Below are positions 1 to 64,000 of a DNA stretch of 64,000 nucleotides, piece after piece. A program made the translations under genes and the position numbers. The stretch comes from Luteibacter rhizovicinus (GTDB lineage Bacteria > Pseudomonadota > Gammaproteobacteria > Xanthomonadales > Rhodanobacteraceae), in NCBI RefSeq assembly GCF_004342265.1, contig NZ_SMCS01000002.1:496001-560000 (forward strand), read 5' to 3'. The notes under the pieces were generated by a model. It had not been told where the DNA came from. It worked only from the letters and a program-made list of their open reading frames with translations, and searched no databases. Within the stretch, counting starts at the first letter, position 1, and every line of letters starts with the position of its first letter.

Positions 1-1
1 C

Positions 2-1603
2 GACGCCGGTATCCGGCACAGCATGCTCAGCGAGATCGTCGAAATCGTCGAGCCGCGCTGGCAGGCCGCCGTGGAGGCCGTACTCGCGGGCTACCGGCAT
101 GTCGTCCTGCTGGACGACCCCAGCGATCGCGAGAAAGCCTGGGCGCTTGGCGAAAGCCATCGTTACAAGCACTTCGTCGTTGCCGATCGCGCACCCGCCG
201 CCAGCAACGTCACGCGCGGATCGCTGCTCGAAGTCGTCGACTTCTCCGCCGCCGCGCCCGAATGGCTGCTGCGCCAGCTCGATCGCATCCGTCGCGTGGA
301 CGATGTCGCGGATGGCGCGAAGGTCGCGCGCGATCAGGACTGGATTACGCCGCAAGGCTATTTCCGCGAGCGACGCGGCGGTCGCCATCTCGGCGTCGAC
401 GACGTGTATTTCGGCGCCGCGGCGCGCGAGCGTCAGCTCGACGATGGCGAAGCACGCCTGCAACACATCGAGAAACAACTGCGCGACTTCGCGGAGGCGC
501 GCAAGGAATGGCAGCGCAAGGCGGGCGACGCCGAGGGCGTGCTTCGCGGCGCGAACGCCAGCGGCCAGCTTGCCGATCGCGCGGACGAATTCGCCGAGGC
601 GCATGCGCAGCAGTCCGGTCTTCGCGAAGACATGCAGCGCTGCGCGGACAGCTATGCGGCCACCGAGGCGCATTACGAAGCCGTACGCGAACGGCGCGTC
701 GACAACTCGCGCTCGCGCGACAACGAGTCGCGCGAGCATCGTCAGGTCCAGAACCAGCTAGCGGACAGCGTGCGCATGTACGCACATGGCCGAACCGAAC
801 AGATAGAACGTCTGAAAGCCATGCGCACCCGTCGCGGCCACGTGCGCATCGAACATCGCACGCGCGCCGCCATGGGCGCCCTGCGCGAACGCTACGAATC
901 TCCCGCCGCCGTGCGCCGCGAAATCGAGCGCATCGAACGCCGTCTCGCCGAAGGGCACTGGGAAACCGATGCAAGCTGCGTCCCATTGCGCGACAAACTC
1001 GGCGCCGACCACGATGGTCTGAAACACGATCTGGAACGCCGTCGCGTCCATCTGGAACGCGCCTCGCGCATCACGACCGAAGCGCGCGGCGCCTATATCC
1101 AGGTGCTGCGCAATACCGTGCGTCGTTACGCGAAGAACCTCAAGGTACTGGCGGAGCTTGCCGGTATCGGCGTCGAGGTCGACCTGCCCGAGCTCAGCAA
1201 CGATGATCTCGCGCTCGCCTCCGCCGCGCTCAACGTGCGTTTCGAGTTCGACAAAAAGGGCTGGATCGGCATGGACGACGGCGAGGCATCCGGTGGCCAG
1301 CAGGTCATGAAATCCCTGCTTCTGCTCGTTGCACTGATGCGCGACGAAGATCGTCCCGGCGGTTTCGTTTTCATCGACGAACCGTTCGCGCATCTGGACA
1401 TCTTCAACATCGACAAGGTCGGCGCGTTCCTCAAATCGACCAGCGCGCAGTACATCCTGACCACGCCGGCCACGCATAACGTCAACGTGTTCCAGCCGTC
1501 CGACATCACGCTGGTCACCAGCAAACGTCGTCCGGGAGCGACCTGGGCGCAGCCCCTGGCGGTACTGCGCCGCCGGCCCGAACCGGCCGGAGAGCCGGCG
1601 TGA
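2..1603 (+). CDS. SMC-like ATPase, C-terminal part (5' end outside window)
   Basis: The reading frame is open from base 2 to the stop at 1601-1603 and has no start of its own at the window edge, so the gene begins upstream. The first part resembles an SMC hinge, followed by a long charged, coiled-coil-like stretch (about residues 130-390). The end is an ABC-type ATPase head: signature SGGQQ followed by Walker B with the D-loop, FVFIDEPFAHLD, and a late conserved His region (TTPATHN). Proteins of this kind bind DNA or chromosome loops as coiled-coil ATPases. The N-terminal Walker A half cannot be seen, so the exact subfamily (classical SMC or an SMC-like repair/defence ATPase) is undecided. 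The stop overlaps the start of the next gene. Confidence 0.75.
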   Translation, partial: DAGIRHSMLSEIVEIVEPRWQAAVEAVLAGYRHVVLLDDPSDREKAWALGESHRYKHFVVADRAPAASNVTRGSLLEVVDFSAAAPEWLLRQLDRIRRVDDVADGAKVARDQDWITPQGYFRERRGGRHLGVDDVYFGAAARERQLDDGEARLQHIEKQLRDFAEARKEWQRKAGDAEGVLRGANASGQLADRADEFAEAHAQQSGLREDMQRCADSYAATEAHYEAVRERRVDNSRSRDNESREHRQVQNQLADSVRMYAHGRTEQIERLKAMRTRRGHVRIEHRTRAAMGALRERYESPAAVRREIERIERRLAEGHWETDASCVPLRDKLGADHDGLKHDLERRRVHLERASRITTEARGAYIQVLRNTVRRYAKNLKVLAELAGIGVEVDLPELSNDDLALASAALNVRFEFDKKGWIGMDDGEASGGQQVMKSLLLLVALMRDEDRPGGFVFIDEPFAHLDIFNIDKVGAFLKSTSAQYILTTPATHNVNVFQPSDITLVTSKRRPGATWAQPLAVLRRRPEPAGEPA

Positions 1604-1947
1604 AGCGCCGGATCGTCACCTTCCTCGTGCTGGCCGCCACCGGATCGGCGGTCCTCGCGCAGGCCCTGCCCGGGACACCCGCTGAGTATCTCAAGCGCAT
1701 GGACGCCAACGGCGACGGCAAGGTCAGCGAAGCGGAGTACGTCGATTACATGAGTGCCGGCTTCCGTCGTATGGATATCAACGACGATGGAGTGCTCGAC
1801 GCGAACGACGGCCCCATGCGCCCCGGCGCCCGCCCGGTTCGCCTGGACGAGTTCCAGCGCAATCTGATCCATCAGTTCCACAAGCTGGATCGCAATCACG
1901 ATGGATTCCTGAACGCGCGGGAGTTGACCCAGCCGCCGCAGGAGTGA
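1600..1947 (+). CDS. Exported EF-hand protein
   Basis: 115 residues starting at a GTG that overlaps the upstream stop (GTGA), which suggests translational coupling. Residues 1-20 form a signal peptide (KRRIVTFLVLAATGSAVLA, then AQ). Three EF-hand-like calcium loops follow: DANGDGKVSEAE near residue 35, DINDDGVLDANDG near 59 and DRNHDGFLNARE near 97. The protein is probably periplasmic and binds calcium. Small EF-hand proteins of this kind are common in Xanthomonadales, but their partners are unknown. The physical coupling to an SMC-like ATPase may be incidental. Confidence 0.8.
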   Translation: MKRRIVTFLVLAATGSAVLAQALPGTPAEYLKRMDANGDGKVSEAEYVDYMSAGFRRMDINDDGVLDANDGPMRPGARPVRLDEFQRNLIHQFHKLDRNHDGFLNARELTQPPQE

Positions 1948-1972
1948 GGGGCGTCGCTTTCTGGGGCTCTCT

Positions 1973-2004
1973 GGCTCTCTATGCCTGTGGCCCCCACAGA
2001 GAGC
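1973..2004. other. Imperfect stem-loop
   Basis: GGCTCTCT near 1973 pairs with AGAGAGCC near 1997, with an inner CTGTG/CACAG stem. It lies between the EF-hand gene and the diguanylate cyclase gene and has no U-run. It might terminate transcription weakly or be a decayed copy of a dispersed palindrome; the rest of 1948-2111 shows nothing else clear. Confidence 0.3.
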
Positions 2005-2111
2005 CGCAAAGCGCCGGATCCCCGGTCGCGCGCCTATTCCACCCATCGCTTGCCGCTCCAGCTTCTCGTAAGATGTGACCTATTTCGCAGAACAACGCGA
2101 CGGTCGGGGAC

Positions 2112-3473
2112 GTGCGTTTGGACAACCAGCTTTGGGAAGGCAAGTACCACGCGGCGCTCGAGCGCATGGACCGCGAGGTATCGCAGTGGCGGTCGGTCGA
2201 ATCCTTGTTGCGCCAGCTGGTCGGCTGTCTCGGACAGGCTGCGCGAGGCGCGCACGACGAACTCGACCGGCATCTGGATGGCGTTCGCGATGCGATACAC
2301 GGCCCCGCCGATCCCGCCATCCTCGAACCCCTCGTCTCCGGACTGACGGATGCCGTTGCCGGCCTGCAACGCCCCCGCGTCGCACACCACGAAACAGCCG
2401 ATGCGCCTCCCCGCGTTGCCCGGACGGAAAACGGTTCGTCCGTTCAATCGGCGCTGAGCCGCCTGGTCGACCGTATTCTCGTCGTACCCCGGCTGACGGA
2501 ACGCGCCGCCAACCTGCGTCGCGACGTAGCCAATGCGGACACCCTGGTGTCGCTCGCGTCCTGCGGCGAAAAGCTGGCCGACCTGATCAACGAACAGCGG
2601 CTCGCACTGCAGCGCGAAATCGATACTCTTCAATCCATCCTGCGCCATGTGACCGGACGTCTCGATGAGATGACGCGGCACATGTCGCGCGAACTGGCCG
2701 ACCAGTCGACTGGCGAAGCGAACGGTCAGGCACTCGATGCTTCGGTCGCGAACGAAATGCGCCTGCTGGGCGATGCCGCGCTGGAAGTGGACGACATCAC
2801 CGAGCTGCGCTTCCAGATCGGTACCCGGCTGGACGCCATCAACGATTGCTTCCGCGAGTTCCGCGAGCGCGAAGGTGCGCGGTTATCGGCCTATCGCGAA
2901 CGTGCCGAAAGCATGCGCTTGCGCGTCGAGCAACTGGAAACCGAGCGCGCCGCGCTGCAGCGTTCGCTCGAACGCGAACACGAACTGGCGCAGACCGACA
3001 CGATGATCGGCATGCCCAATCGCCTCGCCTACGAAAAACGCATCGAGGCCGCGCACGAAAGCTGGCTGGTCACGGGGCACCCGCTTTCCATCGCCGCGAT
3101 CGATATCGATCATTTCAAGAGCATCAACGATACGTACGGCCATACGGCGGGCGATGCGGTGCTGCGGATCATCGGCCAGGCGCTGGTGAAACATGTGCGG
3201 CCCTGCGATTTCGTGGCGCGTTACGGCGGTGAAGAGTTCATTGTCGTTTTCGATGGCGCCGACGAAGCCGAAGCCCTGCAGGTAAGCGATCGCCTGCGCA
3301 GCAAGATCCAGCTTTTGTCCTTCCATGCCAGCCGGCAACACGTCCGTGTCACCGCGTCGATCGGCGTCGCCCGTTTCATGCCCGGCGATACTCCCCGGTC
3401 GGTGTTCGAGCGAGCCGATCTTGCGCTTTACACCGCCAAGAATGGCGGACGCAATCGTTGCGTGGTCGGCTGA
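2112..3473 (+). CDS. Diguanylate cyclase (GGDEF domain)
   Basis: 453 residues from a GTG start. The C-terminal third is a GGDEF domain: the active-site loop is GGEEF at residues 372-376, and an RxxD inhibitory site (RPCD, residues 363-366) sits exactly five residues before it. An active enzyme with product inhibition by cyclic-di-GMP is therefore expected. Family-conserved substrate residues are visible in DIDHFKSINDTYGH. The N-terminal ~290 residues carry no recognised sensor and no clear membrane segment; they are charged and helical, with a coiled coil near residues 240-290 that probably dimerises the GGDEF domains. The enzyme makes c-di-GMP from two GTP and is probably cytosolic. No EAL domain is present. 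Confidence 0.9.
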   Translation: MRLDNQLWEGKYHAALERMDREVSQWRSVESLLRQLVGCLGQAARGAHDELDRHLDGVRDAIHGPADPAILEPLVSGLTDAVAGLQRPRVAHHETADAPPRVARTENGSSVQSALSRLVDRILVVPRLTERAANLRRDVANADTLVSLASCGEKLADLINEQRLALQREIDTLQSILRHVTGRLDEMTRHMSRELADQSTGEANGQALDASVANEMRLLGDAALEVDDITELRFQIGTRLDAINDCFREFREREGARLSAYRERAESMRLRVEQLETERAALQRSLEREHELAQTDTMIGMPNRLAYEKRIEAAHESWLVTGHPLSIAAIDIDHFKSINDTYGHTAGDAVLRIIGQALVKHVRPCDFVARYGGEEFIVVFDGADEAEALQVSDRLRSKIQLLSFHASRQHVRVTASIGVARFMPGDTPRSVFERADLALYTAKNGGRNRCVVG

Positions 3474-3485
3474 AGCGGAAATGCC

Positions 3486-3740
3486 CTAGCACGCCCTGGC
3501 GCGTGGCCGTAGCAGATCGCGGTCGTGCGCCGGCGCTTCCTCGCGATGCGATGTCTTCTGGTGCCCCGGATACGACGTGCAGTCATCCACGAGGTCGCCC
3601 CTGTCGTGGACCGCATTCAGCGTCGTCGTCGGCATGACGGCCGATGTGCCCTGTACCTTGCGGTCGTCGATGTGGGCAATCGCCAGGGCCAGCCCGCAGA
3701 ACCAGGCCATAAACAGAAGCACGAAGTAGCGCTGATTCAT
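3486..3740 (-). CDS. Small membrane-anchored or exported hypothetical protein
   Basis: 84 residues, not recognised. The start is supported by GAGGA nine bases upstream of the ATG. Residues 4-22 (RYFVLLFMAWFCGLALAIA) form a signal peptide or single membrane anchor. The remainder is hydrophilic and rich in His, Asp and Arg, with two Cys. It stands alone, facing the diguanylate cyclase gene convergently. It could be a chance frame in GC-rich DNA, but the ribosome site and hydrophobic N-terminus favour a real gene. Confidence 0.5.
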   Translation of the reverse strand: MNQRYFVLLFMAWFCGLALAIAHIDDRKVQGTSAVMPTTTLNAVHDRGDLVDDCTSYPGHQKTSHREEAPAHDRDLLRPRARAC

Positions 3741-3895
3741 GGATCATTCCTCAACATGACAGGTCCACCCACGTGGTGTCGGTGGCTGTCCCATTTTCTT
3801 GAGCGCGACCATCGGCGCACCATGCGCCCATCGCCCGGTGCGGACGCTACGGATTCTGAAGGACATGTGGGCGCTCGCCGACACGGCCCCTGTTC

Positions 3896-4585
3896 TCAGG
3901 CAATGCCGAATAATGCACCCACGGCCGATGTGGCCGCCATCGCGGCGGCACCCCAGAAGCCGATGCGAGTGGCCCCGCGCAGCATGCTCGCACCGCCGAG
4001 CCGCGCGGACAGCGCGCCCAGCCCCAACAACGCCAGCAGCGAAACACCGACCACCCCGACCGCCAGATAGCCATCGGGCGCCAGCCAGGCGGCCAGCAGA
4101 GGCAGCAGCGCACCGGTCGCGAAACTGGTCGCCGAAGCGGCGGCCGCCTGCAACGGTCGCGCCGCGGTGGTATCGGACAGTCCCAGCTCGTCGCGGGCAT
4201 GCGCCTGCAACGCGTCGTGCTTCATGAGCTGGTCGGCCACGGTATTGGCAAGGTCGCGGTCCAGGCCGCGCATGACATATATCTCGGTCAGCTCGCGGTG
4301 CTCGCCGGTCGGATCGTTCTCCAGTTCCCAGGATTCGAGAGCGAGTTCGGCTCGTTCGCTGTCCGCCTGCGAATAGACGGACACGTACTCGCCCGCTCCC
4401 ATCGACATGGCGCCGGCCACCAGACCGGCAACGCCCGCGATCAGCACGTTGCTGGCACCCGATTCGGCGGCGGCCACGCCGATCATCAGGCTCGCCGTGG
4501 ACAGGATGCCGTCGTTGGCACCGAGTACGGCCGCGCGAAGCCACGCGATGCGCCCCGTGCGATGCTTCTCCCGATGTCGCCTCAT
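3896..4585 (-). CDS. VIT/CCC1 family membrane transporter
   Basis: 229 residues. The opening RAAVLGANDGILSTASLMIGVA is the hallmark of the VIT1/CCC1 family (vacuolar iron/manganese transporters), and MSMGAGEYVSVYSQ is the second conserved block. Five membrane segments are expected, with a hydrophilic, acidic metal-binding insert around residues 75-140. In bacteria these proteins are thought to move Fe(II) or Mn(II) out of the cytosol, by homology only here. The ATG overlaps the stop of the upstream FUSC gene (ATGA), so the two are probably cotranscribed and coupled. Confidence 0.88.
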   Translation of the reverse strand: MRRHREKHRTGRIAWLRAAVLGANDGILSTASLMIGVAAAESGASNVLIAGVAGLVAGAMSMGAGEYVSVYSQADSERAELALESWELENDPTGEHRELTEIYVMRGLDRDLANTVADQLMKHDALQAHARDELGLSDTTAARPLQAAAASATSFATGALLPLLAAWLAPDGYLAVGVVGVSLLALLGLGALSARLGGASMLRGATRIGFWGAAAMAATSAVGALFGIA

Positions 4586-5190
4586 GCGTCGTCCTCCCTC
4601 GTATGTTCGTGGATAAACAGGGCCTGGATCCGAGCCATGGCCCAGCTCACCGAAAGAGCGCAGACCGTGCCCAGGGCCACCTCGCCTACGCGAATAAATG
4701 CGAACTGCCATGCCGGGCCGGTCGATGGCACCAGCAGGACGATCGTGGCGGTAATCGCACCGAGCCGCGCCGAAGCGCCGGCGTTGAGTATCCAGCAGGC
4801 GACGATCACGACGAATACCGCGACGACAAAGGACACGATCTGCCCGACGTCCAGCCATATCCCGAACAGACCCGCGACGGCGCCCAGCGCCGCGCCGATG
4901 CACTGGTCGCGCGAAGAGCCGCGGGTATCCGTGTAACTCAACTGGGTAACGGCGATGGCGGTAATCGCGGCCCAGAAGGCCTGCTGAGTATGCAGCAGCA
5001 GACCGATGCCATAGGCGATCAACGATGCGGTACTCGCCTGCGTCGCCATCAGCAGACCCTTGAGCACCCTGTGGCCGACAGGCATCGAACGAAACAGGTA
5101 ATCCAGCGCCCGCTCGGCACGATCCAGACGCAGCAACCGATACGCGGCGGCGGTGCGCCGGGCGTCGCGTGCGGGCTCGTCGGCTTTCAT
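4582..5190 (-). CDS. FUSC family inner-membrane protein
   Basis: About 202 residues from the ATG giving MKADEPARD; an earlier in-frame ATG upstream would add ~20 poorly hydrophobic residues and is less likely. Four to five hydrophobic segments follow residue 45, including AFWAAITAIAVTQLSYTDTR, GAALGAVAGLFGIWLD and IVSFVVAVFVVIVACWIL. This is the pattern of the fusaric-acid-resistance/aromatic-acid exporter-like (FUSC) membrane domain without the large cytosolic part. Substrate unknown. It overlaps the VIT transporter gene by 4 bases. Confidence 0.75.
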   Translation of the reverse strand: MKADEPARDARRTAAAYRLLRLDRAERALDYLFRSMPVGHRVLKGLLMATQASTASLIAYGIGLLLHTQQAFWAAITAIAVTQLSYTDTRGSSRDQCIGAALGAVAGLFGIWLDVGQIVSFVVAVFVVIVACWILNAGASARLGAITATIVLLVPSTGPAWQFAFIRVGEVALGTVCALSVSWAMARIQALFIHEHTREDDA

Positions 5191-5340
5191 CCTGCGGCGG
5201 TCCTCGATCGGTCGGCACCTGACGGCACCGGTTCCGCCCATGGTATCGCGCCAGTTCCCCGCAGGGCCGGGTGGCCGCACAATAGCGCCAGTTCAGCGCC
5301 CGGCTACGGCTGTGTCCTTACCCAACAAGCGAGTTATTCG

Positions 5341-5847
5341 ATGTCCATCACGATGTACCACGCCACGGTGCCCGGTCTTGTCCGTGCGCTCAACGCCCTT
5401 TCGAGCGTCCTGAAGAAGGGCGAAGCCCATGCGACGGAACGCAACATCGCACCCGAAGTACTGCTGCATACGCGCATTACCCCGGACATGTTCCCGCTGA
5501 TCCGTCAGGTGCAGATCGCCACCGATATGGCCAAGGGCGCCGTCGCCCGCCTGGCTGGCGTCGACCCGATCCGCCTCGACGACAACGAAACCACCTTCGC
5601 CGAACTGTATGCGCGCATCGACAAAGTCGTGAGCCTGCTGGAGAGCTTCACGCCCGAGCAGATCGACGGCAGCGAAGACCGCGACATCCTGCTGAAAATG
5701 CGCACGGGCGAAATGCATTTCAAAGGCCAGGACTACCTGCTCGGTTTCGTGCTGCCCAACGTGTACTTTCACTGCACCACGGCCTACGCGATCCTGCGCG
5801 GCGTCGGCGTCGTGCTGGGCAAGTCCGACTTCATCGGCAAGCCGTAA
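5341..5847 (+). CDS. DUF1993 family protein (copy 1)
   Basis: 168 residues. It matches the DUF1993 pattern: MSITMYHATVPGLVRALNAL at the start, a central DDNETTFAELYARI block, and the C-terminal LPNVYFHCTTAYAILR and LGKSDFIG motifs. The fold of this family is a DinB-like four-helix bundle and its function is unknown. A clear paralogue lies at 7744-8253, with a divergently oriented ABC exporter between them. No signal peptide, so cytosolic. Confidence 0.85.
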   Translation: MSITMYHATVPGLVRALNALSSVLKKGEAHATERNIAPEVLLHTRITPDMFPLIRQVQIATDMAKGAVARLAGVDPIRLDDNETTFAELYARIDKVVSLLESFTPEQIDGSEDRDILLKMRTGEMHFKGQDYLLGFVLPNVYFHCTTAYAILRGVGVVLGKSDFIGKP

Positions 5848-5892
5848 GTTACTGCACTCGCGGCGCGCCATGCGCCGCGAGTTGTTCCCGGG

Positions 5893-6654
5893 TCAGGACT
5901 TGAGCTTCCACCCCGTGCGGAAAATCCACCACACGATGGCAAGGCACAGCAGCATGAACCCGAAGGTCACCCCGACGCTGACGAACACGTTCACGTCCGC
6001 TTTGCCGTAGAAACTCCAGCGGAAACCGCTGACCAGGTATACGACCGGATTGAACAGCGTGATCTTCTGCCACACCGGCGGAAGCATGCTGATCGAATAG
6101 AAGCTTCCGCCCAGGAAGGTCAGCGGAGTGACCACCATCAGCGGCACCACCTGCAGCTTCTGGAAGTCGTCGGCCCACAGGCCGATGATGAAACCGAACA
6201 GGCTGAAGGTGATGGAGGTAAGTATCAGGAAACCCACCATCCAGACCGGGTGTTCGATGTGGTACGGCACGAAGGCGCGCGCCGTGATCAGGATCAGCAG
6301 ACCGAGCGCGATCGATTTCGTGGCAGCCGCACCGACATAGCCGATGACGACTTCCACGTACGACACGGGCGCGGAAAGCAGTTCGTAGATCGTGCCGGCC
6401 CACTTCGGCATGTAGATACCGAACGACGCGTTGGAAATACTCTCGTTAAGCAGCGAAAGCATGATCAGGCCGGGGATGATGAAAGCACCGTAGCTCACGC
6501 CGCCGATATCGCCCATGCGCGAACCGATGGCCGCGCCGAAGACCACGAAGTAAAGCGATGTCGAAAGCACCGGCGAGGCGATGCTCTGCATCAGCGTGCG
6601 GAACGTGCGGGCCATCTCGAAACGATAAATGGCGCGAATCGCGTGGAAGTTCAT
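5893..6654 (-). CDS. ABC-2 type transporter permease
   Basis: 253 residues with six hydrophobic segments. The sequence has the ABC-2 permease layout: an N-terminal amphipathic stretch ([15 protein letters not shown]), early membrane helices, and a conserved [20 protein letters not shown] region before the last helices. It forms an exporter with the ATPase encoded immediately upstream, whose stop overlaps this start (ATGA). The substrate cannot be told from sequence; relatives are annotated as multidrug, polysaccharide or lipid exporters. Confidence 0.9.
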
Positions 6655-7616
6655 GCGCGCGACCTCACCAGGCTGACGAAAATATCCTCGAGCGAACTCT
6701 CGCTCGAATGCAGATCCTTGAAATCGATACCCAGCTCGCTCAGTCGCCGCAACAGGCCGGCGATACCGGTCTCTTCGCTCTGCGTGTCGAACGTATAGAC
6801 CAGCTGACGGCCTTCGTCCGACAGTTCCAGAGGCAGGTCGGCGAGGTGTTCGGGAAGTTGCTCCAGTGGGTTCTGCAATTGCAGGGTCAGCTGCTTCTTG
6901 CCGAGCTTGCGCATCAGTGTCGCCTTATCTTCGACGACGATAAGTTCGCCGCTGCTGATGACGCCGATGCGATCGGCCATCTCTTCAGCTTCTTCGATGT
7001 AATGCGTGGTGAGGATGATTGTCACGCCCGACTCGCGCAGCTTGCGCACCATGTCCCACATATCGTGACGCAGTTCGACGTCGACGCCCGCGGTGGGCTC
7101 GTCGAGGAAAAGCACGCGCGGTTCGTGTGCCAGCGCCTTGGCGATCAGTACGCGACGCTTCATGCCGCCGGAGAGCGTCATGATCTTCGAATCGCGCTTT
7201 TCCCATAGCGACAACTGGCGCAGTACGCGCTCGAGGTAGACGGGATTGGGTGCGCGTCCGTACAGACCGCGGCTGAACTTCACCGTTGCCCAGACGCTTT
7301 CGAACGCATCGGTGGACAGTTCCTGCGGCACCAGGCCGATCAGGGCGCGCGCGGCGCGGAAGTCGCGAACGATGTCGTGACCGTCGACCGTCACGGAACC
7401 TTCGCTCCCGTTGACGATGCCGCAGACGATGCTGATCAGCGTCGTCTTGCCGGCACCGTTCGGACCGAGCAGCGCGAAGATCTCTCCACGGCGAATATCC
7501 AGGTCCACGCGTTTCAGCGCCTGGAATCCCGACTTGTATATTTTGGAAAGGCCGCGCACGGAAACGACTGCGTCGGCGGTGGCAAGGCCGTCTGGCCGGG
7601 ATTGCGTATCTGGCAT
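6651..7616 (-). CDS. ABC transporter ATP-binding protein
   Basis: 321 residues from the ATG giving [10 protein letters not shown]; the frame extends upstream but without family similarity. Walker A is GPNGAGKTT, the signature is LSGGMKRR, Walker B is [12 protein letters not shown] and the H-loop is [15 protein letters not shown]. The C-terminal ~80 residues form the extension typical of CcmA/DrrA-like exporter ATPases. It powers the permease encoded just downstream. The operon is divergent from the DUF1993 copy-2 gene. Confidence 0.92.
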
Positions 7617-7743
7617 GGGGACCGGTCCGTGGGATCGTGCGAAATCGCGATGGTAGTCCTCCTTCGACGGGCTTGTCGCGGGACTTGTCGTGGACCATTT
7701 CCGACCCCACCCTCTCGCAAACTTCCATAAAAGGACCGCGGCC

Positions 7744-8253
7744 ATGACGATTTCGCTTTACGAAGCTTCCGTTCCCGTCTTCGTTCGTGGCCTGGGGGTG
7801 CTGGAGCATCTGCTGGACAAGGCCGATGCGCATGCGGGCGCGCATGGCACGCCGCACGATGCGCTGGTGCAGGCCCGCCTCGCACCGGACATGCTGACAC
7901 TCGCCGGTCAGGTCCAGCGTGCCAGCGATACGTCGAAGTTCGCCGTCGAGCGCGTTTCCGGCGTGGCGTCGCCACGCTTTCCCGACGACGAAACGACGTT
8001 TCCGGAACTGCGCAAGCGCATCGCCTCGACGGCTGCGTGGCTGGAATCGGTGGATGCCGCCACCGTCGATGCCGCCGAATCGCGCCAGGTCGAATTCAAG
8101 CTCGGACCCGACGTGCGCCATTTCACACCGAAGGCATATCTGCTGACATTCGCGCTGCCCAACTTTTTCTTTCACATCGCGACAGCGCACGACATTCTGC
8201 GCAATCAGGGCGTGGCTGTCGGCAAACTCGATTATCTGGGACCGTACGCGTGA
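7744..8253 (+). CDS. DUF1993 family protein (copy 2)
   Basis: 169 residues, paralogous to the protein at 5341-5847: [46 protein letters not shown] and VGKLDYLG align with the same blocks. A ribosome site (AAAAGGACCGCGGCC) precedes the ATG, whereas an earlier in-frame ATG at 7690 would add unconserved residues. The stop overlaps the GTG of tag (GTGA), so translation of the DNA repair gene may depend on it. Function unknown. Confidence 0.85.
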
Positions 8254-8804
8254 AGCGCTGCGCGTGGTGCGATACCGACGACATGATGCGCGCCTATCAC
8301 GACGAGGAATGGGGCGTGCCGGAACGCGACAGCCGCGCGCTGTGGGAAAAACTCATTCTCGATGGATTCCAGGCGGGGCTCTCGTGGCGAACCATCCTTG
8401 CGCGACGCGATGGCTTCAGACGGGCATTCAAGGGATTCGACCCGAAGGTCATCGCGCGGTTCGGCGAAAAAGACGTGGCGCGGCTGGTGGTCGATGAAGG
8501 AATCATCCGGTCCCGCAGCAAGATCGAAGCGACCGTCGGCAACGCGAAGGCCTATCTGGCGATGCAGGCGGCCGGGGAGGATTTCTCCGATTTTTGCTGG
8601 GGATACGTGAAAGGCAAGCCGATTGTGACCAAGGGACCGCGTCCGACCCAGACCGAACTGTCGGTGACGCTGTCCAAGGCATTGAAAAAACGCGGGTTCA
8701 AATTCGTGGGCCCCGTGATCGTCTATGCGTGGATGCAGGCCGTCGGACTGGTAAACGACCACGACGCGAGCTGCTTCCGCCATAAGCAGGTAGGCCTGTT
8801 GTAG
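8250..8804 (+). CDS. tag: DNA-3-methyladenine glycosylase I
   Basis: 184 residues from a GTG that overlaps the upstream stop. The zinc-binding residues of the Tag family are all in place: Cys4 and His17 near the N-terminus (RCAWCDTDDMMRAYHDEEWG) and the C-terminal His-x3-Cys of VNDHDASCFRH. The catalytic region LILDGFQAGLSW is also conserved. The enzyme removes 3-methyladenine from alkylated DNA to start base excision repair. The TAG stop codon (8802-8804) lies inside a GTAGGAGC repeat half-element. Confidence 0.95.
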   Translation: MKRCAWCDTDDMMRAYHDEEWGVPERDSRALWEKLILDGFQAGLSWRTILARRDGFRRAFKGFDPKVIARFGEKDVARLVVDEGIIRSRSKIEATVGNAKAYLAMQAAGEDFSDFCWGYVKGKPIVTKGPRPTQTELSVTLSKALKKRGFKFVGPVIVYAWMQAVGLVNDHDASCFRHKQVGLL

Positions 8805-8816
8805 GAGCCCGCTTGC
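8801..8816 (+). repeat. Half copy of the GTAGGAGC palindromic repeat
   Basis: GTAGGAGCCCGCTTGC equals the left end of the ~138-bp element at 21181 (allowing GCAGGAGC/GTAGGAGC). Bases 2-4 of the motif provide the stop codon of tag. No partner end is seen nearby, so this is a solo or decayed copy. Confidence 0.6.
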
Positions 8817-8893
8817 CCAGGTCTCCATTAACGCTTTTATTCCTCGCCCCGGCGTAGCGTGGCTGAACGGCCCATCCTGTGAACGAGGACATC

Positions 8894-9181
8894 ATGGCTT
8901 CGAGTTCCGCCCAGCTTTTCATCCCTTACTGCGACGTCGCGCAGGGGCCATGGATTGTCCACCGCGCCTCGCTGCCCCTCGGTCGTTATTCCTCGCAAGT
9001 CCAGGCCATCGAGGCCGCGGAAGCGATGGCGCCCGCGCTGTCCTCCAATCTCGGCAGGCCCGTGAAGATCCACGTCCAGCAGGTCGACGGGACCTGGCTG
9101 GAGCACACGTACGTCGCGGCGGGCCTGGTGAACCAGGTGCGCGAACCGCTGCCGTCGGGACATCACGGCTTCCACCACTGA
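8894..9181 (+). CDS. Small conserved protein, DUF2188-like
   Basis: 95 residues. The ATG at 8894 is chosen because GAGGA lies six bases upstream; a GTG at 8879 is the alternative. The protein has a short beta-rich N-terminus (WIVHRASLPLGRYSS) followed by QAIEAAEAMAPALSSN and a VKIHVQQVDGTW strand. This layout recalls DUF2188-type small domains, in which one helix for an index-like region precedes a hairpin. Family assignment is tentative, function unknown; no signal peptide or membrane segment. Confidence 0.6.
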   Translation: MASSSAQLFIPYCDVAQGPWIVHRASLPLGRYSSQVQAIEAAEAMAPALSSNLGRPVKIHVQQVDGTWLEHTYVAAGLVNQVREPLPSGHHGFHH

Positions 9182-9269
9182 AACACTGCTGACACGACCG
9201 GGGTCTGGCGGCCGGTTTAGGCCACGGTTTCCGTTACCCTAGGGGGGTTGCCGTACCGACCCCCTTCCC

Positions 9270-11366
9270 ATGCTCACCGATGACACCAAGACCGCGATCC
9301 GCGCCTCGTATGCGCGGCTGAAAGACGGCCTGACGGGTTTCCGTGGGCGCGCGTCTCAGCTGCGCATGATCGCGGAAGTCGCCAAAGCGCTTTCCGAAAC
9401 CACCGGCGCCGCCGTGATCGAGGCCCCCACGGGCACCGGCAAGTCCATGGCGTACCTGATCGCGGGACTGGAAGTCGCGCGCGCGCAGAAGAAAAAGCTG
9501 CTCATCGCCACCGCCACCGTCGCGCTGCAGGAGCAGCTGGTGCAGCGCGACATTCCCCAGTACCTGACGCTTTGCGGCGTCGAAGCTAAGGTCGCCCTGG
9601 CCAAGGGCCGCCAACGGTACCTGTGCCCGCGCAATCTGCGCATGGCGCGTGCCGAACCGGCGGCGCAGACCGGGTTTTCCTTCGACGCGGATCTCGCGAT
9701 CTGGGCAAAGCCCCCCGCGGCGCGCGACACCCAGGCCATCGAGAAGCTCAGCGAAGCCTTCGAATCCCGAGCCTGGAACGGCGATATCGATACCAGTCCC
9801 GAGCCGTTGTCGGACCTGGTCCGCGGCATGGTCACCACCAGTGCCGGCGGCTGCACCGGCCGGAAGTGCGGCTCGTTCGCGGTCTGCCCCTTCTTCGTGG
9901 CGCGCCGCGCCATCGGCGAGGCGGAAATCGTGGTCGCCAATCAGGATCTGGTGCTGGCCGATCTCACGATGCCGCGCGACGAAGACACCTTCGGCGGAGT
10001 GATCCTGCCCAAACCGGAAGAAACGCTCTACATCTTCGACGAGGCGCATCACGTTCCGGCGAAAGCCATCGATCGCGGAGCGGCCGACGTGCACCTCGCC
10101 ACGGCGGTACGCCGCATCGGCCGCCTGCAGAATCAGGTGCACGGGGCGTATTCGCTCACCGACAAGGAAAACATCGGCAATCTCTCGCTGGAAGCCGGCG
10201 ACGAGAAACTGCTTGAGCTTTCCGGTGCGCTCGAGGAAATCGAGCGCGACATACGCATGAGCTGGACGCCCTCGGGAAACGAACTGGAACCCGTCTTTCG
10301 CGCATCGCTCGGTCAGCTTCCCGACAACTGGAAGATGCTCGCGCAGGGCCTGCACCTGCTGACCCGCGACATTCAGCGCTGGCTGCGTACGGTGCGTCGC
10401 ACCGTCGTGGAAATGGAAGCCGGCGGACCGACGCAGGAAGCGCTGTCGCGCGAACTCGGCGTCGCGCTGGAACGTCTCGAACGTCAGGTGCGCACGTGGT
10501 ACGCATGGTCGACCGACGACCGCGAGAACGGACCGCCGCTCGCACGCTGGGTCACGTTGACGCCCGATCAGCAACTGGTCTGCCATGCATCGGCCGTGTC
10601 CGCCGGCGGCCTGCTGCGCAACGTCCTCTGGGACAACGCGGCGGCTGTCGTCATGACCTCGGCGACATTGAGCGCAGGCGGCAACTTCCGTGGCTTCGCC
10701 GACGCCGTCGGCCTGCCCAACGATGCCGTGACGCTTAGCCTGCCGTCGCCTTTCGACCTGGAAAAACAGGCCACGCTCGAAGTGCCGGCGATGCGTACGC
10801 TGCCCGACGACCGCGAAGGCCATGCGCGCGAAGTCGCCGAATGGCTGGCGGCGAATCTGGATTGGGAAGCCGGTAACCTCGTGCTGTTTACCTCGCGCGC
10901 GAAACTCGATCGCGTCTTGCAAGTGCTGCCTATCGAACACGTGCGGAAGGTACGCGCGCAAGGTTCGTTGTCAAAAGCCCAGTTGATCGCGGAGCATCGC
11001 GAAGACGTCGACGCGGGCAAGGGCAGCACGCTGTTCGGACTGGCATCGTTCGGCGAAGGCCTGGATCTGCCGGGCAAACTCTGCGAAACCGTGGTCGTCA
11101 CGCAGCTACCCTTCGCGGTACCCACCGATCCTGTCGGCGCAACGTACGCCGAGTGGCTTGAATCGCGTGGCCGTAATCCATTCATCGAGGTCAGCGTGCC
11201 CGACGCGACACGTCTCCTTACGCAGTATTGCGGCCGTCTCATCCGTACGGAAACGGATACGGGCCGGATCGTCCTTCTGGATCGTCGCGTGATCGTCAAG
11301 CGTTATGGCGCCGGCATGCTGCGCGCGCTGCCGCCTTTCGCACGCGATATCGAGCGTGCCGCATGA
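9270..11366 (+). CDS. dinG: ATP-dependent DNA helicase DinG
   Basis: 698 residues, normal for DinG. It is an XPD-like superfamily 2 5'-3' helicase. Walker A is EAPTGTGKS near residue 54; the iron-sulfur cluster cysteines are one in YLCPRN and three in GGCTGRKCGSFAVCPFF; the DEAH box is FDEAHHVPAKA; helicase motif VI is QYCGRLIRTETDTGR. DinG unwinds R-loops and DNA structures and helps forks through transcribed genes. It heads a coupled set: its stop overlaps the start of the HutD-like gene by 4 bases. Confidence 0.95.
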   Translation: MLTDDTKTAIRASYARLKDGLTGFRGRASQLRMIAEVAKALSETTGAAVIEAPTGTGKSMAYLIAGLEVARAQKKKLLIATATVALQEQLVQRDIPQYLTLCGVEAKVALAKGRQRYLCPRNLRMARAEPAAQTGFSFDADLAIWAKPPAARDTQAIEKLSEAFESRAWNGDIDTSPEPLSDLVRGMVTTSAGGCTGRKCGSFAVCPFFVARRAIGEAEIVVANQDLVLADLTMPRDEDTFGGVILPKPEETLYIFDEAHHVPAKAIDRGAADVHLATAVRRIGRLQNQVHGAYSLTDKENIGNLSLEAGDEKLLELSGALEEIERDIRMSWTPSGNELEPVFRASLGQLPDNWKMLAQGLHLLTRDIQRWLRTVRRTVVEMEAGGPTQEALSRELGVALERLERQVRTWYAWSTDDRENGPPLARWVTLTPDQQLVCHASAVSAGGLLRNVLWDNAAAVVMTSATLSAGGNFRGFADAVGLPNDAVTLSLPSPFDLEKQATLEVPAMRTLPDDREGHAREVAEWLAANLDWEAGNLVLFTSRAKLDRVLQVLPIEHVRKVRAQGSLSKAQLIAEHREDVDAGKGSTLFGLASFGEGLDLPGKLCETVVVTQLPFAVPTDPVGATYAEWLESRGRNPFIEVSVPDATRLLTQYCGRLIRTETDTGRIVLLDRRVIVKRYGAGMLRALPPFARDIERAA

Positions 11367-11917
11367 CGACGATCCGCGCCACCGATCTTATTGCCGTGCC
11401 ATGGAAGAACGGCATGGGCGTGACGCGTGTCGTCGCCACCGAGCCGGCCGATGCCGGTATGGACGATTTTCTCTGGCGCGCCAGTGTGGCCGACGTCGAC
11501 ACCGCTTCGCCGTTCTCGGCCTTTCCCGGCGTCGACCGCACGATCGTGCTGCTTGAAGGTGCCGGCTTCGTCATGACGTTGAACGGCGAACGCACACACG
11601 CACTTACCACGCCATGCGATCCGTTCGCGTTCGAGGGGGAAGCCACGGTCGATATCGAACTGGCCGGCGATGCCACGCGCGATTTCAATCTGATGGTCCG
11701 ACGCGGTCTGGCCAGCGGCAAAGTGGACGTGCTGCGTGCGTCGGCACGGCTCGGCGACGATGTCGCGCTCGTCTATCTGGCTGGCGGCGGCGCATCGATC
11801 GCAGGCACGACGTTGGCTGTGGGCGATGCGTATCGCCCGGATAGTGGCGATTGTCTCGAACTGAACGAGCACGCCGTCGCACTGGTCGTGCGTATCGATG
11901 CAGGTCGTGTCGAATGA
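11363..11917 (+). CDS. HutD/Ves family protein
   Basis: 184 residues, cupin-like. Conserved family features are VPWKNGMGVTRVVA near the start, FLWRASVADVDTASPFSAFPGVDRTIVLLEG, and FNLMVRRG near residue 110. HutD is often found with histidine utilisation genes and is proposed to limit formimino-glutamate levels; Ves is a cold-related relative. No hut genes lie here. The gene is wedged between dinG and ychJ with ATGA overlaps on both sides, so it is cotranscribed and translationally coupled with them. Confidence 0.85.
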   Translation: MTTIRATDLIAVPWKNGMGVTRVVATEPADAGMDDFLWRASVADVDTASPFSAFPGVDRTIVLLEGAGFVMTLNGERTHALTTPCDPFAFEGEATVDIELAGDATRDFNLMVRRGLASGKVDVLRASARLGDDVALVYLAGGGASIAGTTLAVGDAYRPDSGDCLELNEHAVALVVRIDAGRVE

Positions 11918-12324
11918 CTGCGGACAACCACGGAAAAACCTGCGTATGCGGCTCGGGCAAAACATATGGCGCATGCTGTGCGCTTTATCATGAAGGCGCC
12001 GCGGCACCTACGGCCGAAGCGTTGATGCGTTCGCGTTATAGCGCATACGTCTTCGCGCTCGAGGACTATCTGCGAGCGACATGGCATCCGGACACACGTC
12101 CCGCATCGCTGAATCTCGCCGCGCAGTCGCCGAGGCCCACGTGGTTGGGTCTCGACGTCAAGCGTCACGAGATATCCGGCGCGGACACCGCCGTCGTCGA
12201 GTTCGTCGCGCGCTTCCGCCACGGGGGCGGTCGCGCGGAACGACTCCACGAAACCAGCCGCTTCGTCCGCGAAGACGGACGCTGGTTTTACGTCGACGGC
12301 GATATTCAGAACGACCGTCTGTAG
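11914..12324 (+). CDS. ychJ: YchJ family SEC-C motif protein (UPF0225)
   Basis: 136 residues. The N-terminal zinc-binding SEC-C-like motif is CVCGSGKTYGACC, followed by ALMRSRYSAYVF and the NTF2-like domain ending FVREDGRWFYVDGD. YchJ proteins are small zinc proteins of unknown role. Its start overlaps the hutD-like stop by 4 bases. The stop codon TAG (12322-12324) is embedded in a GTAGGAGC palindrome. Confidence 0.9.
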   Translation: MTADNHGKTCVCGSGKTYGACCALYHEGAAAPTAEALMRSRYSAYVFALEDYLRATWHPDTRPASLNLAAQSPRPTWLGLDVKRHEISGADTAVVEFVARFRHGGGRAERLHETSRFVREDGRWFYVDGDIQNDRL

Positions 12325-12347
12325 GAGCACTTTTTAGTGCTCCTACA
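12320..12347. repeat. Perfect 12-bp palindrome of the GTAGGAGC type
   Basis: TGTAGGAGCACT and its inverse AGTGCTCCTACA are separated by TTTT. The run of A that follows is on the wrong side for an intrinsic terminator in either direction. It looks like a collapsed pair of the repeat ends seen at 21.2, 24.0 and 40.6 kb, and it supplies the ychJ stop. Confidence 0.65.
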
Positions 12348-12361
12348 AAAAAACAGCGGGA

Positions 12362-13156
12362 TCAGACGATCGAACGGACCACGCCACCGTCGACGCGAAC
12401 CGCGGCGCCCGTCGTCGCGGACGCCTGCTCCGACGCAAGATAGACGGACAGGCTGGCGACCTCATCCACCGTCGCGAGACGCTTGATCAGCGACGTCGGA
12501 CGATGATCGGCAATAAAGTCCTTCTCGACCTGTTCCAGCGATATACCCTTCTCGGCGGCGATCTTGCCGAAGAACTCACCGACACCTTCGGATAGGGTCG
12601 GGCCCGGAAGAATCGCATTGACCGTAACGCCGGTGCCGGCAAGCGTTTCCGCCAGGCCACGCGATACGCCGAGCTGCGCCGTCTTGGTCACGCCGTAATG
12701 CACCATCTCGGCCGGAATCTGCACGCCCGACTCGCTGGAAATGAACTGGATACGTCCCCAGCCACGCTTCGCCATGCCCTGCGCATAGTGCCGCGACAGA
12801 CGAACGCCCGAGAGTACGTTGACGTCGAAGAAGCGCTGCCATTCGTCGTCGTCGATATCGAAGAAGCCCTTAGGCTCGAAGATGCCAAGGTTGTTGACGA
12901 GGATGTCGGTATCGGCGACCTGGGCGATGAGCTTTTCAGCACCTTCACGCGTACCGAGGTCGCCAGCCACCCCCGTCAGTTTCGCGCCGGGAACCTGCGC
13001 AGCGATGGTAGCGATCGCCTCGTCCACACGAGCCTGTGTACGACCGGTCACGACGACATGCGCGCCCGCGGCCGCAAGGCCGGTGGCGATGGCCAGGCCG
13101 ATACCGGCCGTGGAACCGGTAACGACAGCGTGGCGGGAGCTGAGATCGATATTCAT
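12362..13156 (-). CDS. SDR family oxidoreductase (distal copy of tandem pair)
   Basis: 264 residues. Classical short-chain dehydrogenase: cofactor loop TGSTAGIG near residue 13, NNLG near residue 87, catalytic Ser in FISSESG and YxxxK as YGVTK. It probably oxidises or reduces an alcohol/carbonyl with NAD(P). It is a close paralogue of the gene just upstream (13265-14059), with the same length and matching motifs. Start chosen at MNIDLSSRHAVVTG, where family similarity begins; an upstream in-frame ATG adds an unlikely 17 residues. Substrate unknown. Confidence 0.9.
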   Translation of the reverse strand: MNIDLSSRHAVVTGSTAGIGLAIATGLAAAGAHVVVTGRTQARVDEAIATIAAQVPGAKLTGVAGDLGTREGAEKLIAQVADTDILVNNLGIFEPKGFFDIDDDEWQRFFDVNVLSGVRLSRHYAQGMAKRGWGRIQFISSESGVQIPAEMVHYGVTKTAQLGVSRGLAETLAGTGVTVNAILPGPTLSEGVGEFFGKIAAEKGISLEQVEKDFIADHRPTSLIKRLATVDEVASLSVYLASEQASATTGAAVRVDGGVVRSIV

Positions 13157-13169
13157 TAGTAGTTTCGCA

Positions 13170-13248
13170 GGGATAGAAGGTGTCAGCCGATAGAATCGGG
13201 CCGACACCTCACCGAATCAATCGCGCCCGCTGCAAAAGACTCTATCCC
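13170..13248. promoter_or_regulatory. Nested inverted repeats between the two SDR genes
   Basis: GGGATAGA (13170-13177) pairs with TCTATCCC (13241-13248), and inside them AGGTGTC (13178-13184) pairs with GACACCT (13203-13209). They lie in the 108-bp gap upstream of the distal SDR gene. They may be operators or a transcript hairpin; no regulator gene is adjacent. Confidence 0.4.
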
Positions 13249-13264
13249 AGCCGGCAAGGAACGG

Positions 13265-14059
13265 TCAGACCAGATGGCGCACGATGCCACCGTCCACACG
13301 GAATGCGGAGCCATTGATCGCCGATGCCGCATCGGAAGCGAGGTAGATAGCCATGCTTGCCACCTCATCGACCGAAGCCAGTCGTCCCAGCAGTGAGGTG
13401 GGTCTGTTCCGTGCGATGAAATCGCGTTCGACCTCCTCAGGCCTTTCGTCGCCACGCACGGCCATGCCAGCGAACATATCGGCCATGCCTTCGGTAAGGG
13501 TCGGCCCCGGAAGAATCGTGTTCACCGTGACGCCGGTTCGCGACAGCGTCTCCGCCAGACCGCGGGCAAGCGCCAGTTGGGCCGCCTTCGTCGCGCCGTA
13601 ATGGACCATCTCCGGTGGAACCTGCACAGCGGAAATACTGGAAACGAAGACAACGCGCCCCCAACCGCGCGATGCCATCCGCGGCGCGTAGTGCCGCGAA
13701 AGTCGCGCACCGCTCAGCACATTTACCTCGAACAGGCGCTGCCAGTCTTCATCGTCGATCTCGAACAGCGGCTTCCGCTCGAAGATGCCGAGGTTGTTCA
13801 CGAGGATGTCGGCTTCCGGTTCGTAGGCAACGAGCTCCTCGACCCCTTCGGTCGTACCCAGGTCGCCGGCGAAACCGCTCAGCAGGGCGTCCGGCGTCTC
13901 GCTCCGGATCGTTGTCATCGCGTCGTCGATGCGTTTGGCGCAACGTCCATTCAGGACAACACGCATGCCCTGTCTGGCGAGTCCGCGCGCAATGGCGAGG
14001 CCGATGCCTCCCGTGGAACCGGTGACGATGGCGCGGCGGATGGTGGGGGTAGTACTCAT
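13265..14059 (-). CDS. SDR family oxidoreductase (proximal copy of tandem pair)
   Basis: 264 residues. Cofactor loop TGSTGGIG, NNLG, active-site VSSISAVQ and catalytic YGATK are all present, so the enzyme should be active with NAD(P)H. The paralogue downstream (12362-13156) shares the layout throughout, including the C-terminal GxAxRVDGGIVR ending, pointing to tandem duplication and divergence. Both genes are on the minus strand and may share a transcript. Substrate unknown; annotated relatives include 3-oxoacyl-ACP reductase-like proteins. Confidence 0.9.
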   Translation of the reverse strand: MSTTPTIRRAIVTGSTGGIGLAIARGLARQGMRVVLNGRCAKRIDDAMTTIRSETPDALLSGFAGDLGTTEGVEELVAYEPEADILVNNLGIFERKPLFEIDDEDWQRLFEVNVLSGARLSRHYAPRMASRGWGRVVFVSSISAVQVPPEMVHYGATKAAQLALARGLAETLSRTGVTVNTILPGPTLTEGMADMFAGMAVRGDERPEEVERDFIARNRPTSLLGRLASVDEVASMAIYLASDAASAINGSAFRVDGGIVRHLV

Positions 14060-14116
14060 GTCGGTCTCCCTGACCTTGTTGGCGATGTCTCGCCGTGAAA
14101 CCGAACCGTCAACGGT

Positions 14117-14890
14117 TCAGTGTGAAGCAGTATCCGTATCGATGCGTGTTTCGCCCAGCGGAACGCCATTGGGTCCGAAGCGACGTTCGACGATAGTAGC
14201 GCGGTTATCGTGGTCGATCATGATGATCGTGCTCGCGCGCGTGCCGTAGTTTTCGCCGACGATGAACGCGCTGGACAGAAAGCTTTCCCGTTCCACGCCG
14301 ATGCCGGTGTCCGGAAGGAGGTCGTCGGGCCAGCGTTCGCGATCGGACAGCATCGCGAACAACGCATCGGTGTCGTCATTCCCGCCATCGGCGATCCATG
14401 TCGTCAGACGCCGCTTGAGCGCCTGGGTCTTGGGCCAGGGTGCATTGAAGTCGGCGTTCGAAAGGCCATGAATGCCGGGCAGCACCGCCTGCCCGCGTGT
14501 GCCCGGATGATTGCCGAGATAGAACGCGCTACGTTCGTCGAACGTAAGGAAATTGAAGGGCCGATACCGATCCGCGGTCGCGCCCAGCTCATGCGCGTGG
14601 TCTTCGGCGGAAATCGATGCGTCGAGATAATCGGCCGCCAGCAGTCCGCGCGATGCGCCGCTATGGTCCGCGGATGGGTCGCGCACGTTGGTGATAACGC
14701 ACGCCCGGCCGTGCGGTGCGATGCCCATCCACGTGCCGCCAGCTTCCAGGTCGCGCCCCGCCATGATTCCGGGGGCTTCGTCCCATCGCGCCAGCGGCGC
14801 CGTCGGACGCACGTGGAATTCGTCGCGATTGCCGAGCAGCAGTAGCCGCCAGCGTGGATGCGCATGCCAGGCGAAGGCGATCAGGCACAT
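14117..14890 (-). CDS. NRDE family protein (TANGO2 homologue)
   Basis: 257 residues. It begins MCLIAFAW, with the Cys2 of the Ntn-hydrolase-like family, and carries the name-giving NRDE at residues 21-24. GGTWMGI and the NVRDP region are also conserved. TANGO2/HRG-9 relatives in animals have been linked to haem trafficking; the bacterial role is unknown. No signal peptide. It lies upstream of the SDR pair on the same strand with a 57-bp gap. Confidence 0.9.
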   Translation of the reverse strand: MCLIAFAWHAHPRWRLLLLGNRDEFHVRPTAPLARWDEAPGIMAGRDLEAGGTWMGIAPHGRACVITNVRDPSADHSGASRGLLAADYLDASISAEDHAHELGATADRYRPFNFLTFDERSAFYLGNHPGTRGQAVLPGIHGLSNADFNAPWPKTQALKRRLTTWIADGGNDDTDALFAMLSDRERWPDDLLPDTGIGVERESFLSSAFIVGENYGTRASTIIMIDHDNRATIVERRFGPNGVPLGETRIDTDTASH

Positions 14891-14968
14891 GGAGGGTGAC
14901 CACGGCTAAGCATGGGGGCATTGTCGGGGATGGAGCGGATTGAGGCTAGTGGTGCACCCTTGCTCGTC

Positions 14969-14988
14969 GTTCCTGCGCGGGCAGGAAC
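14969..14988. repeat. Short palindrome downstream of gltD
   Basis: GTTCCTGC-GCGG-GCAGGAAC is a perfect 8-bp stem with a tetraloop, followed on the plus strand by CCAGCG. It resembles intergenic palindromes common in GC-rich proteobacteria. It may stop gltBD transcripts, though a U-run is missing. Confidence 0.45.
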
Positions 14989-15032
14989 CCAGCGCGATGC
15001 GACCGGCTGTCTCGACCGCACTCGTTCGCGCT

Positions 15033-20917
<5,885 letters not shown>

Positions 20918-21180
20918 CCGCCTCCTCCTGGCATTAGGCTTTGCTGGGCGCCCGGAGCGCAACTTTCCTGCGCGGCGATAGTTCTGCCGCACACGAAGCA
21001 CGATCGGGCATGCGCCCCACTTTACGCACATTTGCCGCGACGCGTCAAAACGTCTGGACGTCTAAATGGGATGGCAACGGCCGCACAACGGAATTCTTAC
21101 AGCGCGAGCGCGCAGACCAGTCCCGACAAGCCCAGTCACGACGCCGGTCCACGGCGATACCAACGCCCTTCGCTCCCCTT
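20918..21180. other. Divergent intergenic region upstream of gltB
   Basis: The 464-bp gap between gltB and envC holds the ribosome site of gltB (20918-20930), then about 250 bp in which no gene is supported, and finally the palindromic element at 21181-21318. The gltB promoter must lie here, but no -10/-35 pair is convincing by eye. Confidence 0.5.
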
Positions 21181-21318
21181 GCAGGAGCCCGCTTGCGGGC
21201 GAAAGCCCACGGAGCGGGAGACGCGGGAGGCTTTCTCCGCGAGCCCGGACTCCCGGCTCACGGACGTCACCCACGGCATCTCCGCTCCGTGGGCTTTCGC
21301 CCGCAAGCGGGCTCCTAC
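21181..21318. repeat. ~138-bp palindromic element, copy A
   Basis: The left end starts GCAGGAGCCCGCTTGCGGGC and continues into GAAAGCCCACGGAGCG. The right end (21279-21318) is its near-perfect inverse, finishing GCGGGCTCCTAC. Each arm is about 40 bp. The interior differs from copies B and C but keeps the layout AGCCC...GGCT...CACGGC...CGCTCCGT. It sits 63 bp before envC. It fits a REP doublet (REPIN-like) element. Confidence 0.85.
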
Positions 21319-21381
21319 GAAAAACGCCGGGGCCAGCGGCCGGGTGCCCCGCGCCGCCCGGCGCTGGGTGATAATCCGGCC

Positions 21382-22548
21382 ATGCATCCACGCACCTGCC
21401 TCTTCACCCTCCTCCTCGCCGCCCCGGTCGCCCTTCACGTCCTCCCCGCCACGGCGCAGGAGGCCAAGGCCCGAACCGAACAGGCCGAGACGAAACAGAA
21501 GCTGGACGACGTCCGCAAGAATCTGGACTCCCTGACCCGCGAACAGCGGGAAACGGCTAACACCCGCGACAGCGCCAACGCCGAGCTGGCCCGTCAGGCC
21601 GAACAGGTGTCGACGGCCGCCCGCGCGGTACGCACCACGGACGCCGAGCTGGCATCCAAACGCCAGGACCTGGAACAGCTGGGGCAGCAGCGCGATGGCC
21701 TTCAGGCCGGTCTCGCGAAGCAGAAGGGAGCCCTGGACGACCTCCTTCGCGCCACCTATACGCTGGGCCGGGGTTCGGACCTGCAATTGCTGCTGGGCGA
21801 CGAGGATGTCGCCAAGATCTCCCGCGCCCTCGCCTACTCGCGCTACTTCCAGGAAAACCGGGTAGAACGCATCCGCTCCCTGCTGGCGGATCTTTCGAAG
21901 CTTCAGGAGGTCGAATCGGCGATCGTGGCCGAACAGGAAGCGCTGAAATCGACACTCGCCGAACGGGAAAAGCGTGCGCGCGACCTGGAAAGCCAGCGCG
22001 GCAAACAGCAGAAGGCCGTGGCCGAGGCGGATTCGAAGTACAAGGATCAGGCCCAGCGCATCGCCGCTCTGAAGCAAAACGAAGAGGCCATGAACTCGCT
22101 GGTCGCGAAGCTGCAGAAGATCATCGACGAGGCACCCAAGGCCACGGCACCCAGCGCGCCCAAGGGAGTGCCGGCGAACGCTCCGACAGCCAACCTCCGC
22201 GGCAACCTGCCGTGGCCCGCGTCCGGTCCGGTCCATGCATTCGGCGCAGGCGTACTGATCGGTGCGCCGCGCGGCGGCGAAGTGCATGCCGTGTCCCGCG
22301 GGCGCGTGGTTTTCGCCAACTTCCTGCGCGGGTACGGCATGATGCTGATCGTGAACCACGGCAATGGCTGGATGAGCCTGTACGGCAATAATGAAACGCT
22401 GCTGCACAACGTCGGCGACATGGTCGAGGCCGGCGAATCGGTTGGCACGGCCGCGCTGCCCGCTGGTGCCAACGGCGGCGTGTATTTCGAGCTGCGCCAG
22501 AACGGCAAGCCGGTCGATCCCAGAACGTGGCTCAGCCAGCACAAGTAA
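21382..22548 (+). CDS. envC: Murein hydrolase activator EnvC
   Basis: 388 residues. Signal peptide (residues 1-24, LLLAAPVALHVLPATAQ), then a long coiled coil (about 26-255), then a C-terminal M23/LytM domain. That domain lacks the zinc ligands of true peptidases (the HxxxD position reads GAGVLIGAP and the last ligand region is YFELRQNG), as in E. coli EnvC. It therefore activates amidases AmiA/AmiB at the septum rather than cutting peptidoglycan itself. It lies 54 bp before ctpA, an arrangement common in gammaproteobacteria. Confidence 0.92.
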   Translation: MHPRTCLFTLLLAAPVALHVLPATAQEAKARTEQAETKQKLDDVRKNLDSLTREQRETANTRDSANAELARQAEQVSTAARAVRTTDAELASKRQDLEQLGQQRDGLQAGLAKQKGALDDLLRATYTLGRGSDLQLLLGDEDVAKISRALAYSRYFQENRVERIRSLLADLSKLQEVESAIVAEQEALKSTLAEREKRARDLESQRGKQQKAVAEADSKYKDQAQRIAALKQNEEAMNSLVAKLQKIIDEAPKATAPSAPKGVPANAPTANLRGNLPWPASGPVHAFGAGVLIGAPRGGEVHAVSRGRVVFANFLRGYGMMLIVNHGNGWMSLYGNNETLLHNVGDMVEAGESVGTAALPAGANGGVYFELRQNGKPVDPRTWLSQHK

Positions 22549-22602
22549 CATCGATCACACGCGTCCCCCATCTACCCCCTGCAAGCAATACCGGAGACTG
22601 GC

Positions 22603-23961
22603 ATGCGTCATCACCCCCTGAGCACGGCACTTTGCGCGGCGTTCGCCATCGGCGTCGCAGCCATCGCCCTGCCCGCCCATGGCCAGGCCGTGAAACAACC
22701 CGATGCGCTCGCCGCTTCGTCGACGACCGCCGCCGCCATCGCCGCGAAGGCCGACGAACCGGTCAGTCTGGAAGACATTCGCAATTTCACGCGGGTGTAC
22801 CAGATCGTGCGCCAGGCCTACGTCGAAAAACTCGACAACAAGACCATCATGAAAGCCGCCATCAGCGGCATGCTGGCGGGCCTCGATCCGCATAGCCAGT
22901 ATCTGGACAAGGAAGGCCTCGACGAACTCAACGAGGACACCACGGGCCAGTACGGCGGTCTTGGCATTGAAGTACTCCAGGTCGACGGCCTGCTGAAGAT
23001 CGTCTCGCCGATCGACGACACGCCTGCGTCGCGAGCGGGCATCAAGCCCGGCGACACCATTCTCAAGATCGACGGCAAGCTGATCGACGCGCAGAACATC
23101 GACGAATCGTTCAAGAAGCTGCGTGGCGCTCCTGGCAGCAAGATCACGCTCACGATCCTTCACGAGAAGACCGACAAACCCGTCGACATGCCGCTGGTAC
23201 GCGAACGCATCGCCGTGACCAGCGTGAAAGTGCGCGAACTGGCGCCCGGCTTTGCTTACATCCGCCTCAGCCAGTTCCAGGAAGACACGTCCAGCGATCT
23301 GGAAAAGAAACTCAACGCGCTGATCGCGAAAAACGGACCGCAGAAGGGTGCGGTGCTGGATCTCCGCTCGAATCCCGGCGGCCTGCTCACGGCAGCGGTC
23401 GGCGTCAGCGACGCGTTCCTCGACTCTGGCAACATCGTCACCACCAAGGGCCGCCTCACCGACGCCAACCTGCGCTTCGATGCGCATCCCGGCGATCTGC
23501 TGCGCGGCGCACCGATGGTCATCCTGACCGACAACGGCACGGCATCCGCTGCCGAAATCGTCGCGGGCGCACTGAAGGACAATCGCCGCGCACTGACGAT
23601 GGGTCGTCGCACGTTCGGCAAGGGCGTCGTGCAAACGGTATTGCCACTGGATGCCGAACACGCCGTTAAAATCACCACGGCGCGTTACTACACGCCGAAC
23701 GGCACGTCGATCCAGGCCGAAGGCATCAAGCCGGACATCGCGCTCGCGGATCTCGCGGTCAACAAAGCCGACACGCCGCCGCAGCTGATCGGCTCGGAAG
23801 CCGACCTGCCGAATCATCTGGTCAACGAAAAAGCCGGTGCCGACGAGCAGTCCGCGAACGACGACGAGGGCAAGCTGGCGATCGAAGACTATGCGCTGTC
23901 GCAAGCGCTGAACGTACTGAAGGGCATGGCGCTGAATCGCCCGGCGCCCGCAACCAAGTAG
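22603..23961 (+). CDS. ctpA: Carboxy-terminal processing peptidase (S41 family)
   Basis: 452 residues. Signal peptide to about residue 28 (ALPAHGQA), PDZ domain around GGLGIEVLQVDGLLKIV, then the S41 core with the catalytic Ser in TDNGTASAAEIV and the catalytic Lys in RRTFGKGVVQTV. Secreted serine-lysine protease of the periplasm; in relatives it trims C-termini of peptidoglycan hydrolases and damaged proteins. Probably transcribed with envC. Confidence 0.95.
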   Translation: MRHHPLSTALCAAFAIGVAAIALPAHGQAVKQPDALAASSTTAAAIAAKADEPVSLEDIRNFTRVYQIVRQAYVEKLDNKTIMKAAISGMLAGLDPHSQYLDKEGLDELNEDTTGQYGGLGIEVLQVDGLLKIVSPIDDTPASRAGIKPGDTILKIDGKLIDAQNIDESFKKLRGAPGSKITLTILHEKTDKPVDMPLVRERIAVTSVKVRELAPGFAYIRLSQFQEDTSSDLEKKLNALIAKNGPQKGAVLDLRSNPGGLLTAAVGVSDAFLDSGNIVTTKGRLTDANLRFDAHPGDLLRGAPMVILTDNGTASAAEIVAGALKDNRRALTMGRRTFGKGVVQTVLPLDAEHAVKITTARYYTPNGTSIQAEGIKPDIALADLAVNKADTPPQLIGSEADLPNHLVNEKAGADEQSANDDEGKLAIEDYALSQALNVLKGMALNRPAPATK

Positions 23962-23973
23962 CGAACGCTGTTT

Positions 23974-24110
23974 GTAGGAGCGCTCTTGAGCGCGATAGCC
24001 GACGGGAGGTGGAAACGGATGCTCACATTCGCCAGCCCCGATCCACGGGCTGGCGTTGCAATGCACGGCGTTTTCGCTCCGTTGGCTTTCGCGCTCAAGA
24101 GCGCTCCTAC
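23974..24110. repeat. ~137-bp palindromic element, copy B
   Basis: Ends are GTAGGAGCGCTCTTGAGCGCGA (left) and its inverse finishing GAGCGCTCCTAC (right). The interior contains CGGATGCTCACATTCGC and GGCTGGCGTTGCAA, both of which recur, inverted, in copy C at 40594-40731. It fills the gap between the convergent ctpA and argO genes and could act as a two-way transcript end. Confidence 0.85.
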
Positions 24111-24153
24111 AGATCAGTCGTGGAATGTTGCTTTCGAACGAAACGGCACGATC

Positions 24154-24765
24154 TCAGAGGGACAAAAGCAATCGCAACGCTATCGCCCACATGACCAGCG
24201 CGATCAGCCCATCGAGCACGCGCCACGCCATCGGTTTGCGAAACAACGGTACGAGCACGCGCGAGCCGTAGGCCAGTCCGAAGAACCAGACGAACGACGC
24301 GGTAGCGGCGCCCGTCGCGAACCATGCGCGCGCGGCGCCGGGTGTCCATGCGGTCGACAGGCTGCCGATCAGCACGACGGTGTCGAGATAGACGTGGGGA
24401 TTGCCCCAGGTGAATGCCGCGCACGTGGCGAGTACCGGCAGCAGGCGCGCGGGTGGCGCGCTTTCGTCCATGTGAATCGTGTCGGGATGAAAAGCGCGGC
24501 GCGCGGCCTTGATGCCGTACCAGACCAGCACCAACGCGCCGGCGATACCGATCGCGAGCATCAGTCCACGATGGTTGCCGATGAGGCTACCGAGCCCGGC
24601 AACGCCGGCGATGATCAGCAACGCGTCCGACAGCGCACAGAACAGCGCGACCGGCAGGCGATGCTGCCTGAGCAACCCTTGCCTGAGAACGAAGGCGTTC
24701 TGCGCACCGATGGCGATGATCAGGGACGCGCCAAGCAGCAGTCCCGAAACGAAAGCGTCGCTCAT
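24154..24765 (-). CDS. argO: LysE/ArgO family amino-acid exporter
   Basis: 203 residues with five to six hydrophobic segments. The N-terminal motif LGASLIIAIGAQNAFVLRQGL and the later TWGNPHVYLDTVVLIGS are diagnostic for LysE/ArgO. It exports basic amino acids, probably arginine or lysine, across the inner membrane. The ATG overlaps the tatC stop (ATGA), so it is the last gene of the tat operon. No LysG/ArgP regulator is adjacent. Confidence 0.92.
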   Translation of the reverse strand: MSDAFVSGLLLGASLIIAIGAQNAFVLRQGLLRQHRLPVALFCALSDALLIIAGVAGLGSLIGNHRGLMLAIGIAGALVLVWYGIKAARRAFHPDTIHMDESAPPARLLPVLATCAAFTWGNPHVYLDTVVLIGSLSTAWTPGAARAWFATGAATASFVWFFGLAYGSRVLVPLFRKPMAWRVLDGLIALVMWAIALRLLLSL

Positions 24766-25529
24766 CGTTCCTTGATTTCCTGCCCAGGTTTCAAGAGAAA
24801 ACGCACCGCCAGCAGACCCAGCTCATAAAGCAGGCACATCGGAATGGCGAGCATGACCATCGACAGCAGATCGGGTGGCGTGATGAACGCCGAAATCGCG
24901 AAGGCACCGACGATGGCGTAGCTGCGTCCCTTGCTGAGTTTCTCGGCATCCACGACGCCGACCGCCGCGAGGATCACGACCGCGACCGGCACCTCGAAGC
25001 AGAGACCGAACGCGAAGAACATCAGCACGACGAAATCGAGGTAATGCGTGATGTCCGTCATCATCTGCACGCCCTCGGGCGTGACAGCGGTAAGAAAGCG
25101 GAACGCCGCCGGCATCACGATGTAGTACGCGAACGCGCAGCCGGCGTAGAACAGCACCAGCGCCGCGACGAGCAACGGACGGGCAAGACGCTTTTCGTGC
25201 CGGTACAGACCGGGACTGACGAAAGCCCAGAGTTGGTACAGGATCATCGGCATGCTGATGAACAGCGCGACATAGAACGCGAGCTTCAGCGGCGTCACGA
25301 ACGGACTGGCCACTTCCGTGGCAATCAGGTGCGCCCCCGCGGGAAGACGCTGGACCAGCGGCAGCGCCAGTTCCGCGTACAGCCAGTTCGCGACGGGCAC
25401 CAACGCAAGCAACACCAGCAACAGGGTGACGATGGCGCGGAGCAGACGGGAACGCAGTTCGATCAGGTGCGAGAACAAGCCCTCTTCGATCGCGTCCTTC
25501 TCGGACGGATCGGGGTCAACTGCGGCCAT
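24762..25529 (-). CDS. tatC: Sec-independent protein translocase TatC
   Basis: 255 residues, six membrane segments. Conserved opening EEGLFSHLIELRSRLLRAI, the PLKLAFYVALFISMP region and FAFGLCFEVPV are all present. TatC is the twin-arginine signal receptor. The start MAAVDPDP overlaps the 3' end of tatB by 14 bp. A longer N-terminal reading is open but not conserved. Confidence 0.97.
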   Translation of the reverse strand: MAAVDPDPSEKDAIEEGLFSHLIELRSRLLRAIVTLLLVLLALVPVANWLYAELALPLVQRLPAGAHLIATEVASPFVTPLKLAFYVALFISMPMILYQLWAFVSPGLYRHEKRLARPLLVAALVLFYAGCAFAYYIVMPAAFRFLTAVTPEGVQMMTDITHYLDFVVLMFFAFGLCFEVPVAVVILAAVGVVDAEKLSKGRSYAIVGAFAISAFITPPDLLSMVMLAIPMCLLYELGLLAVRFLLKPGQEIKER

Positions 25530-25932
25530 GCGGGTCGTTCCTGGGCTCCGGGTCCACGGATGGCTCGGCCTGCGCCGGCGCATTCAGGGGGAGCATATGC
25601 TGCTGGGGATCGGGTACGGCGTCGGGCGCGGTATGGCGGGCGATCTGCGAGTCGGTGAAGGAATCGCGCACGCGGTCCGTGGTCCCGCGAATGTCGTCGC
25701 GCACGCTGTCGTGCGTGGCGCGTGCGGCATCCGCCGTTTCGCGCAGCGTGCGCTTGATCTCTTCGGCCTGGATTTCGCGCTCGACCTCGGCGCGTACGCT
25801 GTCCCAGCCGCTACGCATGCGACGCAGCAGCGCGCCGGCCGTGCGGGCGGCCCCGGGAAGTTTCTCCGGGCCGAGCACGATCAACGCTACCACCGCGAGC
25901 AGCAGCAGTTTGCCGAAGCTGATCTCGATCAT
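25516..25932 (-). CDS. tatB: Sec-independent protein translocase TatB
   Basis: 138 residues: one membrane helix with the conserved GPEKLPGAAR elbow (residues 21-30), then an amphipathic helix and a hydrophilic tail rich in Asp and Pro. Partner of TatC in twin-arginine signal recognition. Follows tatA by 12 bp. Confidence 0.95.
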   Translation of the reverse strand: MIEISFGKLLLLAVVALIVLGPEKLPGAARTAGALLRRMRSGWDSVRAEVEREIQAEEIKRTLRETADAARATHDSVRDDIRGTTDRVRDSFTDSQIARHTAPDAVPDPQQHMLPLNAPAQAEPSVDPEPRNDPHGRS

Positions 25933-25944
25933 TGTCGCGGAAGA

Positions 25945-26199
25945 TCAGTTGCCGCGATCGCGCGGCGTCTCGTTCGCGTCGGCTGTCGACGGCGGCACCG
26001 GCTTCGCGGGCGGCGGATCGGCGCGCAGGCGCTCGGCTTCCAGGCGCTCGCGTTCGGCCTTGGCTTCTTCGTCGCCGTCGAGACCTTTCTTGAAGTCGCG
26101 TACGGCGCCGCCAATGTCGGAACCGATGTTACGGAGTTTCTTCGTACCGAAGATCAGTACGACGACGAGTAGCAGCAGAACGATGTGGGTGATGCTCAT
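25945..26199 (-). CDS. tatA: Sec-independent protein translocase TatA
   Basis: 84 residues. N-terminal helix [20 protein letters not shown] with the FG hinge, followed by the amphipathic helix [17 protein letters not shown] and a charged tail. Pore-forming subunit. First gene of tatABC-argO. The 64-bp gap upstream, to the SYLF gene stop, leaves little room for a promoter other than one inside or near 26200-26263. Confidence 0.95.
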
Positions 26200-26263
26200 G
26201 GGGGCCTCTCGAGCGCGTGTCCGGACGGATTAATGTACCGGACACTCGCAGGATTGTTCAGGA

Positions 26264-26953
26264 TTATCGCTGAGTGTACTCCTCCAGGCGGTCGCGGAAG
26301 TCGACCACCTGGGAAGGTACGTTGCTTACGCCGCCCTCGAAGATACGGCGCGGCGTGACGCCTTCGCCATAGATTTCCTTGTTGGCGTCGTCGTCGATGC
26401 GCAGGGCGGCACCGTCGAGCGCGACACCGGCGAAGAGGCCCTTGGAGCGCGAATACGAGTAGATCTCGGCCTTCAGCTGGCTATCCGTCGATGCCTGGGC
26501 GGTGCGGCCCACGGGACCGGCGGCGGCGGAAGCGTCGGCGCCGATCGTGAATTTACCGTTGACGATGGAGTCCACGCCACGGTCGGTGCGGAAGACCAGG
26601 ATCAGGTCGGTCGACGAGATACCGGCCTGGAAGCCGAAGCTGCCGCCCGTGATGGTCACGAAACTGGGGTTGGACCAGGTGCCGTCGGGGCTCTTGACCG
26701 AAATCAGGCCTTCGCCGCGCTTACCGCCGAAAATGAAACCCGCCTTGACCATGTCGGGAATGACGGCGATGGCGCGCGCATTCTTGAGCAGATCGGAAGG
26801 AACCGCCTTGTCCGGGGCTTCGTTGACCATTTCCTTGAGCACGCGCACCGCGTTCGTCGCGCGCGTCAGCGGCGGGTCCTCGGCATGTGCCGCCATGGCG
26901 GGCACGAAGGCAAGCAGGCCGAGTATGAGCAGGCGTTGCAGGCGATGAGTCAT
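26264..26953 (-). CDS. Lipid-binding SYLF domain protein
   Basis: 229 residues from the ATG that has AAGGAG eight bases upstream. Signal peptide (LLILGLLAFVPAMAAHA), then the SYLF/DUF500 (Ysc84) domain: ARAIAVIPDMVKAGFIFGGKRGEGLI, TITGGSFGFQAG, DLILVFRTDRGV and YSYSRSKGLFAGVALDGAAL. Eukaryotic SYLF domains bind phosphoinositides; the bacterial proteins are exported and of uncertain role. It may share a transcript with tatABC downstream. Confidence 0.9.
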   Translation of the reverse strand: MTHRLQRLLILGLLAFVPAMAAHAEDPPLTRATNAVRVLKEMVNEAPDKAVPSDLLKNARAIAVIPDMVKAGFIFGGKRGEGLISVKSPDGTWSNPSFVTITGGSFGFQAGISSTDLILVFRTDRGVDSIVNGKFTIGADASAAAGPVGRTAQASTDSQLKAEIYSYSRSKGLFAGVALDGAALRIDDDANKEIYGEGVTPRRIFEGGVSNVPSQVVDFRDRLEEYTQR

Positions 26954-27064
26954 CGAAGAGGCTCCTTGTTTGGAAATTCGAGGGCGGCAGCGGCAGCGGC
27001 GCCGAAGGTGTGGCCGCGACCTTGTGGCAGACTTCGTTTTTCCGAAGAAATTCCGAAGCCGAAG

Positions 27065-28186
27065 ATGCCAGGCACCCCAAACTATACCGGCCTTGCCGGC
27101 TATTCCCACGACATACCGCCCCAGGCTGGGGTGCTGCTGGTTAATCTTGGTACACCTGAGGCGCCCACCGCCGCGGCCGTGCGTCCGTATCTGGCGGAAT
27201 TCCTTGGCGATCCACGCGTTATCGAATACCCGCGCTGGCTGTGGAAGCTGATCCTGCACGGCGTGATCCTGCGCATTCGTCCCAAGCGCTCCGCCCATGC
27301 CTACGCCCGCATCTGGACGCCGCAGGGTTCGCCGCTGCGCGTTGGCAGCGAAGCGCTGGCGGCGGGTTTGCAGGCCGAACTCGGCCGGCGCCGCAGCGGC
27401 CCGGTCCGGGTGGCGCTGGCGATGCGTTACGGCCGGCCCACGGTGCGCGAGACCATCGAGCAACTGCAACGCGAGGGCGTGCGCCGCCTGCTCGTCCTGC
27501 CGATGTATCCGCAGTATTCGGCCACGTCCACCGGCACGGTGTTCGACGCGCTCGCCGACACGATCAAGTCCCTGCGCTGGCCGCCCGAACTTCGCACCGT
27601 CAACGACTACCACGCCGATCCCGGCTACATCGCCGCCTTGGCCGACAGCGTGCGCGCGCACTGGGCGCGCCACGGCCGCGGCGAACGCCTGCTGCTGAGC
27701 TTCCACGGCATTCCGGAGCGCTACGTGCGGGCTGGCGATCCGTATTTCTGCCAGTGCCATGCCACCGCGCGCCTGCTGCGCGAGGCGCTGGGCATGGACG
27801 AAAACGAAGCGCTCTTCAGTTTCCAGTCGCGCGTGGGACGCGAGCGCTGGCTGCATCCGTATACCGACGAGACCGTCAAAGCGCTGGGCAAACAAGGCAT
27901 TAAACGGATCGACGTCATCAGCCCGGGATTCGCGGTCGACTGCCTGGAAACGCTTGAGGAAATCGCGATGCAGAACGCCGACTTCTTCCGCGAAGCCGGT
28001 GGCGAGACGCTGAGCTACATCCCCTGTCTCAATGCCGAACCGGCGCACGTCGCGACGCTGGCCGATCTCGTCCTGCGCCACACGCAGGGCTGGCCGGAGT
28101 TCGCAGAAGACTACGACGCAGCGGCGGCCGCCGGCCGCCTTGCCGCATCGCGCGACCGCGCACGCAAGGCGCAAGCCGATGCGTGA
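27065..28186 (+). CDS. hemH: Ferrochelatase
   Basis: 373 residues. Conserved blocks are GVLLVNLGTPEAPT, MRYGRPTV, LPMYPQYSATSTGT, LLLSFHGIPERYVRAGDPY with the metal-handling His, and VISPGFAVDCLETLEEI with the catalytic Glu region. It inserts Fe(II) into protoporphyrin IX to make haem, in the cytosol or at the membrane. Starts before 27065 are possible but not conserved. Transcribed divergently from the SYLF gene; overlaps the next gene by 8 bp. Haem from here feeds the cta genes nearby. Confidence 0.95.
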   Translation: MPGTPNYTGLAGYSHDIPPQAGVLLVNLGTPEAPTAAAVRPYLAEFLGDPRVIEYPRWLWKLILHGVILRIRPKRSAHAYARIWTPQGSPLRVGSEALAAGLQAELGRRRSGPVRVALAMRYGRPTVRETIEQLQREGVRRLLVLPMYPQYSATSTGTVFDALADTIKSLRWPPELRTVNDYHADPGYIAALADSVRAHWARHGRGERLLLSFHGIPERYVRAGDPYFCQCHATARLLREALGMDENEALFSFQSRVGRERWLHPYTDETVKALGKQGIKRIDVISPGFAVDCLETLEEIAMQNADFFREAGGETLSYIPCLNAEPAHVATLADLVLRHTQGWPEFAEDYDAAAAAGRLAASRDRARKAQADA

Positions 28187-29015
28187 GACGAAAATCCAGA
28201 CACCATCGCTCGGTATCGCCGCACAGGAATGGGGCGACCCGGATGCGCCGCCGCTGGTGATGCTGCACGGCTGGCTCGATAACGCCGCGAGTTTCGATCT
28301 GCTCGCACCGCATCTGGCAAAGCGCTTCCGCGTCATCGCGCTCGATCTTCCCGGCCACGGCCATTCGGACCATCTGCCGCCGGGTGCCGACTATCACTAC
28401 ATGGGCCACGTACGCGCGGCGCTGGCCGCAGTCGATGCGCTGGGTCTGCCGCGATTCCACCTGCTTGGACATTCGCTCGGCGCGGGCATCGCCACCCTGC
28501 TCGCGGTCGCGGCGCCCGAACGCGTGCGCCGGCTGCTGTTGATCGAAGGTCTGGGTCCGCTTGCCGACGACGGCTCGCGTACGCTGGATCGATTCCGCGA
28601 TGCGCTGGCTGCGCCGCCGAAAAGCACGCGCAATCTGCGCGTCTTCGCCGATGTCGACTCCGCCCTCGCCGCGCGCGTGGCGGTCGGCGGCCTCGCCAGC
28701 GATCTGGCCCGTCCCATCGTGGAGCGCGGTTTACGCGAAGTGCCCGGCGGCTACAGCTGGCGCAGCGATCCGCGCCTGTCGGGCTTGACCCCGATCCGCT
28801 TCGCCGAAACGCAGGTGATGGCTTTGTTGCTGGGACTCGCGGCACCGACGTCGCTGCTGCTCGCCCGGCCGCATCCGCCGTACCTGGAACCCGAGGCGCT
28901 ACAGATACGCATCGACTGCGTGGACGACATCCGCACGCAGACGATGGAAGGTGGACATCATCTGCATCTGGAACATCCGGATGCGGTGGCTGCGTGGGCG
29001 CTGGATTTCGCCTGA
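28179..29015 (+). CDS. Alpha/beta hydrolase
   Basis: 278 residues. Oxyanion-hole motif LHGWLDNAASFD, nucleophile elbow GHSLGAG with the catalytic Ser, and a late His in GGHHLHLEHPD completing the triad. No signal peptide. Substrate unknown; MhpC/haloperoxidase-type fold. The ATG lies inside the end of hemH (8-bp overlap), so translation is coupled. Confidence 0.88.
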   Translation: MRETKIQTPSLGIAAQEWGDPDAPPLVMLHGWLDNAASFDLLAPHLAKRFRVIALDLPGHGHSDHLPPGADYHYMGHVRAALAAVDALGLPRFHLLGHSLGAGIATLLAVAAPERVRRLLLIEGLGPLADDGSRTLDRFRDALAAPPKSTRNLRVFADVDSALAARVAVGGLASDLARPIVERGLREVPGGYSWRSDPRLSGLTPIRFAETQVMALLLGLAAPTSLLLARPHPPYLEPEALQIRIDCVDDIRTQTMEGGHHLHLEHPDAVAAWALDFA

Positions 29016-29053
29016 CTCGCCCAGCTCTGCGCGCTCCCACAGAGACCAAAAAA

Positions 29054-29080
29054 CACCGAAAGCACCGAAAGCACCGAAAG
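29054..29080 (+). repeat. Short tandem repeat CACCGAAAG x3
   Basis: Three perfect copies of a 9-bp unit (29054-29062, 29063-29071, 29072-29080), followed by C and a run of eight A. They lie in the gap between the convergent hydrolase and ctaB genes. On the minus strand the T-run precedes the repeat, so this is not a canonical terminator. Confidence 0.6.
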
Positions 29081-29095
29081 CAAAAAAAAGAGCGA

Positions 29096-30013
29096 TCAGA
29101 CCACCGGTTCGAGACTGAAAGCCGGCTGCACGACCGGGTCGACCAGCCAGTGGTCCGCCAGCAGGAAGGCGAACAGCACCATCAAGTACACGATGGAATA
29201 GTTGAACACCTTCATCGCGAACAACTCGTCCGGCGGATTGAACAGGCGCACCGCGTAGTAGAGGAATCCACCGCCGAGCACCACCGCGCCGAACAGATAG
29301 ATCAGGCCGCTCATGCCCGTGAAATACGGCAACAGCGTGACCAGGAAAAGTAGCACGGTGTAAAACAGGATATGCCAGCGCGTATAGACCACACCGTGCG
29401 TCACCGGCAGCATCGGTACCTGTGCACGCGAATAATCGTCGCGGCGGAAGATCGCCAGCGCCCAGAAATGCGGCGGTGTCCAGACGAAGATAATCAGCAG
29501 CAGTTGCAGCGCATAGGGATGCAGCGAATCGGTGACCGCCACCCAGCCAAGCACCGGCGGCGCGGCGCCGGCGAGACCGCCGATGACGATGTTCTGCGGC
29601 GTGGCGCGCTTCAGATACGCCGTGTAAATCACCGCGTAACCGATCAGCGAAAAGAACGTCAGCACCGCCGTGAGCATATTCACCAGCAGCACCAGCACCA
29701 GCATCGCCACGATGCCGAGCGACATCGCGAAAATGAAAACCTGGCGCGGCGTGAGATGACCCGTGGCCAGCGGACGATGCGCCGTACGCGCCATGACCTT
29801 ATCGATGCGCTGGTCGATCAGGTGATTGAACGCTGCCGCCGATGCGGACGCCATCCAGATACCGATCGTTCCGAAAAGCGCGGCATGCCATGTCGGCAAC
29901 ACGCGCACGCCGTTCGAATCGACGGCCAGGAACATGCCGATGACCGCGCAGAACACCAGCAGCGCGACGACGCGCGGCTTGGTCAGTTCCATGTATTCGC
30001 TAAAGGTGCTCAC
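29096..30013 (-). CDS. ctaB: Protoheme IX farnesyltransferase
   Basis: 305 residues from a GTG one base after the ctaA stop. UbiA-family prenyltransferase: first Asp-rich motif in [20 protein letters not shown] (N-x3-D-x3-D) and the second region [14 protein letters not shown]. About nine membrane segments. It converts haem B to haem O, the substrate of CtaA. Last gene of the cox assembly block. Confidence 0.95.
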
Positions 30014-30014
30014 G

Positions 30015-31178
30015 TCAGTTCCTCGTCGCCACGGCGAGCTGGGTCGCCGGCAGGCGCTGGGTACGCGCGAGCGCGACCAGCAGGGTAAACAGCAGCAGCG
30101 CGGCGACGCCATTGTGCGCGGTGGCGACCGGCAACGGCAGGCCCAGATGGACGTTGCCGATACCGAGCACGATCTGCGCGATCAGCACGACACCGATGGC
30201 GATGCCGATCTTGCGCAGACCCGCGCGCGCCATCTTGTGCGACAGCCAGCCGAGATAGCAGAGGACGACGAAGGCGCCGATGCGATGCGCCATCTGGATC
30301 GCGCTGCGCGCGGCCATGTCGAGCACGCCGCCTTCGTAGTTCACGCCGATGCCGCGCCACAGGACGAACGCTTCGCGGAAATCGGTCGCCGGCCACCACG
30401 CGCCGAGGCACTTCGGGAAGTCCGTGCCGCAGGCGAGTGCCGCGTAATTCGAGCTGGTCCAGCCGCCGAGCGCGATCTGGCAGACGAGAATGACGATGCC
30501 CAGTGTGACGGGCGCACGCAACGCGGCATAGGCGTCGTCGCGCGAACCGACGCCGGCGAAACGCAGCGCCGCCCAGGCCAGCAGGCCGAACGTGGCCAGA
30601 CCGCCGAGCAGATGACCCATGACGACAATGGGCTTCAGCAACAGCGTCACCGTCCACATGCCAAGCATGGCCTGGAAGATGATGACCGCCAGCGCGGCGA
30701 CGCTGATGCGCCATGCACCCGGTCGACGCAGGCCGATGGCGACGGCCAGCGGCAAGGCGATCGCGAGCGCGGAAAGCACCGACGACACCATGTGTTCGCC
30801 ACGCATGTACATCGCCACGCCTACCGCCGCGAACGCAGCCGCGACGACGACCGTCAGCATGGCCCACCAGCGGCGCCACACGGCGATAAGCGCCATCGCC
30901 AGCACCATCACGCCAAGACCGCCGGCGAGGAAACGGTGGACCTGCTCGCGCCACGCTTTGTGCGTTTCGTACGGGCGATCCGGGAATGCTTCGTTGGCCT
31001 GCACGATGTCCTGCGCGTGTCCGGGCCAGCTGGCCTTGCCATAGCAGGTAGGCCAGTCGGGACAGGACAGGCCCGCGTTCGACAGGCGCACGAACGCACC
31101 GAACATCACGATGCAGAACGCGAATACCGCCGCCAGCATGGCCAGCGTGCGCAGGATTTTCAGCGTGCGCGCCGACAT
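30015..31178 (-). CDS. ctaA: Haem A synthase
   Basis: 387 residues, eight predicted membrane segments, Cox15/CtaA type 2 layout. Conserved [17 protein letters not shown] with a Cys, haem-ligand His residues in [29 protein letters not shown] and TAHNGVAAL. Makes haem A from haem O for the aa3 oxidase. The ATG shares one base with the stop of the Sco-like gene (TGATG). Confidence 0.95.
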
Positions 31179-31744
31179 CAGCGAATCACCTTCTGCATGT
31201 CCTTGCGCAGCCCCGACGGATCGAAACCCGAGGGGTAATAGGACAGTGCCGTCGTGTTGGATTCGACCAGTACCGCCGAGACGGTGTCGGGCTGCGTCGG
31301 CCGGAAGGCTTCCAGCTTGTTCGCCACGTCGTTGCCGACCAGCCAGTCGCTCATCACCGCCGGCTGCGACACCGGGGGCTTGCCGACATACAGCAGACGC
31401 AGGCGGTCGGCATTGCGATTGAGCGTAATGCGCGCGTTGCGCATCAGTTCCAGCATGGCGATGCACTGCTTGCCGCAATCCGGGCCCGGCAGCGCGACCA
31501 GTGTCAGGCGCGGCTCGCTGTCGCGCCATGCATAGGTGCCGCCGCCGACCAGTTCGATGTTCACGTCGGCGAAACTGCGCTGCGGTTCGATCGGCTGGCC
31601 GTTGCCCTTGCCGGTCGGCTGCCAGCCGCTCACAGTGAGCAGACCCGCCGCGACGATGGGCGCGAGGAAGACCAGCATGATCAGCACCAGCTTCAGCCGG
31701 CCACTGGACGAGGGTTTGTCGGGGGAGACGTTCGGTGCGGTCAT
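31178..31744 (-). CDS. Sco-like membrane-anchored cytochrome oxidase assembly protein
   Basis: 188 residues: N-terminal membrane anchor (about 17-39), then a thioredoxin-like periplasmic domain. Cys90 and Cys94 form a CxxxC (PDCGKQC), the spacing used by Sco copper chaperones. The distal His expected as third Cu ligand is not visible in the C-terminal half. It lies between SURF1 and ctaA, overlapping both neighbours (ATGA with SURF1, one base with ctaA), so a role in oxidase maturation, perhaps as a thiol reductase, is inferred. Could also be a degenerate Sco. Confidence 0.75.
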   Translation of the reverse strand: MTAPNVSPDKPSSSGRLKLVLIMLVFLAPIVAAGLLTVSGWQPTGKGNGQPIEPQRSFADVNIELVGGGTYAWRDSEPRLTLVALPGPDCGKQCIAMLELMRNARITLNRNADRLRLLYVGKPPVSQPAVMSDWLVGNDVANKLEAFRPTQPDTVSAVLVESNTTALSYYPSGFDPSGLRKDMQKVIR

Positions 31745-32472
31745 GTCGTTGAAGGCCGTTTCGGGCGTCGCTTGCGATGCAGGAGAACGAAGATCACCAC
31801 CGCCGCGACAGCGAAGGTGAACCACTGGAAAGCGTAAGCGCGATGGCGTGCCGGCGGCATAACGTCCGGCGTCCATTCGCGCGTGTAGATGCTGGCCGGA
31901 TCGGCATCGAGCAACAGCACGCGAGGATACAGCGTGTGGCCGAAGTCGGCTCCGATCTCGCCGAGGTCGATATAGACGACCGACTTGCGGGGCCCCGTCT
32001 GCCCGGGCAGCGCATCGCCCCCCATCCGCATGCCGACGCCCGGCGACGGGACGTACAGGCCGTGGATCGCTTGCCGGCCCGGCGGCAGCGGCGGAAGCGA
32101 CGGATTCTTCCCGCCCTCCTTCGGAAGGAAGCCCAGGTCGACCAGCAGTACCTTGTCGGTGTTTCGCGGCAGGAAAGGCACGAAGACACGGATGCCGACC
32201 TGTCCGCCATGGGTCTGGTCGTCGAGGATGTAATAGCGGTCGGGTACGAACTCGCCCTCCGCGCCCAGGCGCGGATAGCGGTCGGCGGGCGCGCCGTCTT
32301 CCACGGAAGACAGCGGTTCCTGCGGCGCCGTGGCCGATGCGGCATACCGCCGCAGAAGTTCGTCCTTTTCGTCGGCCCGATGCAGCTGCCAGAAGCCCAG
32401 ACCCACGAAAATCAGGGTTCCCACGACGGTAAGGGCCACCGCGAAGCGCGACGGACGGCGCAGCCAGCTCAT
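31741..32472 (-). CDS. SURF1 family protein
   Basis: 243 residues with the SURF1 layout: one membrane helix at the N-terminus (ALTVVGTLIFVGLGFWQLHRA), a large periplasmic domain with YYILDDQTHGGQVGIRV and VLLVDLGFLPKEG, and a C-terminal helix (AYAFQWFTFAVAAVVIFVLL) followed by basic residues. SURF1 delivers haem A to oxidase subunit I. Heads a unit with the Sco-like gene, ctaA and ctaB, and is divergent from the DUF2909 gene. Confidence 0.92.
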   Translation of the reverse strand: MSWLRRPSRFAVALTVVGTLIFVGLGFWQLHRADEKDELLRRYAASATAPQEPLSSVEDGAPADRYPRLGAEGEFVPDRYYILDDQTHGGQVGIRVFVPFLPRNTDKVLLVDLGFLPKEGGKNPSLPPLPPGRQAIHGLYVPSPGVGMRMGGDALPGQTGPRKSVVYIDLGEIGADFGHTLYPRVLLLDADPASIYTREWTPDVMPPARHRAYAFQWFTFAVAAVVIFVLLHRKRRPKRPSTT

Positions 32473-32531
32473 GCCGGGCACCGCTTGTCGGCCGCTATAC
32501 TTCGACCATCGCATTCGAGGGGAACGGTCAC

Positions 32532-32750
32532 GTGGAAACCATCTATAAATACGCGCTGGTGATACTTCTGCTGGTCGTTCTGTTCAATCTCGGCCAGGCG
32601 CTGTTCTTCATGATGACCGACAAGGGTCAGAGCAAGCGCACCGTCTGGGCACTCACCCGCCGCATCGGTCTGTCGCTGCTGCTCATCGCCATGGTGGCGC
32701 TGGGCATCTTCATGGGCTGGCTGCACCCACATGGGGTGGGCCAATTCTAA
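32532..32750 (+). CDS. Twin transmembrane protein, DUF2909 family
   Basis: 72 residues, GTG start with AGGGGA nine bases upstream. Two membrane helices (YALVILLLVVLFNLGQALFFM and GLSLLLIAMVALGIFMGWL) joined by a short basic loop with SKRTVWALTRRIG, as in DUF2909. This small protein is typically encoded among cytochrome oxidase genes. Here it is the only plus-strand gene in the cluster, read divergently from SURF1 and convergently with coxC, and ends at a bidirectional terminator. Confidence 0.85.
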   Translation: METIYKYALVILLLVVLFNLGQALFFMMTDKGQSKRTVWALTRRIGLSLLLIAMVALGIFMGWLHPHGVGQF

Positions 32751-32804
32751 CCCGCTTGGGGGTTTGACGCTTCGGCTGCGGCATGGTGACTCAGGTGCCG
32801 AACG

Positions 32805-32833
32805 AAAAAGCCCGCCGAATGGCGGGCTTTTTT
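32805..32833. terminator. Bidirectional intrinsic terminator
   Basis: AAAAAG-CCCGCC-GAAT-GGCGGG-CTTTTTT: the stem is flanked by A-run and T-run, so it should terminate both the plus-strand DUF2909 transcript and the minus-strand cox transcript after coxC. Confidence 0.92.
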
Positions 32834-32855
32834 CATCCATCGTGACGGGCTCGGC

Positions 32856-33743
32856 TTAAAGCACGTACACGAACAGGAACAGTGCGAGCCAGACCACGTC
32901 GACGAAGTGCCAGTACCACGCGACGGCTTCGAAGCCGAAGTGGTTGTCCTTCGTGAAGTGACCCTTGGCGCAACGGAACCAGATCACGGCGAGCATGATG
33001 GTGCCGAGCGTCACATGCATGCCGTGGAAGCCCGTCAGCATGAAGAAGGTAGCGCCGTAGACGCCGCTCTTCAGCGTGAGGTTGAAGTGGGTATAGGCCT
33101 CCATGTACTCATGGGCCTGGAAGTACAGGAACATGCAGCCCAGCAGCACCGTGGCGCCAAGACCGACGAGCAGGCGCTTGCGCTGGCCAGCCTTGAGGGC
33201 ATGGTGCGCGATGGTGATCGTGACGCCCGAGGACAGCAGGATCAGCGTGTTCAGCAGCGGGAGACCCCAGGCCGGAATGGTCTGGAAGAAACCGCCGATC
33301 TTTTCCGGGCCGCCGCCACCGCTGGCGCCCCAGGCGGCGCTATAGCCGTCCCAGACGAACTGGTGGGTGAGGACGCCGTGGCCTTCGCCGCCCAGCCAGG
33401 GAATGGCGAACATGCGGGCGTAGAACAACGCGCCGAAGAAGGCACCGAAGAACATCACTTCGGAGAAGATGAACCACATCATGCCCATACGGAACGAGCG
33501 GTCCACCTGGTCGTTGTAGCTACCGGCGAGGGACTCGCGGATGACCGAACGGAACCAGCCGAAGAACATGCCGAGGATCATGGCCAGGCCGACGTAGAAC
33601 ATCGCCTTGCCGAAACCGGGCTGACCGGGCTGGGCGTTAAGCCAGTGCGCCGCACCGAACACGGTGACGAACATGGAGACGGCGGCCACGATCGGCCACT
33701 GGCTCTTGCTCGGTACGAAGTAAGCGTCTTGCTGATGACCCAT
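32856..33743 (-). CDS. coxC: Cytochrome c oxidase subunit III
   Basis: 295 residues, seven membrane segments. Conserved FSEVMFFGAFF, TLILLSSGVTITIAHHAL, FQAHEY and the end AVAWYWHFVDVVWLALFLFVYVL. The subunit holds lipids and stabilises the aa3 core. Downstream gene of coxBA; 70 bp separate it from the 42-residue gene. Confidence 0.97.
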   Translation of the reverse strand: MGHQQDAYFVPSKSQWPIVAAVSMFVTVFGAAHWLNAQPGQPGFGKAMFYVGLAMILGMFFGWFRSVIRESLAGSYNDQVDRSFRMGMMWFIFSEVMFFGAFFGALFYARMFAIPWLGGEGHGVLTHQFVWDGYSAAWGASGGGGPEKIGGFFQTIPAWGLPLLNTLILLSSGVTITIAHHALKAGQRKRLLVGLGATVLLGCMFLYFQAHEYMEAYTHFNLTLKSGVYGATFFMLTGFHGMHVTLGTIMLAVIWFRCAKGHFTKDNHFGFEAVAWYWHFVDVVWLALFLFVYVL

Positions 33744-33813
33744 GGTGACGTTCCCGTGGATGTCTTGTCTCTAACGCCCGCGGCCCCTCAGGGAACCGCG
33801 GGAAACTGCCTGC

Positions 33814-33942
33814 TCAGATCTTCAGCATCTGCACGATGGACATCACGAAGATCGCCAATGCGACGCACCCTGCGATGAGAGCGGTGCGGCGAGCGCGCTT
33901 TTTTCGCGCCGCGATGTCCTGTTCCTGCAAAGACTGTGTCAT
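33814..33942 (-). CDS. 42-residue cytochrome oxidase-associated small membrane protein
   Basis: A short frame between coxA and coxC: MTQSLQEQDIAARKKRARRT, then a single membrane helix ALIAGCVALAIFVMSIVQML and a final KI. The position and layout (basic patch, then one helix) match small proteins annotated as cytochrome oxidase small assembly protein in beta/gammaproteobacteria. It starts 15 bases after the coxA stop. It occupies the place where ctaG (Cox11) is usually found. Confidence 0.7.
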   Translation of the reverse strand: MTQSLQEQDIAARKKRARRTALIAGCVALAIFVMSIVQMLKI

Positions 33943-33957
33943 CTGTCCGGTCTGTCT

Positions 33958-35571
33958 TTAGTGCGAGGTATCGCCATGGGCCAGCTCGTCGTCATGGATG
34001 ACGGGCGGCACATCGAAGGTGTGATGCGGAGCCGGCGACGGCACCGTCCACTCCAGGCCCTTCGCGCCTTCCCACGAGCGGTCGGCGGCCTTCTTCTTCG
34101 AGAAGTACACGCAATGGACGACCACGCCGAGGAAGATGAGCTGCGAGGCGCCGAACCAGAAGCCGCCGATCGAGCTGATCATGTTGAAGTTCGCGAAAGC
34201 CACGTTGTAATCCGGGATACGGCGCGGCATGCCGGCCAGACCCAGGAAGTGCTGCGGGAAGAACAGCACGTTGACCGAGATGACGCTGGACCAGAAATGG
34301 ATCTTGCCCCAGGTCTCGCTGTACATGTTGCCCGACCACTTCGGCAGCCAGTAATACGCGGCGGCCATGATCGAGAACGCGGCGCCGGTCACCAGCACGT
34401 AGTGGAAGTGGGCAACCACGAAGTACGTGTCGTGGTACTGGAAGTCGGCCGGAGCCAGCGCGAGCATCAGGCCCGAGAAGCCGCCGATGGTGAACAGGAT
34501 CACGAAGGCGATCGAGAACAGCATCGGGGTCTCGAAGGTCATCGAGCCGCCCCACATCGTGGACACCCAGTTGAAGACCTTCACGCCCGTGGGCACGGCG
34601 ATCAGCATCGTGGCGTACATGAAGAAGATTTCGGCACCCATCGGGAGGCCGACCGCGAACATGTGGTGGGCCCAGACGATGAACGACAGGAACGCGATGG
34701 AAGCGATCGCGAACACCATCGCGCGGTAACCGAAGATCGGCTTGCGCGAGAAGGTCGGGATGATTTCCGAGATGATCCCGAATGCCGGCAGGATCATGAT
34801 GTAAACCTCGGGGTGACCGAAGAACCAGAAGATGTGCTGGTACAGGACCGGATCACCGCCGCCGGCGGCGTTGAAGAAGTTGGTGCCGAAGTACTTGTCG
34901 GTCAGCAGCATGGTGACCGCGCCGGCGAGGACGGGCATCACCGCGATCAGCAGGAACGCCGTGATCAGCCAGCTCCACACGAAGACCGGCATTTTCAGCA
35001 GGTCCATGCCCGGAGCGCGCATGTTCAGGATGGTGGCGATGATGTTGATCGCGCCCATGATCGAGCTGATACCCATCAGATGGATCGCGAAGATCACATA
35101 AGCGACCGACTCGCCCTGCAGCGACAGCGGCGGGTACATCGTCCAGCCACCGGCAGGACCGCCACCGGGCATGAACAGGGTGGACAGCAGCATGATGAAC
35201 GCGAACGGGAGAATCCAGAACGACAGGTTGTTCATGCGCGGCAGCGCCATGTCCGGCGCGCCGACCATCAGCGGAACCATCCAGTTCGCCAGACCGACGA
35301 ACGCCGGCATGATCGCGCCGAAGATCATGACCAGCGCGTGCATGGTCGTCATTTCATTGAAGAAATACGGCTGCACCAGCTGCAAGCCGGGTTTGAACAA
35401 CTCCGCACGGATAACCATGGCGAAGGCGCCGCCGATGAAGAACATCGTCAGCGAGAAGATCAGATACAGCGTGCCGATGTCCTTGTGGTTCGTGGACAGA
35501 AGCCAGCGCTGTACGAAGCTCGCGGGAGCTCCGTGGTGATCGTGATGGTCGTGGGTGGCTGCGTGCGCCAT
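33958..35571 (-). CDS. coxA: Cytochrome c oxidase subunit I
   Basis: 537 residues, 12 membrane segments. Haem and Cu-B ligands are visible: HPEVYIMILPAFG (Cu-B His and the cross-linked Tyr), the WAHHMFAVG His pair, and HDTYFVVAHFHYVL (haem a3 and a ligands). DKYFGTNFF precedes. This is an aa3-type haem-copper oxidase core that reduces O2 to water and pumps protons. Lies 33 bp after coxB. Confidence 0.98.
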   Translation of the reverse strand: MAHAATHDHHDHHGAPASFVQRWLLSTNHKDIGTLYLIFSLTMFFIGGAFAMVIRAELFKPGLQLVQPYFFNEMTTMHALVMIFGAIMPAFVGLANWMVPLMVGAPDMALPRMNNLSFWILPFAFIMLLSTLFMPGGGPAGGWTMYPPLSLQGESVAYVIFAIHLMGISSIMGAINIIATILNMRAPGMDLLKMPVFVWSWLITAFLLIAVMPVLAGAVTMLLTDKYFGTNFFNAAGGGDPVLYQHIFWFFGHPEVYIMILPAFGIISEIIPTFSRKPIFGYRAMVFAIASIAFLSFIVWAHHMFAVGLPMGAEIFFMYATMLIAVPTGVKVFNWVSTMWGGSMTFETPMLFSIAFVILFTIGGFSGLMLALAPADFQYHDTYFVVAHFHYVLVTGAAFSIMAAAYYWLPKWSGNMYSETWGKIHFWSSVISVNVLFFPQHFLGLAGMPRRIPDYNVAFANFNMISSIGGFWFGASQLIFLGVVVHCVYFSKKKAADRSWEGAKGLEWTVPSPAPHHTFDVPPVIHDDELAHGDTSH

Positions 35572-35604
35572 GGCCTTAAACCTCTACCTGCAATACGTGT
35601 TCGG

Positions 35605-36504
35605 TTAGCCCTGGTTGGCAGGGGCGGGAGCGGTCTGAGCGGTCTGCGCAGCCTTCTGAACCTTGGCTTCGTCCTGCTGGGTGGTCAGCCACTGCTCGAA
35701 TTCGGCCTTCGGCACGGCCTTGACCACGATCGGCATGAAGCCATGGTCCTGACCGCACAGTTCGGCGCACTGCCCACGATAGACGCCGGGCTCCTTGATA
35801 TTGGTCCAGGCCGCGTTGGCGATGCCCGGGATCGCGTCGATCTTCCAGCCCAGCGCCGGCACCCACCACGAGTGGATGACGTCGCCGCCGACGATGACGA
35901 AGCGGATCTTGGTGTTGACCGGCACGACGAGCGGCTTGTCCACATCCAGAAGATAGGTGTTGTAGCCGTCGACCTGGATCTTGGCCGGGTCGAGGTTCGA
36001 CTTCAGCTGGCGCGTGCGATCGCTCGATTCCTCGAGCTTGGACATGAAGCCGACCTTGTCGACGCCCTTGCCCTTGTAATCGACATAGTCGTAGCGCCAC
36101 TTCCACTGGTAGCCGGTGATCTTGATCGTCATTTCCGAACCGGTGGTATCGGCGAACGACGTCAGGCCGCCGGTGGCGAGCTTGGCCAGGACGATAAGGA
36201 TAATGACGGGAATGACCGTCCAGACAATTTCGAGCTTGGTGCTGTGGGTCCACTTCTCCGCCACGGCGCCGCGCGACTTACGGAAGCGGAACATGGCGAC
36301 GAACATCGCGCCGAAAACGAGGATGCCGATAACGACGCAGACCCAGAAGCCCACCATGTGCAGCGCGTAGGGAGACCACTCACTGACGCCCTTGGTCATG
36401 TTCAGCTGGTTGGGCTCGGGGTTAGCCCATGCCGCCGTGCCGAACGACGCGCAGGCAGCCGCCGCCCATGCCGTTACCGATCGCCTGATGCCGCCAGATG
36501 TCAT
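35605..36504 (-). CDS. coxB: Cytochrome c oxidase subunit II
   Basis: 299 residues. Signal peptide (ending AAWAN), two membrane helices and a periplasmic cupredoxin domain with the Cu-A ligands: VIHSWWVP His, then GQCAELCGQDHGFM (Cys, Glu, Cys, His, Met). The protein stops soon after, with a low-complexity Ala/Gln tail and no fused cytochrome c domain, so it is an aa3-, not caa3-type, subunit. Accepts electrons from a c-type cytochrome, such as the cytochrome c4 at 52.5 kb. Confidence 0.97.
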   Translation of the reverse strand: MTSGGIRRSVTAWAAAACASFGTAAWANPEPNQLNMTKGVSEWSPYALHMVGFWVCVVIGILVFGAMFVAMFRFRKSRGAVAEKWTHSTKLEIVWTVIPVIILIVLAKLATGGLTSFADTTGSEMTIKITGYQWKWRYDYVDYKGKGVDKVGFMSKLEESSDRTRQLKSNLDPAKIQVDGYNTYLLDVDKPLVVPVNTKIRFVIVGGDVIHSWWVPALGWKIDAIPGIANAAWTNIKEPGVYRGQCAELCGQDHGFMPIVVKAVPKAEFEQWLTTQQDEAKVQKAAQTAQTAPAPANQG

Positions 36505-36524
36505 GTCTTGCACCTTTATTGAAC

Positions 36525-37007
36525 CTACCTGCGCGTCTGACCGGTTACTTCCGACAGCAGCACCATGAGTTTCGTCGACAACTCGACGCGTTCCTCTTCG
36601 CCGAGGAATGCGCCGATTTCCAGCTCGTCGCCATGCGACCTCAGCAACAGACGGTGACGTCCGTTGCCCGGCGCAAGCAGCACCCGCACCCAGTACGACT
36701 GGAAACGGCGCGACCGGTGACCCGGCATCGTGCGTACTTCCAGCGTATCCGGACCGATGACGATACGTTCGCCACGGCTGCCGGCCCGCCAGGCCGCACC
36801 GAGCGCGAACGCGAGAACGAAGCACTCGACGAGCGCAAACACGGGAGCGAATACATTCCCCTGCCACGCTCCAAGCCATGCTGTCGTCAACGCCAACGCC
36901 GCAAGACCCCCTATGAGACGACGAAGACCGCGACGGCTCAACGCGCGATTGGGCCGTAGCCACATCACGCGCGGGTGACCCGCGACGGTCGGTCGAAGCA
37001 CGATCAC
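36525..37007 (-). CDS. DUF2244 domain protein
   Basis: About 160 residues. Start uncertain; GTG codons at 37007 and 37001 are both possible and no good ribosome site is seen. Two membrane helices (LIGGLAALALTTAWLGAW, VFAPVFALVECFVLAFAL) sit near the N-terminus, followed by RGERIVIGPDTLEVR and a beta-rich cytosolic domain, as in DUF2244. The gene precedes coxB by 20 bp on the same strand, so it probably belongs to the oxidase transcript. Function unknown. Confidence 0.8.
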   Translation of the reverse strand: MIVLRPTVAGHPRVMWLRPNRALSRRGLRRLIGGLAALALTTAWLGAWQGNVFAPVFALVECFVLAFALGAAWRAGSRGERIVIGPDTLEVRTMPGHRSRRFQSYWVRVLLAPGNGRHRLLLRSHGDELEIGAFLGEEERVELSTKLMVLLSEVTGQTRR

Positions 37008-37312
37008 AAGGAGTCCCGCGTGCCTGGAACAGCGGAATGATAGGGCGGTGGGCTGGAACCGGCAAGGATGGAAGTGGCGGGAGGGCGGAAGAGCGGGGAT
37101 GGGGGGTGGGTAGTGGGGGCGCAATCCCGGCGTTAGCCCGAGGGTACGGAACCGGTCGGCAGACCTCGGCGCATCCGTAACGCAACAGCCCCTCGAACGT
37201 ACGCAACTTGCGCCCCCACTACCCACCCCCCATCCCCGCTCTGCTACACCCCACAAGTCCCTCGTCACGTACAATCGGCGGTTCCCTCCCCGGTTCCCCG
37301 AGCCCGTCCCCC
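37008..37312. other. Intergenic region between the cox unit and putA
   Basis: 305 bp with no supported gene. It contains both divergent promoters (not identifiable by eye) and the large G-rich inverted repeat described separately. Confidence 0.6.
37090..37242. repeat. Perfect 35-bp G-rich inverted repeat
   Basis: The arm at 37090-37124 is matched base for base by the inverse arm at 37208-37242, separated by 83 bp. The left arm has four G-runs on the plus strand (GGGG-AT-GGGGGG-T-GGG-TAGT-GGGGG), which fits a G-quadruplex pattern; the right arm has the same on the minus strand. It ends 70 bp before putA. Confidence 0.85.
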
Positions 37313-40300
37313 GTGAACCCAAGCATTCTCAGTCCAGAACTTCCCCCCGGCGCCGAGCCGGCGCGAGCGCGTATCACGTCCGCCTGGCTGCGCGACGAAA
37401 CGGAAGCCGTCAACGACCTGCTCGTGCAGGCCACGCTGCCGGCGACCGAGCGCGAGCAGATCATCGATCTCGCCGCCGGACTCGTCTCGCGCGTCCGCGC
37501 GCGGGCGAAGGACCAGAGCGCCGTCGAATCCTTCATGCGCCAGTACGATCTTTCCAGCGAGGAAGGCGTCCTGCTGATGTGCGTGGCCGAAGCGCTGCTG
37601 CGCATTCCCGACAAGGCCACCGCCGACAAGCTGATCCGCGACAAGCTCGGCGAAGCCGACTGGAAGAAACATCTCGGCCAGAGCGAATCGCTGTTCGTCA
37701 ATGCGTCGACCTGGGGTCTGATGCTGACCGGTCACCTCGTGAACCTGGCCGAGGAAACCCGCCACGATTTCGCCAGCGCGCTGCGCCGGCTGGTCGGTCG
37801 CGCCGGCGAACCCGTCGTGCGGCTGGCCGTGCGCCAGGCCATGCGCATCATGGGCCACCAGTTCGTCATGGGCCGCACGATCAAGGAAGCGCTGGACCGT
37901 TCCGCCGAAAAAGAACACGCGGTCTACCGTTATTCGTACGACATGCTCGGCGAATCGGCACTGACCCAGGAAACCGCCGAACGCTACCAGCAGGATTACC
38001 GCGACGCGATCAACGCGCTGGGCGCGCGCGGTCCGTTCCCGAACAATCTCGAAGCGCCGTCGATCTCGGTGAAGCTGTCGGCGCTGCATCCGCGCTACGA
38101 AATCGGCAATCGCGAACGCGCGCGCGCCGAACTCGGCGCGAAGCTGCTGGAACTCTCGCAGCTGGCCATGAAGAACGGCATCGCGCTCTCCGTCGATGCC
38201 GAAGAAGCCGACCGCCTGGAACTGTCGCTGGACATCATCGGCGACGTCTTCGCGCATCCGTCGCTGCAAGGCTGGAACGGTCTAGGCATCGTCATCCAGG
38301 CGTACCAGAAGCGCGCGCCGTTCGTGATCGACTGGGTGACCGAGAAAGCTCGCGAAACCGGCCGTCGCTGGTACGTGCGTCTGGTGAAGGGCGCCTACTG
38401 GGACGCCGAGGTCAAACGCGCTCAGGAAAACGGCCTGCCCGGCTATCCGGTCTATACGCGCAAGCCGAACACCGACGTGTCGTATCTCGCCTGCGCGCGC
38501 CGCCTGTTCGCCGCTGGCGCCGACGCGATCTATCCGCAGTTCGCCACGCATAACGCGCACACCATCGCCGCCATCAACCACATCGCGCAGGGTCGTCCGT
38601 ACGAGAACCAGCGCCTGCACGGCATGGGCGCCGACCTGTACGCGGAAGTGATCGGCAAGGACAAGCTCAACGTTCCCTGCCGCGTGTACGCGCCGGTCGG
38701 CAGCCACGAAGACCTGCTGCCGTATCTCGTGCGCCGCCTGCTGGAAAACGGCGCGAACACCAGCTTCGTGAACCGCGTGGTCGACGAATCCGTGCCGGTG
38801 CGCGACCTGGTCGCCGATCCGTGCGAAACGGTCCGCGCCTTTGCTTCTATCCCCCACCCCCGTATCCCCCTGCCGGTCAATCTCTACGGCGAACTTCGGA
38901 AGAATTCCATGGGCATGAACTTTGCGAACGACAACGAACTGCGCGAACTCGCGGAGTCCGTCAACCGTCACAGCGGCCCGTGGCACGCCGCTCCGCTCGT
39001 CGCCGGCGCGTCGCATGCCGGCACGAAGGTCGAGGTCACCGATCCGTCCGATCGCCGCCGCATCATCGGTACCGTCGAGCTGGCCGATCCGTCCATGGTC
39101 GACCGCGCGCTTGCCAACGGCGTCGCCGCCCAGCCGGCCTGGGACCGCCTGCCGGCCGCCAGCCGCGCCGCGATCCTCGAGCACGCCGCCGAACAGCTGG
39201 AACACAACCGTGCCGAATTCATCGCCATGTGCGTGCGCGAAGCCGGCAAGAGCCTGCCCGACGCCATCGCCGAAATCCGCGAAGCCGCCGACTTCCTGCG
39301 CTACTACGCCACGATGGCCCGCCGCCACTTCGGTCAACCGGAACAGCTTCCGGGCCCCACCGGCGAGAGCAACCAGCTCTTCCTCAATGGCCGCGGTGTC
39401 TTCGTCTGCATCAGCCCCTGGAACTTCCCGCTGGCGATCTTCATCGGTCAGGTTGCCGCCGCGCTCGCCGCGGGCAATGCCGTCGTCGCCAAGCCGGCCG
39501 AACAGACCTCGCTGATCGGCTACGCCGCGGTGAAGCTGCTGCATACCGCCGGCGTGCCTGCCGACGTGCTGCAATACCTGCCGGGCGACGGCGCCACGGT
39601 CGGTGCCGCACTCACCCGCGACCCGCGCGTCGCCGGCGTGGCCTTCACGGGCTCGACCGAAACCGCCTGGGCGATCAACCGCGCGCTTGCCGCGCGTAAC
39701 GCGCCCATCGCCGCACTGATCGCAGAAACCGGCGGCCAGAACGCCATGATCGCCGACTCCTCCGCCCTGCCCGAGCAGATCGTGAAAGACGTCGTCGCGT
39801 CGGCGTTCCAGTCGGCCGGCCAGCGCTGCTCCGCCGCGCGCGTGCTGTTCGTGCAGGAAGACATCGCCGACAAGGTGATCTCGATGCTCGCCGGCGCCAT
39901 GGCCGAACTGACGGTTGGCGATCCGGGCCTGCTGTCCACCGACGTCGGTCCGGTCATCGACGAAGATGCACGCAAGATTCTCGTCGACCACGCCGCACGC
40001 ATGGATCGCGAAGCGAAGAAGATCGGCGAAGTCGCGTTGCCCGACGCCACGGCGAACGGCACGTTCTTCGCGCCGCGCGCTTACGAAATCCCGGGCCTGA
40101 AGACGCTCGATCGCGAAATCTTCGGTCCCGTGCTGCACGTGATCCGCTGGAAGGGTAGCGAGCTGGACAAGGTCGTCGACGAAATCAACGCAACGGGCTA
40201 CGGCCTGACGCTCGGCATCCACAGCCGCATCGACGACACCATCGAGTACATCCAGAGCCGCGCGCGCGTCGGCAACTGCTACGTCAACCGCAACCAGATC

Positions 40301-40465
40301 GGCGCGGTGGTCGGCGTGCAGCCGTTCGGCGGCGAAGGCCTGTCCGGCACGGGCCCGAAGGCCGGTGGCCCGCACTACCTGTTCCGCTTCGCCGGCGAGC
40401 GCACCCTCACGATCAACACCACGGCAGCGGGCGGTAACGCGTCGCTGCTGACGATCGGCGAATAA
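37313..40465 (+). CDS. putA: Bifunctional proline dehydrogenase / delta-1-pyrroline-5-carboxylate dehydrogenase
   Basis: 1050 residues from the GTG at 37313, where family similarity starts. N-terminal helical arm, then the FAD-binding PRODH barrel (LHPRYEIGNRERAR, VRLVKGAYWDAEVKRAQ, YPQFATHNAHT, LLENGANTSFVNR), a linker near residues 510-560, then the P5C dehydrogenase with catalytic Glu805 (AETGGQN) and Cys839 (GQRCSAAR). Oxidises proline to glutamate with internal channelling. No ribbon-helix-helix DNA-binding domain and no C-terminal extension, so it is a minimal type A PutA that cannot repress its own gene. A hairpin terminator follows. Confidence 0.96.
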   Translation: MNPSILSPELPPGAEPARARITSAWLRDETEAVNDLLVQATLPATEREQIIDLAAGLVSRVRARAKDQSAVESFMRQYDLSSEEGVLLMCVAEALLRIPDKATADKLIRDKLGEADWKKHLGQSESLFVNASTWGLMLTGHLVNLAEETRHDFASALRRLVGRAGEPVVRLAVRQAMRIMGHQFVMGRTIKEALDRSAEKEHAVYRYSYDMLGESALTQETAERYQQDYRDAINALGARGPFPNNLEAPSISVKLSALHPRYEIGNRERARAELGAKLLELSQLAMKNGIALSVDAEEADRLELSLDIIGDVFAHPSLQGWNGLGIVIQAYQKRAPFVIDWVTEKARETGRRWYVRLVKGAYWDAEVKRAQENGLPGYPVYTRKPNTDVSYLACARRLFAAGADAIYPQFATHNAHTIAAINHIAQGRPYENQRLHGMGADLYAEVIGKDKLNVPCRVYAPVGSHEDLLPYLVRRLLENGANTSFVNRVVDESVPVRDLVADPCETVRAFASIPHPRIPLPVNLYGELRKNSMGMNFANDNELRELAESVNRHSGPWHAAPLVAGASHAGTKVEVTDPSDRRRIIGTVELADPSMVDRALANGVAAQPAWDRLPAASRAAILEHAAEQLEHNRAEFIAMCVREAGKSLPDAIAEIREAADFLRYYATMARRHFGQPEQLPGPTGESNQLFLNGRGVFVCISPWNFPLAIFIGQVAAALAAGNAVVAKPAEQTSLIGYAAVKLLHTAGVPADVLQYLPGDGATVGAALTRDPRVAGVAFTGSTETAWAINRALAARNAPIAALIAETGGQNAMIADSSALPEQIVKDVVASAFQSAGQRCSAARVLFVQEDIADKVISMLAGAMAELTVGDPGLLSTDVGPVIDEDARKILVDHAARMDREAKKIGEVALPDATANGTFFAPRAYEIPGLKTLDREIFGPVLHVIRWKGSELDKVVDEINATGYGLTLGIHSRIDDTIEYIQSRARVGNCYVNRNQIGAVVGVQPFGGEGLSGTGPKAGGPHYLFRFAGERTLTINTTAAGGNASLLTIGE

Positions 40466-40487
40466 GCCACACCAACGCTCGATCCGA

Positions 40488-40520
40488 AGGCCGCGTCTCG
40501 CAAGGGACGCGGCCTTTGTG
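40488..40520 (+). terminator. Intrinsic terminator after putA
   Basis: AAGGCCGCGTC (40488-40498) pairs perfectly with GACGCGGCCTT (40507-40517), followed by a short T-rich run (TTTGTGTTCC). The 11-bp GC-rich stem starts 22 bases after the putA stop. Confidence 0.8.
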
Positions 40521-40593
40521 TTCCTGGCACGCCGGCAATCAGCCTATGCACCTGAACCCCCTGACGATATCGACCATCAAATGTAGGCGCCCT

Positions 40594-40731
40594 GCAGGAA
40601 CGCTCTTGAGCGCGATAGCCGACGGAGCGAAGACGCCATGCGTTGCAACGCCAGCCTGCGAATCGGGGCTGCGAATGTGAGCATCCGCTTCTACGCTTCG
40701 TCGGCTTTCGCGCGCAGGCGCGCTCTCGCAG
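40594..40731. repeat. ~138-bp palindromic element, copy C
   Basis: Left end GCAGGAACGCTCTTGAGCGCGA, right end CGCGCGCAGGCGCGCTCTCGCAG. Read on the minus strand the whole element aligns with copy B (23974-24110), including the interior CGGATGCTCACATTCGC and GGCTGGCGTTGCAA. The ends are more decayed than in A and B. It lies at the left edge of the virD4/effector island. Confidence 0.85.
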
Positions 40732-40750
40732 ACATCGGGGAATCGCTGGA

Positions 40751-41065
40751 CTATTGCATTGGCATCCGGCACCCCTTCTCATCGCTCCCCTGACTCATCA
40801 CCCGATACATCTCGACGACCTCATCGATCAACCCGCGCAACACATACGCGGCCTGCGCCACCGAGCCCTGCTCGGCATCGATCATCGGTACGTCGATAAG
40901 AAGATCGGTCACGCCACGCATGCCCGACAAACGCTCGGTGATCGCTTCGTCGATATCGCCCAGCGCCAGGGCACGACGGTCTTTGCAAAGCGGGCAGGGA
41001 ATGGACAGGTCGTGGTCAGACTTCAGGACATACGACGCGGATAGTTCGTTTTGCTTGCTGCTCAT
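40751..41065 (-). CDS. Hypothetical protein with a CPLC motif
   Basis: 104 residues, not recognised. Start supported by GAGAGGA seven bases before the ATG. A CPLC pair at residues 24-27 might bind metal with other residues, followed by a hydrophilic middle and a C-terminal helix (AQAAYVLRGLIDEVVEMYRVM). No signal peptide. It is divergent from virD4 across 376 bp rich in palindromes, so it may belong to the same island as a regulator or accessory protein; this is a guess from position only. Confidence 0.6.
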   Translation of the reverse strand: MSSKQNELSASYVLKSDHDLSIPCPLCKDRRALALGDIDEAITERLSGMRGVTDLLIDVPMIDAEQGSVAQAAYVLRGLIDEVVEMYRVMSQGSDEKGCRMPMQ

Positions 41066-41088
41066 GGCGGCATCCTCTCCGTGGATGT

Positions 41089-41115
41089 CCGCCACCCGCG
41101 GGATGCGGGTGGCGG
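41089..41115. promoter_or_regulatory. 11-bp perfect hairpin
   Basis: CCGCCACCCGC-GGGAT-GCGGGTGGCGG. It lies 24 bases upstream of the start of the minus-strand 104-residue gene, within its probable leader. Confidence 0.6.
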
Positions 41116-41185
41116 GCGTGCCAGGGTGCAAATACCGGTGCCGTTGGATCCCGGCCGGACCGAAGTCCGCCCGGCACGCCCGCCA
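41110..41185. repeat. 13-bp inverted repeat
   Basis: TGGCGGGCGTGCC (41110-41122) and its exact inverse GGCACGCCCGCCA (41173-41185). The left arm overlaps the hairpin at 41089-41115, so the two structures would compete. Confidence 0.6.
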
Positions 41186-41215
41186 TAAATGACGAACATA
41201 ACGTAGCGCAACGCA

Positions 41216-41244
41216 TGAAGACGTCGTTTGAGACGGCGTCTTCA
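41216..41244. repeat. 8-bp inverted repeat
   Basis: TGAAGACG and CGTCTTCA around a 13-base loop. Confidence 0.45.
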
Positions 41245-41273
41245 GCGCCAACGGCATAACACGGGTTTGCACA

Positions 41274-41300
41274 CCCGGTCGCCGATATGCGGCGACCGGG
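41274..41300. promoter_or_regulatory. 11-bp perfect hairpin
   Basis: CCCGGTCGCCG-ATATG-CGGCGACCGGG. It is a strong stem without U-run, 141 bp upstream of virD4; candidate operator or transcript structure. Confidence 0.6.
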
Positions 41301-41358
41301 AAAGCATCGCGGCCGTGCGTGCACACGTCAATCCATCGAGCTAAATAGGCACGATTTT

Positions 41359-41372
41359 TCAGATTAGTCTGA
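41359..41372. promoter_or_regulatory. Short operator-like palindrome
   Basis: TCAGA-TTAG-TCTGA in the AT-rich stretch about 70 bp before virD4. The size and place suit a binding site for a dimeric regulator; nothing more supports it. Confidence 0.35.
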
Positions 41373-41441
41373 GGGAATGAATCGCCGCTCATCGCAAGAA
41401 TGGTGACCAGTGCGCGGAATTGCGCACGAGGGAGATCAAGG

Positions 41442-43130
41442 ATGAGCAAGATCAAGGTCGGTCTGGCACTCGGATGTCTGGCGTTGACCCTCATAGCGGG
41501 CATGTGCGCTTCAGGCTTCGTGATGCTGTTCCTGTTGAAGGCGAGCCACGTTCCCTGGACATGGAACACATACTGGAAGTACTTCCAGATACTCGGTCGA
41601 CCCGACGTCGCTCCCTACGCCGACACAGTCAAAGCAGCGGGTCTCGTGGGATTCGGCGTGCCGCTGATCCTGTGGACATTCCTACTGGTGAAGCTGTTCA
41701 AACGAATCGCCCCGGCCACGCATGGCGAAGCTCGCTTCGCACAGCGCGGCGAGCTTTCCCGACAAGGGCTGCTAAAGCCCACCGGCAATGGCATCGTCAT
41801 CGGTAAAACCGGCAACGATCTCCTGCGCCTGCACGGTACGCGGCACGCATTGCTGGCGGCACCGACGCGCAGCGGCAAAGGCGTCGGCGCGGTGATCCCG
41901 AATCTGCTGACCTACGGCGATTCGGTGGTCATGCTCGACATCAAACAGGAAGCCTATGACCTGACCTCCGGCTGGCGCTCGAAACTCGGCCCGGTGTTCC
42001 TCTTCAATCCGTTCGCCGAAGACTTGCACACGCATTGCTGGAACCCGATGTCGTACGTCAACGACGATGCCACGTTCCGCACCACCGACTTACAAGCCAT
42101 CGCCGCCATTCTTTACGACGATGAAGGCGGGAGCGATCCTTTCTGGACGAACAGTGCCCGCAACTGCTTCCTCGCGGCGAGCCTGTATTTGTTCGAGCAA
42201 TGGGACCACGAACGCCGACGCGGGAAGAAACGAGGTCGGGGCGGGATTCCCACACCGGGACGCATCTATCGACTGTTCTCCGGCGATGGCATCGACCTCA
42301 AGGCCTACCTGAGACGCCTTGCCGCACAACCCTTCCTGAGCCCCGACACCCGCACGGCGTTCGCCAACCTGACCACACTGGCCGACCAAACCCTGGCGTC
42401 GGTCATCGGCAGCTTTCAGGCGCCGCTGCACATCTTCCTCAACCCTATTCTGGATAAGGCCACATCGAGCGACAGCTTCCGATTGACCGACCTGCGCCGC
42501 AGGGCGATGAGTATCTATGTCGGTATCTCGCCGCACAAACTCGCCGAGTCGAGCAAGATCCTCAACCTGTTTTTCAGTCAGGCCATCAACCAGAACGTCA
42601 AGGAATTGCCGGAAAAGAATCCCGCACTGAAGCACCAGTGCCTGATCCTTCTGGACGAGTTCACCGCGCTCGGCCGTGTCGACATCGTCGCCAGATCGAT
42701 CAGTTATCTCGCCGGCTACAACCTGCGGATATTCACCGTTATCCAGTCGCTGTCGCAGCTGGACGCGACGTACGGGCGCGATGTCGCACGCAGCATGGTG
42801 ACCAATCTGGCCTGTCAGATCATCTATACGCCACGCGAACAGAACGACGCGAACGAGTACTCGGAAATGCTCGGCTACACCACACTACGCAAGCGCAACG
42901 AAACCCGCTCGAACGGCCGCGAAAGGAATATGTCCTACACCGAGGTCGAAGAGCGCCGCGCGTTGATGCTCCCGCAGGAACTGAAGGCATTGAGTCCCGA
43001 AGAACAGATCATTTTCATCGAAGGTAGCCCGCATCCGATCAGGTGCGGCAAGATCCGGTACTACACGGATCGCTTCTTCAAGAAGCGACTTTTGCCGAAG
43101 ATCGACGTGCCGAAACTAAGCCTGCACTGA
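41442..43130 (+). CDS. virD4: Type IV secretion coupling protein VirD4
   Basis: 562 residues. The ATG at 41442 has GGGAG about eight bases upstream; earlier in-frame ATGs add residues without similarity. Two membrane helices (about 6-32 and 66-85), then the HGEARFA strand typical of T4SS coupling proteins, Walker A APTRSGKGVG (residues 140-149) and Walker B LILLDEFTALG (Asp405, Glu406). This is the hexameric ATPase that docks effectors to a type IV secretion machine. In Xanthomonadales killing systems VirD4 recognises the XVIPCD domain, and such a domain is present two genes downstream. No virB genes are in the window. Confidence 0.93.
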   Translation: MSKIKVGLALGCLALTLIAGMCASGFVMLFLLKASHVPWTWNTYWKYFQILGRPDVAPYADTVKAAGLVGFGVPLILWTFLLVKLFKRIAPATHGEARFAQRGELSRQGLLKPTGNGIVIGKTGNDLLRLHGTRHALLAAPTRSGKGVGAVIPNLLTYGDSVVMLDIKQEAYDLTSGWRSKLGPVFLFNPFAEDLHTHCWNPMSYVNDDATFRTTDLQAIAAILYDDEGGSDPFWTNSARNCFLAASLYLFEQWDHERRRGKKRGRGGIPTPGRIYRLFSGDGIDLKAYLRRLAAQPFLSPDTRTAFANLTTLADQTLASVIGSFQAPLHIFLNPILDKATSSDSFRLTDLRRRAMSIYVGISPHKLAESSKILNLFFSQAINQNVKELPEKNPALKHQCLILLDEFTALGRVDIVARSISYLAGYNLRIFTVIQSLSQLDATYGRDVARSMVTNLACQIIYTPREQNDANEYSEMLGYTTLRKRNETRSNGRERNMSYTEVEERRALMLPQELKALSPEEQIIFIEGSPHPIRCGKIRYYTDRFFKKRLLPKIDVPKLSLH

Positions 43131-43152
43131 TTGAATCGAAAAGGAAGCACGC

Positions 43153-43755
43153 ATGATTCGCCCTCGAATACGTCACGCAAGCTACGCCTTTCTCCTCAGC
43201 TTTCTTTCTCTATTTGCCACAGGGTGCCAGACCGCCATGTCCAACACCGATCATCCGCATGAAGCCGGATCGTTCCGGAAGAATAGTTTCCCTTTGAAGT
43301 TCACCGATCACAATTTCTCGGCTTACTGCTTCAGCACTATTGGCTGCAAGGTTTTCTATCACGGCAGGTATGACGTCGAAGACCGCGACGACGAGGTATC
43401 GAGTCCTCTCATGGGACCGGACCACCTTCAACACCTCGATGCCGTCAGGGTCGGTATACAAAATTTTCCACCGCCAGCGATTGTTTCCTGGCGATCAAAA
43501 GACGGCGCGTATCACGAGGCGAAGATCGACCTCGATGAAATATTCAAAGACAGACGCATCGTGCACAACGTGGACGAGCGAGACATTCCCGATAACGCTT
43601 CTGTCGCCGACCCCGACATCTTATTGGTAGTCAATGATCGAACCATAAGTGTCTACATGAAGGCATTCATTCCGCTGAAGCATCAACGGGATCCAGGAAA
43701 TAAGTACAGCGCGCTGAGCCACGACGCGATTCTCGTTTACGCAAAGACTTACTGA
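43153..43755 (+). CDS. Lipoprotein, probable immunity protein for the downstream phospholipase
   Basis: 200 residues. Lipoprotein signal peptide: YAFLLSFLSLFATGC with Cys25 as lipidation site and Gln at +2, predicting the periplasmic face of the outer membrane. The mature part has FSAYCFSTIGCKVFYHGRYD, VSWRSKDGAYHEAKIDLDEIF and VNDRTISVYMKAFIPLK; I do not know a named domain for it. It lies 22 bp after virD4 and 22 bp before the toxin gene. Known X-T4SS immunity proteins are periplasmic lipoproteins next to their effectors, so immunity is inferred. The gene is visibly more AT-rich than its surroundings. Confidence 0.7.
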   Translation: MIRPRIRHASYAFLLSFLSLFATGCQTAMSNTDHPHEAGSFRKNSFPLKFTDHNFSAYCFSTIGCKVFYHGRYDVEDRDDEVSSPLMGPDHLQHLDAVRVGIQNFPPPAIVSWRSKDGAYHEAKIDLDEIFKDRRIVHNVDERDIPDNASVADPDILLVVNDRTISVYMKAFIPLKHQRDPGNKYSALSHDAILVYAKTY

Positions 43756-43777
43756 CGGATCGCAAAAGGGACAAGGA

Positions 43778-46003
43778 ATGACCGAGAAGCACGAGCGTGA
43801 CCCGAATGGACAACTTCAGGACAGTGTGAGTACGTATGCCCTCACAGCGACTGACATGGCTATTTTTCAAGGCGTAAGCGTGGGCCTTGCATCGCTTCCC
43901 GTGCCTACGCTGTATTGCTCATCCAATCCGCATGATCGTCTCTATGTGGCGAGTTTCGATGGCACTGGCAACGATGTGGACGGTGATCCCGAGCACGCGA
44001 CCAATGTGGCTCTGATGAGCAAGTCGCTCAAAAACATCGAGCGGACCAATCCCAATATTCGTGTTCAGTATCTTGAAGGCCCGGGAACGCAGAAAAATGC
44101 CCTCGTACGCATGGCAGATGGTGCTCTGGGCTATACATACGATGCTCGGCTTGAGGCAATGTATCGTAGATTTATCGGTCAAGCATCGGCTTGGCTGGAA
44201 GAAGATCCCCAAGCCAAAATACGAATCATCGAGACCGGTTTCAGTCGCGGTGCCGATCAGGCCGCGGGCTTCGCGCGCATGGTGCACGAACGTGGCATTC
44301 AAGACCCCAGCGGCTTTGAGCAATCCCAGCACCTGATTGGTCCAGACGAAATTACCTACAGCAAGCCAGCACTTGTCGCCCCTGGCAAGGTGCCCCAAGC
44401 CGTCGCCCTGTTCGACCCCGTCGGTACCGGCACACCCCAGAAGCGCGATCGCCATCTGCCGCCTTCGGTCGTGTCGGGTTTCCAGATCGTCGCGCGCGAC
44501 GAGCGGCGCAACGCGTTTCCCTCCAGCCAGATCATTCCGCAGGGGCTTTCGGCGGACGGCCGCTTCCTTGGCGTGACTGTCCCGGGCGCGCATTCGGACA
44601 TCGGTGGCAGTTATCACGTCGATGGACTGGCGCGCCTCAACGGCAACCTGATGGCCGATTACATCAATGCCCTGAGCGATACGCCGCTGGTGCAGAAGCG
44701 GGAGCTTCCGGACGATCCGGAGCGGTATGTCATCCACCGTTCCGAAGAACACCTTTTCATCTATCGAACCTCGACCTTCGAGCAGGATGGCGTACGCGAC
44801 GTCATGGGTGCGCAGATATCGCCGCCGCATTGTCGTCTCGTCGAAACCTGCGCACCGCCCGACCCGGTCGATCCGGCCCTCGCCGCCGAGTTGGGCGAGC
44901 GGCACCGGGTCGCCGAGCCAATGATGGCTCCGCTCTATACGGCTGTACGCGACATCGCTCCGGCGACGCCTGCCTATAGCGAGAATCTTGTCGAACCACT
45001 TCCTGCGCGCCGCTCGTATGACCTCGAACGCAGTCGCGCCATCGGCAATATCCCGCTGCCCGCCGACTACAACTACCGCGACGACACCTTGCCCGCCTCA
45101 TCCATTCAACCGGTGCACCGGTTGCCCACGGCGGACCCGGTCGCCGAGCGCGGGTTGTCGCGCGATGTGGACCTGATCAATCAACGGACGGAACAGGAGC
45201 TTGGCAGGGCGATTCCGGGCCAGGAACACGCGCCTTTTCGCGCGCCATCCCATACGCCGGACAAGAGCATCGAGCACCGGCATTCGCCCATGCAGACGCA
45301 GACGCCGCCCGAGGCCTCCATGCCGCGCACGGCTGAGCCGATCAATGCAACGCAGCCGCCCTTAACCCGGGAGCCGGAGGTTCCGGCACCTCAAGCCCAC
45401 ATCACACCGCCGCCTGTACCGTCGTGGCCCGAACCGTCGCGGTCGGCGATTGCCCAACAGCCTCCCGCGCCGTATGCCGGGTTTGCCCCGGAGCCCACCT
45501 ATCAGGCGCCATTCGCATCGCCGCCAGCGCCGCCCGCCGGTGACGTGGCGCCCTCGATGGACACGTTCCAACAGCGCCCCGATCCACGCACCCCGGGCCA
45601 TCCCGACCACGCCATGAACCAAAGCGTGCGTGAGCAGGTGCGCAAACTCTATGCCGATGAAAACATCACCCTGTCCGAACAGCACCTCGAATGCACGACG
45701 GCGGCCGTCATGGCCGATGCCCGGCTCTCCGGCATCACCCGCGTGACGTCTCTGGAATTCAGTTACGACGATATGAACCGGCCGGAGGTGAACGGCTACA
45801 TCTTCGCCTATCAGGGTGACCCGAACCAGGACGGCACGCCGGAAAGCTTCACCGATAGCAAGGCAGCGGCGATCACTCCGCCCGAGCAGTCTTACGAACA
45901 ATTCCAGCAAGCCACCCAGCACCACCACGACCGGGAAATGCAGGTCCAGCTACAGCAGGCACGTACCAACGCGCAGGAGCAGCAGCAAGGGCTGACGATC
46001 TGA
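43778..46003 (+). CDS. X-T4SS effector: DUF2235/Tle1-like phospholipase with C-terminal XVIPCD
   Basis: 741 residues, no signal peptide. Residues ~55-350 are a DUF2235 alpha/beta hydrolase (Tle1-type): SFDGTGND at 59-66, nucleophile elbow GFSRGA with Ser156, ALFDPVGTG with Asp213 and VPGAHSDIGGSY with His272, a full candidate triad. A Pro/Gln-rich linker follows (~350-605). Residues ~605-741 match the Xanthomonadales VirD4-interacting domain: HPDHAMNQSVREQV, MADARLSGITRVTSLEFSYD, YIFAYQGDPNQDG, then a Gln-rich tail. The protein is probably injected into rival bacteria to attack membrane phospholipids. The first ~500 bp are AT-rich, the rest GC-rich, suggesting a mosaic origin. Confidence 0.88.
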   Translation: MTEKHERDPNGQLQDSVSTYALTATDMAIFQGVSVGLASLPVPTLYCSSNPHDRLYVASFDGTGNDVDGDPEHATNVALMSKSLKNIERTNPNIRVQYLEGPGTQKNALVRMADGALGYTYDARLEAMYRRFIGQASAWLEEDPQAKIRIIETGFSRGADQAAGFARMVHERGIQDPSGFEQSQHLIGPDEITYSKPALVAPGKVPQAVALFDPVGTGTPQKRDRHLPPSVVSGFQIVARDERRNAFPSSQIIPQGLSADGRFLGVTVPGAHSDIGGSYHVDGLARLNGNLMADYINALSDTPLVQKRELPDDPERYVIHRSEEHLFIYRTSTFEQDGVRDVMGAQISPPHCRLVETCAPPDPVDPALAAELGERHRVAEPMMAPLYTAVRDIAPATPAYSENLVEPLPARRSYDLERSRAIGNIPLPADYNYRDDTLPASSIQPVHRLPTADPVAERGLSRDVDLINQRTEQELGRAIPGQEHAPFRAPSHTPDKSIEHRHSPMQTQTPPEASMPRTAEPINATQPPLTREPEVPAPQAHITPPPVPSWPEPSRSAIAQQPPAPYAGFAPEPTYQAPFASPPAPPAGDVAPSMDTFQQRPDPRTPGHPDHAMNQSVREQVRKLYADENITLSEQHLECTTAAVMADARLSGITRVTSLEFSYDDMNRPEVNGYIFAYQGDPNQDGTPESFTDSKAAAITPPEQSYEQFQQATQHHHDREMQVQLQQARTNAQEQQQGLTI

Positions 46004-46008
46004 TCGAT

Positions 46009-46021
46009 GCCGCCACGCGGC
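46009..46021. other. Short hairpin after the effector gene
   Basis: GCCGC-CAC-GCGGC begins six bases after the effector stop. No T-run follows, so termination is doubtful. Confidence 0.3.
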
Positions 46022-46053
46022 AACGCCATGTAGCAGCGACGGGAATCCTTTAG

Positions 46054-46073
46054 AATTGAGAGAAATCTCAATT
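46054..46073 (+). promoter_or_regulatory. Hairpin next to the ribosome site of the 2OG oxygenase gene
   Basis: AATTGAGA-GAAA-TCTCAATT: perfect 8-bp AT-rich stem with a GNRA-type tetraloop, ending two bases before GAAGGA. It could modulate translation or act as a binding site on DNA. Confidence 0.45.
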
Positions 46074-46086
46074 GGAAGGAACCAGC

Positions 46087-47016
46087 GTGAGCTTCGAATC
46101 CGCCGTCAGCCCTGAGGTTCGCGCCAACGTCGACGAGCAGGCAAAGGCTTTCGCCACCGCGTCGCCCTTTCGTCATCTGGTGATCGACGACTTCCTCGAT
46201 CGCGGATTCGTCGACCAGCTGCTACGCGAGTTCCCCGCCTTCGAGCGCGGCAACTACTTCGGCGAAGACGGGCGGCCGGGTGGAAAATCGACGGTCGACA
46301 GCATGCCCCAGCTGGGCGAGGCTTATCGCCGGCTCGATGAAGTTATCCAGACACCGGCGTTCCTCGATTACGTCGGCCGCATCACTGGCATCGACGATCT
46401 TCTTTACGACCCGTTCTATCTCGGTGGCGGTACGCACGAAAATCGCCATGGACAGCCGCTCAGTGCCCATATCGATTTCAACTACCATCCGAGCGAACGC
46501 TGGCACCGCCGCCTGAATCTCATCGTGTATCTCAATCACGAGTGGGACGAATCGTGGGGCGGCATGCTCGACCTGTATCGCGATCCATATGAAGAGCCCA
46601 GGCCGACCGTGCGCGTGGCACCGCTGTTCAACCGTTGCGTGATTTTCGAAACCACGGAAACCAGCTGGCACGGCTTCGACAAAATCCAGCTTCCCGAAGA
46701 CCGCCCGGACCTGTCGCGCAAGTCGATCGCGCTTTACTTCTATACGAAAGAACGTCCCGTCGAAGAAATCGCCGGGCGGCATACGACGCACTACGTCAAT
46801 CGCCAGATGCCCGAACACATCGTCGCCGGACGCGTGCTGTCCGACGACGATGTCGCGGAACTGCGTGCACTGGTCGCCGCCCGAGACGTCCAGCTGCGCA
46901 TGCTTTACGAAGAGAACGGCAAGCTGCTCCAGGCCCAGGACAAGGGTTTCGGTGGCCATCTCCTCTATCTGATGAAGCGCCTCTACATACGCTATCGTCG
47001 CCGCACGGCCGCCTGA
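46087..47016 (+). CDS. 2-oxoglutarate/Fe(II)-dependent oxygenase
   Basis: 309 residues from the GTG at 46087, which has GGAAGGA at proper distance; a TTG at 46072 is less likely. The double-stranded beta-helix iron site is visible: His128 and Asp130 (AHIDFNYHP), distal His195 (ETSWHGFDK), with RKSIALYFYT after. Prolyl-4-hydroxylase-like. The C-terminal ~60 residues form a charged helical tail. Substrate unknown; relatives occur near polysaccharide genes, but none are here. Follows the effector by 83 bp and may or may not share its transcript. Confidence 0.85.
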   Translation: MSFESAVSPEVRANVDEQAKAFATASPFRHLVIDDFLDRGFVDQLLREFPAFERGNYFGEDGRPGGKSTVDSMPQLGEAYRRLDEVIQTPAFLDYVGRITGIDDLLYDPFYLGGGTHENRHGQPLSAHIDFNYHPSERWHRRLNLIVYLNHEWDESWGGMLDLYRDPYEEPRPTVRVAPLFNRCVIFETTETSWHGFDKIQLPEDRPDLSRKSIALYFYTKERPVEEIAGRHTTHYVNRQMPEHIVAGRVLSDDDVAELRALVAARDVQLRMLYEENGKLLQAQDKGFGGHLLYLMKRLYIRYRRRTAA

Positions 47017-47089
47017 CCCCACGGCGCCGCGCTCCGCCTTATGGGCGAGTCTTCCGCCTCATGCCGGATCGTCTTCGCGGCAATCGACG

Positions 47090-47569
47090 TTACAAGCCGA
47101 GCTCGCTCAGACCGGCATACTCGTCGGGTCGGCGCCCCTGCGGCCAATGGAAAAAACGATCCGCCGCTTTTATCGGCAGGTCGTTGATGCAGGCGTAGCG
47201 CAGGGTCATCAGGCCGTCGCTGTCGAACTCCCAGTTCTCGTTACCGTAAGAACGGAACCAGTTATCCGCGTCGTCGTGCCATTCGTAAGCGAAGCGCACG
47301 GCTATCCGGTTTCCGTCGAATGCCCACAACTCCTTGATCAGGCGATAGTCCAGTTCGCGGGTCCACTTGCGCGTCAGGAATCCGACGATCGCATCGCGGC
47401 CCGTGACGAACTCGGCGCGATTGCGCCAGCGACTGTCCGGGCTATACGCGAGAGCGACCCGTTGCGGGTCCCGCGTATTCCAGCCGTCTTCGGCAAGACG
47501 CACTTTCAATGTGGCCGTTTCCTGCGTGAAGGGCGGAAACGGAGGACGCGATTCGTTAGCTGACGACAT
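47090..47569 (-). CDS. DUF1348 / NTF2-like protein
   Basis: 159 residues. GAGGAAGAAAGT precedes the ATG. Matches the DUF1348 family throughout: [72 protein letters not shown] and the end [15 protein letters not shown]. SnoaL/NTF2-like cone fold, function unknown. Stands alone. Confidence 0.92.
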
Positions 47570-47637
47570 ACTTTCTTCCTCGTTCGACTGTCTGTCATGC
47601 GGGCGGGCGGGCCTGTTTAGTGTGCCCCCATCCGCGC

Positions 47638-47670
47638 ATAAAAAAACGCCTGTCCTCACGGACAGGCGTT
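47638..47670 (-). terminator. Intrinsic terminator for the M3 peptidase gene
   Basis: On the minus strand, AACGCCTGTCC-GTGA-GGACAGGCGTT followed by a run of T. It lies 28 bp after the dcp stop. The 11-bp perfect stem plus T-run is canonical. Confidence 0.92.
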
Positions 47671-47697
47671 TCAGTTCGACACGAAAGGAACGACCCC

Positions 47698-49887
47698 TTA
47701 CTTCAGACCGCGATCCTTCAGCATCGGCTCGATGCTGGGTTCCTTGCCGCGGAAGTCGCGGTAAAGCTTGCCCAATTCGATCGTGTTGCCCCGCGAAAGA
47801 ATCTTGTCGCGGAAGATCTGACCGTTGTCGCGCGTGAGGCCACCGTGTTCGGTGAACCACTGGAACGCATCGGCGTCGAGCATCTGCGTCCACAGGTACG
47901 CGTAATAGCCTGCGGCGTAACCGTTACCCCAGATGTGCTGGAAGTAGCTGGAACGGTAACGCGGCGGCACCTGCGCCATGGTGAAGCCGGCCTTCTTCAG
48001 CGCCTCGGACTCGAACGCATCGACGTTCTTCTTCTCGCCACCGGCGGGAAGCATGTGCCATTGCATGTCGAGCAGCGCCGCCGAGATAAGTTCGCTCATC
48101 GCGTAGCCCTGGTTGAAGCTCTTTGCCTTCTTGATCTTCTCGACCAGTTCCTTCGGCATCGGCTCGCCGGTCTTGTAGTGCTTCGCGTAGTTCGCGAATA
48201 CCTTCGGATCGGATGCCCAGTGCTCGTTGAACTGCGATGGAAATTCGACGAAGTCGCGCGCCGTGCTGGTACCCGACAACGACGGGTACTGCTGGCTGGC
48301 GAAGATGCCGTGCAGACCGTGGCCGAATTCGTGGAACATGGTGACCACGTCGTCGAACGAGAGCAGCGCGGGCTGGCCGTCGGCCGGCTTGCTGAAGTTG
48401 GCGACGTTATAGATGACCGGCTTGGTACCGAACAGCTTCGACTGCGTGACGAAGTTGTCCATCCAGGCGCCGCCGCCCTTGTTATCGCGCTTGAAGTAGT
48501 CGGTGTAGAACAGCGCGATCGAACTGCCATCCTTGTCGAACACTTCGTACACATGGACGTCCGGATGGTAGACCGGGATGTCCTTGCGCTCTTTGAAGGT
48601 CAGGCCGTAGAGCTGGTTCGCGGCGTAGAACACGCCGTTCTGCAGCACACTGTTCAGTTCGAAGTACGGCTTGATCTGCGCTTCGTCCAGATCGTACTTG
48701 GCCTTGCGCACCTTTTCCGCGTAGTGGTCCCAGTCCCATGCTTGCGCCTGGAAACCGCCCTTCTCCTTGTCGATGACATCCTGGATGTCCTTCGCTTCGA
48801 GGGTCGCGCGTGCGACGGCGGCCGGCACGAGGCGCTCCATGAACTTTTCGGCAACCTCGGGCGTCTTCGCCATCTGGTCGTCGAGCGTCCATGCCGCATA
48901 GTTCGGGAAGCCAAGAAGCTTCGCACGCTCGGCGCGGAGCTGGGCGATCCGGGAAACGAGTTCGCGGGTATCGTTCGCATCGCCATGTTCGGCGCGATCC
49001 CACGATGCCTTGAACAGTTTCTCGCGCGTGTCGCGGTCGTTCAGCGCCTGCAGGTTGGGCTGCTGCGTGGTGTTCTGCAGCGCAATGACCCACTTGCCGT
49101 CGAGCTTGCGATCTTTCGCGGCGCCAGCCGCGGCTTCGATATCGGCGGTGTCGAGCCCGTCGAGCTTTGCCTTGTCGTCGACGACCAGCGCACCGGCTTT
49201 CGTGGCGGCCAGCAGGCGGTTCGTGAACTGCGTGCTGAGGGTCGACTCTTCCTTGTTGATGTCCTTGAGCTTCGTCTTGTCGGCCTCGGACAGACGTGCG
49301 CCCGCATGCACGAAGTCTTTGTAGTAGTACTCGAGCAGCCGCGCCGATTCCGGATCGAGCTTCAGCGTGTCGCGCTGGTTGTACAGCGTCTCGATGCGCT
49401 TGAAGAGTTTGTCGTTGAGGTAGATCGCATCGCTGTGCGCGGCGAGTTTCGGCGCCTCTTCCTCTTCGACCTTCTGCAACGTGTCGTTGGTGTTGGCGCC
49501 CGTCAGCGCGCCGAACACGTGCTGCACACGGGACAGCAGGACGCCCGACTTCTCGAGTGCGACCAGCGTGTTGTCGAACGTCGGCGCGTCGGCCTGGTTG
49601 GCGATCGCTTCGACTTCGGCTAGGTGCCGCTTCATGCCCTCTTCGATAGCGGGCTGGAAGTCGGCGTCCTTGATCTTGTCGAAGGGCGGCGCCTCGAAGG
49701 GCAGCGTGCTCTTCGCGTAGAACGGATTTTCAGTCATCGGCGTGGCGGCGGTGGTGCTGGCGGACGAAGGTGCGGCCGGCGCCGTGGAGGCGGGCGCGGG
49801 CGTGGCTTTGTCGGCGGGTTCGGAGGACTGCGAGCAGGCACCAAGCGCAAGCGAGGTGGCGATCACGAGGGTACGGATCCGGAGCAT
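47698..49887 (-). CDS. dcp: Peptidyl-dipeptidase Dcp-like M3 metallopeptidase, lipoprotein
   Basis: 729 residues from the ATG at 49887. Lipoprotein signal [14 protein letters not shown], then an Ala/Pro/Thr-rich linker, then the M3 domain starting [21 protein letters not shown]. Zinc motif HEFGHGLHG (HExxH), third ligand region further on, and [16 protein letters not shown] downstream. Cuts dipeptides from the C-terminus of peptides; the signal puts it on the periplasmic side, whereas E. coli Dcp is cytoplasmic/periplasmic without lipidation. Followed by its own terminator. Confidence 0.93.
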
Positions 49888-49988
49888 GTGGCGCTTTCCC
49901 TGTACGGACGGCAAAACAACGACTCTAGCGGTGTGCGCCGATTACGCACAACCGCCGTCCGTCACGGGCGAAGCCTTGCTGCGGCGCG

Positions 49989-50333
49989 TCAGCGCATGTC
50001 GCGCAGTTGCCAGTTGGGCCCGATGAGCCAGTTCAGGCGCTGCTTGACGATGCTCATCGGCAACGTCGTCACCAGCTCAATGTCGGCGCGGTCGCTGGTC
50101 TGCTTGCCCGTCGCGCTGACGCCGGGATCGGTCGCGCCCAGCGAGGGGGCGACTTCGTCGGGGTCCGGCTGCATGGCTTTCCATTGCTGGAACAGCGTAT
50201 CGCTGCGCAAGGCGTCGGCGAGGTCGGAAGCGAGCTTTTCGGGGCCGATACCCTCGAAGGCCAGCGACGGTTCGGAGCCGCGCGCGTTCGCAAGGTCGGC
50301 AACGGAGAGGTAGTAGCGGTGAGTGGTTGGCAT
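49989..50333 (-). CDS. Conserved hypothetical protein
   Basis: 114 residues, not recognised. Begins MPTTHRYYLSVADLANARG; contains AFEGIGPEKLASDLADALRS and ends PNWQLRDMR. Hydrophilic, no signal peptide or membrane segment. The ribosome site is weak. It lies 44 bp after bioD on the same strand and may be cotranscribed. Confidence 0.65.
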   Translation of the reverse strand: MPTTHRYYLSVADLANARGSEPSLAFEGIGPEKLASDLADALRSDTLFQQWKAMQPDPDEVAPSLGATDPGVSATGKQTSDRADIELVTTLPMSIVKQRLNWLIGPNWQLRDMR

Positions 50334-50377
50334 AGGTGTCGTAAATAAGATGCGGAACGTGGCGACGGTGTGAACCG

Positions 50378-51046
50378 TCAGGCGAGAACGGCGATATCCA
50401 GCAACGCGGCGGCATCCCGGGGCGACACGCCATAAGGAATGACGCCCAGGCACGGCGCCGGCAGCAGGTCCACAAGGGTTTGCAGGTTTTCGTCCCGCAA
50501 GGCCATGTCCGGATCGATGGTATTGGCGATCCAGCCGACGAGTTCGCAACCGTCGGCCTGGATGGCGAGGGCGGTGAGACGCGCGTGGCTGATGCAGCCC
50601 AGACGCAACCCGACGACGAGGATCACCGGCAGGCGCCACTCGCGCGCGATGTCGCTGGCGCACAGCGTGGGCGACAGCGGAACCATCCACCCGCCCACGC
50701 CTTCCACGACGGCCCATTCATGATCGACGGCCAGTGCCTCGAAAGCGGCGCGAAGCGGCGGCAGTTCGATGGAAATCCCGGCATGCGCCGCGGCGAGATG
50801 AGGTGCCACGGCCTCTTCCAGGGCGACCGGATTCACCCTTTCGTACGGCGGCACCGGCGAGCTGGCCGCGAGAAGCGCCAGCGCATCGTCATTGCGCAGA
50901 CCGTCGACGGTCCGCTCGCAGCCGCTGGCGACGGGCTTCATGCCGGCCACGGAATGGCCTCGCGCCCGCAGCGCGTGGATCAGCGCGCAGGCCGCATGGG
51001 TCTTGCCGATACCGGTGTCGGTGCCAGCGATAAAAAGGCTTTGCAT
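50378..51046 (-). CDS. bioD: Dethiobiotin synthase
   Basis: 222 residues. P-loop GTDTGIGKT (residues 7-15), GMKPVASGC, and VVEGVGGWMVPLS carrying the conserved EGxGG. Closes the ureido ring of dethiobiotin from DAPA, CO2 and ATP. No other bio gene is nearby, so the pathway genes are split. Divergent from msrC. Confidence 0.94.
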   Translation of the reverse strand: MQSLFIAGTDTGIGKTHAACALIHALRARGHSVAGMKPVASGCERTVDGLRNDDALALLAASSPVPPYERVNPVALEEAVAPHLAAAHAGISIELPPLRAAFEALAVDHEWAVVEGVGGWMVPLSPTLCASDIAREWRLPVILVVGLRLGCISHARLTALAIQADGCELVGWIANTIDPDMALRDENLQTLVDLLPAPCLGVIPYGVSPRDAAALLDIAVLA

Positions 51047-51121
51047 TGCAGGGATTCCGATCTTGCACAATGGCCGGGAAACCTCCATAGAGGAGGCCTT
51101 ACCCGCTGGCGGCAGTGTCCC

Positions 51122-51610
51122 ATGTTCGAGACCTCATCGATTCCCACCGACGACAAATCCACGCTTTATAAAGAGCTGGCCCAGCAGGCCTCGGGCATTC
51201 TCGCGGGCGAAAGCAACCTGATCGCTAATGCGGCCAACTTCGCCGCGCTGGTCTTCAATACGTTGCCGGATATCAACTGGTCGGGCTTTTATCTGTTCGA
51301 CGGCACCGAACTGGTCGTCGGTCCGTTCCAGGGCAAGCCGGCCTGCGTGCGCATCGCGCTGGGGCGCGGCGTCTGCGGCACGGCCGCCACTACGCGGGAA
51401 ACCCAGCTGGTCCGCGACGTGCACGCCTTCGAAGGCCACATCGCATGCGACGCCGCCTCGCAATCGGAAATCGTCGTGCCGCTGGTCAAGGCCGACGGCA
51501 CGCTGCTGGGCGTATGGGACGTGGACAGCCCGTCGGTGGCGCGCTTCGACGAGGAAGACCGCAAGGGCATGGAAGAGCTATGCCGGGTATTCATGGCCAA
51601 CGTGGCCTGA
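51122..51610 (+). CDS. msrC: Free methionine-(R)-sulfoxide reductase (GAF domain)
   Basis: 162 residues. GAF fold with all three redox cysteines of the fRMsr family at the right spacing: Cys75, Cys85 (+10) and Cys109 (+24), matching E. coli 84/94/118. WSGFYLFDG and VPLVKADGTLLGVWDVDS are conserved. Reduces free methionine-R-sulfoxide in the cytosol, with electrons from thioredoxin. Confidence 0.93.
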   Translation: MFETSSIPTDDKSTLYKELAQQASGILAGESNLIANAANFAALVFNTLPDINWSGFYLFDGTELVVGPFQGKPACVRIALGRGVCGTAATTRETQLVRDVHAFEGHIACDAASQSEIVVPLVKADGTLLGVWDVDSPSVARFDEEDRKGMEELCRVFMANVA

Positions 51611-51622
51611 CAGGCGTTTTGT

Positions 51623-51640
51623 GCAGGAGCTCGCTCCTAC
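51623..51640. repeat. Minimal GTAGGAGC-type palindrome
   Basis: GCAGGAGC-TC-GCTCCTAC between the convergent msrC and engB genes. Same end sequence as the ~138-bp elements but without interior. Confidence 0.55.
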
Positions 51641-51650
51641 GACAGATCGG

Positions 51651-52304
51651 CTACAGCTCGTGCGGGCGCGGCGTATGCAGTAGCTCGATGATCCGCGCCC
51701 TCGCCTCTTCCACGCCGTTCTTCGCCGATGACGAGAAGACCTGCGCCGTACCGGTGACGCCGTCCTTGCGCATCTCTTTGCGCAACGCTTCCAGCGCGGC
51801 AGATGCCGGACCGCGGGAGATTTTGTCCGCCTTGGTCAGCAGCACGTGGCAAGGCAGTTCGGTGGCGGCGCAGAAGCCCAGCATCATCCGGTCGAATTCC
51901 TTCAGCGGATGGCGGATATCGACGATCAGCACCACGCCGCGCAGGCTGCGCCGCATTTTCAGATAGGCGTCGATCTCGCTGCGCCAGTGCAGGCGGATGG
52001 CCTCGGGCACCTTGGCGTAACCGTAACCCGGCAGGTCGACGAGACGGGCCGTCAGCGGCTCGGTACCCTCGGCGCCCTTCAGCGGGGGCAGGTCGAACAC
52101 CACCATCTGCTGGGTGCGCCCCGGCGTCTTCGATGTCCGAGCCAGTCCGTTGTGTCCGGTCAACGCGTTGAGCGCACTGGACTTTCCGGCATTGGAGCGA
52201 CCGGCGAACGCGACTTCGGCACCCGAGTCGTAAGGCAGCTGGGTAATCTCGTGGGCGGCAAGCACGAAGGTCGCGCCGTTGAGTACGTTGTGTTTGGTGG
52301 ACAT
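51651..52304 (-). CDS. engB: Ribosome biogenesis GTP-binding protein YihA/EngB
   Basis: 217 residues. GTPase motifs: G1 GRSNAGKSS, G3 DLPGYGYAK, G4 TKADK, and switch I TSKTPGRTQ. Essential GTPase for large ribosomal subunit assembly. Divergent from the cytochrome c4 gene over 176 bp, an arrangement conserved in many gammaproteobacteria. Confidence 0.96.
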   Translation of the reverse strand: MSTKHNVLNGATFVLAAHEITQLPYDSGAEVAFAGRSNAGKSSALNALTGHNGLARTSKTPGRTQQMVVFDLPPLKGAEGTEPLTARLVDLPGYGYAKVPEAIRLHWRSEIDAYLKMRRSLRGVVLIVDIRHPLKEFDRMMLGFCAATELPCHVLLTKADKISRGPASAALEALRKEMRKDGVTGTAQVFSSSAKNGVEEARARIIELLHTPRPHEL

Positions 52305-52480
52305 AGGCGAGGCACGCGCGCCGACACGGGAAAGTCATCGGCAGGAAAGGATGGGCGGGCAGTGTATGCGATGCGGCACATCGATGCGTTTGACCGCCGC
52401 CCGTTGGCACAGGGATAATTCTTCGGTTACGTCGCCTGAGCACACATGCTCGGCCCAGAAGCATCCCTTGGAGAGAGTGT

Positions 52481-53230
52481 ATGAAGTTTCGGCACGCCGC
52501 CGCTGCCATTACCGCAGTACTTGTCATGAGTGCCGCTGCGGCCCAGACCGCCGCGCCGAACGCGAACGCTCCGGCCAAGGCGGGCTCCGCCCCCACGACC
52601 GCGACGGCCGCCGCCGCTGCCCCGGCAACTGAAGCCCCCGCCGCCAGCGCGGAAGCCACGGCCGCCGTCAAGCCGGGCGACGCCACCGCCGGTGCCGGCA
52701 AGGCCGCCGCCTGCGGCGCTTGCCACGGCATGGACGGCAACTCCTCCGATGCGCAGTACCCGCGCCTGGCTGGCCAGAACGAGGCTTACATCGTTCGCCA
52801 GCTGACCGACTTCAAGTCCGGCGCCCGTGCCAACCCGATCATGATGGGTATGGTCGCCGCGCTCAGCCCGCAGGACATGCACGACATCGGCGCCTACTTC
52901 GCCTCGAAGCAGTCGCTGCCGGGCGTGGCCGACCAGACCCTGGTCGCGCAGGGCCAGACGCTCTATCGCCAGGGTGACTCCACCCGCGGCATTCCGGCCT
53001 GCATGGCCTGCCATGGCCCGGACGGCCGTGGCAACCCGGGCGCCATGTACCCGCAGCTCACCAGCCAGCACGCCAATTACATCCAGGCGACGCTGAAGGC
53101 CTGGCACGACGGAACGACCTGGGGCACCGACGCGCACGCCAAGATCATGCCGGCGATCGCCCAGAAGCTCGACGACAAGGACATCGCGGCGCTAGCCAGC
53201 TACATTGAAGGCCTGCACACCGCCGAGTGA
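52481..53230 (+). CDS. Dihaem cytochrome c4
   Basis: 249 residues. Signal peptide to about residue 21, then an unusual Ala/Pro/Thr-rich linker (about 22-68), then two cytochrome c domains with CGACH (78-82) and CMACH (174-178). Distal Met ligands are likely in MMGMV and the KIMPAIA region. Periplasmic electron carrier, often donor to cytochrome oxidases. The linker may tether it away from the signal peptide. A hairpin separates it from the DsbA-like genes. Confidence 0.93.
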   Translation: MKFRHAAAAITAVLVMSAAAAQTAAPNANAPAKAGSAPTTATAAAAAPATEAPAASAEATAAVKPGDATAGAGKAAACGACHGMDGNSSDAQYPRLAGQNEAYIVRQLTDFKSGARANPIMMGMVAALSPQDMHDIGAYFASKQSLPGVADQTLVAQGQTLYRQGDSTRGIPACMACHGPDGRGNPGAMYPQLTSQHANYIQATLKAWHDGTTWGTDAHAKIMPAIAQKLDDKDIAALASYIEGLHTAE

Positions 53231-53234
53231 AACC

Positions 53235-53262
53235 GAACGGGCCCCAGCGGCCCGTTCCTGTT
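53235..53262 (+). terminator. Hairpin after the cytochrome c4 gene
   Basis: GAACGGGCC-CCAGC-GGCCCGTTC, then CTGTTTA. Strong 9-bp stem with a weak T-run; may partly stop transcription before the thiol oxidase genes. Confidence 0.6.
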
Positions 53263-53282
53263 TAAGGACTACAGGAATCCCC

Positions 53283-54149
53283 ATGCTCAAGCGTCTGCCG
53301 CTCCTCTGCGTCGCCCTGCTCGCCCTCGCGGCTTGCTCCGGCAACGACAACACCCCTGCGCCCGCTCCGGCTCCCGCCGCGGCGACCACGGCTCCGGCTG
53401 CTCCCGCGTCTTCGCCTGCACCCGCCACACCGTCCACTACCGCGACGGCACCCGCACCTGCCGCCAGCAGCGCACCAGCCCAGGCCGAGGCGCCCGCCGC
53501 GCCGAAGGTCGCCGCCGCACCGTTCGTCGACACCGGCAAGTGGGAAGAAGGCAAGCACTACTCCCGCATCGAGCCGTCGCAGCCGACCAGCACGCCCGGC
53601 AAGATCGAAGTGACCGAGGTCTTCTCCTACGGTTGCCCGGCCTGCTTCCAGTTCCACGGCATCGTGGACGAGATGGCCAAGCACCTGCCCGAAGGCGTGG
53701 TGATGACCTACACGCCGGCCTCGTTCCGCCCCGACGAAAACTGGCCGCTGCTCCAGCGCGCCTATGTCACGGCGCAGACCTTCGGCGTCGCCGGCAAGGC
53801 GCACGACGCGATGTTCGACGCGGTCTTCAAGAGCGGCGAACTGGGCATGTTCGATATGAAAACGAACAAGCCGAAGCCGCAGTCGGCGTGGCCGACCATC
53901 GAGGACGTCGCGAAGTTCTACGCGAAGTTCGGCGTAAACGAACAGGAATTCGTCGCCACGGCGAACTCGTTCACCATCAACACCAAGATGAAGCGCGCGG
54001 ATGAACTGATCCGCGCCTACGGGGTCGAAAGCACGCCGACGATCGTCGTGAACGGCAAATACCGGCTCACCGCGATCACCGCAGGCGGGTATCCGCAGGC
54101 GGTCGAGCTCACGCAGTGGCTCGTCAGCAAGGAAGCCGCGGGCAAGTAA
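53283..54149 (+). CDS. DsbA-like thiol:disulfide oxidase, lipoprotein (CPAC)
   Basis: 288 residues. Lipoprotein signal LLCVALLALAACSG, then a ~60-residue Ala/Pro/Thr linker, then a thioredoxin-like DsbA domain with active site CPAC (Cys118-Cys121) in VFSYGCPACFQFH and the cis-Pro loop GVESTPTIVVNGKYR. It introduces disulfides in exported proteins or serves cytochrome maturation. Paralogue of the next gene. Confidence 0.9.
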   Translation: MLKRLPLLCVALLALAACSGNDNTPAPAPAPAAATTAPAAPASSPAPATPSTTATAPAPAASSAPAQAEAPAAPKVAAAPFVDTGKWEEGKHYSRIEPSQPTSTPGKIEVTEVFSYGCPACFQFHGIVDEMAKHLPEGVVMTYTPASFRPDENWPLLQRAYVTAQTFGVAGKAHDAMFDAVFKSGELGMFDMKTNKPKPQSAWPTIEDVAKFYAKFGVNEQEFVATANSFTINTKMKRADELIRAYGVESTPTIVVNGKYRLTAITAGGYPQAVELTQWLVSKEAAGK

Positions 54150-54209
54150 CCCGCTTCATCACGCCATTGACCGGACGAAGCCCCAGGGCTTCATCCACTG
54201 GAGATATCC

Positions 54210-54857
54210 ATGTTCAAGCGCATAGCCCTTCTCGCCTGCGGCCTCGTGCTCGCCACCGCCTGCACCGCGGGTCCCGCCGATACCGCCGCCACCGCGACGT
54301 CGTTTACCGATGGCAGCGAGTACGTCTCGATTCCCAACCCGCAGCGCGCGGGCAAGGACGGCAAGGTCGAGGTGGTCGAAGTGTTCTCGTACGGTTGCAT
54401 TCACTGCGCCCATTACGAGGAATACGCCGAGAAGCTGCAGAAGGAACTGCCGAAGGATGTCGTCTTCCGCTCCATGCCGGCGGCTTTCAACGACGCATGG
54501 CTGCCGTATGCCCGCGCGTTCTACGCCGCGAAGAAGCTCAGCGCGCTCGACGCGACGCATGCCGCGCTCTTCAAGGCCATCCACATCGACCATTACCCGA
54601 TCCGCACGATCGACGAACTGGCCGACTGGTATGCAAGCAAGGGCGTCGATCGCGCCGCGTTCCTGCGCGAAGCGAACAGCGAAGCCACCACGAAGCAGAT
54701 CCAGGCCGATACGAAGCTGATCCAGCAGTGGCAGGTCGATGGCACCCCAAGCATCGTGGTCGACGGCAAGTACCGCAGCAACAATTTCGGCGACTTCGAC
54801 AAGCTCAACGCCCTCACTCAGTTCCTGGTGAAAAAGGAACTGGCCGGCGTCAAGTGA
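54210..54857 (+). CDS. dsbA: Thiol:disulfide interchange protein DsbA (CIHC)
   Basis: 215 residues. Signal sequence with a possible lipobox (LVLATAC), then the DsbA domain directly, without the long linker. Active site CIHC (Cys63-Cys66) in VFSYGCIHCAHYE; cis-Pro loop VDGTPSIVVDGKYR. Periplasmic oxidant for disulfide bonds. It follows the CPAC paralogue by 60 bp with a GAAGCCC/GGGCTTC hairpin between. No dsbB in the window. Confidence 0.92.
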   Translation: MFKRIALLACGLVLATACTAGPADTAATATSFTDGSEYVSIPNPQRAGKDGKVEVVEVFSYGCIHCAHYEEYAEKLQKELPKDVVFRSMPAAFNDAWLPYARAFYAAKKLSALDATHAALFKAIHIDHYPIRTIDELADWYASKGVDRAAFLREANSEATTKQIQADTKLIQQWQVDGTPSIVVDGKYRSNNFGDFDKLNALTQFLVKKELAGVK

Positions 54858-54984
54858 GACCTGCCCGCCCGGCGCGCCTGAACAGGCCGCGCCGGGTGGA
54901 CGCAACAGTTGCTGGATGCCCGTTGTTCACATCGCGCCGGGCATGCTCGATCCCCAACGGCCCGCCAGCATCATCAGCAACGAT

Positions 54985-55821
54985 ATGAATCGCCCTGTGC
55001 CGCCCCGCTCTCCGACGACGCCGCTCCCCGCGGCCGAACGCACGTTGCGACTGCTGAGTTGCAACATTCTCGCGGGCGCCAGCGTCCAGCGTTACAGCGA
55101 CTACGTCACCCGCAGCGTCAATGCGGTGCTGCCCGGGCGCAACAAGCTCGATAACCTCGATTCGCTGGCCGATCTCCTTCAGGACTTCGACGTCGTCGGC
55201 CTCCAGGAAGCCGATGCAGGCAGTCTGCGTTCCGGTTTCCTCAACCAGACGCGCTACCTGGCAGAAGCGGCCGGTATGCCTTTCTGGAGCCACCAGCCCA
55301 ACCGGCCGATGGCGCGGGTCGCCCATTCGGCCAACGGCCTGATCAGCCGGATCGAACCCACCGAAGTCATCGACTATCCGCTGCCCGGCCGCATCCGCGG
55401 ACGCGGTGCACTGTTCGTTCGTTTTGGCGACGGCCCGGACGCATTGGTCGTCGTCATCGCCCATCTGTCGCTGGGTGCGCAGGCACGCGTGGGCCAGCTG
55501 GCCTTCATCGCGGAACTGCTTGCCAACCATCCGCATGCGGTGCTGATGGGCGATCTCAATACCGTGGTCGAAAGCCCCGAGATGCAGCGGCTGTTCGCGA
55601 GGACGTCGCTACAAATGCCGACCAGCCATACGCCGACTTTCCCCAGCTGGAAGCCACGCCGCGCGCTCGACCATATCCTGACCTCGGCCGACATCAAGCT
55701 CGACCGGACATGGACATTGCCCCAGGCGTTCTCGGATCATCTGCCGATCGCCGCAGAAATCCGGTTGCCGCCGTCGCTGGCCGAGGCCACCGCGAATCCC
55801 CAAGGACCCGTCCGCAAATGA
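54985..55821 (+). CDS. Endonuclease/exonuclease/phosphatase family protein
   Basis: About 278 residues from the ATG at 54985; an ATG at 54916 would add 23 residues and neither has a good ribosome site. DNase I-like fold motifs: RLLSCNILAG with metal-site Asn, VVGLQEADAG with Glu, VLMGDLNTV (DxN), and ALDHILTS/FSDHLPI with the catalytic His. Hydrolyses phosphodiesters or phosphomonoesters; substrate unknown. No signal peptide. Overlaps the next gene by 4 bp. Confidence 0.85.
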   Translation: MNRPVPPRSPTTPLPAAERTLRLLSCNILAGASVQRYSDYVTRSVNAVLPGRNKLDNLDSLADLLQDFDVVGLQEADAGSLRSGFLNQTRYLAEAAGMPFWSHQPNRPMARVAHSANGLISRIEPTEVIDYPLPGRIRGRGALFVRFGDGPDALVVVIAHLSLGAQARVGQLAFIAELLANHPHAVLMGDLNTVVESPEMQRLFARTSLQMPTSHTPTFPSWKPRRALDHILTSADIKLDRTWTLPQAFSDHLPIAAEIRLPPSLAEATANPQGPVRK

Positions 55822-56198
55822 ACTCCCGCATGCGCATCGCCGCGCCCTGGATCGCCATTGTCGTCATCGCGATCGTCGCCGCGCTGCTGCGTTATATGGT
55901 GGTCGAACCGCAATACATGCAGCACGCGTGCGAGGAAGGCGTCGCGCCGTGGTGGTGCTCCGCGCGTCTTGCCGTGGTGCAGGGATTCCTGACCTATGGC
56001 TACGGCTACGCCGCTGTAGCCGCCGCCGTGCTGGCGCTGGTGTGGCGCCATCCGTTCTCCGCCGCGCTCGCTACGGCACTGGGCCTTGTCGCGTTGCAGC
56101 TGTACTGCTTCGAAGCCGGCGCCCTCGCACTGCTGATCGGCGCGCTGCGCCTTATCCGTATTCAGTACGACGAGCGCACCGCCGAAGCGGCGCGGTAA
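55818..56198 (+). CDS. Hypothetical integral membrane protein
   Basis: 126 residues, ATG overlapping the upstream stop. Three hydrophobic segments: PWIAIVVIAIVAALLRYMVV, YGYAAVAAAVLALVW and ALATALGLVALQLYCFEAGALALLIGAL. The periplasmic loop contains two Cys (HACEEGVAPWWCSAR), likely a disulfide. Not recognised. Coupled to the phosphatase-like gene. Confidence 0.7.
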   Translation: MNSRMRIAAPWIAIVVIAIVAALLRYMVVEPQYMQHACEEGVAPWWCSARLAVVQGFLTYGYGYAAVAAAVLALVWRHPFSAALATALGLVALQLYCFEAGALALLIGALRLIRIQYDERTAEAAR

Positions 56199-56209
56199 CA
56201 ACGGGGCGA

Positions 56210-57856
56210 CTACGACTGCGCGTTGCGTGCTTTCTGCCACGCAAGCAGCACCGGTATCGCGATCGCCAGATTCAGACCGCACCAGAGCCACGAAACCGCG
56301 TTGGCGGCGAGCTCCTGCCCAACGACCGTGATGCCCAGCAGCACGAGAAGGATGGCCAGCATCCGCTCTTCGATCAGCGGCAGCAGACGATCCGCGCGTG
56401 TACGCAATATTCCCAGCAGACCGAAGCCGATGCAGGGCAGTGCGAACAGGCCGACCGGGAAGTCGCGGTAGCGGCCGTTGAATACCAACAGCAGTCCATA
56501 CAGCGCCAGTACGAACATCCAGAAAAAGCGCTGCATGGTGAATGCATCGGTCCAGTCCCTGCCTATGCGGCGACGTTTGACGACGGTCGGAGCGACGGTC
56601 GTCACGGCGGCGGGAACACCGCCTGCAAGACGCGCAGCTAGTGCGCGCGCAAGGCTTAGCGCGGTCAGCAGCGCGAGTACGCCGGCAGCGATGCCGATGG
56701 TCCATTCCGTCGTGTTGCGGCAGGCGAACAGCAGAAGGCGCGTATGCGCCGCCAACGCCGTGCCCGTCGCGAAACCGGTCAACGCCAGCGCCAGCCAGCC
56801 CGCACCGCCGTGCCAGCGACGACGCCACACCCCGGCCAGCAGGAACACGATCGCGCCGATGCCACCGGCCGCGAGCGCCCAGGTCCAGCGAGGCTCTTCC
56901 ACCACCGGTCCCTGCATCGGAAACTTCGGTTTCGCATCGACGTCGAAGATGCCCCAGTAGCCGCCGACCGTACCTTCCAGGTCGCGCTTCCACGGCTGGT
57001 CGAATGCCTCGATCACGTTGTAAGGCATGTTGACGGTGGACGCATACACGAGGAATTCGCGCAGGTAACGCGCTTCGTTGACCACGCTGGCGCTGGCGTC
57101 GCGCCGCGTGCGGCCCTGACTTGGCCAGCCGGTTTCGCCGATCATGATGTCCTTGCCGGCGAACTCCGATTTCATACGCGTATAGACGTCCGCGACGTGC
57201 TGTACCGCGCGTTCGGGCGCGACGGGCTCGTCTTCCCAGTACGGCAGGATATGGATCGTGAGGTAGGTCACCGCCTTCGCCAGTTCGGGATGGCGCAACC
57301 AGAACTCCCACACGTCCGCATAAGTCACCGGTACGTCGGTCTGCGAACGCACGCGTTCGATATACGCGGACAGTTGTTTTGGCGTCAGTTCGCCGCGCAG
57401 CAACACTTCGTTGCCCACGACGATGCCGCGCAGATGCGCACGGTCGCGCTTCGCGGCGGCGATGCCCAACGCCATTTCGCGCTCGTTGGCGACGGTGTCG
57501 CGGCTGAGCCAGATACCCATGATCACTTTCATGCCGTAGCGGCCGGCGATATCCGGCACGGCGCCCAGACCCTGCCCCATCGAATACGTACGCACACAGT
57601 CGAATCGGGTCGACAGCGCACGCAGGTCGGCGTCGATGCGTTCCGGCGAAATGACCGCGTTGATATCGAACGGCGTCTCGCCCTTCAATCTGAACGGGGC
57701 GTACGACACACAGGCGATGCGGGCGGAAGGCGCATCGGGGAGATTCACCGGGCGGCCCAGCGTCCACCAGTACACGGCGCCGGCCAGCGCGCAGAGTATG
57801 AGCACGATCCATGCGAGCGGACGCGCGAAACGCGCGGAGGGGGTGTGAGGCGACAT
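56210..57856 (-). CDS. GH17-type beta-glucan hydrolase/transferase with membrane domain
   Basis: 548 residues. An N-terminal membrane helix (14-33), then a GH17-like barrel with candidate acid/base Glu150 (VVGNEVLLRG) and nucleophile Glu241 (IMIGETGWPSQGR), then about six membrane helices (330-548). Bacterial GH17 proteins act on beta-1,3-glucans, often as transferases linked to cyclic or linear glucan export. The barrel should face the periplasm. No glycosyltransferase partner lies adjacent. Confidence 0.82.
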   Translation of the reverse strand: MSPHTPSARFARPLAWIVLILCALAGAVYWWTLGRPVNLPDAPSARIACVSYAPFRLKGETPFDINAVISPERIDADLRALSTRFDCVRTYSMGQGLGAVPDIAGRYGMKVIMGIWLSRDTVANEREMALGIAAAKRDRAHLRGIVVGNEVLLRGELTPKQLSAYIERVRSQTDVPVTYADVWEFWLRHPELAKAVTYLTIHILPYWEDEPVAPERAVQHVADVYTRMKSEFAGKDIMIGETGWPSQGRTRRDASASVVNEARYLREFLVYASTVNMPYNVIEAFDQPWKRDLEGTVGGYWGIFDVDAKPKFPMQGPVVEEPRWTWALAAGGIGAIVFLLAGVWRRRWHGGAGWLALALTGFATGTALAAHTRLLLFACRNTTEWTIGIAAGVLALLTALSLARALAARLAGGVPAAVTTVAPTVVKRRRIGRDWTDAFTMQRFFWMFVLALYGLLLVFNGRYRDFPVGLFALPCIGFGLLGILRTRADRLLPLIEERMLAILLVLLGITVVGQELAANAVSWLWCGLNLAIAIPVLLAWQKARNAQS

Positions 57857-57994
57857 GCCGTTCCTGGTATCGGTGAGCCCCGCAAGCTTAACGGGCCGGG
57901 CCCGTACGGCGAAGCCCCGTGCCGTTCATCCAGCCTGCAAGGACCCATGAACTACAATCGGGGTGGATTTCGTACGTCATCTAAGGAAAGGCTT

Positions 57995-60091
57995 ATGCCC
58001 GCTACCCCGGCATCGCGATACGCCATCTCCCGTATGCGCCAGTTCGGCCGCCATACGCTTCTGCTACTCGGCGCGTCTCTCATCATCGGCCAGGTACACG
58101 GCACGGGCACCGAAGCCCAGCGCACGCGCTTCCGTCAGGCCTATGTCAGCGCCCAGCAAGGCGGCGACACATGGCGGACCCAGGCCCAGGGCCTGGAGAC
58201 CTATGCACTGTTCCCCTATCTGGAAGCCGCGTCGCTGGAGCACGACCTGCGTCAGCTGGACCGCGCCCGGGTCGATGCCTATCTGGCCCGCTATCCGAAC
58301 CTGATTCCTGCGAACGACCTGCGCCGCGATTTCCTTGGCGAGCTTGCCCGGCGCAAGGACTGGACGACGTTCTCGGCCATGTATCAGCCGGGCCAGGGCG
58401 ACGGGCTTACCTGCTATGCGTTGCAGGCTAGCCTTTCGCGCGGCCAGCCGCTCGACTTCAACCGCGATCTGGCCGACCTGTGGAAGAAGCCCAGCCTGCC
58501 CAATGCCTGCGATCCGGTTATCGCTGCCGCGCACGATCAGGGCCTGCTGACCACCGAACGGCTGTGGTCGCGCATCCAGACGGCCGCCGACGCCGGCAAG
58601 GGCGGCACTGTCGCCTCGCTGGCGCCGTGGCTGCCTCCGCAGGATGCCCTCGCCGCCCAGCACATCGCGCAGGCGATGAACGATCCCTCGCGCGCCGTCG
58701 CCGATGCCAAGTCCTGGCCCGACACGCCGCGCAACCGGCAGGCGGTGGTGCTCGGCGTCCAGCGACTGGCGCGACGTCAGTCAACGGCCGCGGATGTGGC
58801 GTGGACGAATCTGTCGCCCCGTTTCACGCTCGACGAACAGCAGCGCGGCGCGGTGCTGAACTCGCTAGCCCTGTTCCATGCGACGGACTTCGACGAAGGG
58901 GCCCTCGACCGCCTCGAAGCCCTGCCGCCCGGCGCGCAGACCGATGCCACGCGCGAATGGCGCGTCCGCGTCGCTCTCGCCCGGCAGAACTGGACCGCGG
59001 CACTCACGGCGCTGGACGCCCTCGACGAATCGCAAAAACAGGACGGCGAATGGCGCTACTTCCGCGCCATGGTGCTCGGCAAGCTGGGACGCGCGGGCGA
59101 ATCGCGTACCGGCTACCAGTCGGTAGCGCAGGAAGCGACCTTCTTCGGCTTCCTTGCGGCGGATCGTCTGGATACCTCGTACGCCATCTGCCCGTCGACC
59201 ATGGCCTCCGATGCTGCGCGCGAACGGGCGTTGCTTGCCGATCCGGGGCTGGATCGCGCCTTCGAGCTTTATGCCGTCGGCCTGCAAAAGCAGGCCCGCC
59301 GCGAATGGACGCAGGCACTGGCGAACGCCACGCCCGAAACGCAGCGTCTGGCGGCGGATCTCGCCTATCGCCAGGGCTGGTACGACCGGGCGGTATTCGG
59401 ACTCAGTTCGGGCGACGCCCTGCGTCTGTACGAGCAGCGCTTTCCGCTGGCCCGGCAGGATGGCGTCGTCGAACAGGCTGGCCAGGCGGGGATCGAGGCG
59501 TCCTGGGCCTACGCCATCATCCGTGCCGAAAGCGCATGGATGACCGATGCGCGTTCCGGCGCGGATGCGCGCGGCCTCATGCAGTTGTTGCCCGACACGG
59601 CGTCCAATGTCGCCCGACGCAACGGCTTGCCGTGGAACGGCGGCGAAAGCCTTTACGATCCACCGACCAATATCGTGCTGGGCACGCGCTACCTCGCGCA
59701 GATGGCGGCGCGTTACAACGGTGCGCCGTGGTTGGCCAGCGCGGCTTACAACGCCGGTCCGGGCAGGGTGGACCAGTGGCTTGCCGCGCGGGGCAGCCTG
59801 GACCCCGACCTCTTCATCGTCAGCATTCCCTATAAGGAAACCCGCGAATACGTCGCCCGCGTCATGGCCTTCGCCGTGATTTACGACTGGCGTCTCAACG
59901 GCAATGCCGTGCCGATCGGATCGCGCCTGACCCGCATCGGACAGACCTATGCGCTGCCGACCAGCGCTACGGTACGCAAACCCGTGGCATGCCCGGCGCC
60001 GGCCGTCGTCAAAGCCGTTCCGGCCACGCCGGCCACGACCCTTCAACCGTTGCCCGCCGCTGCGTCGTCGACCGAAGAGCCGCAACAATGA
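57995..60091 (+). CDS. slt: Soluble lytic murein transglycosylase
   Basis: 698 residues. The ATG at 57995 has AAGGAAAGG upstream. Signal sequence (HTLLLLGASLIIGQVHG), a long helical superhelix of the Slt70 U-domain, then the catalytic SLT domain with Glu512 in IIRAESAWM, followed by GLMQLLPDTA and AAYNAGPGRVDQW. The tail is Ala/Pro/Thr-rich. Cleaves MurNAc-GlcNAc bonds forming anhydro ends, in the periplasm. Overlaps the next gene by 4 bp. Confidence 0.94.
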   Translation: MPATPASRYAISRMRQFGRHTLLLLGASLIIGQVHGTGTEAQRTRFRQAYVSAQQGGDTWRTQAQGLETYALFPYLEAASLEHDLRQLDRARVDAYLARYPNLIPANDLRRDFLGELARRKDWTTFSAMYQPGQGDGLTCYALQASLSRGQPLDFNRDLADLWKKPSLPNACDPVIAAAHDQGLLTTERLWSRIQTAADAGKGGTVASLAPWLPPQDALAAQHIAQAMNDPSRAVADAKSWPDTPRNRQAVVLGVQRLARRQSTAADVAWTNLSPRFTLDEQQRGAVLNSLALFHATDFDEGALDRLEALPPGAQTDATREWRVRVALARQNWTAALTALDALDESQKQDGEWRYFRAMVLGKLGRAGESRTGYQSVAQEATFFGFLAADRLDTSYAICPSTMASDAARERALLADPGLDRAFELYAVGLQKQARREWTQALANATPETQRLAADLAYRQGWYDRAVFGLSSGDALRLYEQRFPLARQDGVVEQAGQAGIEASWAYAIIRAESAWMTDARSGADARGLMQLLPDTASNVARRNGLPWNGGESLYDPPTNIVLGTRYLAQMAARYNGAPWLASAAYNAGPGRVDQWLAARGSLDPDLFIVSIPYKETREYVARVMAFAVIYDWRLNGNAVPIGSRLTRIGQTYALPTSATVRKPVACPAPAVVKAVPATPATTLQPLPAAASSTEEPQQ

Positions 60092-61107
60092 GCTTGTTGC
60101 CTGCCCGGATGCGCGCTATCGAGATATCCCGGCCGGGCCCTCCCGACGTGCTGAAGATCGCCGACCGCCCGGTGCCTTCGCTGCGCCCGGGCGATGTCCT
60201 GATCCGCGTGGCCGCTGCCGGCATCAATCGCGCCGACACGGGCCAGCGCGCCGGAACTTATCCGCCGCCGCCCGGCGCTTCGGACCTGCCGGGCCTGGAA
60301 GTGTCCGGCCGCATCGCCGCCGTGGGCGCGGATGTCGACGACTGGCGGGTGGGCGACGCTGTCTGCGCGCTGGTCGACGGCGGCGGCTATGCCGAATACG
60401 TGGCGGCACCGGCGGGGCAGTGCCTGCCCGTACCGAAGGGCCTGGACTGGGTGCAGGCTGCAGCGCTGCCGGAAACCTGCTTCACGGTATGGACGAACGT
60501 ATTCGACCGCGCGCGACTGGTTGCCGGCGAGACCTTCCTGGTCCACGGCGGCAGCAGCGGCATCGGCACCACCGCGATTCCTCTCGCCAAAGCCTTCGGT
60601 GCGCGGGTGTTCGCCACGGTGGGTTCACGCGAGAAGGCCGAGGCGTGCCTTGCGCTGGGCGCCGAGCGAGCGATCAATTATCGCGAGGAAGATTTCGTCG
60701 CCGTGGTGAAACAGCTCACGGACGGCGCGGGTGTGGACGTGATCCTCGACATGGTCGGCGGCGACTACGCACCCCGCAACCTCGACGCGCTGGCGCTCGA
60801 TGGCCGTCTGGTCATGATCGCCCTGCCGCATGGCCGGACGGCCGAACTCGACCTGGGCAAGATCATCTTCCGCCGGCTGACCGTTACGGGCTCCGGCTTG
60901 CGCGCCCTGCCCGCCGCGCGCAAGGTGGTCATTGGCCGGGAGTTGCGCGAGAAGGTGTGGCCATTGATCGAAGCCGGCACCTTCCGCCCTCTCGTGCATG
61001 CTCTTTTCGGTTTCGCGGATGCCGCCAAAGCGCATACCCTGATGGAAGATGGCTCGCATATCGGCAAGATCGTTCTGGAAATTGATAGCTCTCTCGCCTC
61101 ACCTTAA
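60088..61107 (+). CDS. NAD(P)H-quinone oxidoreductase (PIG3 type)
   Basis: 339 residues, zinc-free medium-chain reductase. AGINRADTGQRAGTYPPPPGA and LPGLEVSGRIAAVG in the N-terminal domain, cofactor motif HGGSSGIGTTAIPLAKAFGA in the Rossmann domain. Matches the TP53I3/PIG3 group; reduces quinones with NADPH. The start overlaps the slt stop (ATGA). Confidence 0.93.
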   Translation: MSLLPARMRAIEISRPGPPDVLKIADRPVPSLRPGDVLIRVAAAGINRADTGQRAGTYPPPPGASDLPGLEVSGRIAAVGADVDDWRVGDAVCALVDGGGYAEYVAAPAGQCLPVPKGLDWVQAAALPETCFTVWTNVFDRARLVAGETFLVHGGSSGIGTTAIPLAKAFGARVFATVGSREKAEACLALGAERAINYREEDFVAVVKQLTDGAGVDVILDMVGGDYAPRNLDALALDGRLVMIALPHGRTAELDLGKIIFRRLTVTGSGLRALPAARKVVIGRELREKVWPLIEAGTFRPLVHALFGFADAAKAHTLMEDGSHIGKIVLEIDSSLASP

Positions 61108-61116
61108 GGGCTACAC

Positions 61117-62055
61117 ATGAAACCGCAGCGCATCGTCATACTCGGCGGCACGGGCTTCGTCGGCAGCATTCTGGTGCCCCGCCTCGCCGCCGACGGTCAT
61201 AACATCGTGCTGCTTTCGCGCAACCGCCAGAAGCGACGGCCCAGCGCCGTGGCGCCGGGCGTCACGCTGCGTTCCGCGGATATCTACGACTCCGCTGCGT
61301 TGCGACCGTATTTCTCGGAAGCCGACACGGTGATGAACCTCGTCGGCATCCTCAACGAACGCGGACGCGACACGTTTCAGCGCGCGCATATCGACCTGAC
61401 GAAGACGATCATCGATACGTGTCGCGATACAGGCGTACGCCGGCTCCACCAGATGAGTTCGCTGAAAGCGGGTCAGGGTCTGTCCCGTTACCTCAAGACG
61501 CGCGGCGAAGCCGAAGCGCTGGTGAAGCACTCCGGCCTCGACTGGACGCTCTACGAACCCAGCACTATTTTCGGGCCCGGCGACGGACTGGTAACGCGCT
61601 TCGCCTCGCTGCTGCGTCTGATGCCGGTCCTTCCACTCGCGCGGCCGAAGGCGAAAATGGCCCCGGTCTATGTGGGCGATGTCGCCGAGGCGATCGCACG
61701 CTGCGTCGGCGACACGGCGCTGTCGCTCAACCGTACGTTCGAACTCTACGGACGGGAGACGCTCTCGCTGATCGACATTGTGCGCCGCATCCGCGACGAG
61801 ACCCATCCACGCCGCGCTGTCATACCGCTGCCGGACAGCCTTGGACTTCTCCAGGCGGAAGTCGCGCAATGGATGCCCGGCAAACCGTTCTCGCCCGACA
61901 ATTTCCGTTCGCTACGCACCGATTCGGTCGGCAAGACCGATGGCCTGGCCATGCTGGGCATCCAGCCGCAGTCGTTTACCGCATGGCTACCGCGCCTGCT
62001 CGGCAAGGCGGTGCGCCAGCGACGTCTGGACGACGCGCGCGGCATGCGCCGTTAA
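61117..62055 (+). CDS. NDUFA9-like NAD(P)-binding protein
   Basis: 312 residues. Extended SDR: dinucleotide motif [62 protein letters not shown]. This is the group annotated as complex I NDUFA9-subunit family in proteobacteria, where a real role in complex I is unproven. Tyr of the usual active site seems replaced ([11 protein letters not shown]). Nine bases after the quinone reductase gene. Confidence 0.88.
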
Positions 62056-62065
62056 TATCTCTGGC

Positions 62066-63295
62066 ATGAAGACTTATCTGGTAGGCGGCGCCGTCCGCGA
62101 CAAGCTGCTCGGACGTCCCGTGGTCGACCGCGATTTCGTGGTGGTCGGCGCTTCGCCCGACGAGATGATCGCGGCCGGCTACAAAGCCGTCGGCAAGGAT
62201 TTCCCGGTTTTCCTCGAAGCGAAGACTGGCGAGGAATACGCGCTGGCTCGCACCGAACGTAAGACGGGTCGCGGTTATCACGGTTTCGCGTTTCAGGCCG
62301 ACGCATCGGTCACCCTGGAACAGGATCTGGAACGGCGCGACCTCACGATCAACGCCATCGCCGAAGCGGACGACGGCACGCTGGTCGATCCCTATGGCGG
62401 CGTGCGCGACATCGAGGCGCGCATGCTGCGCCATGTGTCCGATGCTTTCGTCGAAGATCCCGTGCGCCTGCTGCGCGTGGCGCGATTCGCCGCGCGGTAC
62501 GCACCGCTTGGATTCACCGTCGCGGCCGAAACCATGGCGCTGATGCGGCGGATGGTCGCCGACGGCGAGATCGATCATCTCGTTCCCGAACGGGTATGGG
62601 CGGAAACGCGCAAAGCGCTGGCGGAACCGAAACCGTCGGCCTTTCTCAAGGTGCTGCGCGAAAGCGGCGCCTTACGCGTGCTGTTTCCCGAAGTCGACGC
62701 GCTTTACGGCGTGCCGCAGCGAGCCGAGTACCACCCCGAAATCGACTGCGGCATCCATATCGAACTGGTGCTGGACATGGCCGCACGCATCGCGCCCGGC
62801 GATGCGCTGGTCGGGTACTGCGCGCTCACGCACGATCTGGGCAAGGCGCTGACGCCCGAGGAGATATTGCCGCGCCACGTCATGCACGAGCAGCGCGGCA
62901 TCGAGCCGGTGCGCGAAATGTCGTTGCGACTGAAAGTGCCGACCGAATTCGCCGTGCTCGCCGAAGCGGTATGCCGTTACCACCTCAATGCGCACATGGC
63001 CTTCGAACTGAAGCCGGCGACGATCCTGAAGATGCTCGACAGCCTGGGCGCGCTGCGCCGGCCCGAGCGTTTGGAGGTTTTCCTCCGTGCCTGCGAGGCG
63101 GACAAGCGCGGCCGCCTGGGCAGTGCGGATGCCAGCTATCCGCAGGCTGCGTTTCTGCGTGCCGCGCGCGAAGCGGCGGCAGGCGTTACGTCGCAACCGT
63201 TCGTCGACCAGGGCCTGACCGGCCCGGCCATCGGCGAGGCGATGGATCGCGCACGGGTGAAGGCGATTGCGGCTGTGCCGAAGCCGATACCGTAA
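62066..63295 (+). CDS. cca: Multifunctional CCA tRNA nucleotidyltransferase
   Basis: 409 residues. Class II head with [13 protein letters not shown], catalytic DRD ([10 protein letters not shown]), [10 protein letters not shown], then an HD phosphohydrolase domain with [10 protein letters not shown], the gammaproteobacterial CCA type. Adds and repairs the 3' CCA of tRNAs. Eleven bases after the previous gene. Confidence 0.96.
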
Positions 63296-63340
63296 TCCGG
63301 AGTGCCTTAGTGCTTTCTGTGGGAGCACAGAGCACAGAGA

Positions 63341-63362
63341 AACGCCGTGCCGTTGCGGCGTT
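63341..63362. terminator. Hairpin between convergent cca and methyltransferase genes
   Basis: AACGCCG-TGCCGTTG-CGGCGTT overlaps the minus-strand stop codon. Without a T-run it is only a possible terminator; a CTGTG/CACAG stem with GGAG lies just before it at 63318-63331. Confidence 0.35.
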
Positions 63363-64000
63363 ACAACCGCGAGCCCTGATCCGCCAGCATCAGTTCCGCC
63401 GGTAGCGCGACGGCGTCGATGCCGCGCGCGAACAGCATCGCCTGAAAACGCTCGCCCATTTCTTCGGGCATGGTCAGCTTCTTCACCTGCTGGGCCAGAC
63501 GATAACGCGTCGCCTCGTCTTCGGTAGCCATGTAGCCGGCTTCGAAGAACTCCTGCAAACCCGACGCGATGAGAAACTGCGCCTGCGGAACATAAGCCGC
63601 CACACCGAAGCCGGCGTTGTTGCCCGCTTCGGCCAGCGCGGTGAAATCCACGGACGACGTGAGGTCCTGCAGACCCGGGGCGTAGAAAGGATCGGCATGC
63701 GTGTAGTGCCGGTAGAAAGCGCGCAACGTGCCGTCGGTGCGCTCGGGCAGATAGAACTCCGCACGCGGATAGCCATAGTCGATGAAGAGCATCGCGCCCG
63801 TTTCCAGCATACCGCCCACGGCCTGCATCCAGTACGGCAACTGCGGAAGGACCTCGGTGCGATAACCCGCCTCGAACTCGCGACCGAGATCGCGCTCCAG
63901 ATGACGCACGGCACCGCCTGTGAGCGCATCGGCGGGACGATCGATACGTGTCAACCCCCCATCGCCATTCAGTACGACGTATTCCTCGTACACCTCGCCA
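63361..64000 (-). CDS. MidA/NDUFAF7-like SAM-dependent methyltransferase (5' end outside window)
   Basis: The frame runs off the window edge, so only the C-terminal ~212 residues are seen. FIDYGYPRAEFYLPERTDGTLRAFYRHY is diagnostic for the DUF185/MidA (NDUFAF7) family, with LTSSVDFTALAEAG and GLQEFFEAG after. The N-terminal SAM site is missing. The mitochondrial member methylates an arginine of complex I; bacterial substrates are unsure. Convergent with cca. Confidence 0.9.
   Translation of the reverse strand, partial: GEVYEEYVVLNGDGGLTRIDRPADALTGGAVRHLERDLGREFEAGYRTEVLPQLPYWMQAVGGMLETGAMLFIDYGYPRAEFYLPERTDGTLRAFYRHYTHADPFYAPGLQDLTSSVDFTALAEAGNNAGFGVAAYVPQAQFLIASGLQEFFEAGYMATEDEATRYRLAQQVKKLTMPEEMGERFQAMLFARGIDAVALPAELMLADQGSRL

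What the first reader, a model, noticed from the sequence alone, without database searches (positions are those of the whole stretch)
41442..46003. Three-gene killing module: lone virD4, immunity lipoprotein, phospholipase-XVIPCD effector
Seen: three genes on one strand with 22-bp gaps. They are a T4SS coupling ATPase with both Walker motifs, a lipoprotein with outer-membrane sorting signal, and a protein joining a DUF2235 hydrolase triad to a C-terminal domain with XVIPCD motifs and Gln-rich tail. Known: Xanthomonadales antibacterial T4SSs deliver XVIPCD effectors through VirD4 and protect siblings by periplasmic lipoproteins. Inferred: this is such a set with a phospholipase warhead. Finding the coupling protein itself in an operon with one effector-immunity pair, away from virB genes, is unusual; it could be a dedicated adaptor for this toxin.
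Basis: partly seen in the sequence, partly recalled or inferred. Interest (0 to 1): 0.85.

Follow-up and report, generated by a model that had tools for sequence, protein, structure and literature searches.

The report
Toxin module with its own VirD4
A Luteibacter genome carries a probable bacteria-killing phospholipase, its probable antidote and a private copy of the ATPase that would load it into the cell's toxin-injection machine, and many related genomes carry similar plug-in sets in which the loader and the toxin's address tag change together.

Summary
The three genes are real and spaced as described; the toxin passes the Pfam cut-offs for Tle1-like phospholipase and XVIPCD. The Luteibacter genome has an X-T4SS with its own VirD4 on another contig; the window VirD4 is a 54%-identical paralog. 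The arrangement recurs. In 23 Luteibacter genomes I count 33 VirD4 genes far from any VirB4: 29 adjoin an effector-like gene whose tail a profile recognises, one adjoins an effector recognised by resemblance, three run off contig ends. Toxins vary (Tle1, lipase, glucosaminidase, chitinase-like). Tail type follows the neighbouring VirD4 more than the toxin (partial Mantel 0.61, weaker after strong dereplication). A distinct 'D-tail', largely missed by the XVIPCD profile but modelled with a similar helix-sheet-helix order, is strong in 24 genomes, 23 of which have the matching VirD4 clade. Eight of nine Tle1 toxins beside that clade carry an internal XVIPCD plus a terminal D-tail. Four VirD4s are fused to an immunity-like domain. 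Best explanation: auxiliary X-T4SS modules that bring their own coupling protein, which feeds the linked toxin into the resident VirB channel. Binding, secretion and immunity were not tested. My literature searches found no such report.

The parts
41442..43130 (+). orphan virD4, 562 aa; Walker A about 41859-41882, Walker B about 42642-42659
   Evidence: Pfam; motifs; 54% identical to the C1 VirD4
42054..42401 (+). approximate all-alpha domain of VirD4 (residues about 205-320)
   Evidence: position between the two ATPase parts aligned to Cag5 8dol; boundaries are my estimate
43153..43755 (+). lipoprotein, probable immunity protein, 200 aa, lipobox Cys25
   Evidence: sequence; relatives beside 19 of 33 Luteibacter orphan VirD4s
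43778..46003 (+). effector, 741 aa
   Evidence: Pfam
43784..44905 (+). Tle1-like catalytic region, residues about 3-376
   Evidence: own Tle1 profile; Pfam PF09994
45098..45232 (+). linker motif SSIQPVHRL..., shared with immunity-like proteins of other orphan modules
45587..45910 (+). XVIPCD, residues 604-711
   Evidence: Pfam PF20410; relatives of solved 7mu9 and 7r6s
45911..46000 (+). Gln-rich C-terminal tail
   Evidence: sequence

Best explanation
The three genes are an auxiliary module of the antibacterial X-T4SS. The effector is a phospholipase with a C-terminal XVIPCD-type tag. The lipoprotein protects the producer and its kin. The orphan VirD4 is a dedicated, or at least preferred, coupling protein that recognises this tag and docks on the VirB channel encoded elsewhere in the chromosome, alongside or in place of the main VirD4. 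Modules of this kind recur in Luteibacter and relatives, with tag and VirD4 diverging together while toxin domains are exchanged. Shown by sequence: gene content, recurrence, insertion at a junction that is tight in relatives, tag-VirD4 co-variation, purifying selection. Inferred: binding, docking, secretion, immunity.
For: X-T4SS with its own VirD4 on C1; nine of eleven VirB subunits by Pfam, VirB5 and VirB7 by position. Of 116 VirD4 hits in the family survey, 55 have no VirB4 within 35 kb; in Luteibacter 36 of 58, 33 after dropping three on split or fragmentary contigs (one search scored at most six candidates per genome). Eight of nine single-contig Luteibacter genomes have one, 0.26-2.3 Mb from the only VirB4 found. 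Of the 33, 29 adjoin an effector-like gene with a profile-recognised tail, one (L062) by resemblance, three run off contig ends. Tail similarity follows VirD4: Mantel 0.62, partial given toxin 0.61, 38 modules; 24 dereplicated modules partial 0.61, p 2e-4; 15 Tle1 modules 0.83, partial 0.82. Strong D-tails in 24 genomes, 23 with a 42-46% identical VirD4. Terminal D-tail behind an internal XVIPCD in 8 of 9 Tle1 toxins of clade D. VirD4 fused to an immunity-like domain in four loci. dN/dS 0.07-0.28 in 11 VirD4 pairs. All 97 aligned VirD4s keep the Walker GK and DE.
Against: No binding or secretion data. With strong dereplication the correlation weakens (11 modules: partial 0.35, p 0.02; 8 modules: 0.33, p 0.08). 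The all-alpha domain predicts tails no better than other ATPase parts (0.60 against 0.60 and 0.54), and its variable part is among the least conserved regions in main VirD4s too, so its divergence in orphans is not special. L059 (clade C VirD4 with a D-tail; no 42-46% VirD4 found in that genome) and L061 (clade C with canonical XVIPCD) break a strict code. 15 of 54 D-type tails lie more than 12 kb from any listed VirD4. The window tail is an XVIPCD, so the main VirD4 might read it, and a private VirD4 may not be needed. Significance tests do not correct for relatedness of the genomes.
Confidence: 0.62

Rival explanations
1. The effector is delivered by the main VirD4 like other X-Tfes; the orphan VirD4 is a hitchhiking or relic paralog.
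For: The window tail is still XVIPCD; 54% identity of the two VirD4s; many canonical XVIPCD effectors lie in the main cluster or elsewhere.
Against: Walker motifs intact in all 97, dN/dS 0.07-0.28, linkage to an effector-like gene at 30 of 33 loci with three cut by contig ends, tails tracking VirD4, fusions.
Confidence: 0.13
2. virD4 is mainly a conserved recombination anchor: shared 5' sequence helps exchange of downstream effector-immunity cassettes, as proposed for T6SS loci; the protein itself is not essential for this effector.
For: Same VirD4 lineage with different toxins; immunity arrays in several loci.
Against: Would not by itself explain why the tail follows VirD4, or why the terminal domain of clade D Tle1 toxins is the D-tail. 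In L154 and L169 VirD4 comes last.
Confidence: 0.1
3. The orphan VirD4 serves another channel, such as the second T4SS-like set on C3.
For: C3 has VirB4, VirB8-11 and VirD4 relatives.
Against: The window VirD4 is 54% identical to the X-T4SS VirD4 but 40% to the C3 one; of the 22 other Luteibacter genomes, none had a listed VirB4 of the 37-42% type, while 18 carry orphan VirD4s.
Confidence: 0.08
4. The orphan VirD4 modulates or competes with the main VirD4, giving inhibition or priority rather than recognition.
For: A chimeric coupling protein reduced transfer of native systems by about tenfold (PMC7431656, passage).
Against: Does not predict tail-VirD4 co-variation.
Confidence: 0.07

Closest known systems
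X-T4SS of Xanthomonas citri and Stenotrophomonas with X-Tfe effectors and X-Tfi immunity proteins
   Same: VirD4, VirB channel, XVIPCD effectors, lipoprotein immunity beside the effector; a DUF2235 (PF09994) domain is already listed among X-Tfe domains (PMC6536674, passages)
   Different: There VirD4 is described as one subunit of the system; here an additional VirD4 lies in an effector-immunity unit far from virB
Tle1 family of T6SS phospholipase effectors (PF09994)
   Same: Catalytic region above the Pfam cut-off
   Different: Carries an XVIPCD and sits beside a T4SS coupling protein
T6SS auxiliary or orphan VgrG clusters with effector-immunity pairs (Vibrio cholerae)
   Same: Scattered units that pair a delivery component with an effector and immunity genes (search listing only; detail recalled)
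   Different: Different machine; here the travelling component is a coupling ATPase
MobB, coupling protein of mobilizable plasmid CloDF13
   Same: A cargo unit with its own coupling protein that works with the R388 channel lacking TrwB (PMC7431656, passages)
   Different: DNA cargo on a plasmid, no toxin or immunity

Membership tests
X-Tfe (X-T4SS effector) | C-terminal XVIPCD | tested here: met
   58.1 bits, cut-off 24.9; profile A3, which includes the window, matches 7mu9 (E 1.6e-8) and 7r6s (E 3.6e-8)
X-Tfe (X-T4SS effector) | X-T4SS in the same genome | tested here: met
   C1 cluster: VirB1, 2, 3, 6, 8, 9, 10, 11 by Pfam, VirB4, VirD4; VirB5 by position only; VirB7 by position, with a TcpQ match of 26 bits just under its cut-off of 27
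X-Tfe (X-T4SS effector) | binds VirD4 all-alpha domain and is secreted | not testable with these tools
   needs experiment
X-Tfi (immunity lipoprotein) | lipoprotein signal, gene next to effector | tested here: met
   FATGC lipobox in the sequence; same family beside 19 of 33 Luteibacter orphan VirD4s
X-Tfi (immunity lipoprotein) | binds and neutralises the effector | not testable with these tools
   model pLDDT 46, uninformative
X-T4SS VirD4 | VirD4 family domain with Walker motifs | tested here: met
X-T4SS VirD4 | encoded with the virB genes | tested here: not met
   no VirB hit among called genes in window 30000-56000; the two VirB4s are on other contigs
Tle1 T6SS effector | Tle1-like catalytic domain | tested here: met
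   69.8 bits, cut-off 27
Tle1 T6SS effector | delivery by a T6SS | not tested
   no T6SS search was run

The most novel reading that the evidence does not exclude
One T4SS channel is served by a repertoire of coupling proteins, each reading its own class of signal tail, so that new toxins arrive as plug-in units carrying their own loader. Tail-VirD4 pairs form an evolving code with at least one tail class (D-tail) outside the XVIPCD profile, loader-immunity fusions, and remote ~800-aa VirD4-like proteins that overlap a further putative effector family.
Probability: 0.55. Interest if true: 0.9.

Novelty: new variant of a known kind. Interest (0 to 1): 0.8.

Why it matters
In the papers seen, the X-T4SS is described with one VirD4 that recruits the effectors. 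Modules with their own coupling protein would show how a fixed secretion channel gains new cargo by horizontal transfer, offer natural tail-VirD4 pairs for mapping the recognition code, and make effectors that XVIPCD searches miss findable through a linked VirD4.

Tried and rejected
L059 as an AAD chimera (clade C VirD4 with a clade D all-alpha domain): sliding windows show no switch. D-tail as a proven XVIPCD: profile-profile comparison gave probability 6%, E 0.006; an iterated HMM grew from 44 to 52 to 149 hits and then took in canonical XVIPCDs, which may be drift, so it is not used as proof and its DT column is read with caution. PDB sequence search with the D-tail profile: best E 0.0019, a DNA topoisomerase I, taken as chance. 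My first XVIPCD model held four wrong-strand stretches out of seven; it was rebuilt and the XVIPCD scores are not used. Dropped before counts: three of 36 unlinked Luteibacter VirD4s (G014:C78 and G016:C33:24777, main type on split contigs; G007:C349, a fragment). L047, L073 and L101 lack a complete effector (contig ends) and are not in the Mantel tests, whose 38 modules include orphans of other genera and leave out L052. L058 and L115, whose toxins are broken, are in the 38 but not in the Tle1-only test.
Full report
What is there. Three + strand ORFs, 41442-43130, 43153-43755 and 43778-46003, are separated by 22 bp each. The first is a VirD4-type coupling ATPase (Pfam E 2.8e-101), the second a 200-aa lipoprotein without a Pfam or NCBIfam family, the third a 741-aa protein with a Tle1-like phospholipase region (69.8 bits, cut-off 27) and an XVIPCD (58.1 bits, cut-off 24.9, residues 604-711). 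A profile of the window XVIPCD and seven relatives matches the solved XVIPCD 7mu9, the TfcB structure 7r6s and 9p3h. G+C in 42-44 kb is 0.555 against 0.60-0.68 in the other 2-kb blocks of the window.

The genome. The window lies in G000 (4.47 Mb, 22 contigs). It has three VirD4-like genes: this one, one on C1 (54% identical) and one on C3 (40%). The C1 copy lies in an X-T4SS cluster between mutS and cinA/recA. Pfam confirms VirB1, 2, 3, 6, 8, 9, 10 and 11 there and VirB4; VirB5 has no Pfam match and VirB7 only a sub-threshold TcpQ match, so these two rest on position. Seven XVIPCDs pass the cut-off in the genome, five of them in this cluster; the window's is the weakest, 63.6 bits against 107-125.

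The insertion. A proline utilisation gene (Pro_dh plus Aldedh) and a 2OG-Fe(II) oxygenase gene flank the module. In five relatives (L192-L196) the two are 126 to 1212 bp apart; in the window the 5.6 kb between them holds the module. Two of the seven relatives with the oxygenase (L197, L198) showed no match to the first gene in the fetched stretch.

Recurrence. With the window VirD4 as query, 76 of 233 family genomes match at E 1e-90 or better (at most six candidates scored per genome); VirB4 is found in 74 of 233. Of 116 VirD4 hits, 61 have a VirB4 within 35 kb and 55 do not; in the 23 Luteibacter genomes 22 and 36. Three of the 36 were dropped (see Tried and rejected), leaving 33 in 19 genomes. 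Nine Luteibacter genomes are a single contig; eight of them have an orphan, 0.26 to 2.3 Mb from the only VirB4 found. The 33 loci were read. 29 adjoin an effector-like gene whose tail is recognised by the XVIPCD profile (9) or the D-tail profile (20, two of these, L050 and L051, weakly at E 4e-8 and 1e-7). L062 has an effector 46% identical to that of L064. L047, L073 and L101 run off contig ends after a partial toxin, two immunity genes and a partial effector. In L093 the effector lies upstream of virD4. Nineteen of 33 have a relative of the window lipoprotein. Toxin regions include Tle1, class 3 lipase, glucosaminidase and GH19. In the sister family (f2), extra VirD4s without VirB genes in the fetched stretch also occur, two with lipoprotein and Tle1 relatives in the order lipoprotein, toxin, VirD4 (L154, L169); no VirB4 search was made there.

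VirD4 clades. A FastTree of 97 VirD4s puts most virB-linked copies in one clade and orphans in several: A (window, L046, L047; sister to virB-linked copies of another genus plus orphan L130), B, C and D (about 44% identical to the window). All 97 keep the Walker A GK and Walker B DE. dN/dS of 11 orphan pairs is 0.07-0.28, with dS near 1 in several. Compared with the main VirD4 of the same genome, residues 241-300 of the all-alpha domain are the least conserved region outside the N-terminal part in clades B, C and D, and equal to the neighbouring stretch in A; but the same region is also lowest, or tied for lowest, among main VirD4s (0.83 within the genus, 0.68 between genera), so this is not special to orphans.

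Tails follow VirD4. Across 38 modules tail similarity correlates with VirD4 similarity (Mantel 0.62), also with toxin similarity removed (0.61); among 561 pairs with different toxins Spearman is 0.55, among 142 with the same toxin 0.83; tail against toxin alone is 0.27. Dereplicated at 80% VirD4 identity (24 modules) the partial value is 0.61 (p 2e-4), at 70% (11) 0.35 (p 0.02), at 65% (8) 0.33 (p 0.08); for 15 Tle1 modules 0.82, for 21 others 0.61, within clade D (18) 0.38 (p 0.005). The all-alpha domain alone does no better than other ATPase parts.

The D-tail. Effectors beside clade D VirD4s end in a domain (alignment A1) that the XVIPCD model misses at their C-terminus and that profile-profile comparison does not join to XVIPCD. 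An AlphaFold2 model from 11 sequences (pLDDT 83.7) has two helices, three strands and a long helix; [quoted passage not shown] I read the D-tail as a remote XVIPCD relative; this is not proven. It occurs at E 1e-5 or better in 35 of 233 genomes, not in the window's own. Below E 1e-30 it is in 24 genomes, 23 of which have a 42-46% identical VirD4 (assigned by identity); the exception is G021. Three genomes have such a VirD4 without a strong D-tail (two of these have weaker hits). Fisher p is 1.7e-15 within the 74 VirB4-positive genomes and 1e-5 within Luteibacter (10 of 11 against 0 of 12), without correction for relatedness. 39 of 54 hits lie within 12 kb of a VirD4; 12 of the other 15 are in genomes with an orphan-type VirD4 elsewhere. 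Eight of nine Tle1 toxins in clade D have an internal XVIPCD and a terminal D-tail, as if a new address had been added to an old effector.

Further signs of coupling. In L050, L051, L062 and L064 VirD4 carries a ~205-aa extension homologous to a separately encoded, signal-bearing gene (77% over 201 aa in L050); that this gene is an immunity gene is inferred from its place. Three remote VirD4-like proteins (788-852 aa) were examined, of more; all three overlap by 4 bp an ORF of 416-434 aa with a D-like tail (E 3e-15, 4e-6, 3e-4). Two of the three VirD4-like proteins fall below the Pfam cut-off for T4SS-DNA_transf.

Mechanism. The likeliest reading is a module that brings effector, immunity and its own coupling protein, the last docking on the resident VirB channel. 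MobB of CloDF13, which works with the R388 channel lacking its own coupling protein, shows that such borrowing is possible (PMC7431656, passages). [quoted passage not shown] Binding, docking, secretion and immunity in this system are inference.

Novelty. Searches for XVIPCD with VirD4; orphan, second, additional or multiple VirD4; X-T4SS orphan coupling protein; Luteibacter with VirD4; Xanthomonadales VirD4 paralogs; and orphan, dedicated or duplicated coupling protein, and passages of PMC6536674, PMC6759196, PMC10989847, PMC11253643, PMC10933484 and PMC12857230 show no effector module with its own VirD4. Only passages were seen, and the library lacks most subscription papers, including the 2022 paper on XVIPCD recognition (Oka et al., known to me from citations). 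DUF2235 is already listed among X-Tfe domains, so the effector type is not new.

Noticed in passing
L045:1150-5511 (own genome, C1 about 715-719 kb): An orphan VirB6-like gene, two small genes and a lipase-XVIPCD effector in a row; another VirB6-like gene far from VirB4 is in G015 (C1:746408).
   Followed up: partly
L050, L051, L062, L064 (VirD4 ORFs of 762-766 aa): VirD4 in frame with a ~205-aa domain homologous to a stand-alone signal-bearing gene, probably immunity.
   Followed up: yes
L211:3970-7622, L212:2656-6509, L213:1508-5175: Remote ~800-aa VirD4-like proteins overlapping by 4 bp a putative effector family (shared RYWNYLA-type N-terminus, Gln-rich D-like tail); one search lists more such hits in G020 and others.
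   Followed up: partly
window 45098-45232; L053, L061, L088, L090, L091, L094, L096, L097, L103: Motif SSLxPVHKL...LLRDLxIxNxxTRxELG near the N-terminus of immunity-like or small proteins of orphan modules and in the linker of the window toxin.
   Followed up: partly
e.g. L053:11805-12122, L097:8777-9049: Small ~90-aa ORF family (DLLNEATEWLQYARGLTELLAELVHE): 17 hits in 16 of 139 stretches searched, 3 of 42 main loci and 13 others, all 13 orphan-VirD4 loci; none in the window.
   Followed up: partly
L047, L100, L046, L055, L058, L061: Two to four immunity-like genes in a row between VirD4 and effector.
   Followed up: no
L058:6164-7929: Tle1 toxin split into a catalytic ORF and a separate XVIPCD ORF; left as found.
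   Followed up: no
L044 (own genome C3:253000-271000): A second, more distant T4SS-like set with VirB4, VirB8-11 and VirD4 relatives.
   Followed up: no
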